A DNA stretch of 52,228 nucleotides from an uncultured Bacteroidales bacterium (GTDB lineage Bacteria > Bacteroidota > Bacteroidia > Bacteroidales > Bacteroidaceae), in contig CADCBO010000016.1 of the NCBI GenBank assembly GCA_902799685.1, forward strand, positions 1-52,228, in the 5' to 3' direction. The translations under genes and the position numbers were made by a program. Below are positions 1-52,228 of this stretch, in pieces. Positions within the stretch are counted from its first letter, which is position 1. Each line of letters begins with the position of its first letter. Under the pieces are notes generated by a model, which saw only the letters and a list, made by a program, of their open reading frames with translations, was not told the DNA's origin and searched no databases.

Positions 1-504
1 GGTCTTGCGACCAAAGATCTTGACCATGACCTTGAGCTTCTTCTTTGCGTCGTCAACCTCTTCAATGACACCATTGAAGCCTGAAAACGGTCCGAAGGTT
101 ACCTTCACTGTTTCGCCTACAGTGAACGGTACAAGAACCTCCTCTTGCGTCTCTTCGAGTTCATTCGCTGAACCCAGTATCCTGCTCACTTCTGAGGGAC
201 GGAGAGGCGTAGGATTATCCATGCCACCAAGAAAACCCAAAACGTTGGGGCAGCTTCTGAGTCGTTGCTTTATCTCTCCCACAAGGGCTGCCTCAACAAG
301 GACATAACCCGGCAGGTAGCTACGTTCCTTAACGACACGTTTGCCGTTCTGGACCTTGACCACCTTCTCGGTAGGGATAAGCACCTGGCTGATGTAATCC
401 TCAAGCTTGTTGTTGCGGGCATCGGCTTCAAGATATTCCTTTACCTTGAGCTCCTTGCCGCTTATAGCCTTAAGGACATACCATTTCTTCTCCAACTCTG
501 CCAT
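1..504 (-). CDS. nusG: Transcription termination/antitermination protein NusG (C-terminus cut by window edge)
   Basis: NusG binds RNA polymerase and couples it to Rho or the ribosome. The frame starts at an ATG (bases 504-502) with MAELEKKWYVLKAISGKE and stays open to base 1, giving 168 residues. The family usually has about 180, so roughly a dozen C-terminal residues lie outside the window. The N-terminal NGN domain shows KWYVLKA and LPGYVLVEA, and the C-terminal KOW domain shows VKVTFGPFSGFNGVIEEV. The start lies 10 bases after the secE stop, the usual secE-nusG arrangement, with co-transcription from the tuf side. Ribosomal protein L11 would be expected next, outside the window. Confidence 0.96.
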   Translation of the reverse strand, partial: MAELEKKWYVLKAISGKELKVKEYLEADARNNKLEDYISQVLIPTEKVVKVQNGKRVVKERSYLPGYVLVEAALVGEIKQRLRSCPNVLGFLGGMDNPTPLRPSEVSRILGSANELEETQEEVLVPFTVGETVKVTFGPFSGFNGVIEEVDDAKKKLKVMVKIFGRKT

Positions 505-514
505 CACTTAACGA

Positions 515-706
515 TTAAGGGTAGATGATATTTGTCATTATCACCTGGAAGCATTTATCCATGAGGTAAACAACAACCGCAATCATCAGGGAAGCAACTA
601 AAACGACGACTGCGCTGCTGGCCAGTTCTTTGCCAGTGGGCCATGTTGTCTTATGGACAAGCTCGTTGTAAGATTCCTTACAGTTATTTATAAAATTCCT
701 GAACAT
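515..706 (-). CDS. secE: Preprotein translocase subunit SecE
   Basis: Small essential subunit that clamps SecY in the inner-membrane translocon. The 63 residues match the short single-span form of SecE. An amphipathic N-terminal helix with the conserved ELVHKTTWPTGKEL stretch (about residues 14-28) precedes one hydrophobic segment, roughly residues 30-50 (SSAVVVLVASLMIAVVVYLM). It lies between tRNA-Trp and nusG on the same strand, where secE is found in many bacteria. The start at base 706 is the only sensible one. Nothing looks unusual about the gene. Confidence 0.95.
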   Translation of the reverse strand: MFRNFINNCKESYNELVHKTTWPTGKELASSAVVVLVASLMIAVVVYLMDKCFQVIMTNIIYP

Positions 707-725
707 AGTTCTTTATTTCTACTTG

Positions 726-798
726 CACGGGTGGAAAGGCTCGAACTCTCGACACTCGGTTTTGGAGACCGATGCTCTACCAACTGAGCTACACCCGT
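726..798 (-). tRNA. trnW: tRNA-Trp (anticodon CCA)
   Basis: On the minus strand a 73-base cloverleaf begins ACGGGTGTAGCTCAGTTGG. The acceptor arms ACGGGTG and CACCCGT pair fully. The anticodon loop CTCCAAA gives anticodon CCA, and the T arm carries GTTCGAG. The discriminator base is G, as expected for tRNA-Trp. CCA is not fully encoded. It lies between tuf and secE, so it is probably cut out of the tuf-secE-nusG transcript. Confidence 0.96.
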
Positions 799-802
799 AG
801 TC

Positions 803-832
803 AATGTCAGCGCCCCGAAGGGAGCTGACATT
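803..832 (-). promoter_or_regulatory. Strong UUCG-loop hairpin between tuf and tRNA-Trp
   Basis: The minus strand reads AATGTCAGC, T, CCC, TTCG, GGG, C, GCTGACATT. That is a nine-pair stem, one mismatch, then three G:C pairs closed by a cUUCGg tetraloop, 14 bases after the tuf stop. No run of T follows, so it does not look like a plain intrinsic terminator. It could stop or slow some polymerases, protect the tuf 3' end, or mark the processing site before the tRNA. The structure is seen directly; the role is inference. Confidence 0.6.
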
Positions 833-846
833 TATTTTGGTTACAA

Positions 847-2043
847 TCAGTCGATGATTGCGGTGATCTGACCTGAACCAACGGTACGGCCGCCCTCACG
901 GATAGCGAAACGCAGACCAACGTTGATAGCTACAGGATAGATCAGGGTAACGGTGATCTCAACGTTATCACCAGGCATTACCATCTCAGTTCCCTCGGGA
1001 AGAGTGATCTCACCGGTGCAGTCCATTGTACGGATGTAGAACTGAGGACGATACTTGTTACGGAATGATGTGTGACGACCACCCTCCTTCTGAGTCAGTA
1101 CATAGATAGAAGCCTTGAAAGTGGTGTGAGGCTTGATCTGACCCGGATGGCAAAGAACCATACCGCGCTTGATCTCAGTCTTCTCAATACCACGGAGCAG
1201 CAGACCTACGTTATCACCGGCCTCGCCCTGCTCAAGAAGCTTACGGAACATCTCAACACCGGTAACGGTTGTCTCTTTCTCCTCACCAAGACCAAGGATC
1301 TCAACCTTGTCACCTACCTTAACGACACCAGTCTCGATACGACCGGTAGCAACTGTACCACGGCCAGTGATTGAGAATACATCCTCAACAGGCATCAAGA
1401 ACGGCTGATCAACAGCACGCGGAGGCAGAGGAATCCAATTATCAACGGCATCCATCAGCTCCATTACCTTGTCCTCCCACTCCTTAACGCCGTTCAGGGC
1501 ACCAAGAGCAGAACCACGGATGATAGGAGTGTTGTCACCATCGAACTCATATGCATCGAGAAGCTCACGCATCTCCATCTCAACGAGGTCGATCATCTCA
1601 GCGTCAACATCGGGAGAATCGCACTTGTTCAGGAATACAACCAGACGGGGAACGTTCACCTGACGGGCGAGCAGGATGTGCTCACGGGTCTGAGGCATCG
1701 GACCATCAGTAGCAGCAACTACAACGATAGCACCATCCATCTGGGCAGCACCGGTAACCATGTTCTTTACATAGTCAGCGTGACCCGGGCAGTCAACGTG
1801 AGCGTAGTGACGCTTCTCAGTCTCGTACTCAACGTGAGCGGTGTTGATGGTTATACCACGCTCCTTCTCCTCAGGTGCGTTATCAATCTGATCAAATGAC
1901 TTGATCTTGTCAGCGTTACCTGATACTCTCTCAGCCAATACCTTGGTGATAGCAGCAGTCAGGGTAGTCTTACCGTGGTCAACGTGACCGATGGTTCCAA
2001 TGTTTACGTGCGGTTTAGTGCGCACAAATGTTTCTTTTGCCAT
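847..2043 (-). CDS. tuf: Elongation factor Tu
   Basis: GTPase that delivers aminoacyl-tRNA to the ribosome. The 398 residues are full length. The GTP-binding motifs are complete: GHVDHGKT at 19-26, the switch I RGITI at 63-67, DCPGH at 85-89 and NKCD at 140-143. Domains 2 and 3 follow, with [13 protein letters not shown] and the C-terminal [11 protein letters not shown] region. It sits downstream of four tRNA genes and upstream of tRNA-Trp, secE and nusG on the same strand. Its codons are strongly restricted (AAC, GGT, CTG, CGT), typical of a very highly expressed gene. The start at MAKETF is the family start. Confidence 0.99.
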
Positions 2044-2091
2044 AGTTAAAAGCTATTTTATTGATTATAAACTTGATGTCAACTACAAAAA

Positions 2092-2113
2092 GGCTCCCGC
2101 CAGGGCGGTCTCC
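2092..2113 (-). promoter_or_regulatory. Possible attenuator hairpin in the tuf leader
   Basis: In the 90-base gap between tRNA-Thr(GGT) and tuf the minus strand reads GG-AGA-CCGC-CCTG-GCGG-GAG-CC followed by TTTTT. The CCGC/GCGG core pairs, then a symmetric three-base internal loop, then GG/CC. The T run gives it the look of a weak intrinsic terminator or attenuator that could set the ratio of tRNA to tuf mRNA. The stem is short and interrupted, so this is tentative. Confidence 0.35.
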
Positions 2114-2133
2114 TCCTATCCTCTATCAAATTG

Positions 2134-2206
<73 letters not shown>

Positions 2207-2217
2207 GACAAATATGG

Positions 2218-2290
2218 AGCGGGAAACGGGACTCAAACCCGCGACCCTCAGCTTGGAAGGCTAATGCTCTATCAACTGAGCTATTCCCGC
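2218..2290 (-). tRNA. trnG: tRNA-Gly (anticodon TCC)
   Basis: A 73-base cloverleaf on the minus strand starts GCGGGAATAGCTCAGTTGA. Acceptor arms GCGGGAA and TTCCCGC pair fully. The anticodon loop CTTCCAA gives TCC, which reads GGA and GGG. The T arm has GTTTGAGTC. No CCA is encoded. It is the third tRNA in the tuf operon. The 108-base spacer separating it from tRNA-Tyr contains a CCGG-TTTA-CCGG hairpin and a copy of an 11-base repeat. Confidence 0.96.
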
Positions 2291-2398
2291 AACTTTCTTT
2301 GTCACGATATTTACTTCCTGACCTATCTTATATAATAAGGTGGTTTCAAAGAATAAACGCAGGCACCGGTAAACCGGCATCGCCTCAGTCCTGCTTTG

Positions 2399-2481
2399 TG
2401 GGTGAAGATGGATTCGAACCACCGAAGTCGAGAGACAGCAGATTTACAGTCTGCCCCATTTGGCCACTCTGGAATTCACCC
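2399..2481 (-). tRNA. trnY: tRNA-Tyr (anticodon GTA)
   Basis: An 83-base class II tRNA with a long variable arm on the minus strand. Acceptor arms GGGTGAA and TTCACCC pair, the anticodon stem GCAGA/TCTGC holds the loop CTGTAAA (anticodon GTA), and the discriminator is A. CCA is not fully encoded. Only five bases separate it from tRNA-Thr(TGT) upstream. Confidence 0.96.
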
Positions 2482-2486
2482 CTCAG

Positions 2487-2558
2487 AGCCGCTAGTCGGA
2501 ATCGAACCAACAACCTACGCATTACAAGTGCGTTGCTCTACCATTGAGCCATAGCGGC
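2487..2558 (-). tRNA. trnT: tRNA-Thr (anticodon TGT)
   Basis: A 72-base cloverleaf on the minus strand starts GCCGCTATGGCTCAATGG. Acceptor GCCGCTA pairs with TAGCGGC, the loop CTTGTAA gives anticodon TGT (reads ACA/ACG), and the T arm carries GTTCGATTC. It is the first gene after the promoter and leader hairpin of the tRNA-tuf operon. Confidence 0.96.
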
Positions 2559-2561
2559 ATA

Positions 2562-2572
2562 GTTTCAAAGAA
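2562..2572 (-). repeat. 11-base repeat TTCTTTGAAAC, second copy at 2343-2353
   Basis: The minus-strand sequence TTCTTTGAAAC occurs immediately before tRNA-Thr(TGT) and again, identically and in the same orientation, in the spacer between tRNA-Tyr and tRNA-Gly (2343-2353). Both lie in tRNA leaders of the same operon. A processing or pausing signal is possible, but two copies in this window prove little. Confidence 0.4.
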
Positions 2573-2603
2573 CCCGCTCCTCGGCCTAAAGCGAAGAGCG
2601 GGT
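2572..2603 (-). promoter_or_regulatory. Leader hairpin of the tRNA-tuf operon
   Basis: On the minus strand ACCCGCTC and GAGCGGGT form a perfect eight-pair stem around a 16-base loop, starting just after the -7 element and ending before tRNA-Thr(TGT). No T run follows. It would be at the very 5' end of the primary transcript and may shield it or be an early pause site. Confidence 0.5.
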
Positions 2604-2604
2604 G

Positions 2605-2635
2605 CAAAGATATCTCAAATTTCTTTCTGAACAAA
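2605..2635 (-). promoter_or_regulatory. Promoter of the tRNA-tuf operon
   Basis: Minus strand TTTG (2635-2632), 19 bases, then TATCTTTG (2612-2605), followed by CAC. This matches the Bacteroidetes primary sigma consensus TTTG-N19/20-TAnnTTTG. Transcription should start about seven bases on, inside the leader hairpin. It lies 17 bases beyond the hpf stop, so the tRNA-tuf unit can be expressed independently of rpsU-xerC-hpf. Confidence 0.7.
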
Positions 2636-2652
2636 GAAATGTGGCGTTTTTT

Positions 2653-2952
2653 TTACTTCTCACGCAGTTTTTCCTTGTTTTTTTTGAGTTGTCTGGTTAT
2701 TGCGTCAAGGCAACCGTCAACCGCTTCTTCGAAAGTGTCACATGTCTTGTCGGCAAAGAACTCTCCATTAGGAATTATCACGCTGATGCTGGCCTCCTTG
2801 TTCAAGGCGGTCTCCGGTTTGACTACTTTAAGAGTAACCTCTACCTTCTGAATCAACTCGTGCACTCTTTCCAGTTTGGCACATTTCTTCTCAATGAACG
2901 CCTGAAGCTGTTCTGTTGCATTAAAATGCAACGCCCTAATCTTAGTTTCCAT
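2653..2952 (-). CDS. hpf: Ribosome hibernation promoting factor, short form
   Basis: HPF/RaiA family protein that binds the decoding region of the 30S subunit and inactivates ribosomes in stationary phase. The 99 residues cover one HPF domain with no C-terminal dimerisation domain, so it is a short-type factor. Visible family features are the IRALHFNATEQLQAFIEKK start, the basic helix KCAKLERVHELIQKVEVTLKVV, and DTFEEAVDGCLDAITRQLKK near the end. The C-terminus is lysine-rich. It follows xerC by 12 bases on the same strand and precedes the tRNA-tuf promoter, so a growth-state regulator is embedded among translation genes. Confidence 0.9.
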   Translation of the reverse strand: METKIRALHFNATEQLQAFIEKKCAKLERVHELIQKVEVTLKVVKPETALNKEASISVIIPNGEFFADKTCDTFEEAVDGCLDAITRQLKKNKEKLREK

Positions 2953-2964
2953 AGTCTTTTGGTT

Positions 2965-3852
2965 TTAGGCCCTGGGATGAGCCTGTTTATATATTTCCTT
3001 CAGTTCCTGGAACGTGGTATGCACATAGATCTGTGTGGTCTGCAGACTGCTATGGCCAAGAAGCTCCTTTACTGCTCCAAGCTCTGCGTCATGATTGAGC
3101 ATGGAGGTGGCAAAAGTGTGACGCAGTACATGAGGGCTCTTTTTTGACACGTCCGAAACCTTGCCCAAAGCATCTTTAACAAGCAGATAAACCTGATGAC
3201 GCGGTATTCGCTCGCCTTTCCGGCTCAGGAAGAAAGCCCCGTGAGTCTCGCCAAACTCAGCTGTCCTGGCATCAAGGTATTCCTTAAGACGGCGTTCCAG
3301 GTCATCACCGAACGGTATGAAACGCTGCTTGTCACGTTTACCGGTAACCTTGATAGTACGCGAGGCAAAGTCTATGTCCCTGTCATCCAAGCCTATCAGC
3401 TCCGCCATACGCATTCCTGTCTCATAAAAAGCGGCTATCACCGTCCTGTTCCTGACCCCAATGAAACCCTCGCCCAGATCCAGATCCTTATCATCAAGGA
3501 GTTTGTCCATATCGGCCTCCTTGACAAATTGCGGCAGTGGTTTTTTGTTCTTGGGACCCTTGACGCCCTGAACGGGCGAGTGGTCTGTGACGCCCTTTAT
3601 GCGAAGGAACCTGTAGAAGGAACGCAGGGTGCTCAGCTTGCGGTTTACGGTGGTGGATTTCTCTCCCTTGTCCATCATATCCACAACCCAAAGACGGACT
3701 ACATCCCTATCGGCAGAAAGCATATCCAGTTCAGGGTCAGTCTCCTTGAGAAAGTCCCGGAAAAGGACAAGGTCTCTGTGGTAACTGGCTACGGTCCTGG
3801 GCGAATAATTCCGCTCTAACCTGAGATAATCCGCGAACTGGTCTATATACAT
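2965..3852 (-). CDS. xerC: Tyrosine recombinase XerC
   Basis: Site-specific recombinase expected to resolve chromosome dimers at dif with XerD. The 295 residues are the normal Xer length. An N-terminal SAM-like core-binding domain (about 1-90, with YSPRTVASYHRDL) precedes the catalytic domain. The catalytic set is complete: R148, K172, H241, R244, H267 and Tyr276 in TTQIYVH. It lies between rpsU and hpf with no phage genes nearby, which argues for a housekeeping Xer protein and not an integrase. A 13-pair hairpin ends only a few bases before its start codon. The choice of XerC over XerD rests on position and on the second Xer gene at 31378-32307. Confidence 0.88.
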   Translation of the reverse strand: MYIDQFADYLRLERNYSPRTVASYHRDLVLFRDFLKETDPELDMLSADRDVVRLWVVDMMDKGEKSTTVNRKLSTLRSFYRFLRIKGVTDHSPVQGVKGPKNKKPLPQFVKEADMDKLLDDKDLDLGEGFIGVRNRTVIAAFYETGMRMAELIGLDDRDIDFASRTIKVTGKRDKQRFIPFGDDLERRLKEYLDARTAEFGETHGAFFLSRKGERIPRHQVYLLVKDALGKVSDVSKKSPHVLRHTFATSMLNHDAELGAVKELLGHSSLQTTQIYVHTTFQELKEIYKQAHPRA

Positions 3853-3858
3853 AACAAA

Positions 3859-3888
3859 ATTCGTCGCTGAACGGATTCAGTGACGAAT
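3859..3888 (-). terminator. Hairpin between rpsU and xerC
   Basis: On the minus strand ATTCGTCACTGAA and TTCAGCGACGAAT form a 13-pair stem (one G:U) around TCCG, followed by TTTGTTATG. The T-rich tail suggests an intrinsic terminator for rpsU, but the tail runs into the xerC ATG at 3852. The hairpin therefore sits in the xerC ribosome-binding zone and could limit both transcription and translation of xerC-hpf. Confidence 0.65.
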
Positions 3889-3930
3889 ATATGAAAGAAA
3901 AAAACAAAAAGCAAGTACTACGGAATATTT

Positions 3931-4122
3931 TTATTCCTCAGCCTGCTGCAGTTTCTGCACGTAAATGGCGTGCTCCATCTTAAGACGCTTGAGTTCTGAC
4001 GGCTTGTCAAACTGCTGACGACGACGAAGTTCCTTGACCACGCCGGTCTTTTCATACTTTCTCTTGAATTTCTTGAGGGCGCGCTCTATGTTCTCACCCT
4101 CCTTAACGGGAACAATAATCAT
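3931..4122 (-). CDS. rpsU: 30S ribosomal protein S21
   Basis: Small basic protein of the 30S platform near the anti-Shine-Dalgarno region. It has 63 residues, opening MIIVPVKEGENIERALKKFKRK with the typical RRRQQFDKPSELKRLK basic middle. The C-terminus is acidic (KLQQAEE). It is divergent from porP, with only about 40 bases between the two starts. It is followed by a hairpin and xerC. Confidence 0.95.
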   Translation of the reverse strand: MIIVPVKEGENIERALKKFKRKYEKTGVVKELRRRQQFDKPSELKRLKMEHAIYVQKLQQAEE

Positions 4123-4163
4123 TTTAAGTTCTTTATTTTTATTTTTTGCCGTTATTTAGGTTG

Positions 4164-5123
4164 ATGAACATGATGAAACGACTTGTTTCAGTTTCCGTGT
4201 CACTCTGTCTTGCCTTTATTTTGAAGGTACAGGCACAGATTGATGCACACTTTACCCATTTCCGTGAAGTGGAAAATTTCTATAATCCTGCGGCAATGAA
4301 CCGCGACAACCGCCTGAACGTGACAGGATCCATTGCCATGCAAATGGCCGGATACACCAATGCTCCGGTTTCCATGTACATAGGGGCCAACACAGCCATC
4401 CCGTTCGGCAGGCTGCGCAACTCCGTAGGTGTGGGCTTGTTCAACGAGACAATAGGCCTGTTCACCAACCGTCGCCTGCTTCTTGACTATGCATATAAAA
4501 TAGGTATAGGCAAAGGATGGATGAACGTAGGTTTGCAAGGAGGTGTCATGTCACAGGAATTCAACGGAGGAAAACTTAAGGCCGAGACTCAGAATGACCC
4601 GGCATTCCCTTCCGGACAGGAGCGAGGCACAACGGGTGACCTGGGCGTCGGAATACTGTATGTAAGGGGCGAATGGTGGATGGGCGCATCGGCTCAGCAC
4701 ATTAATTTCCCGCATGTGGAATTCGGCAAGACTGAAGGAAAAACAGCGGTTATGGACATCAAACCTACCCTATATTTGACCGGCGGATGCAATATAGGAC
4801 TCAGAAATCCGTTATTACAGGTACAGCCATGCTTTCTGGTAGAGAGCGACCTGGACTTCTACAGGGTGGATCTTTCAGTAAGATGTTCTTATCAGTTTGA
4901 CTCAACCCTGTTGTATATAGGAACCACCTACAGTCCGGGAACATCGTTCACCGCCATGATTGGAGGCAAAGTGATGGACGTTCTCGTTGGTTATGCATAC
5001 GAGTTCTATACGAACGGGTTGGGTGCGCTTAACGGCAGCCACGACCTGATGGTAAGCTGGCAAACCGATGTGGATTTCTTTAAGAAAGGAAAGAACGCAC
5101 ATAAAAGTGTAAGGTATTTATAA
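4164..5123 (+). CDS. porP: PorP/SprF family T9SS outer-membrane protein
   Basis: First gene of the T9SS core operon. PorP/SprF proteins are outer-membrane barrels; in several Bacteroidota they help anchor secreted substrates or the GldK/N ring. The ATG at 4164 is followed by others at 4170 and 4173; all give a signal peptide (MMKRLVSVSVSLCLAFILKVQAQ) with the sequence AQA-type cut near the Gln. The frame can be opened further at a TTG at 4146, which I reject because it would place six extra residues before the signal peptide. About 320 residues, with NPAAMNRD, SMYIGANTAIPFGRLRNSVGVGL and GGVMSQEF typical of the family. GldK starts 10 bases after the stop. Confidence 0.88.
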   Translation: MNMMKRLVSVSVSLCLAFILKVQAQIDAHFTHFREVENFYNPAAMNRDNRLNVTGSIAMQMAGYTNAPVSMYIGANTAIPFGRLRNSVGVGLFNETIGLFTNRRLLLDYAYKIGIGKGWMNVGLQGGVMSQEFNGGKLKAETQNDPAFPSGQERGTTGDLGVGILYVRGEWWMGASAQHINFPHVEFGKTEGKTAVMDIKPTLYLTGGCNIGLRNPLLQVQPCFLVESDLDFYRVDLSVRCSYQFDSTLLYIGTTYSPGTSFTAMIGGKVMDVLVGYAYEFYTNGLGALNGSHDLMVSWQTDVDFFKKGKNAHKSVRYL

Positions 5124-5133
5124 CTGACATACA

Positions 5134-6576
5134 ATGAAATTAAGAAACATTGTTCTGACCGGTCTGGCAGCCTTTATGGCACTGACACAGTCCTGCACCA
5201 GCAGCGGCTATGCAGGTACCAACGGAGGCGAGGTAACCGGTTCTTCCAAGACGGCTCTGCGCGAACCGGTGCCGTACGGCATGGTACTTGTCAAGAGAGG
5301 TTCCCTCAAGATCGGCGAAGAAGGAAACGACAGCCTTTGGGGATCAAACACTCCCAACAAAGAGATATCGGTAGAGTCATTCTGGATGGATGAGAAAGAG
5401 GTGTCAAACGCCAAGTACCGCCAGTTTGTGGAATGGGTGCGCGACTCCATCATACGTACCAGGCTTGCCGATCCCGCATACGGCGGAGACGAATCTTTCA
5501 TGATTACAGAAGACAAATACGGCGAACCTGTCACGCCACACCTTAACTGGAGCAAGCCTATTCCCTGGAAAAAACCAAACGAAGATCAGCAGAGGGCAAT
5601 AGAGAGTCTATATTACCGTCATCCCATTACCGGGCAGCTGACTTTGGACATAAAACAACTCAACTACCGTTATGAGCTGTTTGACTATACCCAGGCTGCC
5701 TTACGCAAGAACCAGCTTGATCCCAGCGACCGCAGCAGGAACACCGACCAGGAGGTCTCAAGGGAAAAAGTGACCATATCAAAGGATACCGCGTACATTG
5801 ATGAGAACGGCCAGATAGTACGCAAGACCCTTAACAGGGAACTGACAAGTCTCTATGATTTTGTAAACACCTACATAGTAAACATTTTCCCGGATACCAC
5901 ATGCTGGGTAAACGATTTCCCGAACGCCAATAACGAGACCTATATGCGTCTTTACTTCAATCATCCCAACTATAATGATTATCCTGTAGTAGGTGTCAGT
6001 TGGGAGCAGGCCAATGCTTTCTGCGCATGGCGTACAGAATACCTGTTGGCCGGATTGGGCGCACAGGCCAAGTACATACAGCGCTACCGCCTGCCCACCG
6101 AGGCAGAATGGGAGTTTGCGGCTCGCGGACGCGAGAACAGCCTCTTTCCGTGGAAGACAACCGGATCCAAGGACGATGAAGGTTGCTACTATGCCAACTT
6201 CAAGCCGGAACGCGGCAACTACACCAAGGACGGAAGCCTCATTACCACACGTGTAGGCTCATACAAACCCAATTCAAACGGATTGTACGATATGGCCGGG
6301 AATGTTGCCGAATGGACATCGACCACCTACACCGAGGCGGGCATTCTCCAGATGAACGACATGAACCCCGAACTGTACTACAATGCAGCCGTAGAGGATC
6401 CGTATTACATGAAGCGTAAGGCTGTACGCGGCGGCTCATGGAAAGATCCTGAAAAATTCATCGAGTCATCATGGCGTACATACGAGTACCAGAACGAACA
6501 GCGCTCATACATAGGTTTCCGATGCGTACGCACACAGGTCGGTACTGCCGGAAGCACAAAGGCGCGTAAAAAATAA
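5134..6576 (+). CDS. gldK: T9SS lipoprotein GldK/PorK (FGE-sulfatase fold)
   Basis: Lipoprotein that forms the periplasmic ring of the type IX secretion system with GldN, attached under the outer membrane. The signal peptide ends in a lipobox with Cys21 (ALTQSC). The rest is an SUMF1/formylglycine-enzyme-like domain: RGSLKIGEEGNDSLWG, SFWMDEKEVSNAKYRQFVEW, RLPTEAEWEFAARG, NGLYDMAGNVAEWT and the closing RGGSWKDPEKF and GFRCVR. As in other GldK proteins the paired active-site cysteines of true FGE enzymes are absent, so the role is structural. The 480 residues are family length. It is followed by gldL after 16 bases. Confidence 0.95.
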   Translation: MKLRNIVLTGLAAFMALTQSCTSSGYAGTNGGEVTGSSKTALREPVPYGMVLVKRGSLKIGEEGNDSLWGSNTPNKEISVESFWMDEKEVSNAKYRQFVEWVRDSIIRTRLADPAYGGDESFMITEDKYGEPVTPHLNWSKPIPWKKPNEDQQRAIESLYYRHPITGQLTLDIKQLNYRYELFDYTQAALRKNQLDPSDRSRNTDQEVSREKVTISKDTAYIDENGQIVRKTLNRELTSLYDFVNTYIVNIFPDTTCWVNDFPNANNETYMRLYFNHPNYNDYPVVGVSWEQANAFCAWRTEYLLAGLGAQAKYIQRYRLPTEAEWEFAARGRENSLFPWKTTGSKDDEGCYYANFKPERGNYTKDGSLITTRVGSYKPNSNGLYDMAGNVAEWTSTTYTEAGILQMNDMNPELYYNAAVEDPYYMKRKAVRGGSWKDPEKFIESSWRTYEYQNEQRSYIGFRCVRTQVGTAGSTKARKK

Positions 6577-6592
6577 TGAAACAAACACTGAT

Positions 6593-7300
6593 ATGGAAAA
6601 TATAGAAAAGAAAGGTCTTCTGACCAGAATACAGGACTATCTGGATTCGCCCAAGGGCAGGATCCTGCTGAATTATCTCTACAGCTGGGGTGCCGCTGTG
6701 GTAATACTTGGCGCACTCTTCAAACTAACCCACATTAAAGGAGCCAATCTTATGCTTTTCATCGGTATGGGTACCGAGGTTCTGGTGTTTTTCATCTCCG
6801 GATTCGAGAGACCATACATCCCCAGCCATGAAGAGGATGACGAAGACTATGACGCTCCACGTCTGCGTGGCAACATAATCATAAACGGCAGTGCAGCCGG
6901 ACCATCTGTCCAGACCGTTCCGCAACAGCCCCTGCAGGCACATGTCACATCCGCTCCCGCAAGTGCTGACGGAAGCACTCTTAATGTAGAAGCTGTGGAG
7001 AACATTACCCAGGATTACATTGCACGCGTGCATGACCTGACGCTCAAGATGGAGCAGATGTGCCGCCACTCAGAACGCATGGAGCAGAGTTCAGAGGAGA
7101 TAGAACAGCTTTCACGCAACCTCATAAGCATAAACACTTTCTACCAGATGCACCTGAAATCGGCAAGTACTCAGATGGAGAATCTGGACAAGGTGAACGA
7201 GCAGACCCGCCAGATGGTGGAGCAGATAGAGGAACTGAACCGCGTATATGCACGCATGGTTGAGGCAATGAAGGTGAATTCCCAGATGGGAACCAAGTAA
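6593..7300 (+). CDS. gldL: T9SS motor protein GldL/PorL
   Basis: Inner-membrane subunit of the GldL-GldM motor, which uses the proton gradient to drive secretion. Two transmembrane helices are visible, about residues 25-45 (LLNYLYSWGAAVVILGALFK) and 51-70 (ANLMLFIGMGTEVLVFFISG). Glu62 lies within the second helix at the place of the buried glutamate that known GldL motors need. After a variable linker a cytoplasmic coiled-coil-like region (about 130-230, rich in E/Q/M) follows. The 235 residues fit the family. gldM starts six bases after the stop. Confidence 0.93.
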   Translation: MENIEKKGLLTRIQDYLDSPKGRILLNYLYSWGAAVVILGALFKLTHIKGANLMLFIGMGTEVLVFFISGFERPYIPSHEEDDEDYDAPRLRGNIIINGSAAGPSVQTVPQQPLQAHVTSAPASADGSTLNVEAVENITQDYIARVHDLTLKMEQMCRHSERMEQSSEEIEQLSRNLISINTFYQMHLKSASTQMENLDKVNEQTRQMVEQIEELNRVYARMVEAMKVNSQMGTK

Positions 7301-7306
7301 AATTCT

Positions 7307-8887
7307 ATGAGCAGGAAGAAAACGAATGAAAGACCGCCATCAGCGCGTCAGAAGATGATCAACCTCATGTACATCGTCCTTCTGGCGATGCTTGCCATGA
7401 ACATATCTTCAGATGTGCTGAACGGTTTCACAATAGTGGAGGAGAGCTTGTCAAAAAGCACCGCCAACGCCACTTTGCAGAATGAAGCCGCATACCGTGA
7501 GTTTGCAGCAGCAGACTCCATGAACCACGAGAAGGTGGGTGAATGGTACGCCAAGGCTCTCTATGTAAAGCAGATATCCGACTCGCTTTTCAACTTTGCC
7601 GATGAGCTTAAGAGGCTCATTGCAGTTGAAGCTGACGGTAAGGATGCCGACGTGGACAACATCCACAACAGGGAAGACCTGGAGGCTGCCACACAGGTTA
7701 TGCTTCATCCCACACGAGGCAAGGGCGGAGCATTGTTTGAAGCCATCAACAACTATCGTGAAAGGATACTGGAAATGGTCAACGATCCTACCCAAAGGGA
7801 TATAATAACCAACAATTTCAGTACTGAGGTTCCTGTCAATATAGGTTCATTAGGCAAAAACTGGCAAGAGTACAACTATGAGAACATGCCTGTGGCAGCC
7901 GCCATCACCATGCTTACCAAACTGCAGAATGATGTACGGTACGCAGAAGGCGAGGTGCTGCACACTCTTGTAAACAACATTGACATAGGTGACCTGCGTG
8001 TAAACGCCATAAACGCATACGTTATACCCACATCACAGAATGTGGTACAGGGCAACAGTTTCAAGGCCCGCATCATCATGGCCGCCGTTGACTCTACCGC
8101 ACGTCCTGCCATCTATATTGACGGCAAGAAGATTGACTCGGAGGACGGTTGGTATGAGGTGCCCGCTACCAGAACAGGTGACTACACCCTGTCCGGCTAT
8201 ATGGAACTGAACTCCGGCAACGGTGTGATTCGCCGCGATTTCACGCAGAGCTATTCTGTGGTTTCGCCGCTTGCAACCGTATCTGCCACAATGATGAACG
8301 TGCTCTACGCAGGATATGACAACCCTATCAGCATTTCTGTACCCGGCGTGCCAAGCAACATGATTTCTGCCCGGCTCAAAAACGGTGGCGGCTCTCTGAC
8401 CCGCAGTGGCAACGGATTCATCTGCAAGCCCACAAGCGTAGGCCAGGATGTGGTAATAGCTGTTACTGCAAATCAGGAGGGACGCCAGCAGAGCATGGGT
8501 GAATATACTTTCCGGGTCCGCCAGTTACCGGATCCCACTCCGTTCATAGAATACAAGGATGAGAACGGCAACACACAACGTTACCGTGGAGGCGGTACAC
8601 CCATTTCAAAGAAGAACCTGCAGGCTGCCGACGGCATAGTGGCCGCAATTGATGACGGTCTGCTTAACATAGGATTCCGTGTGCTCAGTTTTGAGACCAC
8701 ATTCTTTGACAACAGCGGTAACGCCGTCCCTGAGATATCCGACGGAACACGGTTCTCAAACCGTCAGAAAAGGGTGTTTGACCAACTGGGGCGTGGTAAA
8801 CGTTTCTATATCCAGCGCGTCAAGGCAATTGGTCCCGATGGCATAGAACGTCAGCTTAACACAGCCCTTGAGGTTATAATCAATTGA
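7307..8887 (+). CDS. gldM: T9SS motor/periplasmic protein GldM/PorM
   Basis: Partner of GldL: a single N-terminal transmembrane helix (about residues 17-38, INLMYIVLLAMLAMNIS) sits in the motor, and a long periplasmic shaft reaches the GldK/N ring. A conserved Arg (R14) precedes the helix. The periplasmic part shows the expected successive domains, including NNFSTEVPVNIGSLGKNWQEYNYENMPV-like text (quoted in part: EYNYENMPVAAAITMLTK), then beta-rich domains ending KAIGPDGIERQLNTALEV. The 526 residues are full length. The stop codon lies inside a run of heptanucleotide repeats that fills the gap to gldN. Confidence 0.94.
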   Translation: MSRKKTNERPPSARQKMINLMYIVLLAMLAMNISSDVLNGFTIVEESLSKSTANATLQNEAAYREFAAADSMNHEKVGEWYAKALYVKQISDSLFNFADELKRLIAVEADGKDADVDNIHNREDLEAATQVMLHPTRGKGGALFEAINNYRERILEMVNDPTQRDIITNNFSTEVPVNIGSLGKNWQEYNYENMPVAAAITMLTKLQNDVRYAEGEVLHTLVNNIDIGDLRVNAINAYVIPTSQNVVQGNSFKARIIMAAVDSTARPAIYIDGKKIDSEDGWYEVPATRTGDYTLSGYMELNSGNGVIRRDFTQSYSVVSPLATVSATMMNVLYAGYDNPISISVPGVPSNMISARLKNGGGSLTRSGNGFICKPTSVGQDVVIAVTANQEGRQQSMGEYTFRVRQLPDPTPFIEYKDENGNTQRYRGGGTPISKKNLQAADGIVAAIDDGLLNIGFRVLSFETTFFDNSGNAVPEISDGTRFSNRQKRVFDQLGRGKRFYIQRVKAIGPDGIERQLNTALEVIIN

Positions 8888-8916
8888 GAATTGAGAATTG
8901 AAAATTGAGAATTGAA
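8882..8916 (+). repeat. Five tandem heptanucleotides AATTGA(G/A) between gldM and gldN
   Basis: Five head-to-tail copies read AATTGAG, AATTGAG, AATTGAA, AATTGAG, AATTGAA. The first copy contains the gldM stop codon (TGA 8885-8887) and the last ends 13 bases before the gldN ATG. Every unit contains TGA. Such short tandem repeats can change copy number by slippage. Here that would change the gldM-gldN spacing and possibly gldN translation, but no coding frame. Confidence 0.85.
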
Positions 8917-8929
8917 AAGTTATGACAAT

Positions 8930-9940
8930 ATGAAAAAGTTAGTAACACTATTTCTTTTCATGACAGCCATGGTGGGTATGAATGCACAGCCCACACGCCG
9001 CCTGCAGGAGCAGCAGGCACAGAAGGAGGCTGAAAAGAGCCCCACTGCAGTGACTCTGACAGATCGCGCCCGCTCACAATATACAGCACAGACAGCTATG
9101 CCTACAGAGCTTACCTGGAGACGTGACATATACCGCGAACTGGATCTCAAGAAAGAGAAAAACGCAGCACTTTACTACCCTGAGGAGCCTTTAGGTGACC
9201 GTGTAAACTTTTTCACACTGGTACTGAACCTTATCCTGGACGGAAAGATAAAGGCATATGAGTATCGTCTGGACGGCAATGAACTGTTCACCCCGGACAA
9301 TGAGCTTGACCTGGAAAGCATGCTTGACAAGTTTTATATCGACTACAAAAAAGATGAGAACGGCAAGTACACTATAGATATTCCAAGTCGTGACATAGGC
9401 AAGTATTATATCAAGGAGAGCAATTATCTGGACAAGCTGTCCAATTACCAGACCAAGGTGACGGCCATCTGCCCTGTGCTAATGCAAGGCGGCTACGGAG
9501 ACAAGCCAACGGCATACCCCATGTTCTGGCTCAACTATGACGAGATAAGCCCCTATCTGGGACAGACACAGGTTATGACCAGCAGCTACAACAATACCAC
9601 GAACATGTCACTGGATGACTATTTTGTGATGCGCCAGTATGAGGGTGAGATTTACAAGACATCAAACCTGCGCAACCAGCCGCTGTCAGAATACTGCGAA
9701 ACCGATTCAGCACTCCAGGCCGAGAGGGCACGCATAGAAAAGCAACTCATAGATTTCCAGAACGGACTATGGAGTGAAACCGGAGAGACTGAGATTCAGG
9801 ACAAGGCTGAAACCAAGGCTACAGCGCAAAAAGAGAAGAGCGCAAAAGAGTCTAAGGAGCCAAAGGAGAAAAAGGAGAAAGCCCCTAAGTCCCCCCGCCA
9901 GTCGGCATCAAGCGGTGAAAGACTCTCGGTTCATCGCTGA
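8930..9940 (+). CDS. gldN: T9SS periplasmic protein GldN/PorN
   Basis: Soluble periplasmic partner of GldK in the T9SS ring. I choose the ATG at 8930 because it gives MKKLVTLFLFMTAMVGMNAQ, a clear signal peptide; an upstream in-frame TTG at 8912 lies inside the heptanucleotide repeat. Family features include the WRRDIYRELDLKKEKNAALY start of the mature core, YPEEP, FTLVLNLILDGKIKAYEY and PMFWLNYDEISPYL. The C-terminal 40 residues are a highly charged Lys/Glu/Ser/Pro tail (AKESKEPKEKKEKAPKSP). That tail looks disordered and is not part of the core fold. Total about 336 residues. A terminator follows. Confidence 0.93.
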   Translation: MKKLVTLFLFMTAMVGMNAQPTRRLQEQQAQKEAEKSPTAVTLTDRARSQYTAQTAMPTELTWRRDIYRELDLKKEKNAALYYPEEPLGDRVNFFTLVLNLILDGKIKAYEYRLDGNELFTPDNELDLESMLDKFYIDYKKDENGKYTIDIPSRDIGKYYIKESNYLDKLSNYQTKVTAICPVLMQGGYGDKPTAYPMFWLNYDEISPYLGQTQVMTSSYNNTTNMSLDDYFVMRQYEGEIYKTSNLRNQPLSEYCETDSALQAERARIEKQLIDFQNGLWSETGETEIQDKAETKATAQKEKSAKESKEPKEKKEKAPKSPRQSASSGERLSVHR

Positions 9941-9967
9941 ACAACAGTTACATATACGCGTTAAAAA

Positions 9968-10012
9968 CATCAGGTTTGCCAAAAAAAATCGGCAGGCCTG
10001 ATGATTTTGTTT
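9968..10012 (+). terminator. Intrinsic terminator of the T9SS operon
   Basis: CATCAGGTTTGCC pairs along all 13 bases (two G:U) with GGCAGGCCTGATG across a ten-base A-rich loop, followed by ATTTTGTTT. It ends the porP-gldN unit. Confidence 0.85.
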
Positions 10013-10021
10013 AAAAAGTGT

Positions 10022-10029
10022 TAACTTTG
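10022..10029 (+). promoter_or_regulatory. Promoter -7 element for the barrel-protein pair
   Basis: TAACTTTG, then C, matches TAnnTTTG and lies 28 bases before the ATG at 10058, directly after the T9SS terminator. No TTTG is found at the correct distance upstream, so it is a -7-only assignment. Confidence 0.5.
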
Positions 10030-10057
10030 CTGCCAACAACCTAAATACCCGCAAATA

Positions 10058-10654
10058 ATGAAAAGAACAAGAATTATCCTGTCTCTTGCATTTATGGCAC
10101 TGCTCATAAATGCAAATGCTGAGACCAGGTTCAATCTTCGCGGTGGTCTGTCACTGGTAAACAATGACATCACCATGATAACAACCGAGAGCGTCCAGAA
10201 TGAGGACAGCTACAGCGGTTTCTTTGTAGGTCCGGCCCTTACAATTGAGGCAGAGCATCTTCTGGGACTGGATTTGGGACTCATGTACCAACAGACTAAA
10301 TTCAAGGTTCAGAACGAGTCCTACAAGCAGGAATTCCTTGAGATACCTCTTTCACTCAGACTCAAGTTCGGTCTTAAGAACGTCAAGGTTATAGGACAAT
10401 TCGGTCCTCAGTGGAATATCAACCTGGGCGATGTCCAGACATTCATTGAAGACGGCAAGGAGATAGAAAGCAGCAAGGTTGTCACCACAGCCAATCTTGG
10501 TGCCGGCGTGAGGCTGTTTGACAAGCTTGAACTTATGCTCAACTTCAATGTGCCATGGGAAGTGGTAGGTGACAACTTTGACGACTTCAACAAGATGGGC
10601 GACCAGATAGGCCATTACAAGACCATACAGTTTGTACTTGGCTGGAGATTCTAG
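10058..10654 (+). CDS. Small outer-membrane beta-barrel protein, PorT-like family (paralogue 1)
   Basis: Signal peptide MKRTRIILSLAFMALLINANA is followed by a 175-residue protein of alternating beta strands ending in an aromatic residue (VLGWRF), as expected for outer-membrane insertion by BAM. Repeated features are RGGLSLVNNDIT near the start, SYSGFFVGPALTIE, and IGQFGPQWNINLGD in the middle. This is the small outer-membrane-barrel superfamily to which PorT and OmpX-like proteins belong; true PorT identity cannot be claimed from sequence reading alone. It shares its plan and several motifs with the next gene 28 bases downstream. Position right after the T9SS operon suggests, but does not show, a link. 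Confidence 0.75.
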   Translation: MKRTRIILSLAFMALLINANAETRFNLRGGLSLVNNDITMITTESVQNEDSYSGFFVGPALTIEAEHLLGLDLGLMYQQTKFKVQNESYKQEFLEIPLSLRLKFGLKNVKVIGQFGPQWNINLGDVQTFIEDGKEIESSKVVTTANLGAGVRLFDKLELMLNFNVPWEVVGDNFDDFNKMGDQIGHYKTIQFVLGWRF

Positions 10655-10682
10655 GATTATTCATTTATAAAGCTATATCGTT

Positions 10683-11342
10683 ATGAAAAAAGCATTTATT
10701 GTATGCAGTCTTGCACTGCTCTCTTTCATTCCCGCATCTGCCCAGTTCAGCTGGGGTCTGCGTGGTGGTGTGAACCTTGTGAACAATGACATTACGGCCG
10801 TCAACGAGAACTCCGCTCTTGATAAGAGCAGTTATACAGGATTTTTTGTCGGTCCCATGGCAGAAGTTCAGATTCCTATCATAGGATTAGGCATCGACGC
10901 ATCTTTGCTGTATTCACAAAAAGGAATGGAACTGGTAGAAGGTAAAGAAATGATGAACCAGTCCCTTTCTGTTCCCGTATATCTGAAATATACATTTGGA
11001 TTGGGCAACGCACTAGGTATTTTTGCACAAGCAGGTCCGCAGTTTGACTATAAGTTGGGTGACCTGAGCAAATCCATAGAGGTTTCCAAAGAAAATGGGT
11101 CCGGAAAAGACGTAAAGGAATATATTCTGAACCAGTATACATGGAGTATCAATGTAGGTGCCGGAGTAAAACTCATAAACCATATCCAGGCTGCTGTTAA
11201 CTACAACATTCCCCTGTCACAGGAAGGATCATACAATCTCTATGAGAATGCCACAGAGGGTAATTACAAAGATGCAGTAGCAGCTGGTAGCGAAGCATTA
11301 AAGGCCAGCACCCTCCAGTTCATCCTGACCTGGACATTCTGA
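10683..11342 (+). CDS. Small outer-membrane beta-barrel protein, PorT-like family (paralogue 2)
   Basis: Signal peptide MKKAFIVCSLALLSFIPASAQ, then a barrel of about 200 residues ending ILTWTF with C-terminal Phe. It repeats the motifs of its neighbour: LRGGVNLVNNDIT, SYTGFFVGPMAEVQ and AQAGPQFDYKLGD. The pair is a tandem duplication that has diverged outside these motifs. An added C-terminal region (residues about 180-205, NYNIPLSQEGSYNLYENATEG) makes it longer. It ends at a strong terminator. Function unknown; binding or a T9SS accessory role are both possible. Confidence 0.75.
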   Translation: MKKAFIVCSLALLSFIPASAQFSWGLRGGVNLVNNDITAVNENSALDKSSYTGFFVGPMAEVQIPIIGLGIDASLLYSQKGMELVEGKEMMNQSLSVPVYLKYTFGLGNALGIFAQAGPQFDYKLGDLSKSIEVSKENGSGKDVKEYILNQYTWSINVGAGVKLINHIQAAVNYNIPLSQEGSYNLYENATEGNYKDAVAAGSEALKASTLQFILTWTF

Positions 11343-11361
11343 TAAACAAAAATACTCTGTT

Positions 11362-11397
11362 AAAAGACCGGTTTCCTGCTGGAGCCGGTCTTTTTTT
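11362..11397 (+). terminator. Intrinsic terminator after the barrel pair
   Basis: AAAAGACCGG and CCGGTCTTTT form a perfect ten-pair stem around a 13-base loop, continuing into TTTTTTT, 20 bases after the stop at 11342 and 18 before the priA ATG. Confidence 0.88.
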
Positions 11398-11414
11398 GTA
11401 CCTTAGCGGTTCCA

Positions 11415-13685
11415 ATGGAACTATATGCCGACATAATACTTCCGGTACCGTTGAACCAACTGTTCACATACCGTGTACCTGCCACTCTTGAACATACCGT
11501 GTTACCAGGAACAAGGGTTTATGTTCCGTTCGGCAAGGGCCGACGCCTGACCGGTTTGGTAATGGGAATCCATGAAAACCACTCTGCACAACATACAATA
11601 AGAGACATCATCGGCATACTTGATGATAACGGACCTTCGGTCCTGCACCACCAGTTACGGCTTATGCAATGGATGTGGGAGTACTGTATCTGTTCGCCCG
11701 GCGATGTTATGAAAGCGGCGCTTCCGGCAGGACTCCGTCCTGATAGCAGCGCGACTGAACACATGTATAAACCTAAATTCTGTACTTTCGTGAGGCTTGG
11801 AAAGAACCTGAGCGAACATATATTATCCCAAGAGATGCCTTCATTCGGGAAGACAGCAGTCAGACAGCAGGAGTTGTTCGGGCGGTTCCTGGAGTTATCG
11901 GGAATCAAGGAGTACGGAACTCAGACCAGACCTGTTACCAAAAGGGCTATGACGGATTTCTGTAAATCCGCATCGGTATTCAGGACTCTGGAAGAAAACG
12001 GCTATATAGAGACATATGAAGTGGAGACAGGACGCCTGCCGGAGTTCAAAGGCAGGGTTTGCCAACCGTCAACGCTGAGTCCTGCCCAGCAAAAGGCTCT
12101 GGAAAGCATCCAAAAGACATTCCTTTCCAAAAAAGTCTGCCTGCTTCATGGAGTGACGTCATGCGGCAAGACCGAAATATACATTCAACTTATACAAGAG
12201 CAGATAAGACTAGGAAAGCAGGTTCTTTATCTGCTACCTGAAATAGCTCTTACAACCCAGATGGAACATAGGCTGCAAAGAGTGTTCGGAAACGACATGT
12301 GTGTATATCACTCGCGCTGTTCCGACAACATCCGGGTGGAGGTCTGGAACAGGCAAACAGGAGACAATCCTTACAAGCTTGTTCTTGGGGCGCGTTCTGC
12401 CGTGATGCTGCCCTTCAGGAACCTGGGACTGGTAATAGTGGATGAAGAGCACGAGCCAAGTTTCAAACAAGAGGACCCTGCCCCACGCTATCACGGCCGC
12501 AACACCGCAATCATGCTTGCATCCATATGCGGAGCCAAAACACTGCTTGGAAGCGCTACACCAGCCCTTGAAAGCTACGCAAACGCCCTTTCGGGCAAAT
12601 ACGGACTTGTAACCGTCACGGAACGTTACATGGGTATGCAATTGCCGCAAATCAATATAGTAGATACAGCCGACCTGCGTCGAAGAAAGTATATGAACGG
12701 CCTGTTCTCACCGCAGCTTATTGAAAACATCAGCATGGCTTTAGACAAAAAGCGCCAGGTCATTCTGTTCCATAACCGCCGCGGATATGCAGGTACTGTG
12801 GAGTGTCCCGATTGCGGATGGGTTCAGAAATGTGACTGTTGTGACGTCAGCCTCACTTTCCATAAGAACGGCAACACTGCAACCTGCCATTACTGCGGAC
12901 GCAACTATCATGTACCTGCAGTCTGCCCTGAATGCGTAGGAAAAAAACTGCGTAACATAGGTTTCGGGACTGAACGGATTGAGGAAGAGGCAGCGGCTCT
13001 GTTCCCTCAGGCACGTATAGCGCGTCTGGATCTGGATTCTGCCAAAAACGGATACGAAAGCATATTGGAAAACTTCCAGGAGGGCAGGACAGACATTCTC
13101 ATCGGGACTCAAATGGTGTCAAAAGGACTGGATTTTGACAATGTAGGCATAGTGGGAATACTTCAGGCTGATTCCATAATGAGTTACCCCGATTTCAGGG
13201 CTACGGAAAGAGCTTTCCAACTTATGGCACAGGTGGCCGGACGGGCTGGAAGGAAAGGAATGCAAGGAAAGGTAATCATACAGACACGACAACCTGACGC
13301 GCCGGTTATAGATATGGTACGTAACAATGACTATACCGGTTTCTACCATAACCAGATGGAAGAACGCAACGCATTCGGATACCCGCCCTACTCACGCATT
13401 GTTACGGCAATAATCAAAGGCCGTGATGCGGATAAGGTAGTAAAGGCTTCTGAGGCCATACGCGACAGGCTTGCTGACCTGTTTGGTTATAGCAGGGTTT
13501 TGGGTCCCGATTCGCCTCCGGTATCAAAAGTTCAGTATCTTTTCATACGACGAATCATAATCAAGATACCGCTTGAGCTGACAGTGGATAAAAGCCGTTC
13601 CATGCTTAACAAAGCCACCTCGTTCTTATCCGACAACCACGACTTCAACGGGATCACTCTCTATTTTGACGCAGACCCACAGTAG
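11415..13685 (+). CDS. priA: Primosomal replication restart helicase PriA
   Basis: 3'-to-5' helicase that reloads the replisome at collapsed forks. The 756 residues contain the N-terminal DNA-binding domain (YADIILPVPLNQLFTYRVP), Walker A GVTSCGKTE at 246-254 (Lys252), the DEEH box at 343-346, and helicase motifs IGTQMVSKGLDFDNV and QVAGRAGR. The zinc-binding insertion has eight cysteines (CPDCGW, CDCC, CHYCG, CPEC). The usual GVTGSGKTE reads GVTSCGKTE here, still a valid P-loop. It is convergent with the HD-domain gene and the two coding regions overlap by 32 bases. Confidence 0.96.
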   Translation: MELYADIILPVPLNQLFTYRVPATLEHTVLPGTRVYVPFGKGRRLTGLVMGIHENHSAQHTIRDIIGILDDNGPSVLHHQLRLMQWMWEYCICSPGDVMKAALPAGLRPDSSATEHMYKPKFCTFVRLGKNLSEHILSQEMPSFGKTAVRQQELFGRFLELSGIKEYGTQTRPVTKRAMTDFCKSASVFRTLEENGYIETYEVETGRLPEFKGRVCQPSTLSPAQQKALESIQKTFLSKKVCLLHGVTSCGKTEIYIQLIQEQIRLGKQVLYLLPEIALTTQMEHRLQRVFGNDMCVYHSRCSDNIRVEVWNRQTGDNPYKLVLGARSAVMLPFRNLGLVIVDEEHEPSFKQEDPAPRYHGRNTAIMLASICGAKTLLGSATPALESYANALSGKYGLVTVTERYMGMQLPQINIVDTADLRRRKYMNGLFSPQLIENISMALDKKRQVILFHNRRGYAGTVECPDCGWVQKCDCCDVSLTFHKNGNTATCHYCGRNYHVPAVCPECVGKKLRNIGFGTERIEEEAAALFPQARIARLDLDSAKNGYESILENFQEGRTDILIGTQMVSKGLDFDNVGIVGILQADSIMSYPDFRATERAFQLMAQVAGRAGRKGMQGKVIIQTRQPDAPVIDMVRNNDYTGFYHNQMEERNAFGYPPYSRIVTAIIKGRDADKVVKASEAIRDRLADLFGYSRVLGPDSPPVSKVQYLFIRRIIIKIPLELTVDKSRSMLNKATSFLSDNHDFNGITLYFDADPQ

Positions 13686-15714
13686 ATTCAGGGTAACTTA
13701 TCCGGGTATGGTACATAGTGCGGAGCTTTTCCTTAAAAGTCTCCTTTACCCTGCCTATCTCCTGCCAGCTTATGGGGCAGTCTTTGAAATAACCCTCCTG
13801 AACCTGTGTATCCACTATCTTGTCAACAAGTCCGCCTATACTCTCTTCAGTATATTCATTCAGACTGCGTGACGCAGCCTCCACGGCATCGGCCATCATA
13901 AGCAGAGCCGTCTCCTTTGAATACGGATTAGGGCCGGGATAACTGAAATCATTGGAATCAGGTTCCTCATCAGGATGCGCCTGTGTATATTTGATATAGA
14001 AATAACGCGCCACCCCTTTTCCGTGATGCGATGCTATGAATCCTCGTATTGATTCCGGCAAACCGAACTTGTCGGCCAGTTCCAGGCCTTTCTCAATATG
14101 ACCTGTAATTATGCGGGCACTCTCCTGTGGGGTAAGCTTGTCATGGGGATTTACGCCGTTCTGGTTCTCAGTAAAGAACGGAGCATTCTCCATCTTCCCT
14201 ATGTCATGATAGAGAGCGGCAGTACGTACAAGCTGAGGATTGGCTTTGATACGCGTGGCAGCCTCGGCAGCAAGTGTGGAAACCTGCATGGAGTGCTGGA
14301 ACGTACCCGGTGCCTTCTCGGCCAGTTCACGCAACAGCGGGTTGTTGATATTGGACAGTTCTATCAGAGTCACATTTGATGTGAACCCGAACAGTTTCTC
14401 TATCACGAACAGCAACGGATATAGAAGCAGGACGATTATGCAGTTGATGGCAAAATAGAGGAAAATCCACGGGTCTATGTCACGGATATTCTCCAGTTGC
14501 GTCATCTGCAGTGCACCCCAGACAAGACTGTATGCCAAAAAAAGCAGCAGACAGGTATGCAGGATCTGCGACCTTTGGGACAATTCCTTAAGTGTATATA
14601 TCCCGGTCAGTCCCGCCATGATCTGGAGCAGCACGTACTCATATGGCATGGAAACTATAAGCGATGTACAGAGAACGAACACCATATATCCGGTGAATGC
14701 CGTGCGGGAATCAAGGAATATACGCAACATAATGGCCAGCATTGAGCAAGGGAACAGGAAAATGCTCCAGTTGGAGTACTGGCAGAACAGTCCCACACCC
14801 ACAGTAAACAGTGTAACGGAACCGAACAGGAAATAGAGGATGGAACGGTTTTCAATATCGTCTATCCTGTATAGGGTCATATATACGAACAGCAAAATGA
14901 AACAGAGCACCACAAAAACCGAACGTCCGGTCCATGTGAGCATCTGGAAGCGTTTGGAAGAATTCTTCTCATTTACTATCTCAAGATAAGAGTTGATAAT
15001 ACTGCTCTTTTCCGAATCCACGATCTCACCCTGATCTATTATCTTCTGGCCTTCAACCACCATGCCCCGATAATGTGAGATCTCATTCAGCTGAGCCGCC
15101 AGATCCGATTCTGAACGGGTTGCATCATAAGAAAGATTGGGACGGATATAGTTGTCCAGATTATGCTGCAGCAGAGTGTAACGGTCATAAACATAGATGT
15201 CGGCATCGGTGACATAACGATAGGCGTCACGTACACTTCTTATGCCTGCAGTCTGGACAAATGAAGAGGTATTGCCCTCATAGACACGGAACAGCTCCTT
15301 GCCCGAAAGAATCTCCTCATCACTTGTTGAGATTATTCCATCCCTGTACACTTTCTCCATACGGCGGCGAATCACCTTGTATGACTCCTCCCAAATCAAC
15401 TTGCTCAAGCTGTCTGCAAAAAAACGGTCAAACTCGGCCAATGCAGACTCGCCTACACCGGCATTACGGCTGAAATAAGGTGCAAATGAAGCCTTTGTGC
15501 TGTCAGCCTCTGCCTGCCAGACTTCATCGCTCTTCTGAATTGAAAAGTTAAAAGGTGCTATAAGCACATCATATGTCCATGGTTTTCCCACAGTGAACTC
15601 ATACCTTTCCTGACGGTTGGCCGGCATGGAATAGACCGTAAGCAGTACGGAAATGACTGACAATATGATAAGCAGGTTCTTATTGCTTTTAATGAAACGT
15701 CTGTCGTCTTTCAT
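13654..15714 (-). CDS. pgpH: 7TM-HD (PgpH-type) cyclic dinucleotide phosphodiesterase
   Basis: Membrane phosphohydrolase of the 7TMR-HDED/HD family; characterised PgpH members hydrolyse c-di-AMP. Visible order: N-terminal membrane anchor (about residues 11-30), a large extracytoplasmic domain (about 35-275), seven hydrophobic helices (about 280-470), then a cytoplasmic HD domain with TFQHSMQVSTLAAEAA, the metal-binding HDIGK (H503, D504), HITGH-type and SHHGKGVARYFY histidines, and SYPGPNP. The 686 residues match the family. It diverges from gltX. The c-di-AMP substrate is inferred from the family and is not visible here. Confidence 0.88.
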   Translation of the reverse strand: MKDDRRFIKSNKNLLIILSVISVLLTVYSMPANRQERYEFTVGKPWTYDVLIAPFNFSIQKSDEVWQAEADSTKASFAPYFSRNAGVGESALAEFDRFFADSLSKLIWEESYKVIRRRMEKVYRDGIISTSDEEILSGKELFRVYEGNTSSFVQTAGIRSVRDAYRYVTDADIYVYDRYTLLQHNLDNYIRPNLSYDATRSESDLAAQLNEISHYRGMVVEGQKIIDQGEIVDSEKSSIINSYLEIVNEKNSSKRFQMLTWTGRSVFVVLCFILLFVYMTLYRIDDIENRSILYFLFGSVTLFTVGVGLFCQYSNWSIFLFPCSMLAIMLRIFLDSRTAFTGYMVFVLCTSLIVSMPYEYVLLQIMAGLTGIYTLKELSQRSQILHTCLLLFLAYSLVWGALQMTQLENIRDIDPWIFLYFAINCIIVLLLYPLLFVIEKLFGFTSNVTLIELSNINNPLLRELAEKAPGTFQHSMQVSTLAAEAATRIKANPQLVRTAALYHDIGKMENAPFFTENQNGVNPHDKLTPQESARIITGHIEKGLELADKFGLPESIRGFIASHHGKGVARYFYIKYTQAHPDEEPDSNDFSYPGPNPYSKETALLMMADAVEAASRSLNEYTEESIGGLVDKIVDTQVQEGYFKDCPISWQEIGRVKETFKEKLRTMYHTRISYPESTVGLRQNRE

Positions 15715-15773
15715 TGTGTAGGGGCTGTTATTATGTTGATTGTAAAAATAAGGCTTTTTAGTGAGAAAATGAT

Positions 15774-15781
15774 TACTTTTG
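15774..15781 (+). promoter_or_regulatory. Promoter -7 element for gltX-waaA
   Basis: TACTTTTG then CAG, a full TAnnTTTG match, 19 bases before the gltX ATG at 15801 in the 86-base divergent gap. No clear TTTG at the -33 position. The implied leader is only about a dozen bases. Confidence 0.55.
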
Positions 15782-15800
15782 CAGCGCTAAAACAAAAGAG

Positions 15801-17330
15801 ATGACAGAGAATGCAGGCAGCCGTCGCGTAAGGGTACGTTTTGCGCCCAGTCCCACAGGACCACTGCACATTGGAGGTGTACGCACGGCACTATATAACT
15901 ACCTTTTCGCCCGCAAGCACGGCGGCGACCTTATTTTCAGGATTGAGGATACTGACAGCAACCGTTTCGTTCCGGGTGCCGAGGAATATATACTTGAGGC
16001 TTTCCGGTGGCTTGGAATCAAGTTCGATGAGGGCGTGTCGTTTGGAGGAAACTACGGACCGTACCGCCAGTCAGAGCGCAAGGATATTTACAGGAAGTAT
16101 GTGGATATGCTGCTTGAAGCAGGCAAGGCTTACATAGCTTTTGACACTCCTGCAGAACTTGAAGCCAAACGTGCAGAGATACCCAATTTCCAGTACGATG
16201 CAGCCACCCGAGGCCAGATGCGGAATTCACTTACTCTTCCAGCTGATGAGGTAAAAGCACTCATTGACACCGGAAACCAGTATGTGGTGCGTTTTCTTAT
16301 AGAACCTGACCAGGAGGTTGAGGTTGATGACATCATCCGCGGCAAGGTTACCATAAACTCATCCGTTCTGGATGACAAGGTCCTGTACAAATCGGCCGAC
16401 CAGCTTCCTACATATCATCTGGCAAACATTGTGGATGACCATCTGATGGAAGTGTCCCATGTGATACGCGGCGAAGAGTGGCTTCCTTCCGCTCCGCTGC
16501 ACGTTCTTCTCTATAGGGCTTTCGGATGGGAGGATACCATGCCTCAGTTTGCACACCTGCCCCTGCTGCTCAAGCCTGAGGGCAACGGCAAACTTAGCAA
16601 GCGCGACGGCGACCGTCTGGGATTCCCTGTATTCCCATTGGAATGGCATGACCCCAAGACCGGTGAGGTTTCATCAGGTTACCGCGAGAAGGATTATCTG
16701 CCTGAAGCCGTAATCAATTTCCTGGCCTTGCTTGGATGGAATCCGGGCGATGACCGTGAACTTATGACCATGGATGAAATGGTTAATCTTTTCAATCTGG
16801 AAAAATGCAGCAAGGCAGGCGCACGGTTCAACTATCAGAAACTTGTGTGGTTCAACCACGAATACATAATGCTCAAAAGTGACCGCGAGGTTGCGGAACT
16901 GTTCAACCCTATACTTGAGAGTCACGGAGTGAAAGCTCCCATAGAACGTGTGGAAACCGCTGTGGGTATGGTAAAGAACCGGGTGAACTTTATAGGTGAA
17001 CTTTGGGACAATTGCAAATTTCTTTTCCAGGCCCCAACCGAATTTGACGAAAAGTCTCTCAAGAAATGGTGGAAGGATGAGGCACCTGCAACAACAGCTG
17101 AGCTATGTGATTTCCTAGAGTCACAACCTGACTGGAACGGAGAGACGCTTGAGCCCAAAGTAATGGAATGGATTGCTTCCAAAGGTTACGCAACAGGCAA
17201 GGTAATGAACGCACTGCGCGTAACACTTGTCGGAGCCGCCATGGGACCGCAGATTTTCTGCATAACAGATTTCATAGGACGTGAAGAGACCTTGAGACGT
17301 GCCCGTAAGGCCATATCGGTTCTCTCTTGA
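15801..17330 (+). CDS. gltX: Glutamate-tRNA ligase
   Basis: Class I aminoacyl-tRNA synthetase charging tRNA-Glu (and perhaps tRNA-Gln for later amidation). [20 protein letters not shown] carries the HIGH-type motif HIGG at 23-26; KLSKR at 264-268 is the KMSKS-type motif. Other family features are IRIEDTD-like [19 protein letters not shown] and [15 protein letters not shown]. The 509 residues are full length. It leads an operon with waaA, whose ATG lies 14 bases after the gltX stop. Confidence 0.97.
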
Positions 17331-17344
17331 CATCTGACATCAAA

Positions 17345-18574
17345 ATGATTATCTACTCTTTAGGAATATACATATTCGCAGGATGCATAAAAATAGCATC
17401 CCTATTCAATAAAAAAGCCCGCCTTCTGGTTAGGGGGCACAAGCAGATATTCAGCATTCTGGAGGAACAGACAGACCGTAAGTCAACCTACCTCTGGTTC
17501 CATGCATCGTCACTGGGTGAGTTTGAACAGGGGCGTCCTCTAATTGAGAGAATACACAACAAGCATCCGGAGTGCCGTATCCTGCTCACTTTCTTTTCAC
17601 CATCAGGCTATGAGGTACGCAAAGACTATAAGGGTGCCGACATAGTATGTTACATTCCTTTTGACACACCTCACAACGTAAGGAGATTCCTGAATACAAT
17701 AAAAATTGAGAAGGCATTTTTCATAAAATACGAGTTTTGGCCCAATTTCCTGAGAGGACTGAACAAAAAAGGCATAGAAATATTCAGCGTTTCATCTATC
17801 TTCCGTGACAACCAGCTCTTTTTCAAATGGTACGGAAAAGGATATGCCAAGGCCCTTACTTACTTCAAGCACCTGTTTGTCCAGGACCGCCACTCAAAGG
17901 ACCTGCTCAGGAGCATAGGTATATCAAACGTTTCAATTGTAGGCGACACGCGCGCTGACCGTGTAATAGAGGTGGCTGCAGCATCTAAAAATTATCCCAT
18001 CATAGAGAAGTTCGTGAACGGCGACCCCACATTCATAGCAGGCAGCTCATGGCCGGCCGATGAGGAACTGTTCATACCTTATTTCATGACCAAGCCCGAC
18101 TGGAAACTGATTATAGCTCCACATGAGATTCATGAAGAACACCTGGCCGAAATAGAGGCCCGTTTGAAAGGGCGTGACTACATACGTCTGTCACAGGCTT
18201 CACTTGAAAACATCAAAGGCTACGATACGCTTATCATAGACTGTTTCGGTATGCTGTCATCAATCTACCGATACGGTCACATAGCCTATATAGGAGGAGG
18301 TTTCGGAGTTGGAATACACAATGTCCTTGAAGCTGCCGTTTTTGATATACCTGTGCTGTTCGGCCCCAACAACCAGCGGTTCCGTGAGGCACAGGAACTC
18401 AAGCAACTCAAGGGCGGGTTCGAGATAACCGATGCCTACTCTCTGCGCATACTTATAGACAAATTCATAAGTAACCCTACGGCGCTTAAGAAAGCTGGAC
18501 GTGCCGCAGGTGACTATGTACGCAGCAGCAGCGGCACCTCAGACCGCATCCTGGGCGAAATAGGCTTGGATTAA
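17345..18574 (+). CDS. waaA: 3-deoxy-D-manno-octulosonic acid transferase
   Basis: Inner-membrane-associated glycosyltransferase that adds Kdo to lipid A precursors during lipopolysaccharide synthesis. The ATG at 17345 starts MIIYSLGIYIFAGCIKIASLF, an N-terminal membrane anchor; an in-frame TTG at 17327 overlapping gltX is less likely. Features are WFHASSLGEFEQGRPLIE with the catalytic-type Glu, KYEFWPNF, GSSWPADEE and GGGFGVGIHNVLEAA with FGPNNQRF. About 409 residues, family length. Its end overlaps the convergent carbonic-anhydrase-like gene by four bases. Confidence 0.93.
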   Translation: MIIYSLGIYIFAGCIKIASLFNKKARLLVRGHKQIFSILEEQTDRKSTYLWFHASSLGEFEQGRPLIERIHNKHPECRILLTFFSPSGYEVRKDYKGADIVCYIPFDTPHNVRRFLNTIKIEKAFFIKYEFWPNFLRGLNKKGIEIFSVSSIFRDNQLFFKWYGKGYAKALTYFKHLFVQDRHSKDLLRSIGISNVSIVGDTRADRVIEVAAASKNYPIIEKFVNGDPTFIAGSSWPADEELFIPYFMTKPDWKLIIAPHEIHEEHLAEIEARLKGRDYIRLSQASLENIKGYDTLIIDCFGMLSSIYRYGHIAYIGGGFGVGIHNVLEAAVFDIPVLFGPNNQRFREAQELKQLKGGFEITDAYSLRILIDKFISNPTALKKAGRAAGDYVRSSSGTSDRILGEIGLD

Positions 18575-19092
18575 TCCTCTTCTTTATACCAACCGGCATA
18601 CATGTGGTAATCACGTGCTATGCGCTGGTTAATCTCTTTGGCCTGCTCCGGATCAACGTCCTTTACATATTTGGCAGGAACACCGGCCCAAATGGTGTTT
18701 GGAGGTATTACGGTTTTACTGAGCACTACAGATCCGGCGGCAACAATGGCACCTTCGCCCACAACAGCATGATCAAGGACCACTGAACCCATTCCTATCA
18801 GGGCATTGTCCTTTATCTCTGCACCGTGGATTGTCACGTTGTGCCCTACCGATACATTATCGCCTATTGTGGTGGTTGAACGCTGATACAGGGTGTGTAT
18901 CACTGTTCCGTCCTGGATGTTGGTTCCGTTTCCTATACGGATGGAGTTTACATCACCGCGCAGAACCGTTCCGAACCATATGCTGCAACCCTCACCTATG
19001 ACGACGTCACCTATGACCACAGCATTGTCAGCCAGGAAACAGTCATCACCTATCTTTGGAGTAAAACCCCTTACTGATTTTATGATAGCCAT
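18571..19092 (-). CDS. Gamma-carbonic anhydrase-like hexapeptide-repeat protein
   Basis: Left-handed beta-helix protein of 173 residues. Consecutive hexapeptides (AVVIGDV VIGEGC, IGNGTNI, IGDNVSVGHNVTIHG, ALIGMGSVVLDHAVVGEGAIVAAGSVV) fill the protein. The three zinc ligands of gamma-carbonic anhydrases are present: H66, H84 and H89, with the conserved LRGDVNSIRIG (R45, D47) and NIQDG (Q60, D61). Activity is plausible, but members of this family (YrdA, PaaY) often lack demonstrated carbonic anhydrase function. A -7-like TATTTTCG lies at 19126-19119 on its strand. Confidence 0.88.
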   Translation of the reverse strand: MAIIKSVRGFTPKIGDDCFLADNAVVIGDVVIGEGCSIWFGTVLRGDVNSIRIGNGTNIQDGTVIHTLYQRSTTTIGDNVSVGHNVTIHGAEIKDNALIGMGSVVLDHAVVGEGAIVAAGSVVLSKTVIPPNTIWAGVPAKYVKDVDPEQAKEINQRIARDYHMYAGWYKEED

Positions 19093-19171
19093 GTAGATTC
19101 ATTATTGTTTTTCCAATGCGAAAATAGTGTAAGTTTTCCGAATTTATATACCAATCAAAAAAGTAATTGAT

Positions 19172-19179
19172 TACTTTTG
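19172..19179 (+). promoter_or_regulatory. Promoter -7 element for mdh
   Basis: TACTTTTG followed by CAC, a perfect TAnnTTTG, 40 bases before the mdh ATG in the divergent gap with the carbonic-anhydrase-like gene. No matching TTTG at -33. Confidence 0.6.
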
Positions 19180-19219
19180 CACTCCAAGACAATAACACAG
19201 AACTAAAATACTTTAAGCT

Positions 19220-20218
19220 ATGAAGTTTTTGACAAATGAGAAACTGGTCATCTCCGGCGCAGCCGGCATGATCGGATCAAACATGGCACAGACTGCCATA
19301 ATGATGGGACTGTCATCAAACATCTGTCTTTATGATGTTTATCTGCCCGGTCTGGAGGGTGTGGTTGAGGAACTCCGTCACTGCTCATTCCCCGGTGTAA
19401 ACATCACCTTCACCGACAAGGTTGAGGAGGCTTTCAAGGATGCCAAGTACATGGTTTCATCAGGTGGCGCACCCCGTAAGGCCGGTATGACCCGTGAGGA
19501 TCTGCTGGTTGGCAACGCCAAGATTGCCGAGCAGCTGGGTAAGGATATCAAGACCTACTGCCCCGATCTGAAGCACTGCGTCATCATCTTTAACCCGGCC
19601 GATATCACCGGTCTGGTAACCCTGGTTTACTCAGGTCTGAAACCTTCACAGATCACCACTCTGGCCGCTCTTGACTCTACACGTCTGCAGAGCGCACTTG
19701 CCAAGCATTTCGGCATAGCTCAGGACAAGGTTACCACAGCCCGCACATACGGTGGTCATGGTGAGCAGATGGCAGTGTTTGCATCAACCGCAAAGATTGA
19801 CGGCAAGCCTCTGACCGACATCATCGGCACTCCCGCTCTAACTAACGATCAGTGGGCCCAGATGAAGCAGGATGTCATCAAGGGCGGAGCCAAGATAATC
19901 GAGCTGCGCGGACGTTCTTCATTCCAGAGCCCCTCTTTCGTTTCAATCGAGATGATCGGCGCTGCCATGGGCGGTCAGAAGTTCGAGTGGCCCGCAGGCT
20001 GCTACGTGAACAACTCACAGTTCAAGAACGTGATGATGGCTATGCCTTCAACCATTGACGCTACCGGCGTTCACTACACCGATGTCAAGGGTACCGCTAC
20101 CGAGATGGCCGATATCGAGGCCAGCTACAAGCATCTGCAGGCTATGCGCGACGAGGTTATCTCACTTGGCGTACTTCCCGCAGTAAGCGAGTGGAAGAAA
20201 TACAACCCCAATCTCTGA
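19220..20218 (+). CDS. mdh: Malate dehydrogenase (NAD)
   Basis: Interconverts malate and oxaloacetate, here probably in the reductive branch from oxaloacetate to succinate. The nucleotide-binding GAAGMIG lies at 13-19. Substrate-binding and catalytic residues are in place: R86 and R92 in APRKAGMTRED, N125 in NPAD, D152 and R155 in LDSTRL, and H180 in TYGGHGEQM. The 332 residues suit the Bacteroidetes form. Codon use is strongly biased, as in tuf, suggesting high expression. It is monocistronic: its own promoter lies upstream and a strong terminator follows. Confidence 0.95.
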   Translation: MKFLTNEKLVISGAAGMIGSNMAQTAIMMGLSSNICLYDVYLPGLEGVVEELRHCSFPGVNITFTDKVEEAFKDAKYMVSSGGAPRKAGMTREDLLVGNAKIAEQLGKDIKTYCPDLKHCVIIFNPADITGLVTLVYSGLKPSQITTLAALDSTRLQSALAKHFGIAQDKVTTARTYGGHGEQMAVFASTAKIDGKPLTDIIGTPALTNDQWAQMKQDVIKGGAKIIELRGRSSFQSPSFVSIEMIGAAMGGQKFEWPAGCYVNNSQFKNVMMAMPSTIDATGVHYTDVKGTATEMADIEASYKHLQAMRDEVISLGVLPAVSEWKKYNPNL

Positions 20219-20241
20219 TTCATAGATTGGATACAAGACAG

Positions 20242-20275
20242 GAGCGTGCAGAAAAATCTGCACGCTCTTTTCTTT
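20242..20275 (+). terminator. Intrinsic terminator of mdh
   Basis: GAGCGTGCAGA, loop AAAA, TCTGCACGCTC: a perfect 11-pair stem followed by TTTTCTTT, starting 23 bases after the mdh stop. Confidence 0.92.
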
Positions 20276-20329
20276 ATCCTGACCAACCTTTTCCATAAAA
20301 AAGAGATACATATTATTTTTTGCATTATA

Positions 20330-20362
20330 TTTGGAAAAAGAGAATGGCAATAGTTAGATTTG
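20330..20362 (+). promoter_or_regulatory. Promoter of the first HTCS gene
   Basis: TTTG (20330-20333), 21 bases, TAGATTTG (20355-20362), then CAT. It fits the Bacteroidetes consensus and would give a leader of about 25 bases to the ATG at 20394. Confidence 0.65.
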
Positions 20363-20393
20363 CATTATAATAACAGAACTAATGGGGTCCGAC

Positions 20394-23300
20394 ATGAAAA
20401 AAATAATAATAACAACATTTGCCGTCTTATACTCATCGCTTATCTGGGCAATAAACGGTATGGCCATATCACAGAGTACAATAGGCGATGGATTGGAGAG
20501 CCAGTCCTTGAATACTATATCAAAAGACAGGCAAGGACGTCTGTGGGTTGGTTCTGATGTGGGACTCTCTCTCATCTCAAACGGAACAGTAACTAATATC
20601 CGGGATATACCCTCCGAAGGAGGACTTATAATACTCGGCAACATCAACAGTATAGTCTGCACCGAGACCGTGCTTATGGCATGTGACGACCGTATTCTTC
20701 ACTATGACCACGAAAACGGTTTTGCCAAGACACTCCGATATGATGACAGGATACTTCATTCCGACGGATTCCTGCTTGAAGGTGACATAGCCACCTTCTA
20801 CGACAAGGATTCACGCAGTCTTTACTCTTATGACATGAAAAACTCAGAATGCACTATGGTTGCAGTCCTGAAAGGAAATGAAGATTACTCTTTCTGCAAG
20901 ATCCTGCGATCTGAATCAGACAGTACAATATTATATTTGGCAGACAATACTTTCGGATTATACCGTTATAACCGCCGCAACGGCTCATTCGGACACATAT
21001 CCGGAACAGATTTCCCCATTACAGCCCAGGCCACTTCAATAGACAACAGCAACGTTATCTGGATATCCGTACCATCCCAAGGCATTAAGGGATATTACAT
21101 TAACAGCAACTATGAAATGGTTGCCGCATACAACACTCTTAACTGTGACTTGCCTTCAAATGACATATCTTTGATAACCCCTCTTACTGACGGCAATCTA
21201 CTTACATGCCATTACGATGCAGGACTCAGCTTGATTGAACGCAGGAACATCAAGAACGGTAAAGTCCAGGTGAGCGTCATCCCCAATATCATGAATGTAA
21301 CAAGCACGTTAGTCAACCGGCAGGAATGGGAGATCCTTTATGCTACAGCCGGTTTCGGACTCATATCCACAAAAAAGACTTTCATTGACCAGATACGGTT
21401 TATTCATGAACAGAAAGAGGGCATAATAAGTTATGAGAACTATACATCGGCGATTGAAGAACCAGAAGGAACCGTGATACTGGCTACAAATAACAACGGA
21501 TTATGCCGAATGGACCCTGTGACAGGAAGGAAGGAATCATTCAGGGAGACTTCCTGGTTGTCAATAACATCAATGTGCCGATATGACAGGAAACACATTC
21601 TTATGTCAAATGACGGTAACGGGCTGGTCCTGTTCAGTCCCTCGGATGGCAGCATCTCCTCACTCAAGAACCACCCTGCACTTGGATTTCTTTCAAACAT
21701 AAAATCCCGTAACACCCTTTTGGTTTCATCACCCGACGGGGATATCTATATCTTCAATGCAGACTCACATCATTATGTATTCCGTAAGTCAAAAAACGAG
21801 ATTGAAGAACTGAACATTATTTCTCAAGACGGTCTTCCTGTCAGTTCCATAGAAAATGTCTGCGTTTCGGATTACGCCGTCTATGTAACCTATAGGGGTG
21901 CCATACTGGAGATTGGTTTTGACTCTACATACAGCCGATGTATCTTTCACAACAAAGACAAAGTGATCCACAATATCACGTCTATGTCGGCCAATTCACA
22001 AGGGGAACTGTTCTTTACTGAACCGGAAGGCCTGCATCGTTATGATCCAAGATCCAATTTCGATGAACTTCTTGTTAATACCTGGGGCAATGGACGGTTC
22101 ATGAATGTTGCCATTGACATTAATGACCGTATCTGGTTCACTACAACCAATGAATATCTGCATCTGTATGATTTCTCAAAAAAGGAACTGCTGATGTACT
22201 CTCTGGAGGATGGAGTACCGGACTCACGTTTCCTTAATACGTTTTCCATCTGCACGACATCGGGTATTATCCTTTTCCCTAATGCTAACGGATTGGTTAC
22301 AATAAACACTAACGGTCCTCTGATGTATGACACTCCTCCAGTACAAGTAACATGCACATCGGCCAGAACAGACAAAAAAACCATAACCTGGAACGAATTG
22401 GCAAATTCCATTACGCACCCTGTACGCCTTCCGGTCAAGTTCAGGGAACTATACCTGGAATTTTCGGCAAACTCATTCAATCCTATCTATCCACACCTGC
22501 TCACGTACGATATTTACAGGGACAATACACTTGTAATGTCTCTGAGCACCACAAAGACCTCAATCACTATCCCCAAGATGGAAAACGGCACATACAGCGT
22601 GGATATCAGACAAGCCTACCGTAAAGGATTGAGCGACCCTCAGACCATAATGTGCTTCAAGATTCCAAGACCTTTCTTCGGAACCATACCCGGAGTGCTA
22701 GTGTCTCTTATACTGATTTTGTTATTCGGTTACTCCATTGCAAGGATCTCAAGCAATATCGAGAAGAACAGGATGGAAAAAGCCATGGCGGCACAGGACA
22801 TAAAGAACAGGGAAGACAAAATAGCATTCCTGTCAAATATAGCCCACGAACTACGTACGCCACTCTCACTGATATACAATCCCGTCAAGGATTTCCTGCA
22901 GGAGAAATCTGTAGATGGCATTGATTATGAACGCATGGAGCGCATATTTAACCAGGTGAACAAGATGACGGTAATGGTCAACATGATACTTGACAGCAGC
23001 CGTGCCGACGTGAACAAGGCTGACATCCTCATGGAAGAAGTCAATCTGAACGAATGGCTGAACTTCCTGCTTGAAGACTACCGTATTGACTGCTATGGCA
23101 AAGGATTCAGTCTCAAGTTCTTGATGGACAATTCCATAGGGACTGTATCCGTTGACAAGAGAATCATAGAGACCGGATTGTCCAACATGGTGAACAATGC
23201 CATCAAATACAGCACCAGCGGAACATCCATAACAGTAAGTACATCCAGAATGGGAGACATGATCCGCGTGTCGGTCAAGGATCAGGGAAAGGGATTCTCA

Positions 23301-24353
23301 TGCGACCCTGAAGACCTGTTCAAACGCTATTACAGGGAGAATGCCGACAGTTCCATTCCAGGTTACGGATTGGGACTCCCTTACGCACGTCTTCAACTCA
23401 GCCTGATAGGAGGCAATATGTCGGCCTGTCACAACGATGACGGTGTGGGTTCCACTTTTTATATGGAGTTCCCTGCAGTAGCTGGAGAGAAGCGTTCACC
23501 TGTAAACACCGCTGCAGCAAAAGAAAAAACAGACAAAGCGCATTCATTACAGGCCGGCAGTCCAAAGGAGGGAATGGCACAGGACTTTGATACCAACAAC
23601 ATGAGCATCCTCTATGTCAGCAGCGATGAAGCACAGACAGAGTCTTTTATAAATACCTTCAAAGACATGTTCCGCATTATCCTTAACGCCAAGAAGGATA
23701 AGGAAGCCGTGAAAATGCTGAAGCGCATGGACGTAGACCTGGTCATAAGCGATGTTGACATGCCGGACATAGACGGATTTGAGCTTTGCAAGACAATAAA
23801 AAGCACATTGGAGATAAGCCATATTCCCGTAATACTTCTAACTTCACGCAGCGATGAAAGGAACAGAAGCCTGGGATATAAAGCCGGTGCAGACGCGTTC
23901 ATAGCAAAGCCCTATGATTCTGACCGCATGTACAGCATTATAATAAGCCAGCTTGGCGGAAGGTTTGAGATAAAACGGCAGTATCGTTTCGGATTCTTCA
24001 AAAAAATGAATCCTGACCAGACTTTCAGCTTTACCGACGAGGATTTCATACGGTCTCTCAATGATCTGATTGAAGTAAACCTGTCTGATTCAGGACTGAA
24101 CGAAGAATCCATCATCGTAAAACTTGGTTTGACACGTGATATGATGCAGAAGAAGATGGAGGGTCTTATGGGTACCAACCTTTCAGACTACCTGAACGGC
24201 ATTAGGATAGAGACTGTAAGATTCAAGTTGTCAAATACTGATGACGGACTTGATACCATTGCCCGGGATACAGGATTCAGCAGTATTGAAGCCATGAGCA
24301 AGGCTTTCAAGCATGAAACGGGCAAGAATGTTTTTTCAGTAAGGAAAGAATAG
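20394..24353 (+). CDS. Hybrid two-component system protein (HTCS), degenerate receiver
   Basis: One-protein signalling system. Start at 20394 gives MKKIIITTFAVLYSSLIWA as signal peptide; an ATG at 20382 adds four residues. Order: periplasmic beta-propeller-type repeats (about 20-640, e.g. GRLWVGSDVGLSLISNG), Y_Y_Y domain (about 690-755), membrane helix (about 766-787), HisKA with H818 in IAHELRTPLSLIYNP, ATPase domain (NNAIKYS, GYGLGL), receiver, and AraC-type HTH. The receiver keeps phospho-acceptor D1120 (ISDVDMPDIDG), the Thr and the Lys, but the acidic pair that binds Mg2+ reads Ser-Ser (1076-1077, LYVSSDEA). The HTH also departs from the family near its end. It is paralogous to the next gene. 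No susC/D or glycoside hydrolase genes adjoin it, so the ligand is unknown. Confidence 0.93.
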   Translation: MKKIIITTFAVLYSSLIWAINGMAISQSTIGDGLESQSLNTISKDRQGRLWVGSDVGLSLISNGTVTNIRDIPSEGGLIILGNINSIVCTETVLMACDDRILHYDHENGFAKTLRYDDRILHSDGFLLEGDIATFYDKDSRSLYSYDMKNSECTMVAVLKGNEDYSFCKILRSESDSTILYLADNTFGLYRYNRRNGSFGHISGTDFPITAQATSIDNSNVIWISVPSQGIKGYYINSNYEMVAAYNTLNCDLPSNDISLITPLTDGNLLTCHYDAGLSLIERRNIKNGKVQVSVIPNIMNVTSTLVNRQEWEILYATAGFGLISTKKTFIDQIRFIHEQKEGIISYENYTSAIEEPEGTVILATNNNGLCRMDPVTGRKESFRETSWLSITSMCRYDRKHILMSNDGNGLVLFSPSDGSISSLKNHPALGFLSNIKSRNTLLVSSPDGDIYIFNADSHHYVFRKSKNEIEELNIISQDGLPVSSIENVCVSDYAVYVTYRGAILEIGFDSTYSRCIFHNKDKVIHNITSMSANSQGELFFTEPEGLHRYDPRSNFDELLVNTWGNGRFMNVAIDINDRIWFTTTNEYLHLYDFSKKELLMYSLEDGVPDSRFLNTFSICTTSGIILFPNANGLVTINTNGPLMYDTPPVQVTCTSARTDKKTITWNELANSITHPVRLPVKFRELYLEFSANSFNPIYPHLLTYDIYRDNTLVMSLSTTKTSITIPKMENGTYSVDIRQAYRKGLSDPQTIMCFKIPRPFFGTIPGVLVSLILILLFGYSIARISSNIEKNRMEKAMAAQDIKNREDKIAFLSNIAHELRTPLSLIYNPVKDFLQEKSVDGIDYERMERIFNQVNKMTVMVNMILDSSRADVNKADILMEEVNLNEWLNFLLEDYRIDCYGKGFSLKFLMDNSIGTVSVDKRIIETGLSNMVNNAIKYSTSGTSITVSTSRMGDMIRVSVKDQGKGFSCDPEDLFKRYYRENADSSIPGYGLGLPYARLQLSLIGGNMSACHNDDGVGSTFYMEFPAVAGEKRSPVNTAAAKEKTDKAHSLQAGSPKEGMAQDFDTNNMSILYVSSDEAQTESFINTFKDMFRIILNAKKDKEAVKMLKRMDVDLVISDVDMPDIDGFELCKTIKSTLEISHIPVILLTSRSDERNRSLGYKAGADAFIAKPYDSDRMYSIIISQLGGRFEIKRQYRFGFFKKMNPDQTFSFTDEDFIRSLNDLIEVNLSDSGLNEESIIVKLGLTRDMMQKKMEGLMGTNLSDYLNGIRIETVRFKLSNTDDGLDTIARDTGFSSIEAMSKAFKHETGKNVFSVRKE

Positions 24354-24364
24354 GTTTTTCTTTA

Positions 24365-24396
24365 TTTGCGTATTCGGTTCATTTTATTTACATTAG
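24365..24396 (+). promoter_or_regulatory. Weak candidate promoter of the second HTCS gene
   Basis: TTTG (24365-24368), 20 bases, TACATTAG (24389-24396). The spacing is right but the -7 box matches only six of eight positions. It would allow the second HTCS to be made separately from the first. Confidence 0.35.
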
Positions 24397-24417
24397 CCAA
24401 ATCAATTGATAACCGCG

Positions 24418-27400
24418 ATGAAGAGACTACTGACAATTATCACCGTTTCTTTCATTTCCTTTATGGCCGTTAACGCCAGATACCTTCAACAGGTAGAGAT
24501 AGGAACTGACAAAGGACTCAGCTGCAATGCGGTCAAGTCATTCACTAAAGATGTCTATGGACGCCTGTGGGTAGGCACCATAAATGGAGCTGACCTGATA
24601 TCGAACGGTTCTATCAGGCAATACCAGTATTTCACCGTAAACGGCAATGACATCGTTACAGGCGATGTGGCTTCAATAGGCTGTACCCGAAGAGCCATAA
24701 TCGCCACCAGAACCCATATCATAGACTTTGACCCCGACAATGACTCCACCCGCATAGTAACATACAATGACAAAATAATCAGGACCGATTACATAATGAT
24801 GAAAGGCGATACCGCCTATTTCTTCAATATTCCGCTATGTGCCATAATGATGTATGACCTGGTCAACTGCAATACTACAATAGTAGCACAATTCCCTACC
24901 GAACGCCGTTTCCTGTTTACAAAGATTCTCGGCATTTCAAATGATAATGACCAGTTGCTGCTGGCCGAAGAGGACAGGGGTTTCTACTCTCTTAATCTGG
25001 TGACAGGAAACCTGACCCATATGGACATGCTTGGAGACAACATAAACCCAAGAGCGGCTTTTATAGACTCAAATGACATTTTATGGGTATCATATAAGAA
25101 CAAAGGCATAACAGGCTACTATGTCAAATCGGGATTTGACATGATAGCGCATTTTGATACAGGCAATTCTCAGATACCCGGAGGTAACATAAACGCCATA
25201 GAAGAGATGCCGGACGGTAACCTGCTTATCTGTACCATGGAATCTGTCTGCATACTGAACCGCAAAAGCGGTAAGATAGAAGACAAGCCTTTCAGAACCA
25301 TCTCTCCTGTTCATGTACTCTGTGCAATGGCTGACAAAAAGGAGAACAGAATCATTTTGGGAACATTGCACCGAGGCATTATTACGGTCAAGGAATCTTT
25401 TTTCCATACAATAAACAGTACCAATATGGAAAGTAATGTTGAAACCGACATTATTCCCATATCAGCATATCAGGATGAGAACGGAACCATCTGGTTCGGA
25501 ACTGGCGGTTCCGGACTGGTAAGGTTCAATGAGAAAACCGAGGAGTTCATTCCTATACCTGCCACCAATGGTATGAGAATTATGAATATCTGCCAATATG
25601 ACAAGGACAATCTGCTCATCACAGACCGGACCAAAGGACTGTTTCTGTACAATTCCCGAAGAGGAACTGTCAGTCAAGCCACATTTCTGACAGATGCCGG
25701 CATAAGCATTTCATCCTCAAGACTCTCCAACCTTAAGACATTATCCACACCTGACGGAGACATAATGCTCTTCAACTGCAACGGTCGCCACTTCATTTAC
25801 CGTCACAAGATTGGCGAAGTGCGTGAGATCATACTCCAGATGAACGGAGAAGAGAACAGGGGACTTGTTGAGGAAATAATGATGCAACCTTCACATGCTA
25901 CCGTAGTATGCGGCGGATGTATCTATGAGATTGACTACAAGACACTGCTGGCCAGACTCATTTTCCAAAGCCAGGATAACGGACACAGTGCCATATCACA
26001 TGTAGCCGAAGACTCTCACGGTATCATCTGGGCTTGTTCACCCGACCAACTAATATGCTTTGATCCACGAGCAAATAAGGTTTCATACATTATGGGCAAT
26101 CAGGACAACGGAGTATTCCTGTCTATGACCATAGACAATAAGGACCGGCTTTGGATTACCACTGATGATGCCATGATAATAATGTATGATACCAATGACA
26201 AGGAATTGAAAGAACCGTATTCATATTATGGACGGGATTGCGGAACAATGCTGAACTTCCTTACCAATTTCTCACTGAAATCAGAGAACGGCCTCATCTA
26301 CTTCCCGCATACATCAGGACTTATGGTAATCAATCCGGAGGATATCAACATACGTTACGACAGCGAGCCTTTCCTCATCGCCCTGACCAAGATAGTATTG
26401 GATGGAGTTGTACATGAAGCTACCAGTAACAGACAGAACAGCAAGGCCCTGAATATTCCCAGCAAATTCTCGCAACTGGAAATCCATATAGCATTGAACC
26501 AATTTGACCCTACTGGCAATGTTCCTATCAAATATACATTACTCAAAAAGGGACGCCCCTACCCTGTCCTTGAGAATATTACAGGAAACACTTCATTCAA
26601 CATACCCAAATCAACCCATGGATTATTCACTGTCATGGTCAGCCAACACACCATACAAGGATGGAGTGAGCCTCAGGAACTACTTTCATTCAATGTGGCA
26701 CGACCTTTTATTATGACTGTTCCGGCTTATCTTCTTATCATATCCATAATCATATCCATAAGCGTAACCATATCCAAAGTCAGCATCAGCCTGAAACAGA
26801 TTGACATGGATCGCGCCATGAACGCTCAGGAAAACAAGCACAAGGATGACAAAATCTCATTGATGTCAAATCTGGCACATGAACTCCGCACCCCACTCTC
26901 CCTGATATACAATCCGGTAAAGGACATGCTTGAGGAGAAAGCTGTCAAAGGAATTGACTATGAACGCATGGAGCGAATATTCAGCCAGGTCCAGAAAATG
27001 ACGGACATGGTAAACACCATTCTGGACAAGGGCACCAATGATGTAAGCAAGAGCGATATCGTAATAGAGCAAGTGGATCTAAACAAATGGCTCGGCAAGA
27101 TAATAGAGGACTTCAAGATTGACTGCTACGCCAAGGGGCTCAAGACAAGCTTTATACCTGATTCCGCTTTAGGAATGGTTGATATGGATGTCAATATGGT
27201 TGAGGTTGCCGTGAACAACATTATGAGCAACGCCATAAAATACAGCGACACAGGTACCATAACCATTTCCACAGCGCATGAAAAAGGAATAATACGGATT
27301 ATTTTCCAGGATGAGGGACGAGGATTCACCTGTAAACCGGAGGAGCTGTTCAAGCGCTATTACAGGGAGAATGAAAACATTCCCGGTTATGGTTTAGGAT

Positions 27401-28392
27401 TGTCATATTCAAAACTGATGATTGAAACTTTGGAAGGCAAGATTAAGGCCGAAAAGAACAATGGTCCGGGCTCTACATTCACCATTGAGATACCCGATGA
27501 CCTAGCCGAAAGATTCAAAAAAGTGCAATCATCCAAATCTCAAGCTCCCGCAACGGCCGGAAATACCGATATGGGGAACATTGACGACCAGGCACAGCAT
27601 GATGAGGTCAATTTTGACACAAAGAGTATGACATTGCTCATTGTCGATGACCAGGATGATATTCTTCAGTTCATTAAAGACGAATACTCTCCGCTGTTCA
27701 AGACCATCTATACAGCACATGACGGCAAAGAAGCACTGGACATTATCCGGCAACGCATGCCCAACGTGGTAGTCAGTGACATAATGATGCCTCGTATGAA
27801 TGGATTTGAACTATGTAAAACCATAAAGACCGATCTGGAATTGAGCAGTATCCCTGTAATACTGCTCACATCCAGAAGCGATCCCAAAAACCAGGACATG
27901 GGCTACAAGATGGGGGCCGACTCTTTCCTGCCCAAGCCGTTTGACTCCAAGCTTCTTTACAAGATAATCAGAAGCCAGCTCAAGAACAGGTTTGAGATAA
28001 AGCGTCAGTACGCCACATCATTCTTTACCGCCATATCAGAGGACCAGACATTCAGTGCCGCCGATGAGCAGTTCGTACTCAAGCTCAACCGCTTTATACG
28101 TGAGAACCTGAGCAATACCATGCTTGGCGTGGATATGATTGTGGATCACATGAACGTATCACGTACCACCCTGTTCAACAAGATGAACAACCTGGTAGGT
28201 GCATCCACAAACAAGTACATACGCCGCATAAGGATTGAGGCTGCCAAAGAGATGCTCTCCAAGACAAACAAGTCAGTAGGAACCATCGCCGAGGAGACAG
28301 GATTCTCTGAGAGCCAGTATTTCAGCACGGTGTTCAAGCAGGAAACAGGAATGACACCATCACAGTTCAAGGATTCACTGCGCAATTTATAA
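24418..28392 (+). CDS. Hybrid two-component system protein (HTCS), intact receiver
   Basis: Tandem paralogue of the preceding gene, about 1324 residues from the ATG at 24418 (an in-frame TTG at 24406 is rejected). Signal peptide MKRLLTIITVSFISFMAVNA; periplasmic propeller repeats (GRLWVGTINGADLISNG, GTIWFGTGGSGLVRF); Y_Y_Y domain; membrane helix about 768-790; HisKA with H821 (LAHELRTPLSLIYNP); ATPase (NNIMSNAIKYS, GYGLGLSYSKL); receiver with acidic pair D1077-D1078 and phospho-acceptor D1121 in VVSDIMMPRMNG; and a canonical AraC HTH (SRTTLFNKMNNLVG, ETGFSESQYFSTVFKQETGMTPSQF). All signalling residues look functional. The two proteins align almost without length change. The gene is convergent with dprA, 12 bases apart, with no terminator seen. 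Confidence 0.95.
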   Translation: MKRLLTIITVSFISFMAVNARYLQQVEIGTDKGLSCNAVKSFTKDVYGRLWVGTINGADLISNGSIRQYQYFTVNGNDIVTGDVASIGCTRRAIIATRTHIIDFDPDNDSTRIVTYNDKIIRTDYIMMKGDTAYFFNIPLCAIMMYDLVNCNTTIVAQFPTERRFLFTKILGISNDNDQLLLAEEDRGFYSLNLVTGNLTHMDMLGDNINPRAAFIDSNDILWVSYKNKGITGYYVKSGFDMIAHFDTGNSQIPGGNINAIEEMPDGNLLICTMESVCILNRKSGKIEDKPFRTISPVHVLCAMADKKENRIILGTLHRGIITVKESFFHTINSTNMESNVETDIIPISAYQDENGTIWFGTGGSGLVRFNEKTEEFIPIPATNGMRIMNICQYDKDNLLITDRTKGLFLYNSRRGTVSQATFLTDAGISISSSRLSNLKTLSTPDGDIMLFNCNGRHFIYRHKIGEVREIILQMNGEENRGLVEEIMMQPSHATVVCGGCIYEIDYKTLLARLIFQSQDNGHSAISHVAEDSHGIIWACSPDQLICFDPRANKVSYIMGNQDNGVFLSMTIDNKDRLWITTDDAMIIMYDTNDKELKEPYSYYGRDCGTMLNFLTNFSLKSENGLIYFPHTSGLMVINPEDINIRYDSEPFLIALTKIVLDGVVHEATSNRQNSKALNIPSKFSQLEIHIALNQFDPTGNVPIKYTLLKKGRPYPVLENITGNTSFNIPKSTHGLFTVMVSQHTIQGWSEPQELLSFNVARPFIMTVPAYLLIISIIISISVTISKVSISLKQIDMDRAMNAQENKHKDDKISLMSNLAHELRTPLSLIYNPVKDMLEEKAVKGIDYERMERIFSQVQKMTDMVNTILDKGTNDVSKSDIVIEQVDLNKWLGKIIEDFKIDCYAKGLKTSFIPDSALGMVDMDVNMVEVAVNNIMSNAIKYSDTGTITISTAHEKGIIRIIFQDEGRGFTCKPEELFKRYYRENENIPGYGLGLSYSKLMIETLEGKIKAEKNNGPGSTFTIEIPDDLAERFKKVQSSKSQAPATAGNTDMGNIDDQAQHDEVNFDTKSMTLLIVDDQDDILQFIKDEYSPLFKTIYTAHDGKEALDIIRQRMPNVVVSDIMMPRMNGFELCKTIKTDLELSSIPVILLTSRSDPKNQDMGYKMGADSFLPKPFDSKLLYKIIRSQLKNRFEIKRQYATSFFTAISEDQTFSAADEQFVLKLNRFIRENLSNTMLGVDMIVDHMNVSRTTLFNKMNNLVGASTNKYIRRIRIEAAKEMLSKTNKSVGTIAEETGFSESQYFSTVFKQETGMTPSQFKDSLRNL

Positions 28393-28404
28393 GAATCTGT
28401 CAAC

Positions 28405-29517
28405 TCAGCAGGGTTTGCAAAGCGCTCCCGGCGTCTGTATCACAAGGCCTTTCATCTCCAGATTGAAAAGGATGGATGATAAACGCGGATAAGGAATGTT
28501 CAGTTCCGTAATAATGGTGTTGATATGAACTCCCTGTGCTTTTAGCCTGATTCTTTCATATACAACCTTCTCTTCATCTGACAGTTCCGGGAACAGCTCT
28601 TTCTGTACAGGAACATTCTTTCCGGCCTTATCATTCCAGTTCATGGCATTTACAAAGTCTATGGCTGACGTTATCAGACTTGCCCTGTTATCCCTTATCA
28701 GTTCGTTACAACCCACTGAATAAGGATCGCCCACACTGCCGGGAAAGGCAAAACAGTCACGGCTATAGCTTTCTGCTATCTCGGCGGTGATTAGCGAGCC
28801 TCCCTTGGCCGCTGATTCCACTACTACAACCGCATCTGCCATTCCGGCAATCACTCTGTTACGTCTGACAAAATTATGCCCCAACGGAACCGTCCTTGAC
28901 ATAAACTCAGTAACCAACCCTCCGTCAGAAAGCATCTCTTTTGCAACACTGCGATGTGATGTGGGATATATCATATCAAGACCGTGTGCAAGAACAGCAA
29001 TGGTAGGACAGCCAGCCTCAAGAGCCGCCCTATGAGATTCAATGTCTATCCCATATGCCAATCCGCTGACAATAGTGACATCAGGGCATAACCCATGTAA
29101 CTCTTTAATAAAAGTGTGGCACATTCTGCGACCATAGTCGGTAGCCTTTCTTGTGCCTACAATAGCTACCATCCTGGCAGCATTGTAATTGACGTTACCC
29201 AATGAAAACAAGACAAGGGGAGCATCGTTGCAGTCCAGCAAGCGTGCAGGATAATCGGAATCAGCGGGTGTTATGCATCTTATACCGTGTCTTTCAATAA
29301 ACTCCAGTTCTTCACGGACAAAAGAATCATACCCGGAACCGCATAGCGCATCAATGATGTGCATATCGATTCCGGGTATGATTTCTTTAAGATGTTCGCG
29401 ATTCCTGAAGATCTCCTGCGCGCTGCCTAACTGTTCATACAGGTATTTGGCACCTGTACAACCAAGTCCGTCTATTCTGTTTAGAGTGAGCAGCGCCGTC
29501 AGTTCATCTTCCGGCAT
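28405..29517 (-). CDS. dprA: DNA processing protein DprA
   Basis: Loads RecA on incoming single-stranded DNA during transformation; also widespread in bacteria not known to be competent. The 370 residues include an N-terminal HhH/SAM-like region (LNRIDGLGCTGAKYLYEQLG), the Rossmann-like core with VAIVGTRKATDYGRR, IVSGLAYGIDIESHRAAL, GHNFVRRNRVIAGM and GGSLITAEIA, and a C-terminal winged-helix region (about 305-365, INTIITELNIPYPRLSSIL). It lies 20 bases after the OmpA/TPR lipoprotein gene and is probably co-transcribed with it. Confidence 0.94.
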   Translation of the reverse strand: MPEDELTALLTLNRIDGLGCTGAKYLYEQLGSAQEIFRNREHLKEIIPGIDMHIIDALCGSGYDSFVREELEFIERHGIRCITPADSDYPARLLDCNDAPLVLFSLGNVNYNAARMVAIVGTRKATDYGRRMCHTFIKELHGLCPDVTIVSGLAYGIDIESHRAALEAGCPTIAVLAHGLDMIYPTSHRSVAKEMLSDGGLVTEFMSRTVPLGHNFVRRNRVIAGMADAVVVVESAAKGGSLITAEIAESYSRDCFAFPGSVGDPYSVGCNELIRDNRASLITSAIDFVNAMNWNDKAGKNVPVQKELFPELSDEEKVVYERIRLKAQGVHINTIITELNIPYPRLSSILFNLEMKGLVIQTPGALCKPC

Positions 29518-29537
29518 TTGTTCACGCGACTAACTTA

Positions 29538-31223
29538 TCAAAGAGAGCTGAGCTGTGACTGGAACTTATAGAATTCCTTATCTGCCAAAGCCTTTGCCTT
29601 AAGTGATGCATCCATGCTTATGGCTTTCCTGAGGTTCTGCACAACAGCAGCTGCATCATTTGTATTAGCAGCAGCTACAGCTGCAAGATAAGCGGTATTG
29701 GCATCTGCATTCTTGACAGCATCAAGAACCCTCTTGGCACCTGAATAGTCATTAGTCATGATCATTGCCAAAGCCTCGGCATTGGTGTTACTGCCTTTAA
29801 GGGCTGTAAGAGCACGCTCATACTGTCCCTGAGCAATATAGAGGTTTCCGAGAGCCTCCTGAACCTCCTTGCCCTGACCTCCCTTTGAGAGATATGTCTG
29901 GGCATCAGCCGGCTTACCCTGTGCCAGGCAGAGAAGACCCATGTTGGTGTTGACCTCCTGAGCTGTGGCATTCAGTGAAAGAGCCTTCTTGTAATTTGAC
30001 TCTGCGGTAGCAAAATCACCATCCTTGAATGCAAGTTCACCAAGGTTGTTGAATGCACGATAATCATTGGGGAAATTGCGTGTGGCAGTTGTGTAGATAG
30101 CCTTCTTCTCAGCCTTGTCCTCTGTAAGAGTTGCAGCATAGAGAAGTTCCTCAAGACTCAAAGCTGAAGCATTTGACTTATAAGTATCCTTGATCTCATC
30201 GTCTGAACGGCCGATAATCTGGTAGTTCAATGTAAGACGAGCCTTACGCAACAGCGGGAGAATGTCGGAAGCCAGGTTCTTATATACAGCTGACAGGTTC
30301 TTTATCTCAGCCTCACGCCTTTCGGGATCATTGTACATAGAGAGGATACGGAGGATAAGATCCTTGTCCTGAAGATTTGAAGCCTGAACAAGTTTCTGGA
30401 AATTATCCCAGTCCTGAGCAGTATAGCTAGACTCAATTGAGGTGCCTGTCTTAGCCTTCTTGATCTCATTCTGGGCATACTTGACAGCATTAGCCTCACG
30501 CTGTGAAGCCAGTTTGTCATTCAACTTGACACCACCGTCAGGAGAAGCATAGGCTGAAATCTCGATGTTGTCAACAGCATAGTTCTTTGTGTCGGCAGTA
30601 TAATCCTTGAGGGCCTGGATAAGATCCTTAACCTCAGTCTTACCGGTCTCGGATGAACGGACATTAGCCTGCTGGATCACAAACATGATATCAGCATCCT
30701 GGGCCTTCTTGATAATGCGCTGGTATGCATCCTTGGAATCGGCTGTGTTAGCTCCCTTGGCAGTCTGTGAATAGAGCTCGCCGGTAGCCTTGACACCATA
30801 GGCCAGATGTACAGGAGCCAGTTCAATGGGTTTGCCATTCTTTGTCGCATTGAAAGTGAGGACAAGTTCTGACTCGGCCATCTCGGGCTGGTACTTGAAA
30901 TTACCGTTGTAGGTGAATGAACCGCCTTCCTTCCATTCGATAACCTTACCGTTACCCTGTACTTTCTCTCCCTGAAGAGTTACAGGCTCACCCTTGACAG
31001 AACCGCCATTCCAACGGAGCTCGGGAGTAGCAGTGCACACCACCTTCTTGACGAAAGACTTTGAAGGGAATGTACCGGTTACCTTGTACTCAACCTGACC
31101 GCCTTTTGCCTCCAGAGGATCCGGATTTACAGTAAAATACTCGTCCTTTACCTGCATGTTCTTGCAGCTGGCAAACATCAGAACACCTGCGCAGAAAAGA
31201 GCGAAACGAAATGATTTTGACAT
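29538..31223 (-). CDS. Lipoprotein with OmpA-like and TPR domains
   Basis: Outer-membrane or periplasmic lipoprotein of 561 residues. A signal peptide ends in a lipobox with Cys20 (MFASC). Residues about 25-175 form a beta-rich domain repeated in related Bacteroidales proteins. Residues about 190-340 resemble an OmpA-like domain: ISAYASPDGGVKLNDKLASQRE has the spacing of the peptidoglycan-binding motif, but a long insert follows. The C-terminal 200 residues are tetratricopeptide repeats (FNNLGELAFKDGDFATAESNYKKAL, NMGLLCLAQGKPADAQTYL). Probably a scaffold linking outer membrane and peptidoglycan. Strong codon bias and a good promoter suggest abundance. The precise function is unknown. Confidence 0.8.
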   Translation of the reverse strand: MSKSFRFALFCAGVLMFASCKNMQVKDEYFTVNPDPLEAKGGQVEYKVTGTFPSKSFVKKVVCTATPELRWNGGSVKGEPVTLQGEKVQGNGKVIEWKEGGSFTYNGNFKYQPEMAESELVLTFNATKNGKPIELAPVHLAYGVKATGELYSQTAKGANTADSKDAYQRIIKKAQDADIMFVIQQANVRSSETGKTEVKDLIQALKDYTADTKNYAVDNIEISAYASPDGGVKLNDKLASQREANAVKYAQNEIKKAKTGTSIESSYTAQDWDNFQKLVQASNLQDKDLILRILSMYNDPERREAEIKNLSAVYKNLASDILPLLRKARLTLNYQIIGRSDDEIKDTYKSNASALSLEELLYAATLTEDKAEKKAIYTTATRNFPNDYRAFNNLGELAFKDGDFATAESNYKKALSLNATAQEVNTNMGLLCLAQGKPADAQTYLSKGGQGKEVQEALGNLYIAQGQYERALTALKGSNTNAEALAMIMTNDYSGAKRVLDAVKNADANTAYLAAVAAANTNDAAAVVQNLRKAISMDASLKAKALADKEFYKFQSQLSSL

Positions 31224-31276
31224 AATTTTAATTATTAATTGTTGGTTAAACTTCTAGCCTATAGTACGCATTTGTG

Positions 31277-31305
31277 CAAAACTACAAAAAGAATGGCAGA
31301 TACAA
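31277..31305 (-). promoter_or_regulatory. Promoter of the OmpA/TPR lipoprotein-dprA unit
   Basis: Minus strand TTG (31305-31303), 18 bases, TAGTTTTG (31284-31277), then CAC. A full -7 match; the implied leader is about 47 bases. Confidence 0.6.
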
Positions 31306-31328
31306 TACTATAGAAAGACTATTTTTAT

Positions 31329-31347
31329 AAAAAAAGACACTTTTTTT
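31329..31347 (-). terminator. A/T hairpin downstream of xerD
   Basis: AAAAAAAG-TGT-CTTTTTTT on the minus strand is a perfect eight-pair stem, nearly all A:T, 31 bases after the xerD stop. It may act as a weak terminator between xerD and the lipoprotein promoter; composition alone could also produce it. Confidence 0.35.
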
Positions 31348-31377
31348 GAGCCAAAACGACATTATGGAACAGAAAAC

Positions 31378-32307
31378 TCACATATTGTTGCGGGGATGAT
31401 GCATGACTATCTCTTCGCGCAGGCGGTTGCTGTCTATGTGAGTGTATATTTCCGTAGTGGATATCTTCTCATGTCCAAGCATACATTGGATGGCGCGCAG
31501 GTTTGCGCCGCCTTCAAGCAGATGCGTGGCGAATGAATGGCGGAAAGTGTGCGGACTCACGGTCTTTTCTATACCTGCCATTGCGGAAAGGTTCTTGACT
31601 ATATCGAAAACCATGATTCTGGACAAAGGACGTCCACGCCTTATGCTCAGGAAAAGATAAGGTTCTGAACCCGGCCTGATGTCGATCTGACACCGGTCAG
31701 TCAGATACAGCCCGATCTCTTTGACTGCCCGGTCTGATATAGGCACCAGCCGTTGTTTGCTGCCTTTTCCTGAAACACGGATAAAACCCTCTTCCAGGAA
31801 CAGGTCTTCCATCTTGAGAGAACAAAGCTCTGATACACGTAGTCCGCAACTGTACATTGTCTCTATCATAGCCCTGTTGCGATGTCCCTCCGGTTGGGAA
31901 AGGTCAATCTGTCCTATTATACTGTCTATCTCCTGCACGGAAAGCACATCAGGCAAATGACGGCCCATGCGGGGAGCTTCGAGCATCTCACTTGGATCAT
32001 CCTCACGATATCCGTCCAGGCACAGGAACTTGAACAGAGACTTGACTCCTGATATTATGCGGGCCTGGGAACGGGGCGCGATACCTATGTCACCCATGGC
32101 GGCGGCAAAGCCGTGAAGGTCATCAAGAGTGACAGCATTTAAGTCAATGTCACAGTCATCCAGATACGTCAACAGCTTGTGGGCATCGTCCATATACGCC
32201 TCAAGCGTATTTGGCGAAAGGGACTTCTCCAATAGCAGATACTGACGGTAACGCTTCAGCATGTCTCCGTATGATCCTTCCGACTGTTGTTCCCGAACAG
32301 TTTTCAT
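31378..32307 (-). CDS. xerD: Tyrosine recombinase XerD
   Basis: Partner recombinase of XerC at dif. The open frame reaches back to 32502, but I start at the ATG at 32307 (MKTVREQQ). This gives 309 residues, the usual XerD size, and avoids overlapping the divergent methyltransferase. Catalytic residues are complete: R157 (CGLRVSELCSL), K181, H253 and R256 (HTFRHSFATHLLEGGANLR), H279 (LGHEKISTTEIYTH) and Tyr288. The GAN LRAIQ text is characteristic of XerD. It diverges from the O-methyltransferase gene, 64 bases apart. Confidence 0.9.
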   Translation of the reverse strand: MKTVREQQSEGSYGDMLKRYRQYLLLEKSLSPNTLEAYMDDAHKLLTYLDDCDIDLNAVTLDDLHGFAAAMGDIGIAPRSQARIISGVKSLFKFLCLDGYREDDPSEMLEAPRMGRHLPDVLSVQEIDSIIGQIDLSQPEGHRNRAMIETMYSCGLRVSELCSLKMEDLFLEEGFIRVSGKGSKQRLVPISDRAVKEIGLYLTDRCQIDIRPGSEPYLFLSIRRGRPLSRIMVFDIVKNLSAMAGIEKTVSPHTFRHSFATHLLEGGANLRAIQCMLGHEKISTTEIYTHIDSNRLREEIVMHHPRNNM

Positions 32308-32325
32308 ATTGTCAGAAAAACCGAT

Positions 32326-32333
32326 TAACTTTG
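32326..32333 (+). promoter_or_regulatory. Promoter -7 element for the methyltransferase-rbfA-permease operon
   Basis: TAACTTTG followed by CAG, 38 bases before the ATG at 32372. A TTG at 32309-32311 is too close (14-base gap) to be a standard -33 element. Confidence 0.5.
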
Positions 32334-32371
32334 CAGTGTCCTTTATTACGGACACCAAAGATAGACAAAAT

Positions 32372-33046
32372 ATGGCAACATCCGGACAAGGGATAGGATA
32401 TACCGGCGAAGACAGGCTTGAAGAATACATATCGGCACATCTGGAGCCTGAAAGCCGATTGCTCAGGGAACTGTATCGCGAAACCAATCTCAGATTGATC
32501 AACCCGAGAATGGCATCGGGTCATATACAGGGACGCCTGCTCAAGATGCTGGTCACGATGATAAGACCGCAGCTGGTTCTTGAGATAGGGACATTTACCG
32601 GATATGCCACACTTTGCTTGGCCGAAGGCCTACCGGAAGGCGGAGAGATACATACCATAGAAATTGACGATGAATTGGAGGATTTTATATGCAAAAACAT
32701 AAAAAAATCCCCGTTCTCAGACCGCATCCGGCTGCATATAGGCAATGCTCTGGAAACAGTGCCGCAACTGGGGCTTATGTTTGACATGATATTCCTGGAT
32801 GGTGAAAAGACAGAATATCCTGACTATTATGACACCTTCATGGAATATCTCAGACCAGGTGGCTACATGATTGCCGACAACACTCTTTGGGACGGGCACG
32901 TGGTGGACAAGGATTATGACTCCGACCCTCAGACGGCGGCGGTCAAAAGATTCAATGACATGGTGGCGGCCGATGACCGCGTTGAGGTGGCAATGATACC
33001 CATACGGGACGGACTGACAATTATCAGGAAATATGGACAGTACTAG
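32372..33046 (+). CDS. Class I SAM-dependent O-methyltransferase (TrmR/COMT-like)
   Basis: Methyltransferase of the caffeoyl-CoA O-methyltransferase/YrrM family; a known relative, TrmR, methylates the wobble uridine of tRNA. Start at the ATG at 32372 (MATSGQGIGYTGEDRLEEYI) gives 224 residues; the open frame extends upstream to 32261 but would run into the xerD promoter region. SAM-binding VLEIGTFTGYATLCLAEGL, acidic loop IEIDDE, metal-binding DGEKTEYPDYYD and DNTLWDGHV are all present. rbfA starts 14 bases before its stop, supporting co-transcription and perhaps a translation-related role. Confidence 0.88.
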   Translation: MATSGQGIGYTGEDRLEEYISAHLEPESRLLRELYRETNLRLINPRMASGHIQGRLLKMLVTMIRPQLVLEIGTFTGYATLCLAEGLPEGGEIHTIEIDDELEDFICKNIKKSPFSDRIRLHIGNALETVPQLGLMFDMIFLDGEKTEYPDYYDTFMEYLRPGGYMIADNTLWDGHVVDKDYDSDPQTAAVKRFNDMVAADDRVEVAMIPIRDGLTIIRKYGQY

Positions 33047-33368
33047 ACAACAGAAGATTTCAAGACTTATACAGAAGGAACTAAGCGAAATGTTCCTTAT
33101 GCAGACCAAACTTACAAGAGGTCTGATGATCACGGTAAGCGAGGTAAAGGTAAGCAGCGACCTTAGCATTGCCAGCGTATATCTGAGCGTGTTTCCATCG
33201 GAAAAAGGTGAAGAAACGGTAAAAAACATCAACAGCAATGTCAAGGACATAAGGTATGATTTTGGCCAAAGGGTAAGACACCAGCTCCGCATAATTCCGG
33301 AACTGCGTTTCTTCCTTGACAAGACTCTGGATTACATGGCACACATTGACGAACTGCTTAAAAAGTGA
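33033..33368 (+). CDS. rbfA: Ribosome-binding factor A
   Basis: Assembly factor for the 30S subunit. The 111 residues show the KH-type fold signature: RLIQKELSEMF near the start, ITVSEVKVSSDLSIASVYLSVF in the middle and RHQLRIIPELRFFLDKTLDYMAHIDELL at the end (the quoted pieces are partial). It overlaps the methyltransferase end by 14 bases and its stop overlaps the GTG start of the permease gene (GTGA). Confidence 0.92.
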   Translation: MDSTRQQKISRLIQKELSEMFLMQTKLTRGLMITVSEVKVSSDLSIASVYLSVFPSEKGEETVKNINSNVKDIRYDFGQRVRHQLRIIPELRFFLDKTLDYMAHIDELLKK

Positions 33369-34597
33369 ACCTCCCCTCTTTCATAGCCCGGCGTTACCTC
33401 TTTGCCAAGAAGAGCCACAACGTGATCAACGTGATATCGGCCATATCGGTAGCAGGAATCATGCTCGCATCATTCGCCCTTATCTGCACGCTGTCTGTAT
33501 TCAACGGATTCCACCAGTTGGTTGAATCACTGTTCAGGGACTTTGATCCTGAGCTAAAGGTAGTGGCAAATGGCAGGAAATTCTTCAGTATGGATGATGA
33601 GAGGATACAGAAAGCCTGTAAACTTGGTTTCATAGATATCTGTACTTTTACGCTTGAAGAGCAGGCACTCATAAGTTTCAAGAGCAAACAGCAGATAGCC
33701 ATGATAAAGGGTGTTGAAGACAGTTTTCATGACCTGGTGGGTATAGAGAACCTGCTTAAGGGAAACGGCATCTTCATGCTCAAGGATGAAGTTTGCAATT
33801 ACGGGATAATGGGCGTAGGGCTTATGAACAAGATGAACTGCGGCATCAATCCTACATATCCCCTGCGACTGTATGTACCTAAGAAGGAAGGGCGTGTCAA
33901 CATGACCAACCCTGCCGCATCATTCAACCAGGCGGATATATATTCTCCGGGTGTGATATTCTGCGTTGAACAGGAGAAATATGACGACAGCTATGCAATT
34001 ATTTCACTTGAACTGGCCCAACAGCTCACCGGACGTGACGGCGAGGCTTCGGCTCTGGAAATAAAGACAAAAAAGGGTACGTCATTGAGGAAAGCTATCC
34101 GTAAACTTGAAGAACTGCTTGGACCGGATTTCATAGTTCAGGACCGGCTGCATCAGCAACAGGATGTATTCAAAGTTTTCAAAATGGAGAAATTCATATC
34201 CTATCTGTTCCTTTCATTCATACTTCTGATAGCATGTTTCAACATAATAGGTTCCCTGATAATGCTTATAGTTGAGAAACAGCAGGACGCATCACTGCTT
34301 CACAGCCTGGGCGCAGACCATAAGACAATAGAAAAAATATTCATTACCAATGGAGTGCTGATATCACTCATCGGAGCTGTTTCCGGCCTGACGCTCGGCA
34401 TTATAGCGGTATTGCTTCAGAAAAAGTTCGGATTCATATCATTAGGTGCATCCGGAAACTTCATAGTGGATGCATACCCCGTAAGCATCCAGGTCAAGGA
34501 TATAATACTGGTACTGGTTACGGTCCTTGTGGTCAGCTTCCTTTCAGTACGTCCTATCGGGCCTATTGCACGCAGGTTTATAAAGGATTCAGAGTGA
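33365..34597 (+). CDS. LolC/LolE-like FtsX-family ABC transporter permease
   Basis: Inner-membrane permease resembling LolC/E, which release lipoproteins from the inner membrane. Start is GTG at 33365, overlapping the rbfA stop. The FtsX plan is clear: first helix about residues 20-47 (VINVISAISVAGIMLASFALI), a periplasmic domain of about 215 residues, then three helices near the C-terminus (about 275-298, 322-350 and 372-392). The motif KQQDASLLHSLGA is typical after helix 2. No ATPase subunit (lolD) is near. It converges with murI, overlapping nine bases. Confidence 0.85.
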   Translation: MNLPSFIARRYLFAKKSHNVINVISAISVAGIMLASFALICTLSVFNGFHQLVESLFRDFDPELKVVANGRKFFSMDDERIQKACKLGFIDICTFTLEEQALISFKSKQQIAMIKGVEDSFHDLVGIENLLKGNGIFMLKDEVCNYGIMGVGLMNKMNCGINPTYPLRLYVPKKEGRVNMTNPAASFNQADIYSPGVIFCVEQEKYDDSYAIISLELAQQLTGRDGEASALEIKTKKGTSLRKAIRKLEELLGPDFIVQDRLHQQQDVFKVFKMEKFISYLFLSFILLIACFNIIGSLIMLIVEKQQDASLLHSLGADHKTIEKIFITNGVLISLIGAVSGLTLGIIAVLLQKKFGFISLGASGNFIVDAYPVSIQVKDIILVLVTVLVVSFLSVRPIGPIARRFIKDSE

Positions 34598-35431
34598 GAT
34601 GGAATCAGCATCCACAACCGAATTCAGGAATATCGAAGCGTTAGGCAGGAATGTATCGACCGATTCTGTGGTGTAGTAACGGCATGAACCTCCCTTTGTG
34701 CAACGGGCATCCATTTCGGGATGTCGCTCCATATACAGTTTTAGCGAAGAGGAGACATATTCACCCTGTGAGACAATACGTATGCCGTCAGGAACATATT
34801 TGCGTATCTTGTCCAGGAGCAAGGGATAGTGCGTGCATCCCAGGATGATTGTGTCTATCAGGCTGTCTTTTGACAGAAGGCTCTCTACGTGACGTCTGAC
34901 AAAGAAATCGGCGCCTTCAGACTGTGACTCGCCAGACTCGACAAGCGGCACCCAAATGGGACACGACTCTCCTGTAACCTTTATGTCTGGATACAGTTTG
35001 TTTATTTCAAGAGGATAGGAAAGAGACTTGACCGTACCCGGAGTTGCCAGCAAGCCTACGTGACGGGATTTTGTCAATTCACCGATGGATTCGACTGTTG
35101 GACGGATTATTCCGAGCACCCTACGGGTGGCGTCAAGACGAGGCAGGTCTATCTGCTGGATGGTTCTCAGTGCCTTGGCCGATGCCGTGTTGCAGGCAAG
35201 AATAACAAGTGGACAGCCCATCCCGAACAGTTTTGTCACACACTGGAGGGTAAACTCATAAACCACCTGGAATGAACGCGTGCCGTATGGCGTGCGTGCA
35301 TTGTCACCCAGGTACATAAAGTCATATTCCGGCATCACTGCACGGATATGTTTCAATATGGTCAACCCACCGTATCCGGAATCAAAAATGCCGATAGGAC
35401 CCGGATTCTGCGGCAAAACAATCCTGCTCAT
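34589..35431 (-). CDS. murI: Glutamate racemase
   Basis: Makes D-glutamate for peptidoglycan. The two catalytic cysteines are present, C80 in ACNTAS and C199 in GCTHYP, with the substrate-binding FDSGYGGLT (D17, S18) and YLGDNARTPYG. The 280 residues are full length. It is the last gene of the eight-gene envelope operon, starting five bases after the ompH stop. A tail of about 25 residues after the core (CTKGGSCRYYTTESVDTF) is common in this group. Confidence 0.95.
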   Translation of the reverse strand: MSRIVLPQNPGPIGIFDSGYGGLTILKHIRAVMPEYDFMYLGDNARTPYGTRSFQVVYEFTLQCVTKLFGMGCPLVILACNTASAKALRTIQQIDLPRLDATRRVLGIIRPTVESIGELTKSRHVGLLATPGTVKSLSYPLEINKLYPDIKVTGESCPIWVPLVESGESQSEGADFFVRRHVESLLSKDSLIDTIILGCTHYPLLLDKIRKYVPDGIRIVSQGEYVSSSLKLYMERHPEMDARCTKGGSCRYYTTESVDTFLPNASIFLNSVVDADSISL

Positions 35432-35436
35432 TTTCC

Positions 35437-36018
35437 TTATCGTTTATTATTGTCGTTATTGATTACAGTTTGCTCACCTTCAGTGATTGTGTTTTCTGGC
35501 TGATACACTATTCCCAAACGCTTATAAACGTTGTCGGACAAATCAACTCCCTTATTCTGGTTTATAAAGAGATAAGTTCCCTTTCCGGTATCTATCACAT
35601 AATCCAGGTTCTGCTCCATACAGACTTCAGACACCGTTTCTATCAGTTTTTTCTTTATCGGCACAAGCAACTCGTCACGTTTGGCTTCAAGTTCAGACTG
35701 AACCTTGTCCCTGAACTGGGCGTTATTGTCCATGAGCAGTTGAAGTTCCTTCTGACGCTTGGCTACAACAGATGCTGACAGACTGTTCTGATCCAGCATG
35801 AACTCTATGTATTTACGCTCAAACTCACGTTTGGAACGTTCAATTTCCTCACGGTAGTCTGACTGTATTTTCTGCAGATTTAACTCTGCCTCCATATACT
35901 CCGGCATCAGCTTAAGAGTTGAGTTGAAATCAATATAACCAAACATACCTTCCTGAGCCGTAAGAGAAAGGAAGGTACAGGCAAAAGCCACGGCAAGCAA
36001 CAGTTTAAGTTTTTTCAT
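35437..36018 (-). CDS. Skp/OmpH family periplasmic chaperone (third of three)
   Basis: Periplasmic holdase-type protein that keeps outer-membrane proteins unfolded for BAM. Signal peptide MKKLKLLLAVAFACTFLSLTAQ; then FGYIDFNSTLKLMPEY, the family start, and a long charged coiled-coil tentacle (about residues 45-120, YREEIERSKREFERKYIEF). It ends with the returning beta strand region (LDYVIDTGKGTYLFINQ). 193 residues, with a C-terminal polar extension (ENTITEGEQTVINNDNNKR) absent from its neighbours. A large hairpin separates it from the preceding ompH. Confidence 0.87.
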   Translation of the reverse strand: MKKLKLLLAVAFACTFLSLTAQEGMFGYIDFNSTLKLMPEYMEAELNLQKIQSDYREEIERSKREFERKYIEFMLDQNSLSASVVAKRQKELQLLMDNNAQFRDKVQSELEAKRDELLVPIKKKLIETVSEVCMEQNLDYVIDTGKGTYLFINQNKGVDLSDNVYKRLGIVYQPENTITEGEQTVINNDNNKR

Positions 36019-36036
36019 ATCCGGTCAGTTTTTAGC

Positions 36037-36076
36037 CATTAAGGGGAATCGGGCTTGCGGCCGGTTCCCCTTAATG
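36037..36076 (-). promoter_or_regulatory. 16-pair hairpin between the second and third ompH genes
   Basis: CATTAAGGGGAATCGG and CCGGTTCCCCTTAATG pair over 16 bases (one G:U) around an eight-base loop. It lies in the 75-base gap and is not followed by a T run on the coding strand (GCTAAAAACTG). It may stabilise the upstream bamA-ompH mRNA or act as a partial terminator before ompH-murI. Confidence 0.65.
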
Positions 36077-36093
36077 AGATAATATCAAAGAAA

Positions 36094-36597
36094 TCACTTA
36101 ATGCCTAACTTGGCCTTTACGGCCTCGGTGACATCAGTGGTAAGGGTAGAGTTTACAAAAGGAACCGCACCGCCTGCAAGATTGAAAATGCAGACGTAAC
36201 CACCCTCCTCGCCTACAGCCTGGATGGCCTTCAGTACCTTGCTTTCAATATCGCCCATAAGCTGAGCTTCTTTCTGATCCTTATTCATCTGGCAGGATTC
36301 AAGATACTCACGTATTTTCTGCTGGCTGTCCATAAGCTCCTGCTCCCTGCGGGTACGGATGTTCTCAGGAAGAGTCTCACGGTTCTTGAAATAGTCATCC
36401 TCTTTCTTCTGATACTCGGTCTGCATGTAGTTGAGCTCATCCTGATACTGTTTCAGAAGCTCTTCCATCTCAGTCTGGGCAGCCTTGTATTCACTCATCA
36501 ATGGTATGATATCAGCAGAGTTGATGTGTCCGAACTTCTGTGCAAATGCGCAAAAAGGCAAAATGGCCATGAGCGCGATGATAATAGTCTTTCTCAT
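36094..36597 (-). CDS. Skp/OmpH family periplasmic chaperone (second of three)
   Basis: The ATG at 36597 gives MRKTIIIALMAILPFCAFAQ, a signal peptide; the frame is open upstream to 36648 but those residues would precede the signal. The mature part starts KFGHINSADIIPLMSEYKAAQTE, continues in a coiled coil (about 45-115) and ends GGYVCIFNLAGGAVPFVN and an AVKAKLGI tail typical of Skp/OmpH. 167 residues. A -7-like TATCTTTG at 36643-36636 on this strand could be an internal promoter. Confidence 0.88.
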   Translation of the reverse strand: MRKTIIIALMAILPFCAFAQKFGHINSADIIPLMSEYKAAQTEMEELLKQYQDELNYMQTEYQKKEDDYFKNRETLPENIRTRREQELMDSQQKIREYLESCQMNKDQKEAQLMGDIESKVLKAIQAVGEEGGYVCIFNLAGGAVPFVNSTLTTDVTEAVKAKLGIK

Positions 36598-36648
36598 ATC
36601 GTTGTCTTTTATTGTTTCTGAATAAAAAAGGTGAACAAAGATAGGCAA

Positions 36649-37164
36649 TTAGTTTGAATATCCCAGCTTCTTGAGTACCTCATTGCTTATGTCAATCTTT
36701 GGAGAGGCATAAATCATGCTGCTGGCCGATGAACGGTCTATGACAACCTGATATCCGTCAGATTCGCTGATCTGCTTGATTGCCTCATATATTTCATCCT
36801 GGATTGGAGCCATAAGACTCTCCTGTTTCTTGTACAGTTCCCCGTCGGGTCCAAAATACTGGCGTTTGAGCTCACTGGCCTGCTTCTCCTTAGCCACAAT
36901 CTCATCCTCCTTCTTTGCTTTCTGCTCCTCGGACAGGAATACGGACTCATTCTGGTAATTCTTGTATAAGGTCTGTGCCTCAAGGTTAAGGGCCTCTACC
37001 TCAGCCTGCCAGCGTTTTGAGAACTGGTTAAGCTGCTCATTAGCCCGCTCGTATGCCGGAATCCTGTTAAGGATATACTCCATATCTACCAGAGCAAATT
37101 TCTGCGCACCTGCGGTGATGCAGAAAAACAGCATCATTGCTGCGATTGATAATGTCTTTTTCAT
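36649..37164 (-). CDS. Skp/OmpH family periplasmic chaperone (first of three)
   Basis: Signal peptide MKKTLSIAAMMLFFCITAGAQ, then KFALVDMEYILNRIPAYERANEQL, a Lys/Glu-rich coiled coil (about residues 45-120) and the closing DGYQVVIDRSSASSMIYASPKIDISNEVLKKLGY. 171 residues, normal for Skp. First of three tandem paralogues directly downstream of bamA, 54 bases from its stop, consistent with chaperones delivering client barrels to BamA. Confidence 0.9.
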   Translation of the reverse strand: MKKTLSIAAMMLFFCITAGAQKFALVDMEYILNRIPAYERANEQLNQFSKRWQAEVEALNLEAQTLYKNYQNESVFLSEEQKAKKEDEIVAKEKQASELKRQYFGPDGELYKKQESLMAPIQDEIYEAIKQISESDGYQVVIDRSSASSMIYASPKIDISNEVLKKLGYSN

Positions 37165-37218
37165 ACTCGTATTTTTCTCTGTTACTCTACCTATAATATA
37201 ACCGGGATTGCCCGCAGG

Positions 37219-39873
37219 TTAAAATTCCTGGCCAAGAATGAAGTGAACCTGGCTTCCTCCATATTGCCTTGAACCCATTATGGGATCAAATCCGTACGCC
37301 CAGTCTATACCCATGAGACCCACCATGGGAAGCATGATACGCACACCTACTCCCGCAGAACGCTTCAGGTCAAATGGATTGAACTTGCTTATGGCATCCC
37401 ATGCGTTACCGCCTTCAACAAATGCAAGGGCATAGATTGTGGCGGAATTCTCCATCATAAGCGGATAACGCAACTCAGCTGCCATCCTGGTATAAGCGTA
37501 ACCGTCAGAATACGGGGTAAGTGAACCGTTGTCATATCCGCGAAGGCCTACTATCTCGGTGGCGTATGTATATGAGCCGCCACTCATACCGTCGCCTCCC
37601 ATGAAGAAGGTCTCAAACGGCGATTTCTTGTATCTGTTGTAATGGCCCAGAAGTCCTATGTCAAAGCGTGTCATAAGTACCAGACGCCTTTTTATTCCGT
37701 TGGTAAGGGATGTGTATGTACGACTGCGGAATTTCCATTTGTTATACTCTATCCACTTGTGTTTCTGGCGTAACTCGTCCTGATAAGTGGCCGATGTCTT
37801 GTCTGATGCCAGGTTTTCATAGTCAACTCCGTCCCATAGGGAATAAGGAGGAGTGAAATAGACTGAGAAAGCGAATTCGGAACCGGTTCTGGGAAATATG
37901 GGATGGTCTGTCGTGTTCCTGCTGATAGTAAATCCAAGATTGATGTTATTGCAGGTTCCGTTATTGATAAGGAAATAATCCCATTGCTTCAGTTTATACC
38001 GGGTATAAGACAATTCGCTGTAGAAAGTGAAATAGTCATCCGGCCAATGCATGCGCTTGCCCCATCCCACACTGGCTCCGAACATGGTGATATATTTGTC
38101 CGGATCGTAATAGGACTCGTAATTATTGTAATATCCTCCATAGTTGCCGTAACCGTAATAATTGCCGTAACCATACATGTAATTGTACATGTTCTGGTAA
38201 TATGCGGAGTTATAGTAGTTACTGCTTATATCGGTCTGCTTGGAATAGAACAAACTCACGGAAAGCGTGTTGGGACGTTTACCGCCTAGCCACGGCTCCA
38301 GGAACGATATGCTGTAAGAGTGATAGAACTTACCGTTTGTCTGACCGCTCAAAGAGAGGGTCTGTCCGTCACCCTGCGGCAGGAACATGCGGTAGTTGTC
38401 GCTTTTGTGGAAAAGGTTGTACATGCTGAAATTGGTGAACTTGAGCGCGGCACGACCTATGATACCTGTCTGTCCCCAACCCATGGAAAGCTCAATCTGG
38501 TCATTGCCCTTACTTTCCAGCTGCCAGTCAATGTCAACGGTTCCGTTCACCTGGTCAGGTTTGATGTCAGGATTTATGGTGGTAGGCTCAAAGTGTCCCA
38601 TCTGCGCTATCGAGCGATATGAACGCTCCAGCGCATCATATGAGAATATGTCACCCGGGCGGGTGTAAAGTTCACGTCTTACAACATTCTCGTAAACCCT
38701 GTCATTACCATGTATCATGACACGGTTTATAGATGCCTGCGGGCCTTCGGCTATTCTTATCTCCAGGTCTATTGAATCATCTACGACGTTGGCCTCCACA
38801 TAATTCAGCTGGAGCATCACATAACCGTTGTTATAATACATCTTGCCTATTGCGTCCTCATCATCCTTGGTACGTTCCTGAAGTTTCTTCTGGTTATAGA
38901 TATCTCCTTTCTTCATGTTAAGCATTGAAGCAAGCTGATCGTTGTTGTAAACGGTGTTTCCCACCCAGTCTATGTTCCTGATGTAGTATTTACCGCCTTC
39001 GTCAAACTTGAGCCAGATATCTACGGTATTGTCTTCAGGATTTGAAACCACACTGTCGGAAACTATATAGGCATCGCTGTAACCAAGTTCGCCGTACTTT
39101 TCCATTATCTTGTCCTTATCGGCCAGATACTCGTCATTGACAAATTTCTTGGTCCTGAAGAATTCCCTGATCTTGCCCTTTTCATTGGTCTTTTTCATGA
39201 TCTTCTTGATAGTCCCGTCCGACAGGGCCTCATTTCCTTCCAGGTGAATGGTACGAACCTTTACCTTGTCTTTCTTGTCTATATAGACATCCACATATGC
39301 CAGTCCGTCCTCATCTGCCTCGGAACGCTGCTGCACGCGCACTTCGGCATTCTTGAATCCCTTTTCATCAAAATAGTTGCGTATCAGTTTCTCCGAGCGG
39401 TTCAGTCCGTTCTGTGTGATCTGGCTTCCGGGAAACATTCCTATCTTGTCCTCCAGTTCCGAAGCCTCTCCCTTCCTGACTCCATGGAACACCACCTCCT
39501 TGATCTTAGGATTCTGCTCTATGGATATCTCCAACCATATCCTGTCACCGGATATTTTCAAGGCATTTATCCTGATATTGGCAAACAGTCCTGTCTGCCA
39601 AAGACGCTTTATCGACTCCGTTATATCCGGACCGGGAATCTGTACACGCTGACCTACAGAGAGTCCTGCCAGTCTCAGCAAAGACTTATGGTTGTTCTCG
39701 TCTATTCCCGACACCAGTATGTCCGCAATCTCATATCTCTTGGGGGTACCGGAATAAAGGATTACAGGATTCTCCTGTACCTGCTCACCTTCAATCTGCG
39801 CAACCGCCGGAATGAATGTCAGGAACAGTAAAGAAAATGTCAGTATCAAAAACAGTCTGTATCTCATCTTCAT
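37219..39873 (-). CDS. bamA: Outer-membrane protein assembly factor BamA
   Basis: Essential Omp85 protein that inserts barrels in the outer membrane. Signal peptide [31 protein letters not shown] repeats span about residues 45-450 (e.g. [42 protein letters not shown]); a 16-strand barrel follows, with the VRGF-type element seen as VGLRGYDNG and the C-terminal strand ending VHFILGQEF (Phe last). 884 residues. One extracellular loop (about 554-593) is very rich in Tyr, Asn and Gly. Its start codon overlaps the uppS stop (ATGA), so translation is coupled. Confidence 0.95.
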
Positions 39874-40622
39874 TCATTCTTGTTCTCTTCAGCCACCTGT
39901 GCACCGGTCTTGCCATAACGGCGTTCGCGCTGCTGATAAACATAAATGGCTTTGCAAAGCTCCTCCATATTGAAATCGGGCCAGAATGTGTCGCAGAAAT
40001 ACAATTCAGTATATGCGGCCTGCCACAACAGGAAATTACTCAATCTTATTTCACCGCCGGTACGTATAAGGAGTTCCGGATCAGGCATGAAACTGGTGGT
40101 CATGGCATCTGAAACACTTTTTTCATCAATTGCAGACGGGTCAAGCTCTCCATTCACAGCCTTCTCTGCCAGCATGCGGGCTGCACGGGATATCTCCCAG
40201 CGTGAAGAGTAGCTAAGGGCTATTACCATAGTGGAACGGTCAAATTCCCTGGTATTGTCAATACAGTGGTTTATTTTGGCAAGAACCCTGGCCGGAATCC
40301 TTTCCAGGTCACCGACTACACGCAGACGGACGTGGTTCTTTATGAAAACCTCCTCATCGATGTTGTTGAACAACAGATCCATCAATGCGGCAATCTCATC
40401 TTCGGGACGGTTCCAGTTCTCTGTGGAGAATGTGTAAAGGGTAAGATACTTAATACCCAGTTCCACCGCGTTCTCCATAATCTTCTTGACCACCTCCACG
40501 CCCTTGGCGTGTCCCTCTGTACGTTCTTTTCCACGTTGTTCCGCCCAGCGTCCGTTTCCATCCATGATAATGGCCACGTGCTGAGGAATACGGCTCTTGT
40601 CTATCTGTTCCTGATATGTCAT
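39870..40622 (-). CDS. uppS: Undecaprenyl diphosphate synthase
   Basis: cis-Prenyltransferase making the C55 lipid carrier for peptidoglycan and surface polysaccharides. With the ATG at 40622 ([20 protein letters not shown]) the protein has 250 residues, the usual size, and begins four bases after the porG stop. Alternative in-frame ATGs at 40643 and 40682 overlap porG. The active-site motif MDGNGRWA (D21-A27) and the later [38 protein letters not shown] stretches (partly quoted) are diagnostic. Confidence 0.95.
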
Positions 40623-40626
40623 ATGC

Positions 40627-41319
40627 TTAAAATGTTTCGTCATTACAATTACATGGACGTTTGAAGATGTCAAACGTGACATAAAGCATAGTAAAACTGT
40701 AACTGTCCTTATTCTTGATACCCTTTCCCTTTATCAGGAACGGATCCTCCATGGACGTACCTGAGGTTTGCGTCACATCCAGGCGATCGGATGTGGAAAA
40801 GCGCATAGTCCACTCAAGCCCTATGTTAACCCGTTCAGACAGTTTGTATCTCAACCCCATCCCTATGGGGAAATTTGCCGCAAAGTCATTTCTGGCAGGT
40901 TTGGGAGCGAATGACATTCCTATACCCAGAAGGCCGTAAGGGGCAAGTCGGTGGCTGTCATTCAGACCGTTAAAACCATATCCGCAGAAACCATATTCCA
41001 GCTGAACACCGAAATCATAGACGGTCCGACTGAATTCCAGTTCATCGCCGGGCAACACTCCGAACGCATTTACGGTACTGCCAGACAACCCCGCTGCAGC
41101 CAGATCCGCCTTTAATGAAACCCGAGGGTTCAGGTTATATCGCACTATTGCCGAGAAGACGCCGTTAGTGTTTGCATAGAGAGTGCTGTTTGCATCACCC
41201 ATATAGAAACTTCCGCCGCCGCCAAGACCTAATTCCAACAAGTAACCGTCATCCTGTGCCGCCATATATGAACAGCAGAACAGAACAGCTACCATTGAAA
41301 ATCCTCTCAGCTTCATCAT
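40627..41319 (-). CDS. porG: PorG-like T9SS outer-membrane beta-barrel protein (DUF6089)
   Basis: Signal peptide [22 protein letters not shown] followed by a barrel of about 205 residues: [68 protein letters not shown] and [18 protein letters not shown]. In Porphyromonas gingivalis PorG lies beside uppS and bamA and anchors the PorK/N ring to the outer membrane; the sequence and position here match this. The cysteine-containing C-terminal tail (CNCNDETF) is probably periplasmic. Confident as a family barrel; PorG identity is drawn partly from context. Confidence 0.83.
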
Positions 41320-41328
41320 CTCACTTTT

Positions 41329-42693
41329 TCAACGTCTTTTAAGGCGTGTTATTGCGCCGTTCCAAACCTTGCCCTCATCCGTCATTATCCAGATATAACC
41401 TTTGGAATCCGTTGCACAGGCAAAACCGCAAATGCTTCCTTTCAGTCCGTCAGGAAGCTGCATATACCAGTTCCATGACGAATCCTCATCGGCATATGAA
41501 TCACAGTAATACCATGTGGCACCATTGTCACTGGACTGACGGAAGCCGTCCAATCCCTGGCCGAGACAGAAAAGAGCCCCGTCATACCTGATGACCGAAA
41601 GGTTTGGCAAAGCAGGGAGCACGATATCGGCACGCGACGGCACATCCGTTCTTGTAAGGACTGAATCGACTGACAGCATTGTCCATACAGATGCGTCAGG
41701 ACAATCATCCTCAACACCTATTACCACATATCTGGTGATTGTTGCATTTGTGGAAAGCGGATAACTGAAAACGGTTGCATCCGCATCAGGGAAATGTTCA
41801 GGGATTCGTTGTAAGGCAGTCCATACTGACATATCGGAAGTGCCCACATATATGCTGTCATTGCCGAGTGCCCACAAGCGCCCGTCATCATTTCCCGACA
41901 AAATGATGTCTGATACATCCGTTCTTGCCAGACTCCAGTTCATGCCATCGGCAGAACGATACAGGTTACCGTCCGAAACGGAATGGAACACACCTCCGCA
42001 CATGGTTACCTTATGTTGCCATCCGTCTGCCGGGAATCCTGTCAAATGGTTTATTCCATTCCATTCACCCGTCACCGGCGACCTGTATGACAAGGCGGGC
42101 ATTCCTGAATCATCTGTACCGAAACAGAACACCGTATCACCTCTGACAACGGCACTTATACCTGAAAGGACAGGAAACCCCGTGCTCTCCGTATCGCTCC
42201 ATAACAATGAATCGGGAAAAACCTTCCGCACATTTACGTTCACATTATAGGTCCTGGTATAAGACTCGTCAGTGGATGTTACACTGAACAACAGTTCGCG
42301 GGTAAAATCTATGGAGTCATACATGCTCCAGTAATAGGTTGACTCCGGATCATCCGCATACCGGTACGTAATGGTTCCTGTTCCGCTCACACTGCTGGTC
42401 ACGGCATTTATCACCGAACCATAAGCCAACGAATCAATGTTATATATACGGTTGTTCAACTGGTCTATGGTCATTGGATACATGACACCGCCTTCACGGA
42501 CACTTATCAGAGTATCTCTTCCGTGCCAGTTTATGACATGTGACATCACATTGTAATATCCCACGGTGAACGATGTTATGGCAGCCTGGGGGGATACTGA
42601 TTTATTTTCATCTTTCAGACAGGAAACATTCAGTAACAATGCCATCAACCCGAACAGGAACAGGTAAAATCTTTTTATTGCGACTTGTCTCAC
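41329..42693 (-). CDS. DUF6242-like lipoprotein
   Basis: Lipoprotein of 454 residues with a lipobox at Cys25 (LLNVSCLKDE). An Ig-like N-terminal region (about 35-155, ending RTYNVNVNVRKVFPDSLLW) is followed by a propeller-like part with repeated kelch/BNR-type units (YRSADGMNWSLA, FRQSSDNGATWYY, DSKGYIWIMTDEGKVW). It resembles DUF6242 proteins of Bacteroidales, whose function is not known. First gene of the eight-gene envelope operon, nine bases before porG, so an outer-membrane assembly or secretion role is a reasonable guess. Confidence 0.75.
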   Translation of the reverse strand: MRQVAIKRFYLFLFGLMALLLNVSCLKDENKSVSPQAAITSFTVGYYNVMSHVINWHGRDTLISVREGGVMYPMTIDQLNNRIYNIDSLAYGSVINAVTSSVSGTGTITYRYADDPESTYYWSMYDSIDFTRELLFSVTSTDESYTRTYNVNVNVRKVFPDSLLWSDTESTGFPVLSGISAVVRGDTVFCFGTDDSGMPALSYRSPVTGEWNGINHLTGFPADGWQHKVTMCGGVFHSVSDGNLYRSADGMNWSLARTDVSDIILSGNDDGRLWALGNDSIYVGTSDMSVWTALQRIPEHFPDADATVFSYPLSTNATITRYVVIGVEDDCPDASVWTMLSVDSVLTRTDVPSRADIVLPALPNLSVIRYDGALFCLGQGLDGFRQSSDNGATWYYCDSYADEDSSWNWYMQLPDGLKGSICGFACATDSKGYIWIMTDEGKVWNGAITRLKRR

Positions 42694-42716
42694 TCCTTAT
42701 TATTTTATGAATCGCG

Positions 42717-42724
42717 CAAATTTA
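42717..42724 (-). promoter_or_regulatory. Promoter -7 element for the envelope operon
   Basis: Minus strand TAAATTTG followed by CGC, 24 bases before the ATG of the first gene (42693). No TTTG at the -33 position. It shares the 146-base divergent gap with the pyrE promoter. Confidence 0.5.
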
Positions 42725-42798
42725 ACAACAAAATCCGTAGCGGAGTGTGTAATAATGTTGTTTTATATTAAACTCTAGACTTTTTAGGCAATATTTAG

Positions 42799-42806
42799 TA
42801 ACTTCG
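42799..42806 (+). promoter_or_regulatory. Candidate -7 element for pyrE
   Basis: TAACTTCG followed by CGG, one mismatch to TAnnTTTG, 34 bases before the pyrE ATG. No -33 element is evident. Confidence 0.4.
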
Positions 42807-42839
42807 CGGCATTATAAAACCACAAACAAACCACACTGT

Positions 42840-43472
42840 ATGGACAACATGAAGACTATGGTGGCACGTGAGCTGCTGCGCATAGAAGCCGTCAAGGTTC
42901 AGCCGGACGCACCATTCACCTGGGCATCGGGCTGGCTCTCGCCTTTCTACTGTGACAACCGCAAAGCCCTCTCTTTTCCCGAGGTCAGGACTCTTGTGCG
43001 TGACTCACTATGCAATGTTATAACACGTGATTACCCTGATTTTGACGTGATAGCCGGCGTGGCTACAGGCGCAATAGCCCAAGGAGCCCTGGTGGCAGAC
43101 CGCATGGGCAAGCCGTTTGTCTATGTACGCTCTGCACCCAAGGACCACGGTCTGGCCAATCTCATTGAGGGATACCTTGAGCCGGGAAGCCGCGTAATGG
43201 TGGTTGAAGATCTGGTATCCACCGGACTGAGCAGCCTGAAGGCAGTCGATGCCTTACGCAATGCCGGATGTGAGGTTGTGGGAATGGTAGCATCATTCAC
43301 TTACGGATTCCCCGTGGCCGAAGAAGCTTTCCGCAAATCCGGAGTGAAACTCTCCACCCTTACCGATTATCCGGCAATGCTGGAGACAGCCTTGACATCG
43401 GGTTATATAAAAGTTGACAGTTTACAGACACTTAACGAATGGCGGCAAAATCCGTCAGAATGGGGCAAATAA
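42840..43472 (+). CDS. pyrE: Orotate phosphoribosyltransferase
   Basis: Converts orotate and PRPP to OMP in pyrimidine synthesis. The PRPP-binding motif VMVVEDLVSTGLS lies at about 119-131; the substrate loop region YVRSAPKDHGLANLIEG is at 95-111. 210 residues, family length. A second ATG at 42849 is also possible. It leads an operon with the SRPBCC gene (three bases on), argH and a lipoprotein. Confidence 0.95.
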   Translation: MDNMKTMVARELLRIEAVKVQPDAPFTWASGWLSPFYCDNRKALSFPEVRTLVRDSLCNVITRDYPDFDVIAGVATGAIAQGALVADRMGKPFVYVRSAPKDHGLANLIEGYLEPGSRVMVVEDLVSTGLSSLKAVDALRNAGCEVVGMVASFTYGFPVAEEAFRKSGVKLSTLTDYPAMLETALTSGYIKVDSLQTLNEWRQNPSEWGK

Positions 43473-43475
43473 CCG

Positions 43476-43901
43476 ATGAAAAGGATAGAAAGCAGCATTA
43501 AGCAGATACCGTATCCACAGGAGCAGGTATTTGCCAAGGTATCGGACCTGAGCAACCTGAAGGATGTGGCCAGCAGGATTCCTGCCGACCAGATGGGTCA
43601 GTTCAACTTGCAGGACATGGAGTGTACACCTGACCGCGTAAGCTGCAATATATCGCCTATAGGGCAGGTTGAGGTTGGCATTGTGTCGCGTGAACCGTAC
43701 AAGTGCGTCAAAATGGAAACCCTGCGATCACCCATAAAGATGACTATGTGGATACAGATTGTCTCTACAGGCAGTTCAAGCTGCAAGATCAGACTCACAG
43801 CCGATGCCGACCTGAATATTTTCATGGCTAAAATGGTGGAGAAGCCCCTGGCCGAGGCTTTGGAGAAACTGGCTGACATGCTTTCAATGATACCTTACTG
43901 A
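43476..43901 (+). CDS. SRPBCC-fold protein of unknown function
   Basis: 141 residues of START/polyketide-cyclase-like fold: an N-terminal strand MKRIESSIKQIPYPQEQVFAKV, two short helices (DLSNLKDVASRIP), a curved sheet with antiparallel strands (about 45-110, including KMTMWIQIVSTGSSSCKIRLT) and a long C-terminal helix (about 118-139, KMVEKPLAEALEKLADML). No catalytic motif is visible. Such proteins bind hydrophobic ligands, but nothing here tells which. Tightly packed between pyrE and argH. Confidence 0.75.
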   Translation: MKRIESSIKQIPYPQEQVFAKVSDLSNLKDVASRIPADQMGQFNLQDMECTPDRVSCNISPIGQVEVGIVSREPYKCVKMETLRSPIKMTMWIQIVSTGSSSCKIRLTADADLNIFMAKMVEKPLAEALEKLADMLSMIPY

Positions 43902-43916
43902 CTATTACCGTAAACT

Positions 43917-45254
43917 ATGAAACCTATCTGGGACAAGGGTAAACCCGTAAACGACCTCATTCAGAAATACACTGTGGGACGTGACCGCGAAATGGACCTC
44001 ATGCTGGCCAAGTATGACGTCCAGGGTTCGCTGGCACACATTACAATGCTCCAATCCATCGGACTTTTGGACAAGGATGAACTGGCTGCATTGTCTGACG
44101 GCCTTAAGGATCTGCTGCCCGTAATTGAGCAGGGCCGGTTTGTGATTGAGGACGGAGTGGAAGATGTACACTCACAGGTAGAACTCATGCTGACACGTCA
44201 GCTTGGCGACATGGGTAAAAAAATTCACAGCGGACGTTCCAGAAACGACCAGGTTCTTGTGGATCTCAAGCTGTTTACCCGTGACCGCCTGCGCGGAACA
44301 GTGAATGCAGTAAAAAGCCTGTTTGACATACTCATAAAGCAGAGCGAACGATATAAGGATGTGCTGTTACCTGGCTACACACACCTTCAGATAGCCATGC
44401 CCTCATCATTCGGACTCTGGTTCGGTGCATACGCTGAGGCCCTGACCGATGATATGCTGCTTCTGCGCGCCGCCTTTGATCAGGCAAACAGGAACCCGCT
44501 TGGATCGGCAGCAGGATACGGTTCTTCATTCCCGCTCAACAGACAGCTGACGACAGACCTCCTGGGGTTCGAGTCAATGAACTACAACGTGGTCTATGCA
44601 CAGATGACACGCGGCAAGATGGAACGCAACGTAGCATACGCGCTTGCATCGGTTGCAGCTACCATAAGCCGTCTGGCATTTGACGCCTGTATGTACAACA
44701 GCCAGAATTTCGGGTTCATCAAACTGCCCGATGACTGCACCACCGGCTCCAGCATCATGCCGCACAAGAAAAACCCCGATGTATTTGAGCTTACAAGGGC
44801 CAAGTGCAACCGCATCCAGGCCATCCCTCAGGAAATAACCCTTATGACCAATAACCTGCCCAGCGGCTATTTCCGTGATATGCAGCTTGTAAAGGAGGTG
44901 TTCCTGCCTGCATTCCAGGAACTGGAGGAGGTTATCACAATGACAGCATATATGCTTGACCATATCAAGGTGCGTGAAGATATCCTGTCAGACCCCAGGT
45001 ATGATGCCATTTTCAGCGTCGAGGAGGTAAACCGCCTGGCACGCGAGGGAATGCCGTTCCGTGAGGCCTACCGCAAGGTTGGTGCAGAGATTGAGAACGG
45101 AACCTTCAAAGCAGACCGTAACATTCACCACACCCATGAGGGCAGCATAGGCAACCTTTGCAATGACCGCATTTCAGAGCGGATGGAAAAGCTCATCTCC
45201 GCCTTCCCGTTCCGCAAGATTGATGATGCTATAACAAAACTTACCGCAAAGTAA
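43917..45254 (+). CDS. argH: Argininosuccinate lyase
   Basis: Last step of arginine synthesis, splitting argininosuccinate to arginine and fumarate. The fumarase/aspartase superfamily signature GSSIMPHKKNP lies at 277-287; other family text includes HSGRSRNDQVLVDLKLF and GYTHLQIAMPSSFGLW. 445 residues, slightly shorter than the 460 typical of the enterobacterial enzyme. Its product fumarate can feed the fumarate reductase reaction. Begins 15 bases after the SRPBCC gene. Confidence 0.95.
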   Translation: MKPIWDKGKPVNDLIQKYTVGRDREMDLMLAKYDVQGSLAHITMLQSIGLLDKDELAALSDGLKDLLPVIEQGRFVIEDGVEDVHSQVELMLTRQLGDMGKKIHSGRSRNDQVLVDLKLFTRDRLRGTVNAVKSLFDILIKQSERYKDVLLPGYTHLQIAMPSSFGLWFGAYAEALTDDMLLLRAAFDQANRNPLGSAAGYGSSFPLNRQLTTDLLGFESMNYNVVYAQMTRGKMERNVAYALASVAATISRLAFDACMYNSQNFGFIKLPDDCTTGSSIMPHKKNPDVFELTRAKCNRIQAIPQEITLMTNNLPSGYFRDMQLVKEVFLPAFQELEEVITMTAYMLDHIKVREDILSDPRYDAIFSVEEVNRLAREGMPFREAYRKVGAEIENGTFKADRNIHHTHEGSIGNLCNDRISERMEKLISAFPFRKIDDAITKLTAK

Positions 45255-45274
45255 TATTTTCATACCTGTATTTC

Positions 45275-45799
45275 ATGATGAAAAGGGATATTCTGCTAAT
45301 TTTGGCACTCTTGCTTTCTATGGCTTGCCAAAATAACAGCTACAACACCTACTCCCGGAAATACAGGGTATTCTACAGCTGTGATATTTCGCAATCCCCA
45401 TTCAATCAGCTTACCACCCCTGGACGTTTTCTGTCAGTCAGGAGGAATAACGGCAGACTGTATCTGACAGACTCTGACGGTCACAAGTATGATATGGAAT
45501 TGTCGGCCATACAAGACGGCGCATTCATAATGGGTTTGGGTGGACTCATTCTGGGCACACCCACATTCAACAATGATGATATGTCAATCTGGGCATACGA
45601 TTTAGGATGCCCGGAATGTGACAACAACAGTGCAAGGCTCAAGTTTGACCTACAGGGCATAGCAAAGTGTCCTAAATGCAACGGCGTATGGAACCTGAAC
45701 TCCAGCGGAACGCCGGTCAATACGGACGGTAACAAATTACGTCCGCTATACCGTTATCCGGCATCACTGAACAACGGCATACTTACAGTTTCAAACTGA
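45275..45799 (+). CDS. Rieske-like lipoprotein with four cysteines
   Basis: 174 residues with a lipoprotein signal ending at Cys18 (LLLSMAC). Two CxxC pairs, CPEC (112-115) and CPKC (132-135), sit where a Rieske protein has its CxH and CxxH pairs. After the second pair NGVWNLNSSGTPVN and LRPLYRYPASLNNGILTV resemble the end of a Rieske domain. With no histidine ligands it would more likely bind zinc or a rubredoxin-like iron than a Rieske [2Fe-2S] cluster. Function unknown. Last gene of the pyrE operon, 20 bases after argH, ending at a bidirectional terminator. A second ATG three bases in is equally possible as start. Confidence 0.65.
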   Translation: MMKRDILLILALLLSMACQNNSYNTYSRKYRVFYSCDISQSPFNQLTTPGRFLSVRRNNGRLYLTDSDGHKYDMELSAIQDGAFIMGLGGLILGTPTFNNDDMSIWAYDLGCPECDNNSARLKFDLQGIAKCPKCNGVWNLNSSGTPVNTDGNKLRPLYRYPASLNNGILTVSN

Positions 45800-45823
45800 T
45801 TCCTCACAACCATACATAACAAA

Positions 45824-45851
45824 AAAATGCCGACCCGATGGTCGGCATTTT
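45824..45851. terminator. Bidirectional terminator between the Rieske-like and carboxylesterase genes
   Basis: AAAATGCCGACC, loop CGAT, GGTCGGCATTTT: a perfect 12-pair stem with A run on one side and T run on the other, between two convergent genes. It can end transcripts from both sides. Confidence 0.9.
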
Positions 45852-45871
45852 CTGTTAATTTAAAGGAAAGG

Positions 45872-47473
45872 TCATTCCCAAGGAAGCTTAGTGATTGACT
45901 CACCGAACTCTGAGTTCTCAACGTCGTTCTCATCAAGCTTGAATACCATGAAACCGGGGTTCTCCTTTGTGCAGGGTTTCCACTCTCCACCCTTAGGACC
46001 GTTAGGATCACTGTACTTTGCAAAGTTGGTCCATGCGGTGAGCATCTTCTCTGACAGATCCCAGTCGCCCTGTGTCCAAGGTCTCCAGCAGTGCTGCAGT
46101 GACTTGAATACGAACCAGAGGTCTGATGAGTGGAAAGCACCACGCAGACGCTGTGTCACCTCAGGATGTGAACCGTCATCGGGCAGAGGACGTGCAAACT
46201 CGTAAGCGTAAGCCTTGCTGCCGTTCTTGGTCATCTCCTCACGGTTCTGGCAGAATGCAGCAACACCTGCTGACATATTGCCCATATCGTTCAGGGTATA
46301 ACCGCACATATAGGGAACATCGGCCAAAGTACCGTCAAGAGCTGCTTCGTCAAAGCTCTTCTTTGATACATAACCGTCAACGATAGGCATACCGGTAATG
46401 CTACCCTGGTTACCTGTAGCGTTGCTGTAGATGGTAGCCAATGAGTAGATAACCTCAGTATCAGCGTTACGCATCTTCTGGAGGGTATTGTAACCTGCCC
46501 AATCCATGATAACCTTTGTGTTGAACTCAGCGCGCTGCAGAGCATTCAGACCTTCGGGAGCCTGAGGAGCCTTGTAAGCGGCAGGACGCTCGGTATTGTT
46601 AGCGTTTCCGCCGCCAAAGCCACCGAAACCGCCCATCATACCCATGCCCATGCCACCGCGCATGCCGCCCATGCCACCGCGTCCACCAGCTGCATTGGCG
46701 TTAGGAACAGTCAGACCACCGGCACTCATGATGATTGCCTTGTGGAACAGGCCGCGTGCCAGAGGAGACTCGCAGAGTGTACGTACACTACCACCACCTG
46801 CTGACTGGCCGAATATCATTACGTTGTCGGGATCACCGCCAAACTGGGCGATGTTCTTCTTGATCCACTTAAGTGACTCAATCTGATCCAGGATACCGTA
46901 GTTACCTGATACACCGTGCTCGCTCTCAGCTGAGAGGTCGGGGTGTGTCATGAAACCGTAAATGCCAAGACGATAGTTGATTGAAACCAGGATAACATCC
47001 TTGCCGGCCCACTCCTGAGCGTCAAACTCGGGCTCTGAGCCCCAACCCTCGCGGTAACCGCCACCGTGAATCCACAGGGCAACCGGAAGCTTGGCATTGG
47101 TATCACCCGGCTTCTTGGTCCAGATGTTCAGATAAAGGCAATCCTCGCTGAAAGGAGCCTCATCACCGTAACCCCACTCTGTGTAGTAGCCACCCTTGTA
47201 CTGGATGTGCTGATAGCTGGGATGATCAAAACGGTTGCAAAGCTTTACGCCCTCCCAAGGAGTAACAGGCTGTGGAGCCTTCCAACGGTTCTCACGGATA
47301 GGAGCTGCTGCATAAGGAATGCCGCGGAACACGAATACATCCTTTACACGGTCAGCGCTTACACCCTGAACCTGACCGCCTTCGATACTCAATACAGGAC
47401 TGAGTTTCTCAGTGTTACTCTGGCAACAGGCCATCAAGGTCAGAATACCAGCCAAAAACAAAAGTTTCTTCAT
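45872..47473 (-). CDS. Type B carboxylesterase lipoprotein with Gly/Met-rich insert
   Basis: Alpha/beta hydrolase expected to cleave carboxylic esters outside the cytoplasm. Signal peptide MKKLLFLAGILTLMACCQSN with lipobox at the Cys16-Cys17 pair. Family motifs: FRGIPYAAAPIRENRW, EDCLYLNIW, LWIHGGGY (oxyanion loop), and the nucleophile elbow GQSAGG with Ser224; the likely catalytic His is in AFHSSDLWFVF. Residues about 260-293 form a low-complexity insert of Gly, Met, Arg and Phe not found in typical members. 533 residues. It is monocistronic, with strong codon bias. Substrate unknown; deacetylation or feruloyl-type ester cleavage of plant glycans are possibilities only. Confidence 0.88.
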   Translation of the reverse strand: MKKLLFLAGILTLMACCQSNTEKLSPVLSIEGGQVQGVSADRVKDVFVFRGIPYAAAPIRENRWKAPQPVTPWEGVKLCNRFDHPSYQHIQYKGGYYTEWGYGDEAPFSEDCLYLNIWTKKPGDTNAKLPVALWIHGGGYREGWGSEPEFDAQEWAGKDVILVSINYRLGIYGFMTHPDLSAESEHGVSGNYGILDQIESLKWIKKNIAQFGGDPDNVMIFGQSAGGGSVRTLCESPLARGLFHKAIIMSAGGLTVPNANAAGGRGGMGGMRGGMGMGMMGGFGGFGGGNANNTERPAAYKAPQAPEGLNALQRAEFNTKVIMDWAGYNTLQKMRNADTEVIYSLATIYSNATGNQGSITGMPIVDGYVSKKSFDEAALDGTLADVPYMCGYTLNDMGNMSAGVAAFCQNREEMTKNGSKAYAYEFARPLPDDGSHPEVTQRLRGAFHSSDLWFVFKSLQHCWRPWTQGDWDLSEKMLTAWTNFAKYSDPNGPKGGEWKPCTKENPGFMVFKLDENDVENSEFGESITKLPWE

Positions 47474-47533
47474 AATAGTTGTTTGATATTGGTTGAAGTT
47501 AATGATAAGTCCCTTTTCTGTTTAAACGACTCA

Positions 47534-47541
47534 CAAATGTA
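47534..47541 (-). promoter_or_regulatory. Candidate -7 element for the carboxylesterase
   Basis: Minus strand TACATTTG, followed by TGAG, 61 bases before the ATG at 47473. Unlike the other -7 boxes here it is not followed by C, and no -33 element is clear. Confidence 0.4.
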
Positions 47542-47590
47542 ATGTATTTTATCAGTTGTTAATTTTATTGCACCTTTTTTTTCCTTATTT

Positions 47591-47622
47591 TTTGGCTAAT
47601 CCCCCCAAACCACGTACTTTTG
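47591..47622 (+). promoter_or_regulatory. Promoter of tRNA-Leu and downstream genes
   Basis: TTTG (47591-47594), 20 bases, TACTTTTG (47615-47622), then CAT. A consensus promoter; transcription should start within a few bases of the tRNA 5' end. Confidence 0.75.
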
Positions 47623-47635
47623 CATCGCTTCGCTA

Positions 47636-47720
47636 GCTCGAATGGTGGAATGGTAGACACGAGGGACTTAAAATCCCTTGGCCTTTATCGGCTGTGCGGG
47701 TTCGAGTCCCGCTTCGAGCA
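47636..47720 (+). tRNA. trnL: tRNA-Leu (anticodon TAA)
   Basis: 85-base class II tRNA with a long variable arm. Acceptor GCTCGAA pairs with TTCGAGC, the anticodon stem AGGGA/TCCCT holds loop CTTAAAA (anticodon TAA), the T arm has GGTTCGAGTCC, and the discriminator is A. CCA is not encoded. A protein-coding gene follows after 14 bases, so the tRNA is probably the head of that transcript. Confidence 0.95.
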
Positions 47721-47734
47721 CACTCCCGCAAGAC

Positions 47735-48391
47735 ATGAAACTGAGAGACAACCGTTTTCTGACCAAACACGGATTCGGAGTTCACTCCCCATGGGCTTAT
47801 GACCTTATAGACAATGTCATAAACGAACGCCATCCCTACTATGCATACGAGGACCTGTACCCGTTCTGGAAAAAATCCCCGCAGTATCTGCCTCAATATC
47901 CACAGAGCCGTGACGAGTTGCTGTTCCGCCTTGTCAACCGTTTTAACCCCAGGTTCATACTTGAAGTGGGCACAGGAGCGGGAGTAAGCACAGGTTATCT
48001 TGCATCTGTCTCTAAAAGCTCCAAAGTGGTTACGGTCGATGTTCCCCATCCTGCTCAGAAAGAAGTCAGGCGCAACCTTAAGAAATTCCCCAACATAGAA
48101 TATATTACAGCCGATATTCTTGAAACCATAAAGAAAATGCTTGAAAGCGGCGATGTTCCGCAATTTGTCCATATAGCCCACACCTCGCTTTGGAGGGAGA
48201 TTACAGAGACCATCATACCGTATGCAGGACCCGACACCGTGATAGTAATAGAAGACATGGGAAAAAAAGTGAAAAAGGAGTGGTGGAAGAAATTGATAGA
48301 CAATGAGAAAATAGGCGTTACCTTCCAGTTGAAAAAGGTAGGACTACTGTTTTTTGATCCAAAGATGACCAAACAACACTACGTGTTATGA
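47735..48391 (+). CDS. Class I SAM-dependent methyltransferase-like protein
   Basis: 218 residues from the ATG at 47735 (MKLRDNRFLTKHGFGVHSPW); the frame opens further upstream but only inside the tRNA gene. The Rossmann SAM-binding motif is RFILEVGTGAGVSTGYLA (about 75-92), with the acidic strand end VVTVDVP and later VIVIEDMGKKVKKEWWKKL. The N-terminal GFGVHSPWAYDLI is shared by a Bacteroidetes group of predicted methyltransferases of unknown target. It overlaps cobO by four bases (ATGA). Confidence 0.78.
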   Translation: MKLRDNRFLTKHGFGVHSPWAYDLIDNVINERHPYYAYEDLYPFWKKSPQYLPQYPQSRDELLFRLVNRFNPRFILEVGTGAGVSTGYLASVSKSSKVVTVDVPHPAQKEVRRNLKKFPNIEYITADILETIKKMLESGDVPQFVHIAHTSLWREITETIIPYAGPDTVIVIEDMGKKVKKEWWKKLIDNEKIGVTFQLKKVGLLFFDPKMTKQHYVL

Positions 48392-48933
48392 GCAAGATTT
48401 ATACCCGTACAGGAGACAAAGGCACCACCAGTCTGGTGGGAGGCGAGCGCGTGAGCAAGACCCATCCGCGCCTGGAAGCGTATGGAACAATTGATGAGTT
48501 GAACTCATTCATAGGCCTGATGCTATCCGTTATGGAAGGTAAGGCCGAAAGTGAGGAAAACATACGGTGGATCCAGCAAAAACTGTTCAACATAGGAGGC
48601 TGCCTGGCCACTGACACCACTTCATTCCAACTGCCTGACAGCTGCAAGGTAACGGCCACCGATGTGGAACGTATGGAGAAGATGATAGATGCTCTCACGG
48701 AAGGGCTTCCCCAGCAACGCTCATTCATCTTGCCGGGCGGCACCCAAGCCGCATCATACGCCCATGTGGCCCGTACAGTCTGCCGCCGTGCAGAACGTCT
48801 TATACTGGCTCTCCCCGATGATGCAAAAGCGCCCTCAGAACTACTCCAGTACATAAACCGACTGTCGGATTACCTGTTTGTCCTGGCACGCCGGATAAAC
48901 TTTTTTTCAGGGGTCAGTGAAAATATATGGTAG
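48388..48933 (+). CDS. cobO: Cob(I)alamin adenosyltransferase, PduO type
   Basis: Transfers adenosyl from ATP to cob(I)alamin to make adenosylcobalamin, needed for example by methylmalonyl-CoA mutase in propionate formation. Diagnostic PduO-type (not CobA-type) motifs: YTRTGDKGTTSLVGGERV (3-22), AYGTIDELNSFIG, and SFILPGGTQAASYAHVART with VCRRAER. 181 residues. The gene symbol cobO is commonly used for this family in annotations although the fold is that of PduO. Coupled by a four-base overlap to the methyltransferase. No cobalamin riboswitch fits in the space upstream. Confidence 0.9.
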   Translation: MSKIYTRTGDKGTTSLVGGERVSKTHPRLEAYGTIDELNSFIGLMLSVMEGKAESEENIRWIQQKLFNIGGCLATDTTSFQLPDSCKVTATDVERMEKMIDALTEGLPQQRSFILPGGTQAASYAHVARTVCRRAERLILALPDDAKAPSELLQYINRLSDYLFVLARRINFFSGVSENIW

Positions 48934-48937
48934 AACT

Positions 48938-48966
48938 TTTGCAATCCATATTTTTTTATACTTTTG
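48938..48966 (+). promoter_or_regulatory. Promoter of the DUF2795 gene
   Basis: TTTG (48938-48941), 17 bases, TACTTTTG (48959-48966), then CAC. -7 is perfect and the spacing slightly short. It gives a leader of about 30 bases. Confidence 0.65.
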
Positions 48967-49003
48967 CACCCCTATAAGAGTAAACCTTTAAAACACTACA
49001 GAT

Positions 49004-49225
49004 ATGTATTGGACATTGGAATTGGCATCAAAACTTGAAGATGCACCTTGGCCCGCAACCAAGGATGAGTTGATAGATTACGCCGTCCGTTCAGGAGCCC
49101 CTCTTGAGGTAATAGAGAATCTCCAGGAGATAGAAGATGAGGGTGATATTTATGAAAGCATAGAGGATATCTGGCCCGATTACCCAAGTAAGGAGGATTT
49201 CTTCTTTAACGAGGATGAGTATTAA
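49004..49225 (+). CDS. DUF2795 small acidic protein
   Basis: 73 residues: MYWTLELASKLEDAPWPATKDELIDYAVRSGAP-type start (partly quoted: DAPWPATKDELIDYAVRSG) and an acidic C-terminal half (EIEDEGDIYESIEDIWPDY). DUF2795 is a small domain resembling a helical nucleic-acid or protein-binding fold; function is not known. It has its own promoter and terminator and so is a monocistronic, probably well-expressed gene, as in many Bacteroidetes. Confidence 0.88.
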   Translation: MYWTLELASKLEDAPWPATKDELIDYAVRSGAPLEVIENLQEIEDEGDIYESIEDIWPDYPSKEDFFFNEDEY

Positions 49226-49255
49226 AGTGGAGACGCCTATAACAAACTGATATTT

Positions 49256-49300
49256 AATGAGGTGCACAAATCAACAACCATTTGTACACCTCATTTCTTT
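49256..49300 (+). terminator. Intrinsic terminator after the DUF2795 gene
   Basis: AATGAGGTGCACAAAT and ATTTGTACACCTCATT pair at 15 of 16 positions around an eight-base loop, then TTCTTT. It lies 30 bases after the stop. Confidence 0.85.
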
Positions 49301-49332
49301 ATGTTTTTCCGGAGCTAAGACAAGAAAACTAT

Positions 49333-50490
49333 ATGAAAGAGAAGCTGAAACGTATCCTTACTGATCCACGAACCCTGTTCTGGGTGTGGATGATCATAGC
49401 CGTATCAGGCATGACCCGCTATGGGCATGGACATGAAAATAACTTCCTAATATTCAAATATGTTTTCTGGCATGTTTTTCATCAGCTACCCCTTTACATT
49501 CAATATCCGGCCGAGTACTTCGACACGAATCACTATGGCCCGGTGTTCTCGCTGGTGATAGCACCCTTTGCTGTACTTCCCACCTGGATAGGAATGCTTT
49601 TATGGCTTGTGGCCCTTACGCTGCTACTCTACTTTTCAATTCGTTACAATGTATTCACACGCTATCAGCAGGTGTTTATCTATTGGTTCTGTGCCCATGA
49701 GTTGCTCAACGGAGTACAGATGCAGCAGTTCAATATAGCCATTACCGCTATTATATTGCTTAGCTATTTCTTTATAGACAGGGAGAAGGATTTCTGGGCC
49801 GCCCTTGTAATAATGCTTGGTACGTTCATAAAGCTATACGGCATTGTGGGTCTTGCATTCTTTTTTTTCTCACGCCATAAGGGCAAGTTCATTCTCAGTC
49901 TTTTGTTCTGGGCTGTCATTATGTTCGTGGCACCTATGGTCATTTCCAGTCCGGAATATATTATAGGACAATATCAGGACTGGTATATGTCTCTTGTGGA
50001 AAAGAATACTGACAATATGTTCAGCCAAGGCACAAATATTTCTCTCTTAGGACTTGTGCGTAAGATTTCTGGCTGTGCCACTTATTCAGACCTTTTGATA
50101 ATTATTCCCGGTCTGTTTGCCTTTGCCTTGCCTTATCTCAGAATCAGCCAGTACCACAACGAGGCTTTCCGGCAAACCATTCTAGCTTCCGTGCTCATGT
50201 TTGTAGTGTTGTTTTCTACCGGTTCTGAGAACAGTGGCTATATCATTGCTGTTACCGGTGTCGTTATCTGGTACACCGCAGCTCCGTGGAAACGTTCCAA
50301 GTGGGATATTGCGCTGATGGTCTATGTATTCATCTTCTGCACCATGGCACACTCGGATTTCATGCCAAGGTTCATACGCGAGCAATGGATAAGACCCTAT
50401 GGGCTCAAAGCTCTACCAGTCGTTCTGGTCTGGCTTAAACTCTGTTACGAGATCTGTACTAAAGACTATCGCAAACTAAACGTTGAATGA
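49333..50490 (+). CDS. Polytopic membrane glycosyltransferase, GT87/DUF2029-like
   Basis: Integral membrane protein of 385 residues with about nine to ten hydrophobic helices (for example FWVWMIIAVSGMTRYG, WIGMLLWLVALTLLLYF, FIKLYGIVGLAFFFF and FALPYL). Acidic TRYGHGHENNFLIFKYVF near the start and the FDTNHYGPVFSL loop are typical of DUF2029/GT87 enzymes that use polyprenyl-phosphate sugars. Start at the ATG at 49333; the frame can be opened at a TTG at 49282 within the preceding terminator, which I reject. It converges with sdhB. Acceptor unknown. Confidence 0.82.
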   Translation: MKEKLKRILTDPRTLFWVWMIIAVSGMTRYGHGHENNFLIFKYVFWHVFHQLPLYIQYPAEYFDTNHYGPVFSLVIAPFAVLPTWIGMLLWLVALTLLLYFSIRYNVFTRYQQVFIYWFCAHELLNGVQMQQFNIAITAIILLSYFFIDREKDFWAALVIMLGTFIKLYGIVGLAFFFFSRHKGKFILSLLFWAVIMFVAPMVISSPEYIIGQYQDWYMSLVEKNTDNMFSQGTNISLLGLVRKISGCATYSDLLIIIPGLFAFALPYLRISQYHNEAFRQTILASVLMFVVLFSTGSENSGYIIAVTGVVIWYTAAPWKRSKWDIALMVYVFIFCTMAHSDFMPRFIREQWIRPYGLKALPVVLVWLKLCYEICTKDYRKLNVE

Positions 50491-50497
50491 CATAGAA

Positions 50498-50533
50498 AAA
50501 CCGTGGTGAAAAGGTATTTTTTCACCACGGTTT
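50498..50533. terminator. Bidirectional terminator between the GT87-like gene and sdhB
   Basis: AAACCGTGGTGAAAA and TTTTTCACCACGGTTT form a stem of about 15 pairs with A and T runs on both sides, between convergent genes. Confidence 0.9.
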
Positions 50534-50551
50534 CATTTATTACCGGACTAA

Positions 50552-51307
50552 TCAGTCTTTCAGCTTGGCCACGATGAACTCGCGGTTCAGGCGGGCAATA
50601 TTGCTGATGCTTATGCACTTGGGGCACTCAGCCTCACAGGCGCGGGTGTTGGTGCAGTTACCGAATCCCAGCTCATCCATCTTGGACAACATTGCCTTGG
50701 CTCTGCGCTCGGCCTCTACCTTACCCTGAGGCAGGAGAGCCAGCTGGCTAACCTTAGCACTCACAAACAGCATAGCTGAACCGTTCTTGCAGGCTGCTAC
50801 GCAGGCACCGCAACCGATGCATGATGCAGCGTCCATAGCCAGGTCGGCCTTCTCTTTTGGAATGGGGATTGCGTTGGCATCGGGAACACCACCGGTGTTG
50901 ATTGAAACGTAACCACCGGCCTGCATAATCTTATCATATGCACGGCGGTCAACCATAAGGTCACGGATTACCGGAAAACCGGCTGAACGCCAAGGCTCAA
51001 CGGTAATGGTCTCACCATCCTTGAAACGGCGCATGTAGAGCTGGCAGGTGGTAGCACCTGTAGCAGGGCCGTGCGGATGGCCGTTTATGTAGAGTGAGCA
51101 CATACCGCATATACCCTCGCGGCAGTCATGGTCAAACACCACAGGTTCCTCACCGGCATTGATGAGCTGCTCGTTCAGAATGTCAAGCATCTCAAGGAAT
51201 GAGGTATCGGTGGGGATATCCTTCACTTCATACACCTTGAACTGTCCCTTCTCCTTAGGACTTCTCTGGCGCCAAATTTTCAGTTTGAAACTTATATTCT
51301 TTTCCAT
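50552..51307 (-). CDS. sdhB: Succinate dehydrogenase/fumarate reductase iron-sulfur subunit
   Basis: Carries electrons between the flavin and quinone sites. The [2Fe-2S] ligands are C62, C67, C70 and C88 ([12 protein letters not shown]). The [4Fe-4S]/[3Fe-4S] cysteines are [11 protein letters not shown] (163-173) and C218, C224, C228, C231 ([15 protein letters not shown]). 251 residues. In Bacteroidales this complex works mainly as fumarate reductase in succinate formation. It follows sdhA by 14 bases. Codon use is strongly biased. Confidence 0.95.
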
Positions 51308-51321
51308 ATTGATGCTTTTTA

Positions 51322-52228
51322 TCAGTTCTTGTAATTACGGGTCTGTACCTTAATATACTCATAGTTGAGAGGCTCCTTGAGCAGCTCAGGTGCCTTGCCC
51401 TCACCCTGATAGTTCCAGCAGGCTACGTATGAGAACTTGTCATCATGACGCAGTGCCTCGCCCTCGGGTGTCTGATGCTCCTCACGGAAGTGGCCGCCGC
51501 ATGACTCCTCACGGTTAAGACCGTCATAAGCCATCAGCTTGCCAATCTCTATGAAGTCAAGCAGACGCAGAGCCTTTTCAAGCTCAACATTAAGTGTCTG
51601 GGCATCGCCCGGAACACGCAGGTCAGTCCAGAAGGTCTTCTCCACCTCATCAAGTTTCTTGAGAGCGGTCTCAAGAGACTCCTTGGTGCGACCCATACCT
51701 ACATACTCCCACATGATGTGACCGAGTTCCTTATGGATAGAATCGACTGAGCGCTTGCCGTTAATGCTCATGATCTTGGCTATCTTCTCCTTGACAGCCT
51801 TCTCGGCAGCATCGAACTCAGGCAGGTCTGTGCTGAAACGCGGAACCTGAATCTGATCAGCCAGATAGTTCTGAATGGTATAAGGCAGTACAAAGTAACC
51901 GTCGGCAAGACCCTGCATAAGAGCAGAAGCACCAAGACGGTTGGCTCCGTGATCTGAGAAGTTGCACTCACCGATTGCAAACAGACCGGGGATAGAGGTC
52001 TGCAGCTCATAGTCAACCCAGATACCACCCATTGTGTAGTGGATGGCGGGGAATATCATCATCGGGTTCTCATACGGATTGACATCGGTAATCTCCTCAT
52101 ACATATCAAACAGGTTACCGTACTTATCTGCAACGGCCTGCTTGCCCAGACGCTGGATAGCGTACTTGAAATCCAGGAATACGGCCAGACCGGTGTTGTT
52201 TACACCGTAGCCCTTGTCGCAACGCTCC
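51322..52228 (-). CDS. sdhA: Succinate dehydrogenase/fumarate reductase flavoprotein subunit (N-terminus outside window)
   Basis: Catalytic FAD subunit. The frame is open to the last base, so the gene starts beyond the window; about 300 C-terminal residues are visible and the full protein is normally about 640-660 residues. Seen are [60 protein letters not shown] (quoted in parts: [30 protein letters not shown]), and [31 protein letters not shown] with the conserved HFR near the end. An internal Met at 52104 is not the start. The cytochrome b subunit is expected upstream, outside. Confidence 0.95.

Follow-up and report, generated by a model that had tools for sequence, protein, structure and literature searches.

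The two adjoining genes termed here HTCS1 and HTCS2, found in a 52,228-nucleotide stretch of contig CADCBO010000016.1 from an uncultured Bacteroidales bacterium (hereafter the window), probably represent a duplicated hybrid two-component system (HTCS) with divided labour, in which HTCS1 would serve as the kinase and HTCS2 as the output. This reading is supported by the loss of the metal-binding acidic pair in all 17 HTCS1 orthologues, by the contrast in conservation between the domains of the two proteins, by synteny, and by complementary defects in related loci.

Two HTCS proteins and the acidic pair of their receivers

Matches to Reg_prop, HisKA, HATPase_c, Response_reg and HTH_18 all score above the Pfam cut-off in both proteins (Table 1), which gives each of them the HTCS domain chain. 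HTCS1 is numbered here from the ATG at 20382, which also places Thr1154 at 23841 and Lys1176 at 23907. HTCS2 comprises 1328 aa if read from a TTG, with a likelier ATG start at about 24418, and its receiver further contains Thr1155 and Lys1177. A candidate HTCS2 promoter lies in the gap between the two genes, with a sequence (TTTG-N20-TACATTAG) that we take to resemble the Bacteroides promoter consensus. No polysaccharide-utilisation genes are present among the eight neighbours of the locus that were scanned.

Table 1. Features of the HTCS1-HTCS2 locus in coordinates of the window
Feature	Position	Strand	Basis and remarks
Lactate/malate dehydrogenase gene, left flank of the locus	19220..20218	+	Synteny
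HTCS1: propeller, HisKA, HATPase_c, pseudo-receiver, degenerate AraC-type HTH	20382..24353	+	ORF and Pfam; 1323 aa
HTCS1 HisKA (DHp)	22821..23009	+	Pfam, aa 814-876; His822 at 22845-22847
HTCS1 HATPase_c (CA), N, G1 and G2 boxes intact	23160..23477	+	Pfam, aa 927-1032
HTCS1 pseudo-receiver	23604..23966	+	Response_reg, aa 1082-1187
HTCS1 Ser1080-Ser1081, site of the metal-binding acidic pair	23619..23624	+	Alignment with HTCS2
HTCS1 acceptor Asp1124	23751..23753	+	Alignment
HTCS1 SHIP motif (REC-DBD inhibitory contact)	23817..23828	+	Motif from PMC11253607
HTCS1 HTH_18, weak match, fast evolving	24120..24329	+	Pfam, 39.8 bits
Candidate HTCS2 promoter, TTTG-N20-TACATTAG	24365..24396	+	Within the HTCS1-HTCS2 gap
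HTCS2: propeller, HisKA, HATPase_c, intact receiver, intact AraC-type HTH	24406..28392	+	ORF and Pfam
HTCS2 HisKA, His825 at 26878	26857..27027	+	Pfam; conserved less than HTCS1 HisKA
HTCS2 HATPase_c	27193..27498	+	Pfam
HTCS2 receiver, Asp1081-Asp1082 (27646-27651), Asp1125 (27778)	27637..27969	+	Pfam; nearly invariant
HTCS2 SSIP instead of S/CHIP	27844..27855	+	Motif from PMC11253607
HTCS2 HTH_18, nearly invariant	28144..28371	+	Pfam, 70.3 bits
dprA, right flank of the locus	28405..29517	-	Synteny

The segment SILYVSSDEA of HTCS1 (23604-23633) aligns with TLLIVDDQDD of HTCS2, in agreement with the initial annotation of this DNA, which had reported a Ser-Ser in place of the Asp-Asp required for metal-dependent phosphorylation. 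The acceptor Asp, the Thr and the Lys, described there as kept, are indeed present (Asp1124, Thr1154, Lys1176). The residue identities given there are right and the numbering is not: Ser1076-Ser1077 and Asp1120 were counted from the second Met, while Asp1082-Glu1083, also correctly named, were counted from the other Met, so that two numberings were mixed. The Response_reg match begins in HTCS1 at model position 7, directly past the acidic pair, and scores 71.2 bits, compared with 78.1 bits in HTCS2 (PF00072 cut-off 30.2). In the AlphaFold model of the HTCS1 receiver, calculated from a 17-row alignment (pLDDT 82.7, pTM 0.79), strands and helices alternate, and CheY-type receivers are its top PDB matches; the domain is thus predicted to retain the receiver fold. 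The features that define a pseudo-receiver are found together in HTCS1, i.e. a profile match, a (predicted) receiver fold and at least one of five active-site residues missing.

Orthologues were sought in the window genome and 60 relatives, 36 of them from the same genus, which is represented by 37 genomes in the collection. HTCS1 with HTCS2 adjoining was identified in 17 genomes, including that of the window, and the acidic pair is broken in every one: it reads Cys-Ala in 8 and Ser-Ala in 4, and the remaining variants, Ser-Ser (window genome), Gly-Gly, Gly-Thr, Cys-Met and Ser-Asp, occur once each. Ser-Ser itself is therefore not a fixed feature of the orthologues, being unique to the window genome. 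A recent mutation in this sequence, with Asp-Asp kept in the orthologues, had been allowed for; none of the other 16 carries Asp-Asp, and 4 of the 17 also lack the acceptor Asp, which is replaced by Asn in two (G007, G008) and by Glu in two (G025, G031) and kept in the other 13. Recent mutation, a sequencing or assembly error, and chance are ruled out by the 16 other genomes with a broken pair, and the loss in the 17 HTCS1 genes probably represents one inherited event rather than 17. In G031 the Lys is replaced by Arg as well, and the residue directly after the pair is Asp in 15/17 HTCS1. A Cys at the first acidic position occurs in 9/17 HTCS1, the window genome not being among them.

The complete receiver set DD-D-T-K is found in 0/17 HTCS1 vs 17/17 HTCS2, and the complete set of kinase residues in 17/17 HTCS1 vs 15/17 HTCS2, the exceptions being G009, with a masked stretch, and G013, which lacks the CA domain (no HATPase_c match). 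The intact kinase half ascribed to HTCS1 by the initial annotation is thus a property of all orthologues, with the His, N, G1 and G2 motifs preserved in 17/17. By sequence, the residues for phosphotransfer within one chain are wanting in HTCS1 and present in HTCS2 (17/17). The reading frame is open through the HTCS1 receiver in 17/17 genomes; the second half of the HTH is absent from HTCS1 of G013.

A search with the 254-aa kinase part against 151 genomes from the family (9 belonging to the genus) yielded no orthologue that could be accepted outside the genus, the best listed matches having 32-38% identity and less than 150 bits. The 13 HTCS taken from 12 regions outside the genus are all intact at the compared sites, with the reservation that their selection by likeness to the HTCS1 kinase creates a bias towards intact kinases, though not towards intact receivers. 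Two of the 13 are in tandem and nonetheless intact, hence tandem position alone does not bring defects.

Constraint on the kinase and output halves

HTCS1 and HTCS2 were compared with an unpaired control from the same genus, HTCS3 (Table 2); for 14 of the 23 control HTCS3 (pieces of 2-3 kb) the unpaired status rests on search listings, and in HTCS3 of G005 the end of the HTH is missing from the ORF that was read.

Table 2. Conservation of the cytoplasmic domains, given as HTCS1/HTCS2/HTCS3. Identities are mean pairwise values for the 15 species with all three proteins (105 pairs) and for 12 species (without G012, G031 and G013); pN/pS was taken over all orthologues (17 HTCS1, 17 HTCS2, 15 HTCS3)
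Domain	Identity, 15 species (%)	Identity, 12 species (%)	pN/pS
DHp	98.7/82.2/82.1	99.1/91.3/86.3	0.015/0.155/0.184
CA	82.8/68.6/78.6	84.6/79.8/81.5	0.163/0.278/0.220
Receiver	61.3/95.9/86.8	65.4/98.2/89.4	0.333/0.037/0.123
HTH	53.8/92.7/84.4	57.5/98.3/87.4	0.387/0.082/0.153

Three of the four contrasts are firm: the frozen DHp of HTCS1, the relaxed receiver and HTH of HTCS1, and the frozen receiver and HTH of HTCS2. The kinase of HTCS2 is relaxed mainly in the deep-branching species (G012, G031, G013) and ordinary elsewhere; without these three, the kinase halves of HTCS2 and of the unpaired control are conserved to about the same degree. The values of pS range from 0.56 to 0.73, i.e. synonymous sites have diverged in every domain, and thus the frozen kinase helices of HTCS1 reflect selection; gene conversion as their cause is ruled out by the same divergence. 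Within the HTCS1 receiver, helix alpha1, the element that docks on the kinase in known complexes, is 33% conserved vs 95% in HTCS2, strands beta4 and beta5 are 85-86% conserved, and the linkers flanking the receiver and the HTH contain long invariant runs. The initial annotation had considered that HTCS1 is a pseudo-receiver protein under the control of its partner, and that its kinase may phosphorylate the receiver of HTCS2. At the level of sequence the former suggestion is backed by the pair broken in 17/17, and the latter by the combination of a frozen HTCS1 kinase with a frozen HTCS2 receiver.

The two proteins differ also in the S/CHIP-DK contact, which, as described in PMC11253607, keeps the DNA-binding domain off and is retained by most HTCS, not all. 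HTCS1 exhibits SHIP in 16 of the 17 genomes and SHLP in one, with the complete SHIP(SHLP)-DK set in 17/17, while HTCS2 exhibits SSIP-DK in 17/17, the His of S/CHIP being gone (the D and K positions were assigned in this analysis from a 39-residue spacing equal to that reported for BT4124). Should the contact function in this way, the output of HTCS1 would be latched and no longer released by phosphate, and that of HTCS2 would be loosened.

The relaxed half of HTCS1 could also be explained in another way, namely that its receiver and HTH are functionless remnants heading for deletion, the kinase role being the same as in our main reading. These are the least conserved cytoplasmic parts of HTCS1 (61% and 54%; pN/pS 0.33 and 0.39), half of the HTH is missing in G013, and there are related kinase-only genes with neither domain. 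Such remnants would not be expected to keep the frame open through the receiver in 17/17 genomes with pN/pS well below 1, or to preserve the SHIP(SHLP)-DK set everywhere, the invariant runs of the flanking linkers and the strands beta4 and beta5, and we regard this explanation as rather doubtful.

One locus beside dprA in several states

In G035 and G003 a single HTCS, intact at the compared sites, is located between the lactate/malate dehydrogenase gene and dprA. At the same locus, 21 other genomes have two or three partly defective proteins: a third protein (T) followed by HTCS1 and HTCS2 in G013, G031 and G012; HTCS1 and HTCS2 in fourteen genomes, the window's among them; and T together with a kinase that has no receiver or HTH (kinase-only protein) in G004, G033, G014 and G023. 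Among these 21 genomes dprA adjoins the locus in all and the dehydrogenase gene in 19, the exceptions being G023, where the contig ends, and G026, where HTCS1 is itself short of a little over 80 N-terminal residues and no such gene is seen in the roughly 2.5 kb preceding it. In G032, an HTCS and a shorter hybrid kinase are situated near dprA in a different orientation. In a tree calculated from six flanking proteins (six rows less than half filled, root chosen on the long G032 branch), G035 and G003, which have one gene, diverge earliest. Genomes in the three-gene state are spread over the base of the remaining 21, and the two arrangements with two genes form one clade each. Intact kinase motifs are found in HTCS1, or in the corresponding kinase-only protein, in 21/21 genomes, and an intact receiver in 0/21. 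In the simplest account of the locus, one HTCS would have been duplicated, with complementary losses afterwards.

The T proteins and the kinase-only proteins exhibit complementary defects in linked paralogues. Receiver residues are intact in 7/7 T proteins and kinase residues in 0/7; of the six with a readable His site, four have Asn there and one has Tyr, and the only one with His, that of G012, lacks its CA domain. Four T proteins were scanned, and HTH_18 was found above the cut-off in all, HATPase_c in none. All kinase motifs are present in the 4/4 kinase-only proteins, which have no receiver and are neighbours of T in G004, G014, G033 and G023. Behind the kinase-only genes no remnant of a receiver or HTH was detected at E 0.01, save the receiver and HTH of T; in G004, G014 and G033 there is no propeller remnant at this threshold either, and in G023 propeller sequence persists in an adjoining ORF. 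The kinase-only proteins group with HTCS1 (support 96/88), and the AU test also retains a placement with HTCS2 (p 0.304). As T has a dead kinase and its neighbour in these four genomes has no receiver, the neighbour's kinase must there act on the receiver of T, barring an unlinked partner. In most HTCS1-HTCS2 pairs, only the HTCS1 receiver is defective. The idea of the HTCS1 kinase serving a second receiver is also favoured by these related loci, where the protein partnering an HTCS1-type kinase lacks a functional kinase itself.

These loci bear on the possibility that HTCS1 is mainly a negative partner, which would bind HTCS2 and serve as phosphatase or sink, in the manner of RetS on GacS, its receiver being irrelevant. 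Heteromeric kinases of this sort have been described (RetS-GacS, cited in PMC9491836), and HTCS1 retains the HELRTP stretch and the whole DHp. In the genomes with T and a kinase-only protein, however, the neighbour has no kinase boxes (and no His where this site is readable), so that phosphate from a linked source can come only from the counterpart of HTCS1, and HTCS2 of G013 has no HATPase_c match; we consider a mainly negative role unlikely.

Defects are found in further HTCS. G027 contains arrays of three HTCS, and G001 contains arrays of three and, where contig ends cut them, of two or more. Some members of these arrays have CA boxes and no acceptor His, and others have a defective receiver. 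Two dead-kinase HTCS, L107 in G027 and L108 in G001, have no HTCS neighbour in the 18-19 kb examined; in G032, the HTCS L110 exhibits Leu at the kinase His, and in G018, the HTCS3 L115 exhibits Gly at the second acidic position. Because L107, L108, L110 and L115 are defective, such lesions are not restricted to linked sets. The residue tally covers 66 of the 94 HTCS-family ORFs, which come from selected stretches and not from whole genomes; the remaining 28 comprise 4 kinase-only proteins, 11 members of the G027/G001 arrays, the two dead-kinase proteins L107 and L108, 3 ORFs from G032, 7 other HTCS (intact at the compared sites) and 1 propeller piece. HTCS3-like matches occur also outside this set (e.g. 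G006, G017, G019, G021, G022, G024, G030), and L058-L073, judged by length, are the same contigs as the G loci and provide no independent evidence.

The proposed division of labour and its meaning

In the preferred reading, HTCS1 would be a specialised kinase with a pseudo-receiver that takes no phosphate via a normal metal site and with a degenerating DNA-binding domain, and HTCS2 a specialised output with a nearly invariant receiver and DNA-binding domain. A signal sensed by HTCS1, alone or with HTCS2, would lead to autophosphorylation on His822 of HTCS1; the phosphate would pass to Asp1125 of HTCS2, directly or by cross-phosphorylation within a heterodimer, and phosphorylated HTCS2 would bind DNA. 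The HTCS1 receiver may be retained as a structural, contact-making part. Heteromer formation, the direction of phosphate flow and DNA binding by HTCS2 alone are what we infer from the sequences. At the loci with T and a kinase-only protein, which have no other linked phosphate source, the direction from the kinase to its neighbour is hard to avoid; for HTCS1 and HTCS2 it is an extrapolation, because HTCS2 keeps its kinase motifs. The presence of these motifs in 15/17 HTCS2, together with control-like conservation of the kinase half outside the three deep-branching species, means that HTCS2 may also work alone.

Could HTCS1 instead be locked in an active-like state, as a DNA-binding regulator independent of phosphorylation? 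Loss of an acidic residue with an Asp-to-Glu change of the acceptor can mimic activation, as suggested by PDB 2jb9, a PhoB 'constitutively-active double mutant D10A and D53E' according to its title, and the acceptor is Glu in G025 and G031. We find this very unlikely for a protein whose HTH is its fastest part, with recognition helices varying among orthologues and half of the domain missing in G013, and which retains the inhibitory SHIP-DK contact set. Finally, it is hardly credible that Asp1082 has assumed the metal-binding role and the HTCS1 receiver still accepts phosphate: an acceptor Asp in 13/17 and an Asp after the pair in 15/17 leave room for a shifted metal site in those HTCS1, and Asp, Thr and Lys are all present in the window genome, but 4/17 lack the acceptor (one of them, G031, also the Lys), helix alpha1 is only 33% conserved, and both acidic positions are given as 100% acidic in receivers in PMC12632262.

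A bolder arrangement is one that we regard as possible: evolution would have dismantled a single-chain HTCS after its duplication, one chain being a kinase with a latched output (dead receiver, SHIP-DK retained) and the other a loosened output (frozen receiver and HTH, no His in S/CHIP), the two forming an obligate heteromer that merges two different propeller sensors into a single decision, and one lineage would have proceeded to a pseudokinase-regulator and a receiver-less kinase. If this is true, that lineage would have come close to a classical two-component system.

The kinases RetS and GacS act on a separate regulator, while here the output belongs to one of the partners. The likeness between the two cases is that of interacting kinases in a heteromer, as proposed here (RetS-GacS, cited in PMC9491836). 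In Corynebacterium, the ChrS pseudokinase offers another parallel, as a dead kinase accompanies signalling through the kinase of its paralogue HrrS; native ChrS and HrrS kinases heterodimerised in two-hybrid assays and the truncated form did not (PMC9491836). That case is a laboratory-evolved frameshift in classical two-component systems, whereas the defects reported here are natural, occur in 21 genomes and affect HTCS. The Bacteroides HTCS described in PMC11253607 have the same domain chain as the proteins analyzed here and share the S/CHIP-DK set with HTCS1, unlike HTCS2, which lacks its His; their kinase and receiver are described as acting within one chain and homodimer, whereas here the intact parts are distributed over two or three chains. 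Among them, BT4236 of B. thetaiotaomicron exhibits Gln at the kinase His, similarly to the T proteins, and CSIP, similarly to the SSIP of HTCS2; unlike the loci studied here, it is suggested to be phosphorylation-independent, and the part of PMC11253607 that deals with it does not mention a partner. Like the bacterial pseudo-receivers of PMC12632262 and the aspartate-less receivers of PMC4395418, HTCS1 is recognised by PF00072 and lacks key active-site residues; it differs from them in that an adjoining gene, HTCS2, keeps the lost function and is exceptionally constrained in precisely this domain. In a representative set of bacterial receivers about 6% are pseudo-receivers, and the His is missing from 0.9% of HisKA domains (PMC12632262); hence each lesion alone is ordinary. 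In the open-access literature searched, we did not encounter the complementary arrangement of lesions in neighbouring HTCS, nor any report that HTCS form heteromers or undergo complementary loss.

HTCS are described as a sensor kinase and a regulator fused in one chain, and the locus beside dprA is a case in which this fusion looks functionally undone. It bears on whether HTCS form heteromers and combine two signals, and cautions that annotation of every HTCS gene as a self-contained regulator can mislead. The use of pseudo-receivers has been called a mystery (PMC12632262), and the loci described here, with their partner-dependent kinases and receivers, offer natural material for studying this question.

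Receivers of HTCS2 and the unpaired HTCS3

HTCS2, the second of the two neighbouring hybrid two-component system (HTCS) proteins, has a receiver that is otherwise nearly invariant but reads SSIP in place of S/CHIP, the motif of the inhibitory contact between receiver and DNA-binding domain; the His of this motif is absent from all 17 orthologues. HTCS3, the unpaired HTCS of related genomes that served as a control, exhibits in the displayed alignment rows (L087 and the other HTCS3 loci) an unusual H box, HEICAP as against HELRTP, and its receiver carries Ser at the Thr position in 23 of 23 cases. The HTCS3 of one genome, G018, exhibits Gly at the second acidic position, with the remaining compared sites intact.

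HTCS proteins with altered kinase halves

Two HTCS proteins, from the related genomes G027 and G001, have Arg and Lys at the position of the acceptor His and have lost the G1 box, while the receiver and the HTH are retained; no other HTCS was found beside either gene within the stretch fetched. The same genomes also possess HTCS arrays (L054, L055, L056 and L057) in which the defects are mixed; some of the proteins retain CA boxes yet have no acceptor His.

Flanks and intergenic gap of the HTCS pair

Many orthologues of the region between the dehydrogenase gene and the first HTCS gene look alike by eye, both in the hairpin with its T run and in the TAnnTTTG boxes. The HTCS1 of G026 (L043) lacks its initial 80-odd residues and the dehydrogenase gene expected upstream of it was not found, which is possibly an assembly fault. 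A TTTG-N20-TACATTAG element is located between HTCS1 and HTCS2, and TACATTAG precedes HTCS2 in 13 of the 17 orthologous gaps and a close variant in the remaining 4 (counted by eye); HTCS2 may thus have a promoter of its own.

Positions of the sequence features discussed
Feature	Location	Coordinates	Remark
G+C-rich hairpin and T run	window, 3' of dehydrogenase gene	within 20219-20381	
TAnnTTTG boxes	window, 5' of first HTCS gene	within 20219-20381	
TTTG-N20-TACATTAG element	window, HTCS1-HTCS2 gap	24365-24396	
SSIP	window, HTCS2	27844-27855	
HTCS3 of G018	L115	5209-9195	motif VIDGDD
HTCS of G027	L107	7032-10961	acceptor His replaced
HTCS of G001	L108	8075-12004	acceptor His replaced
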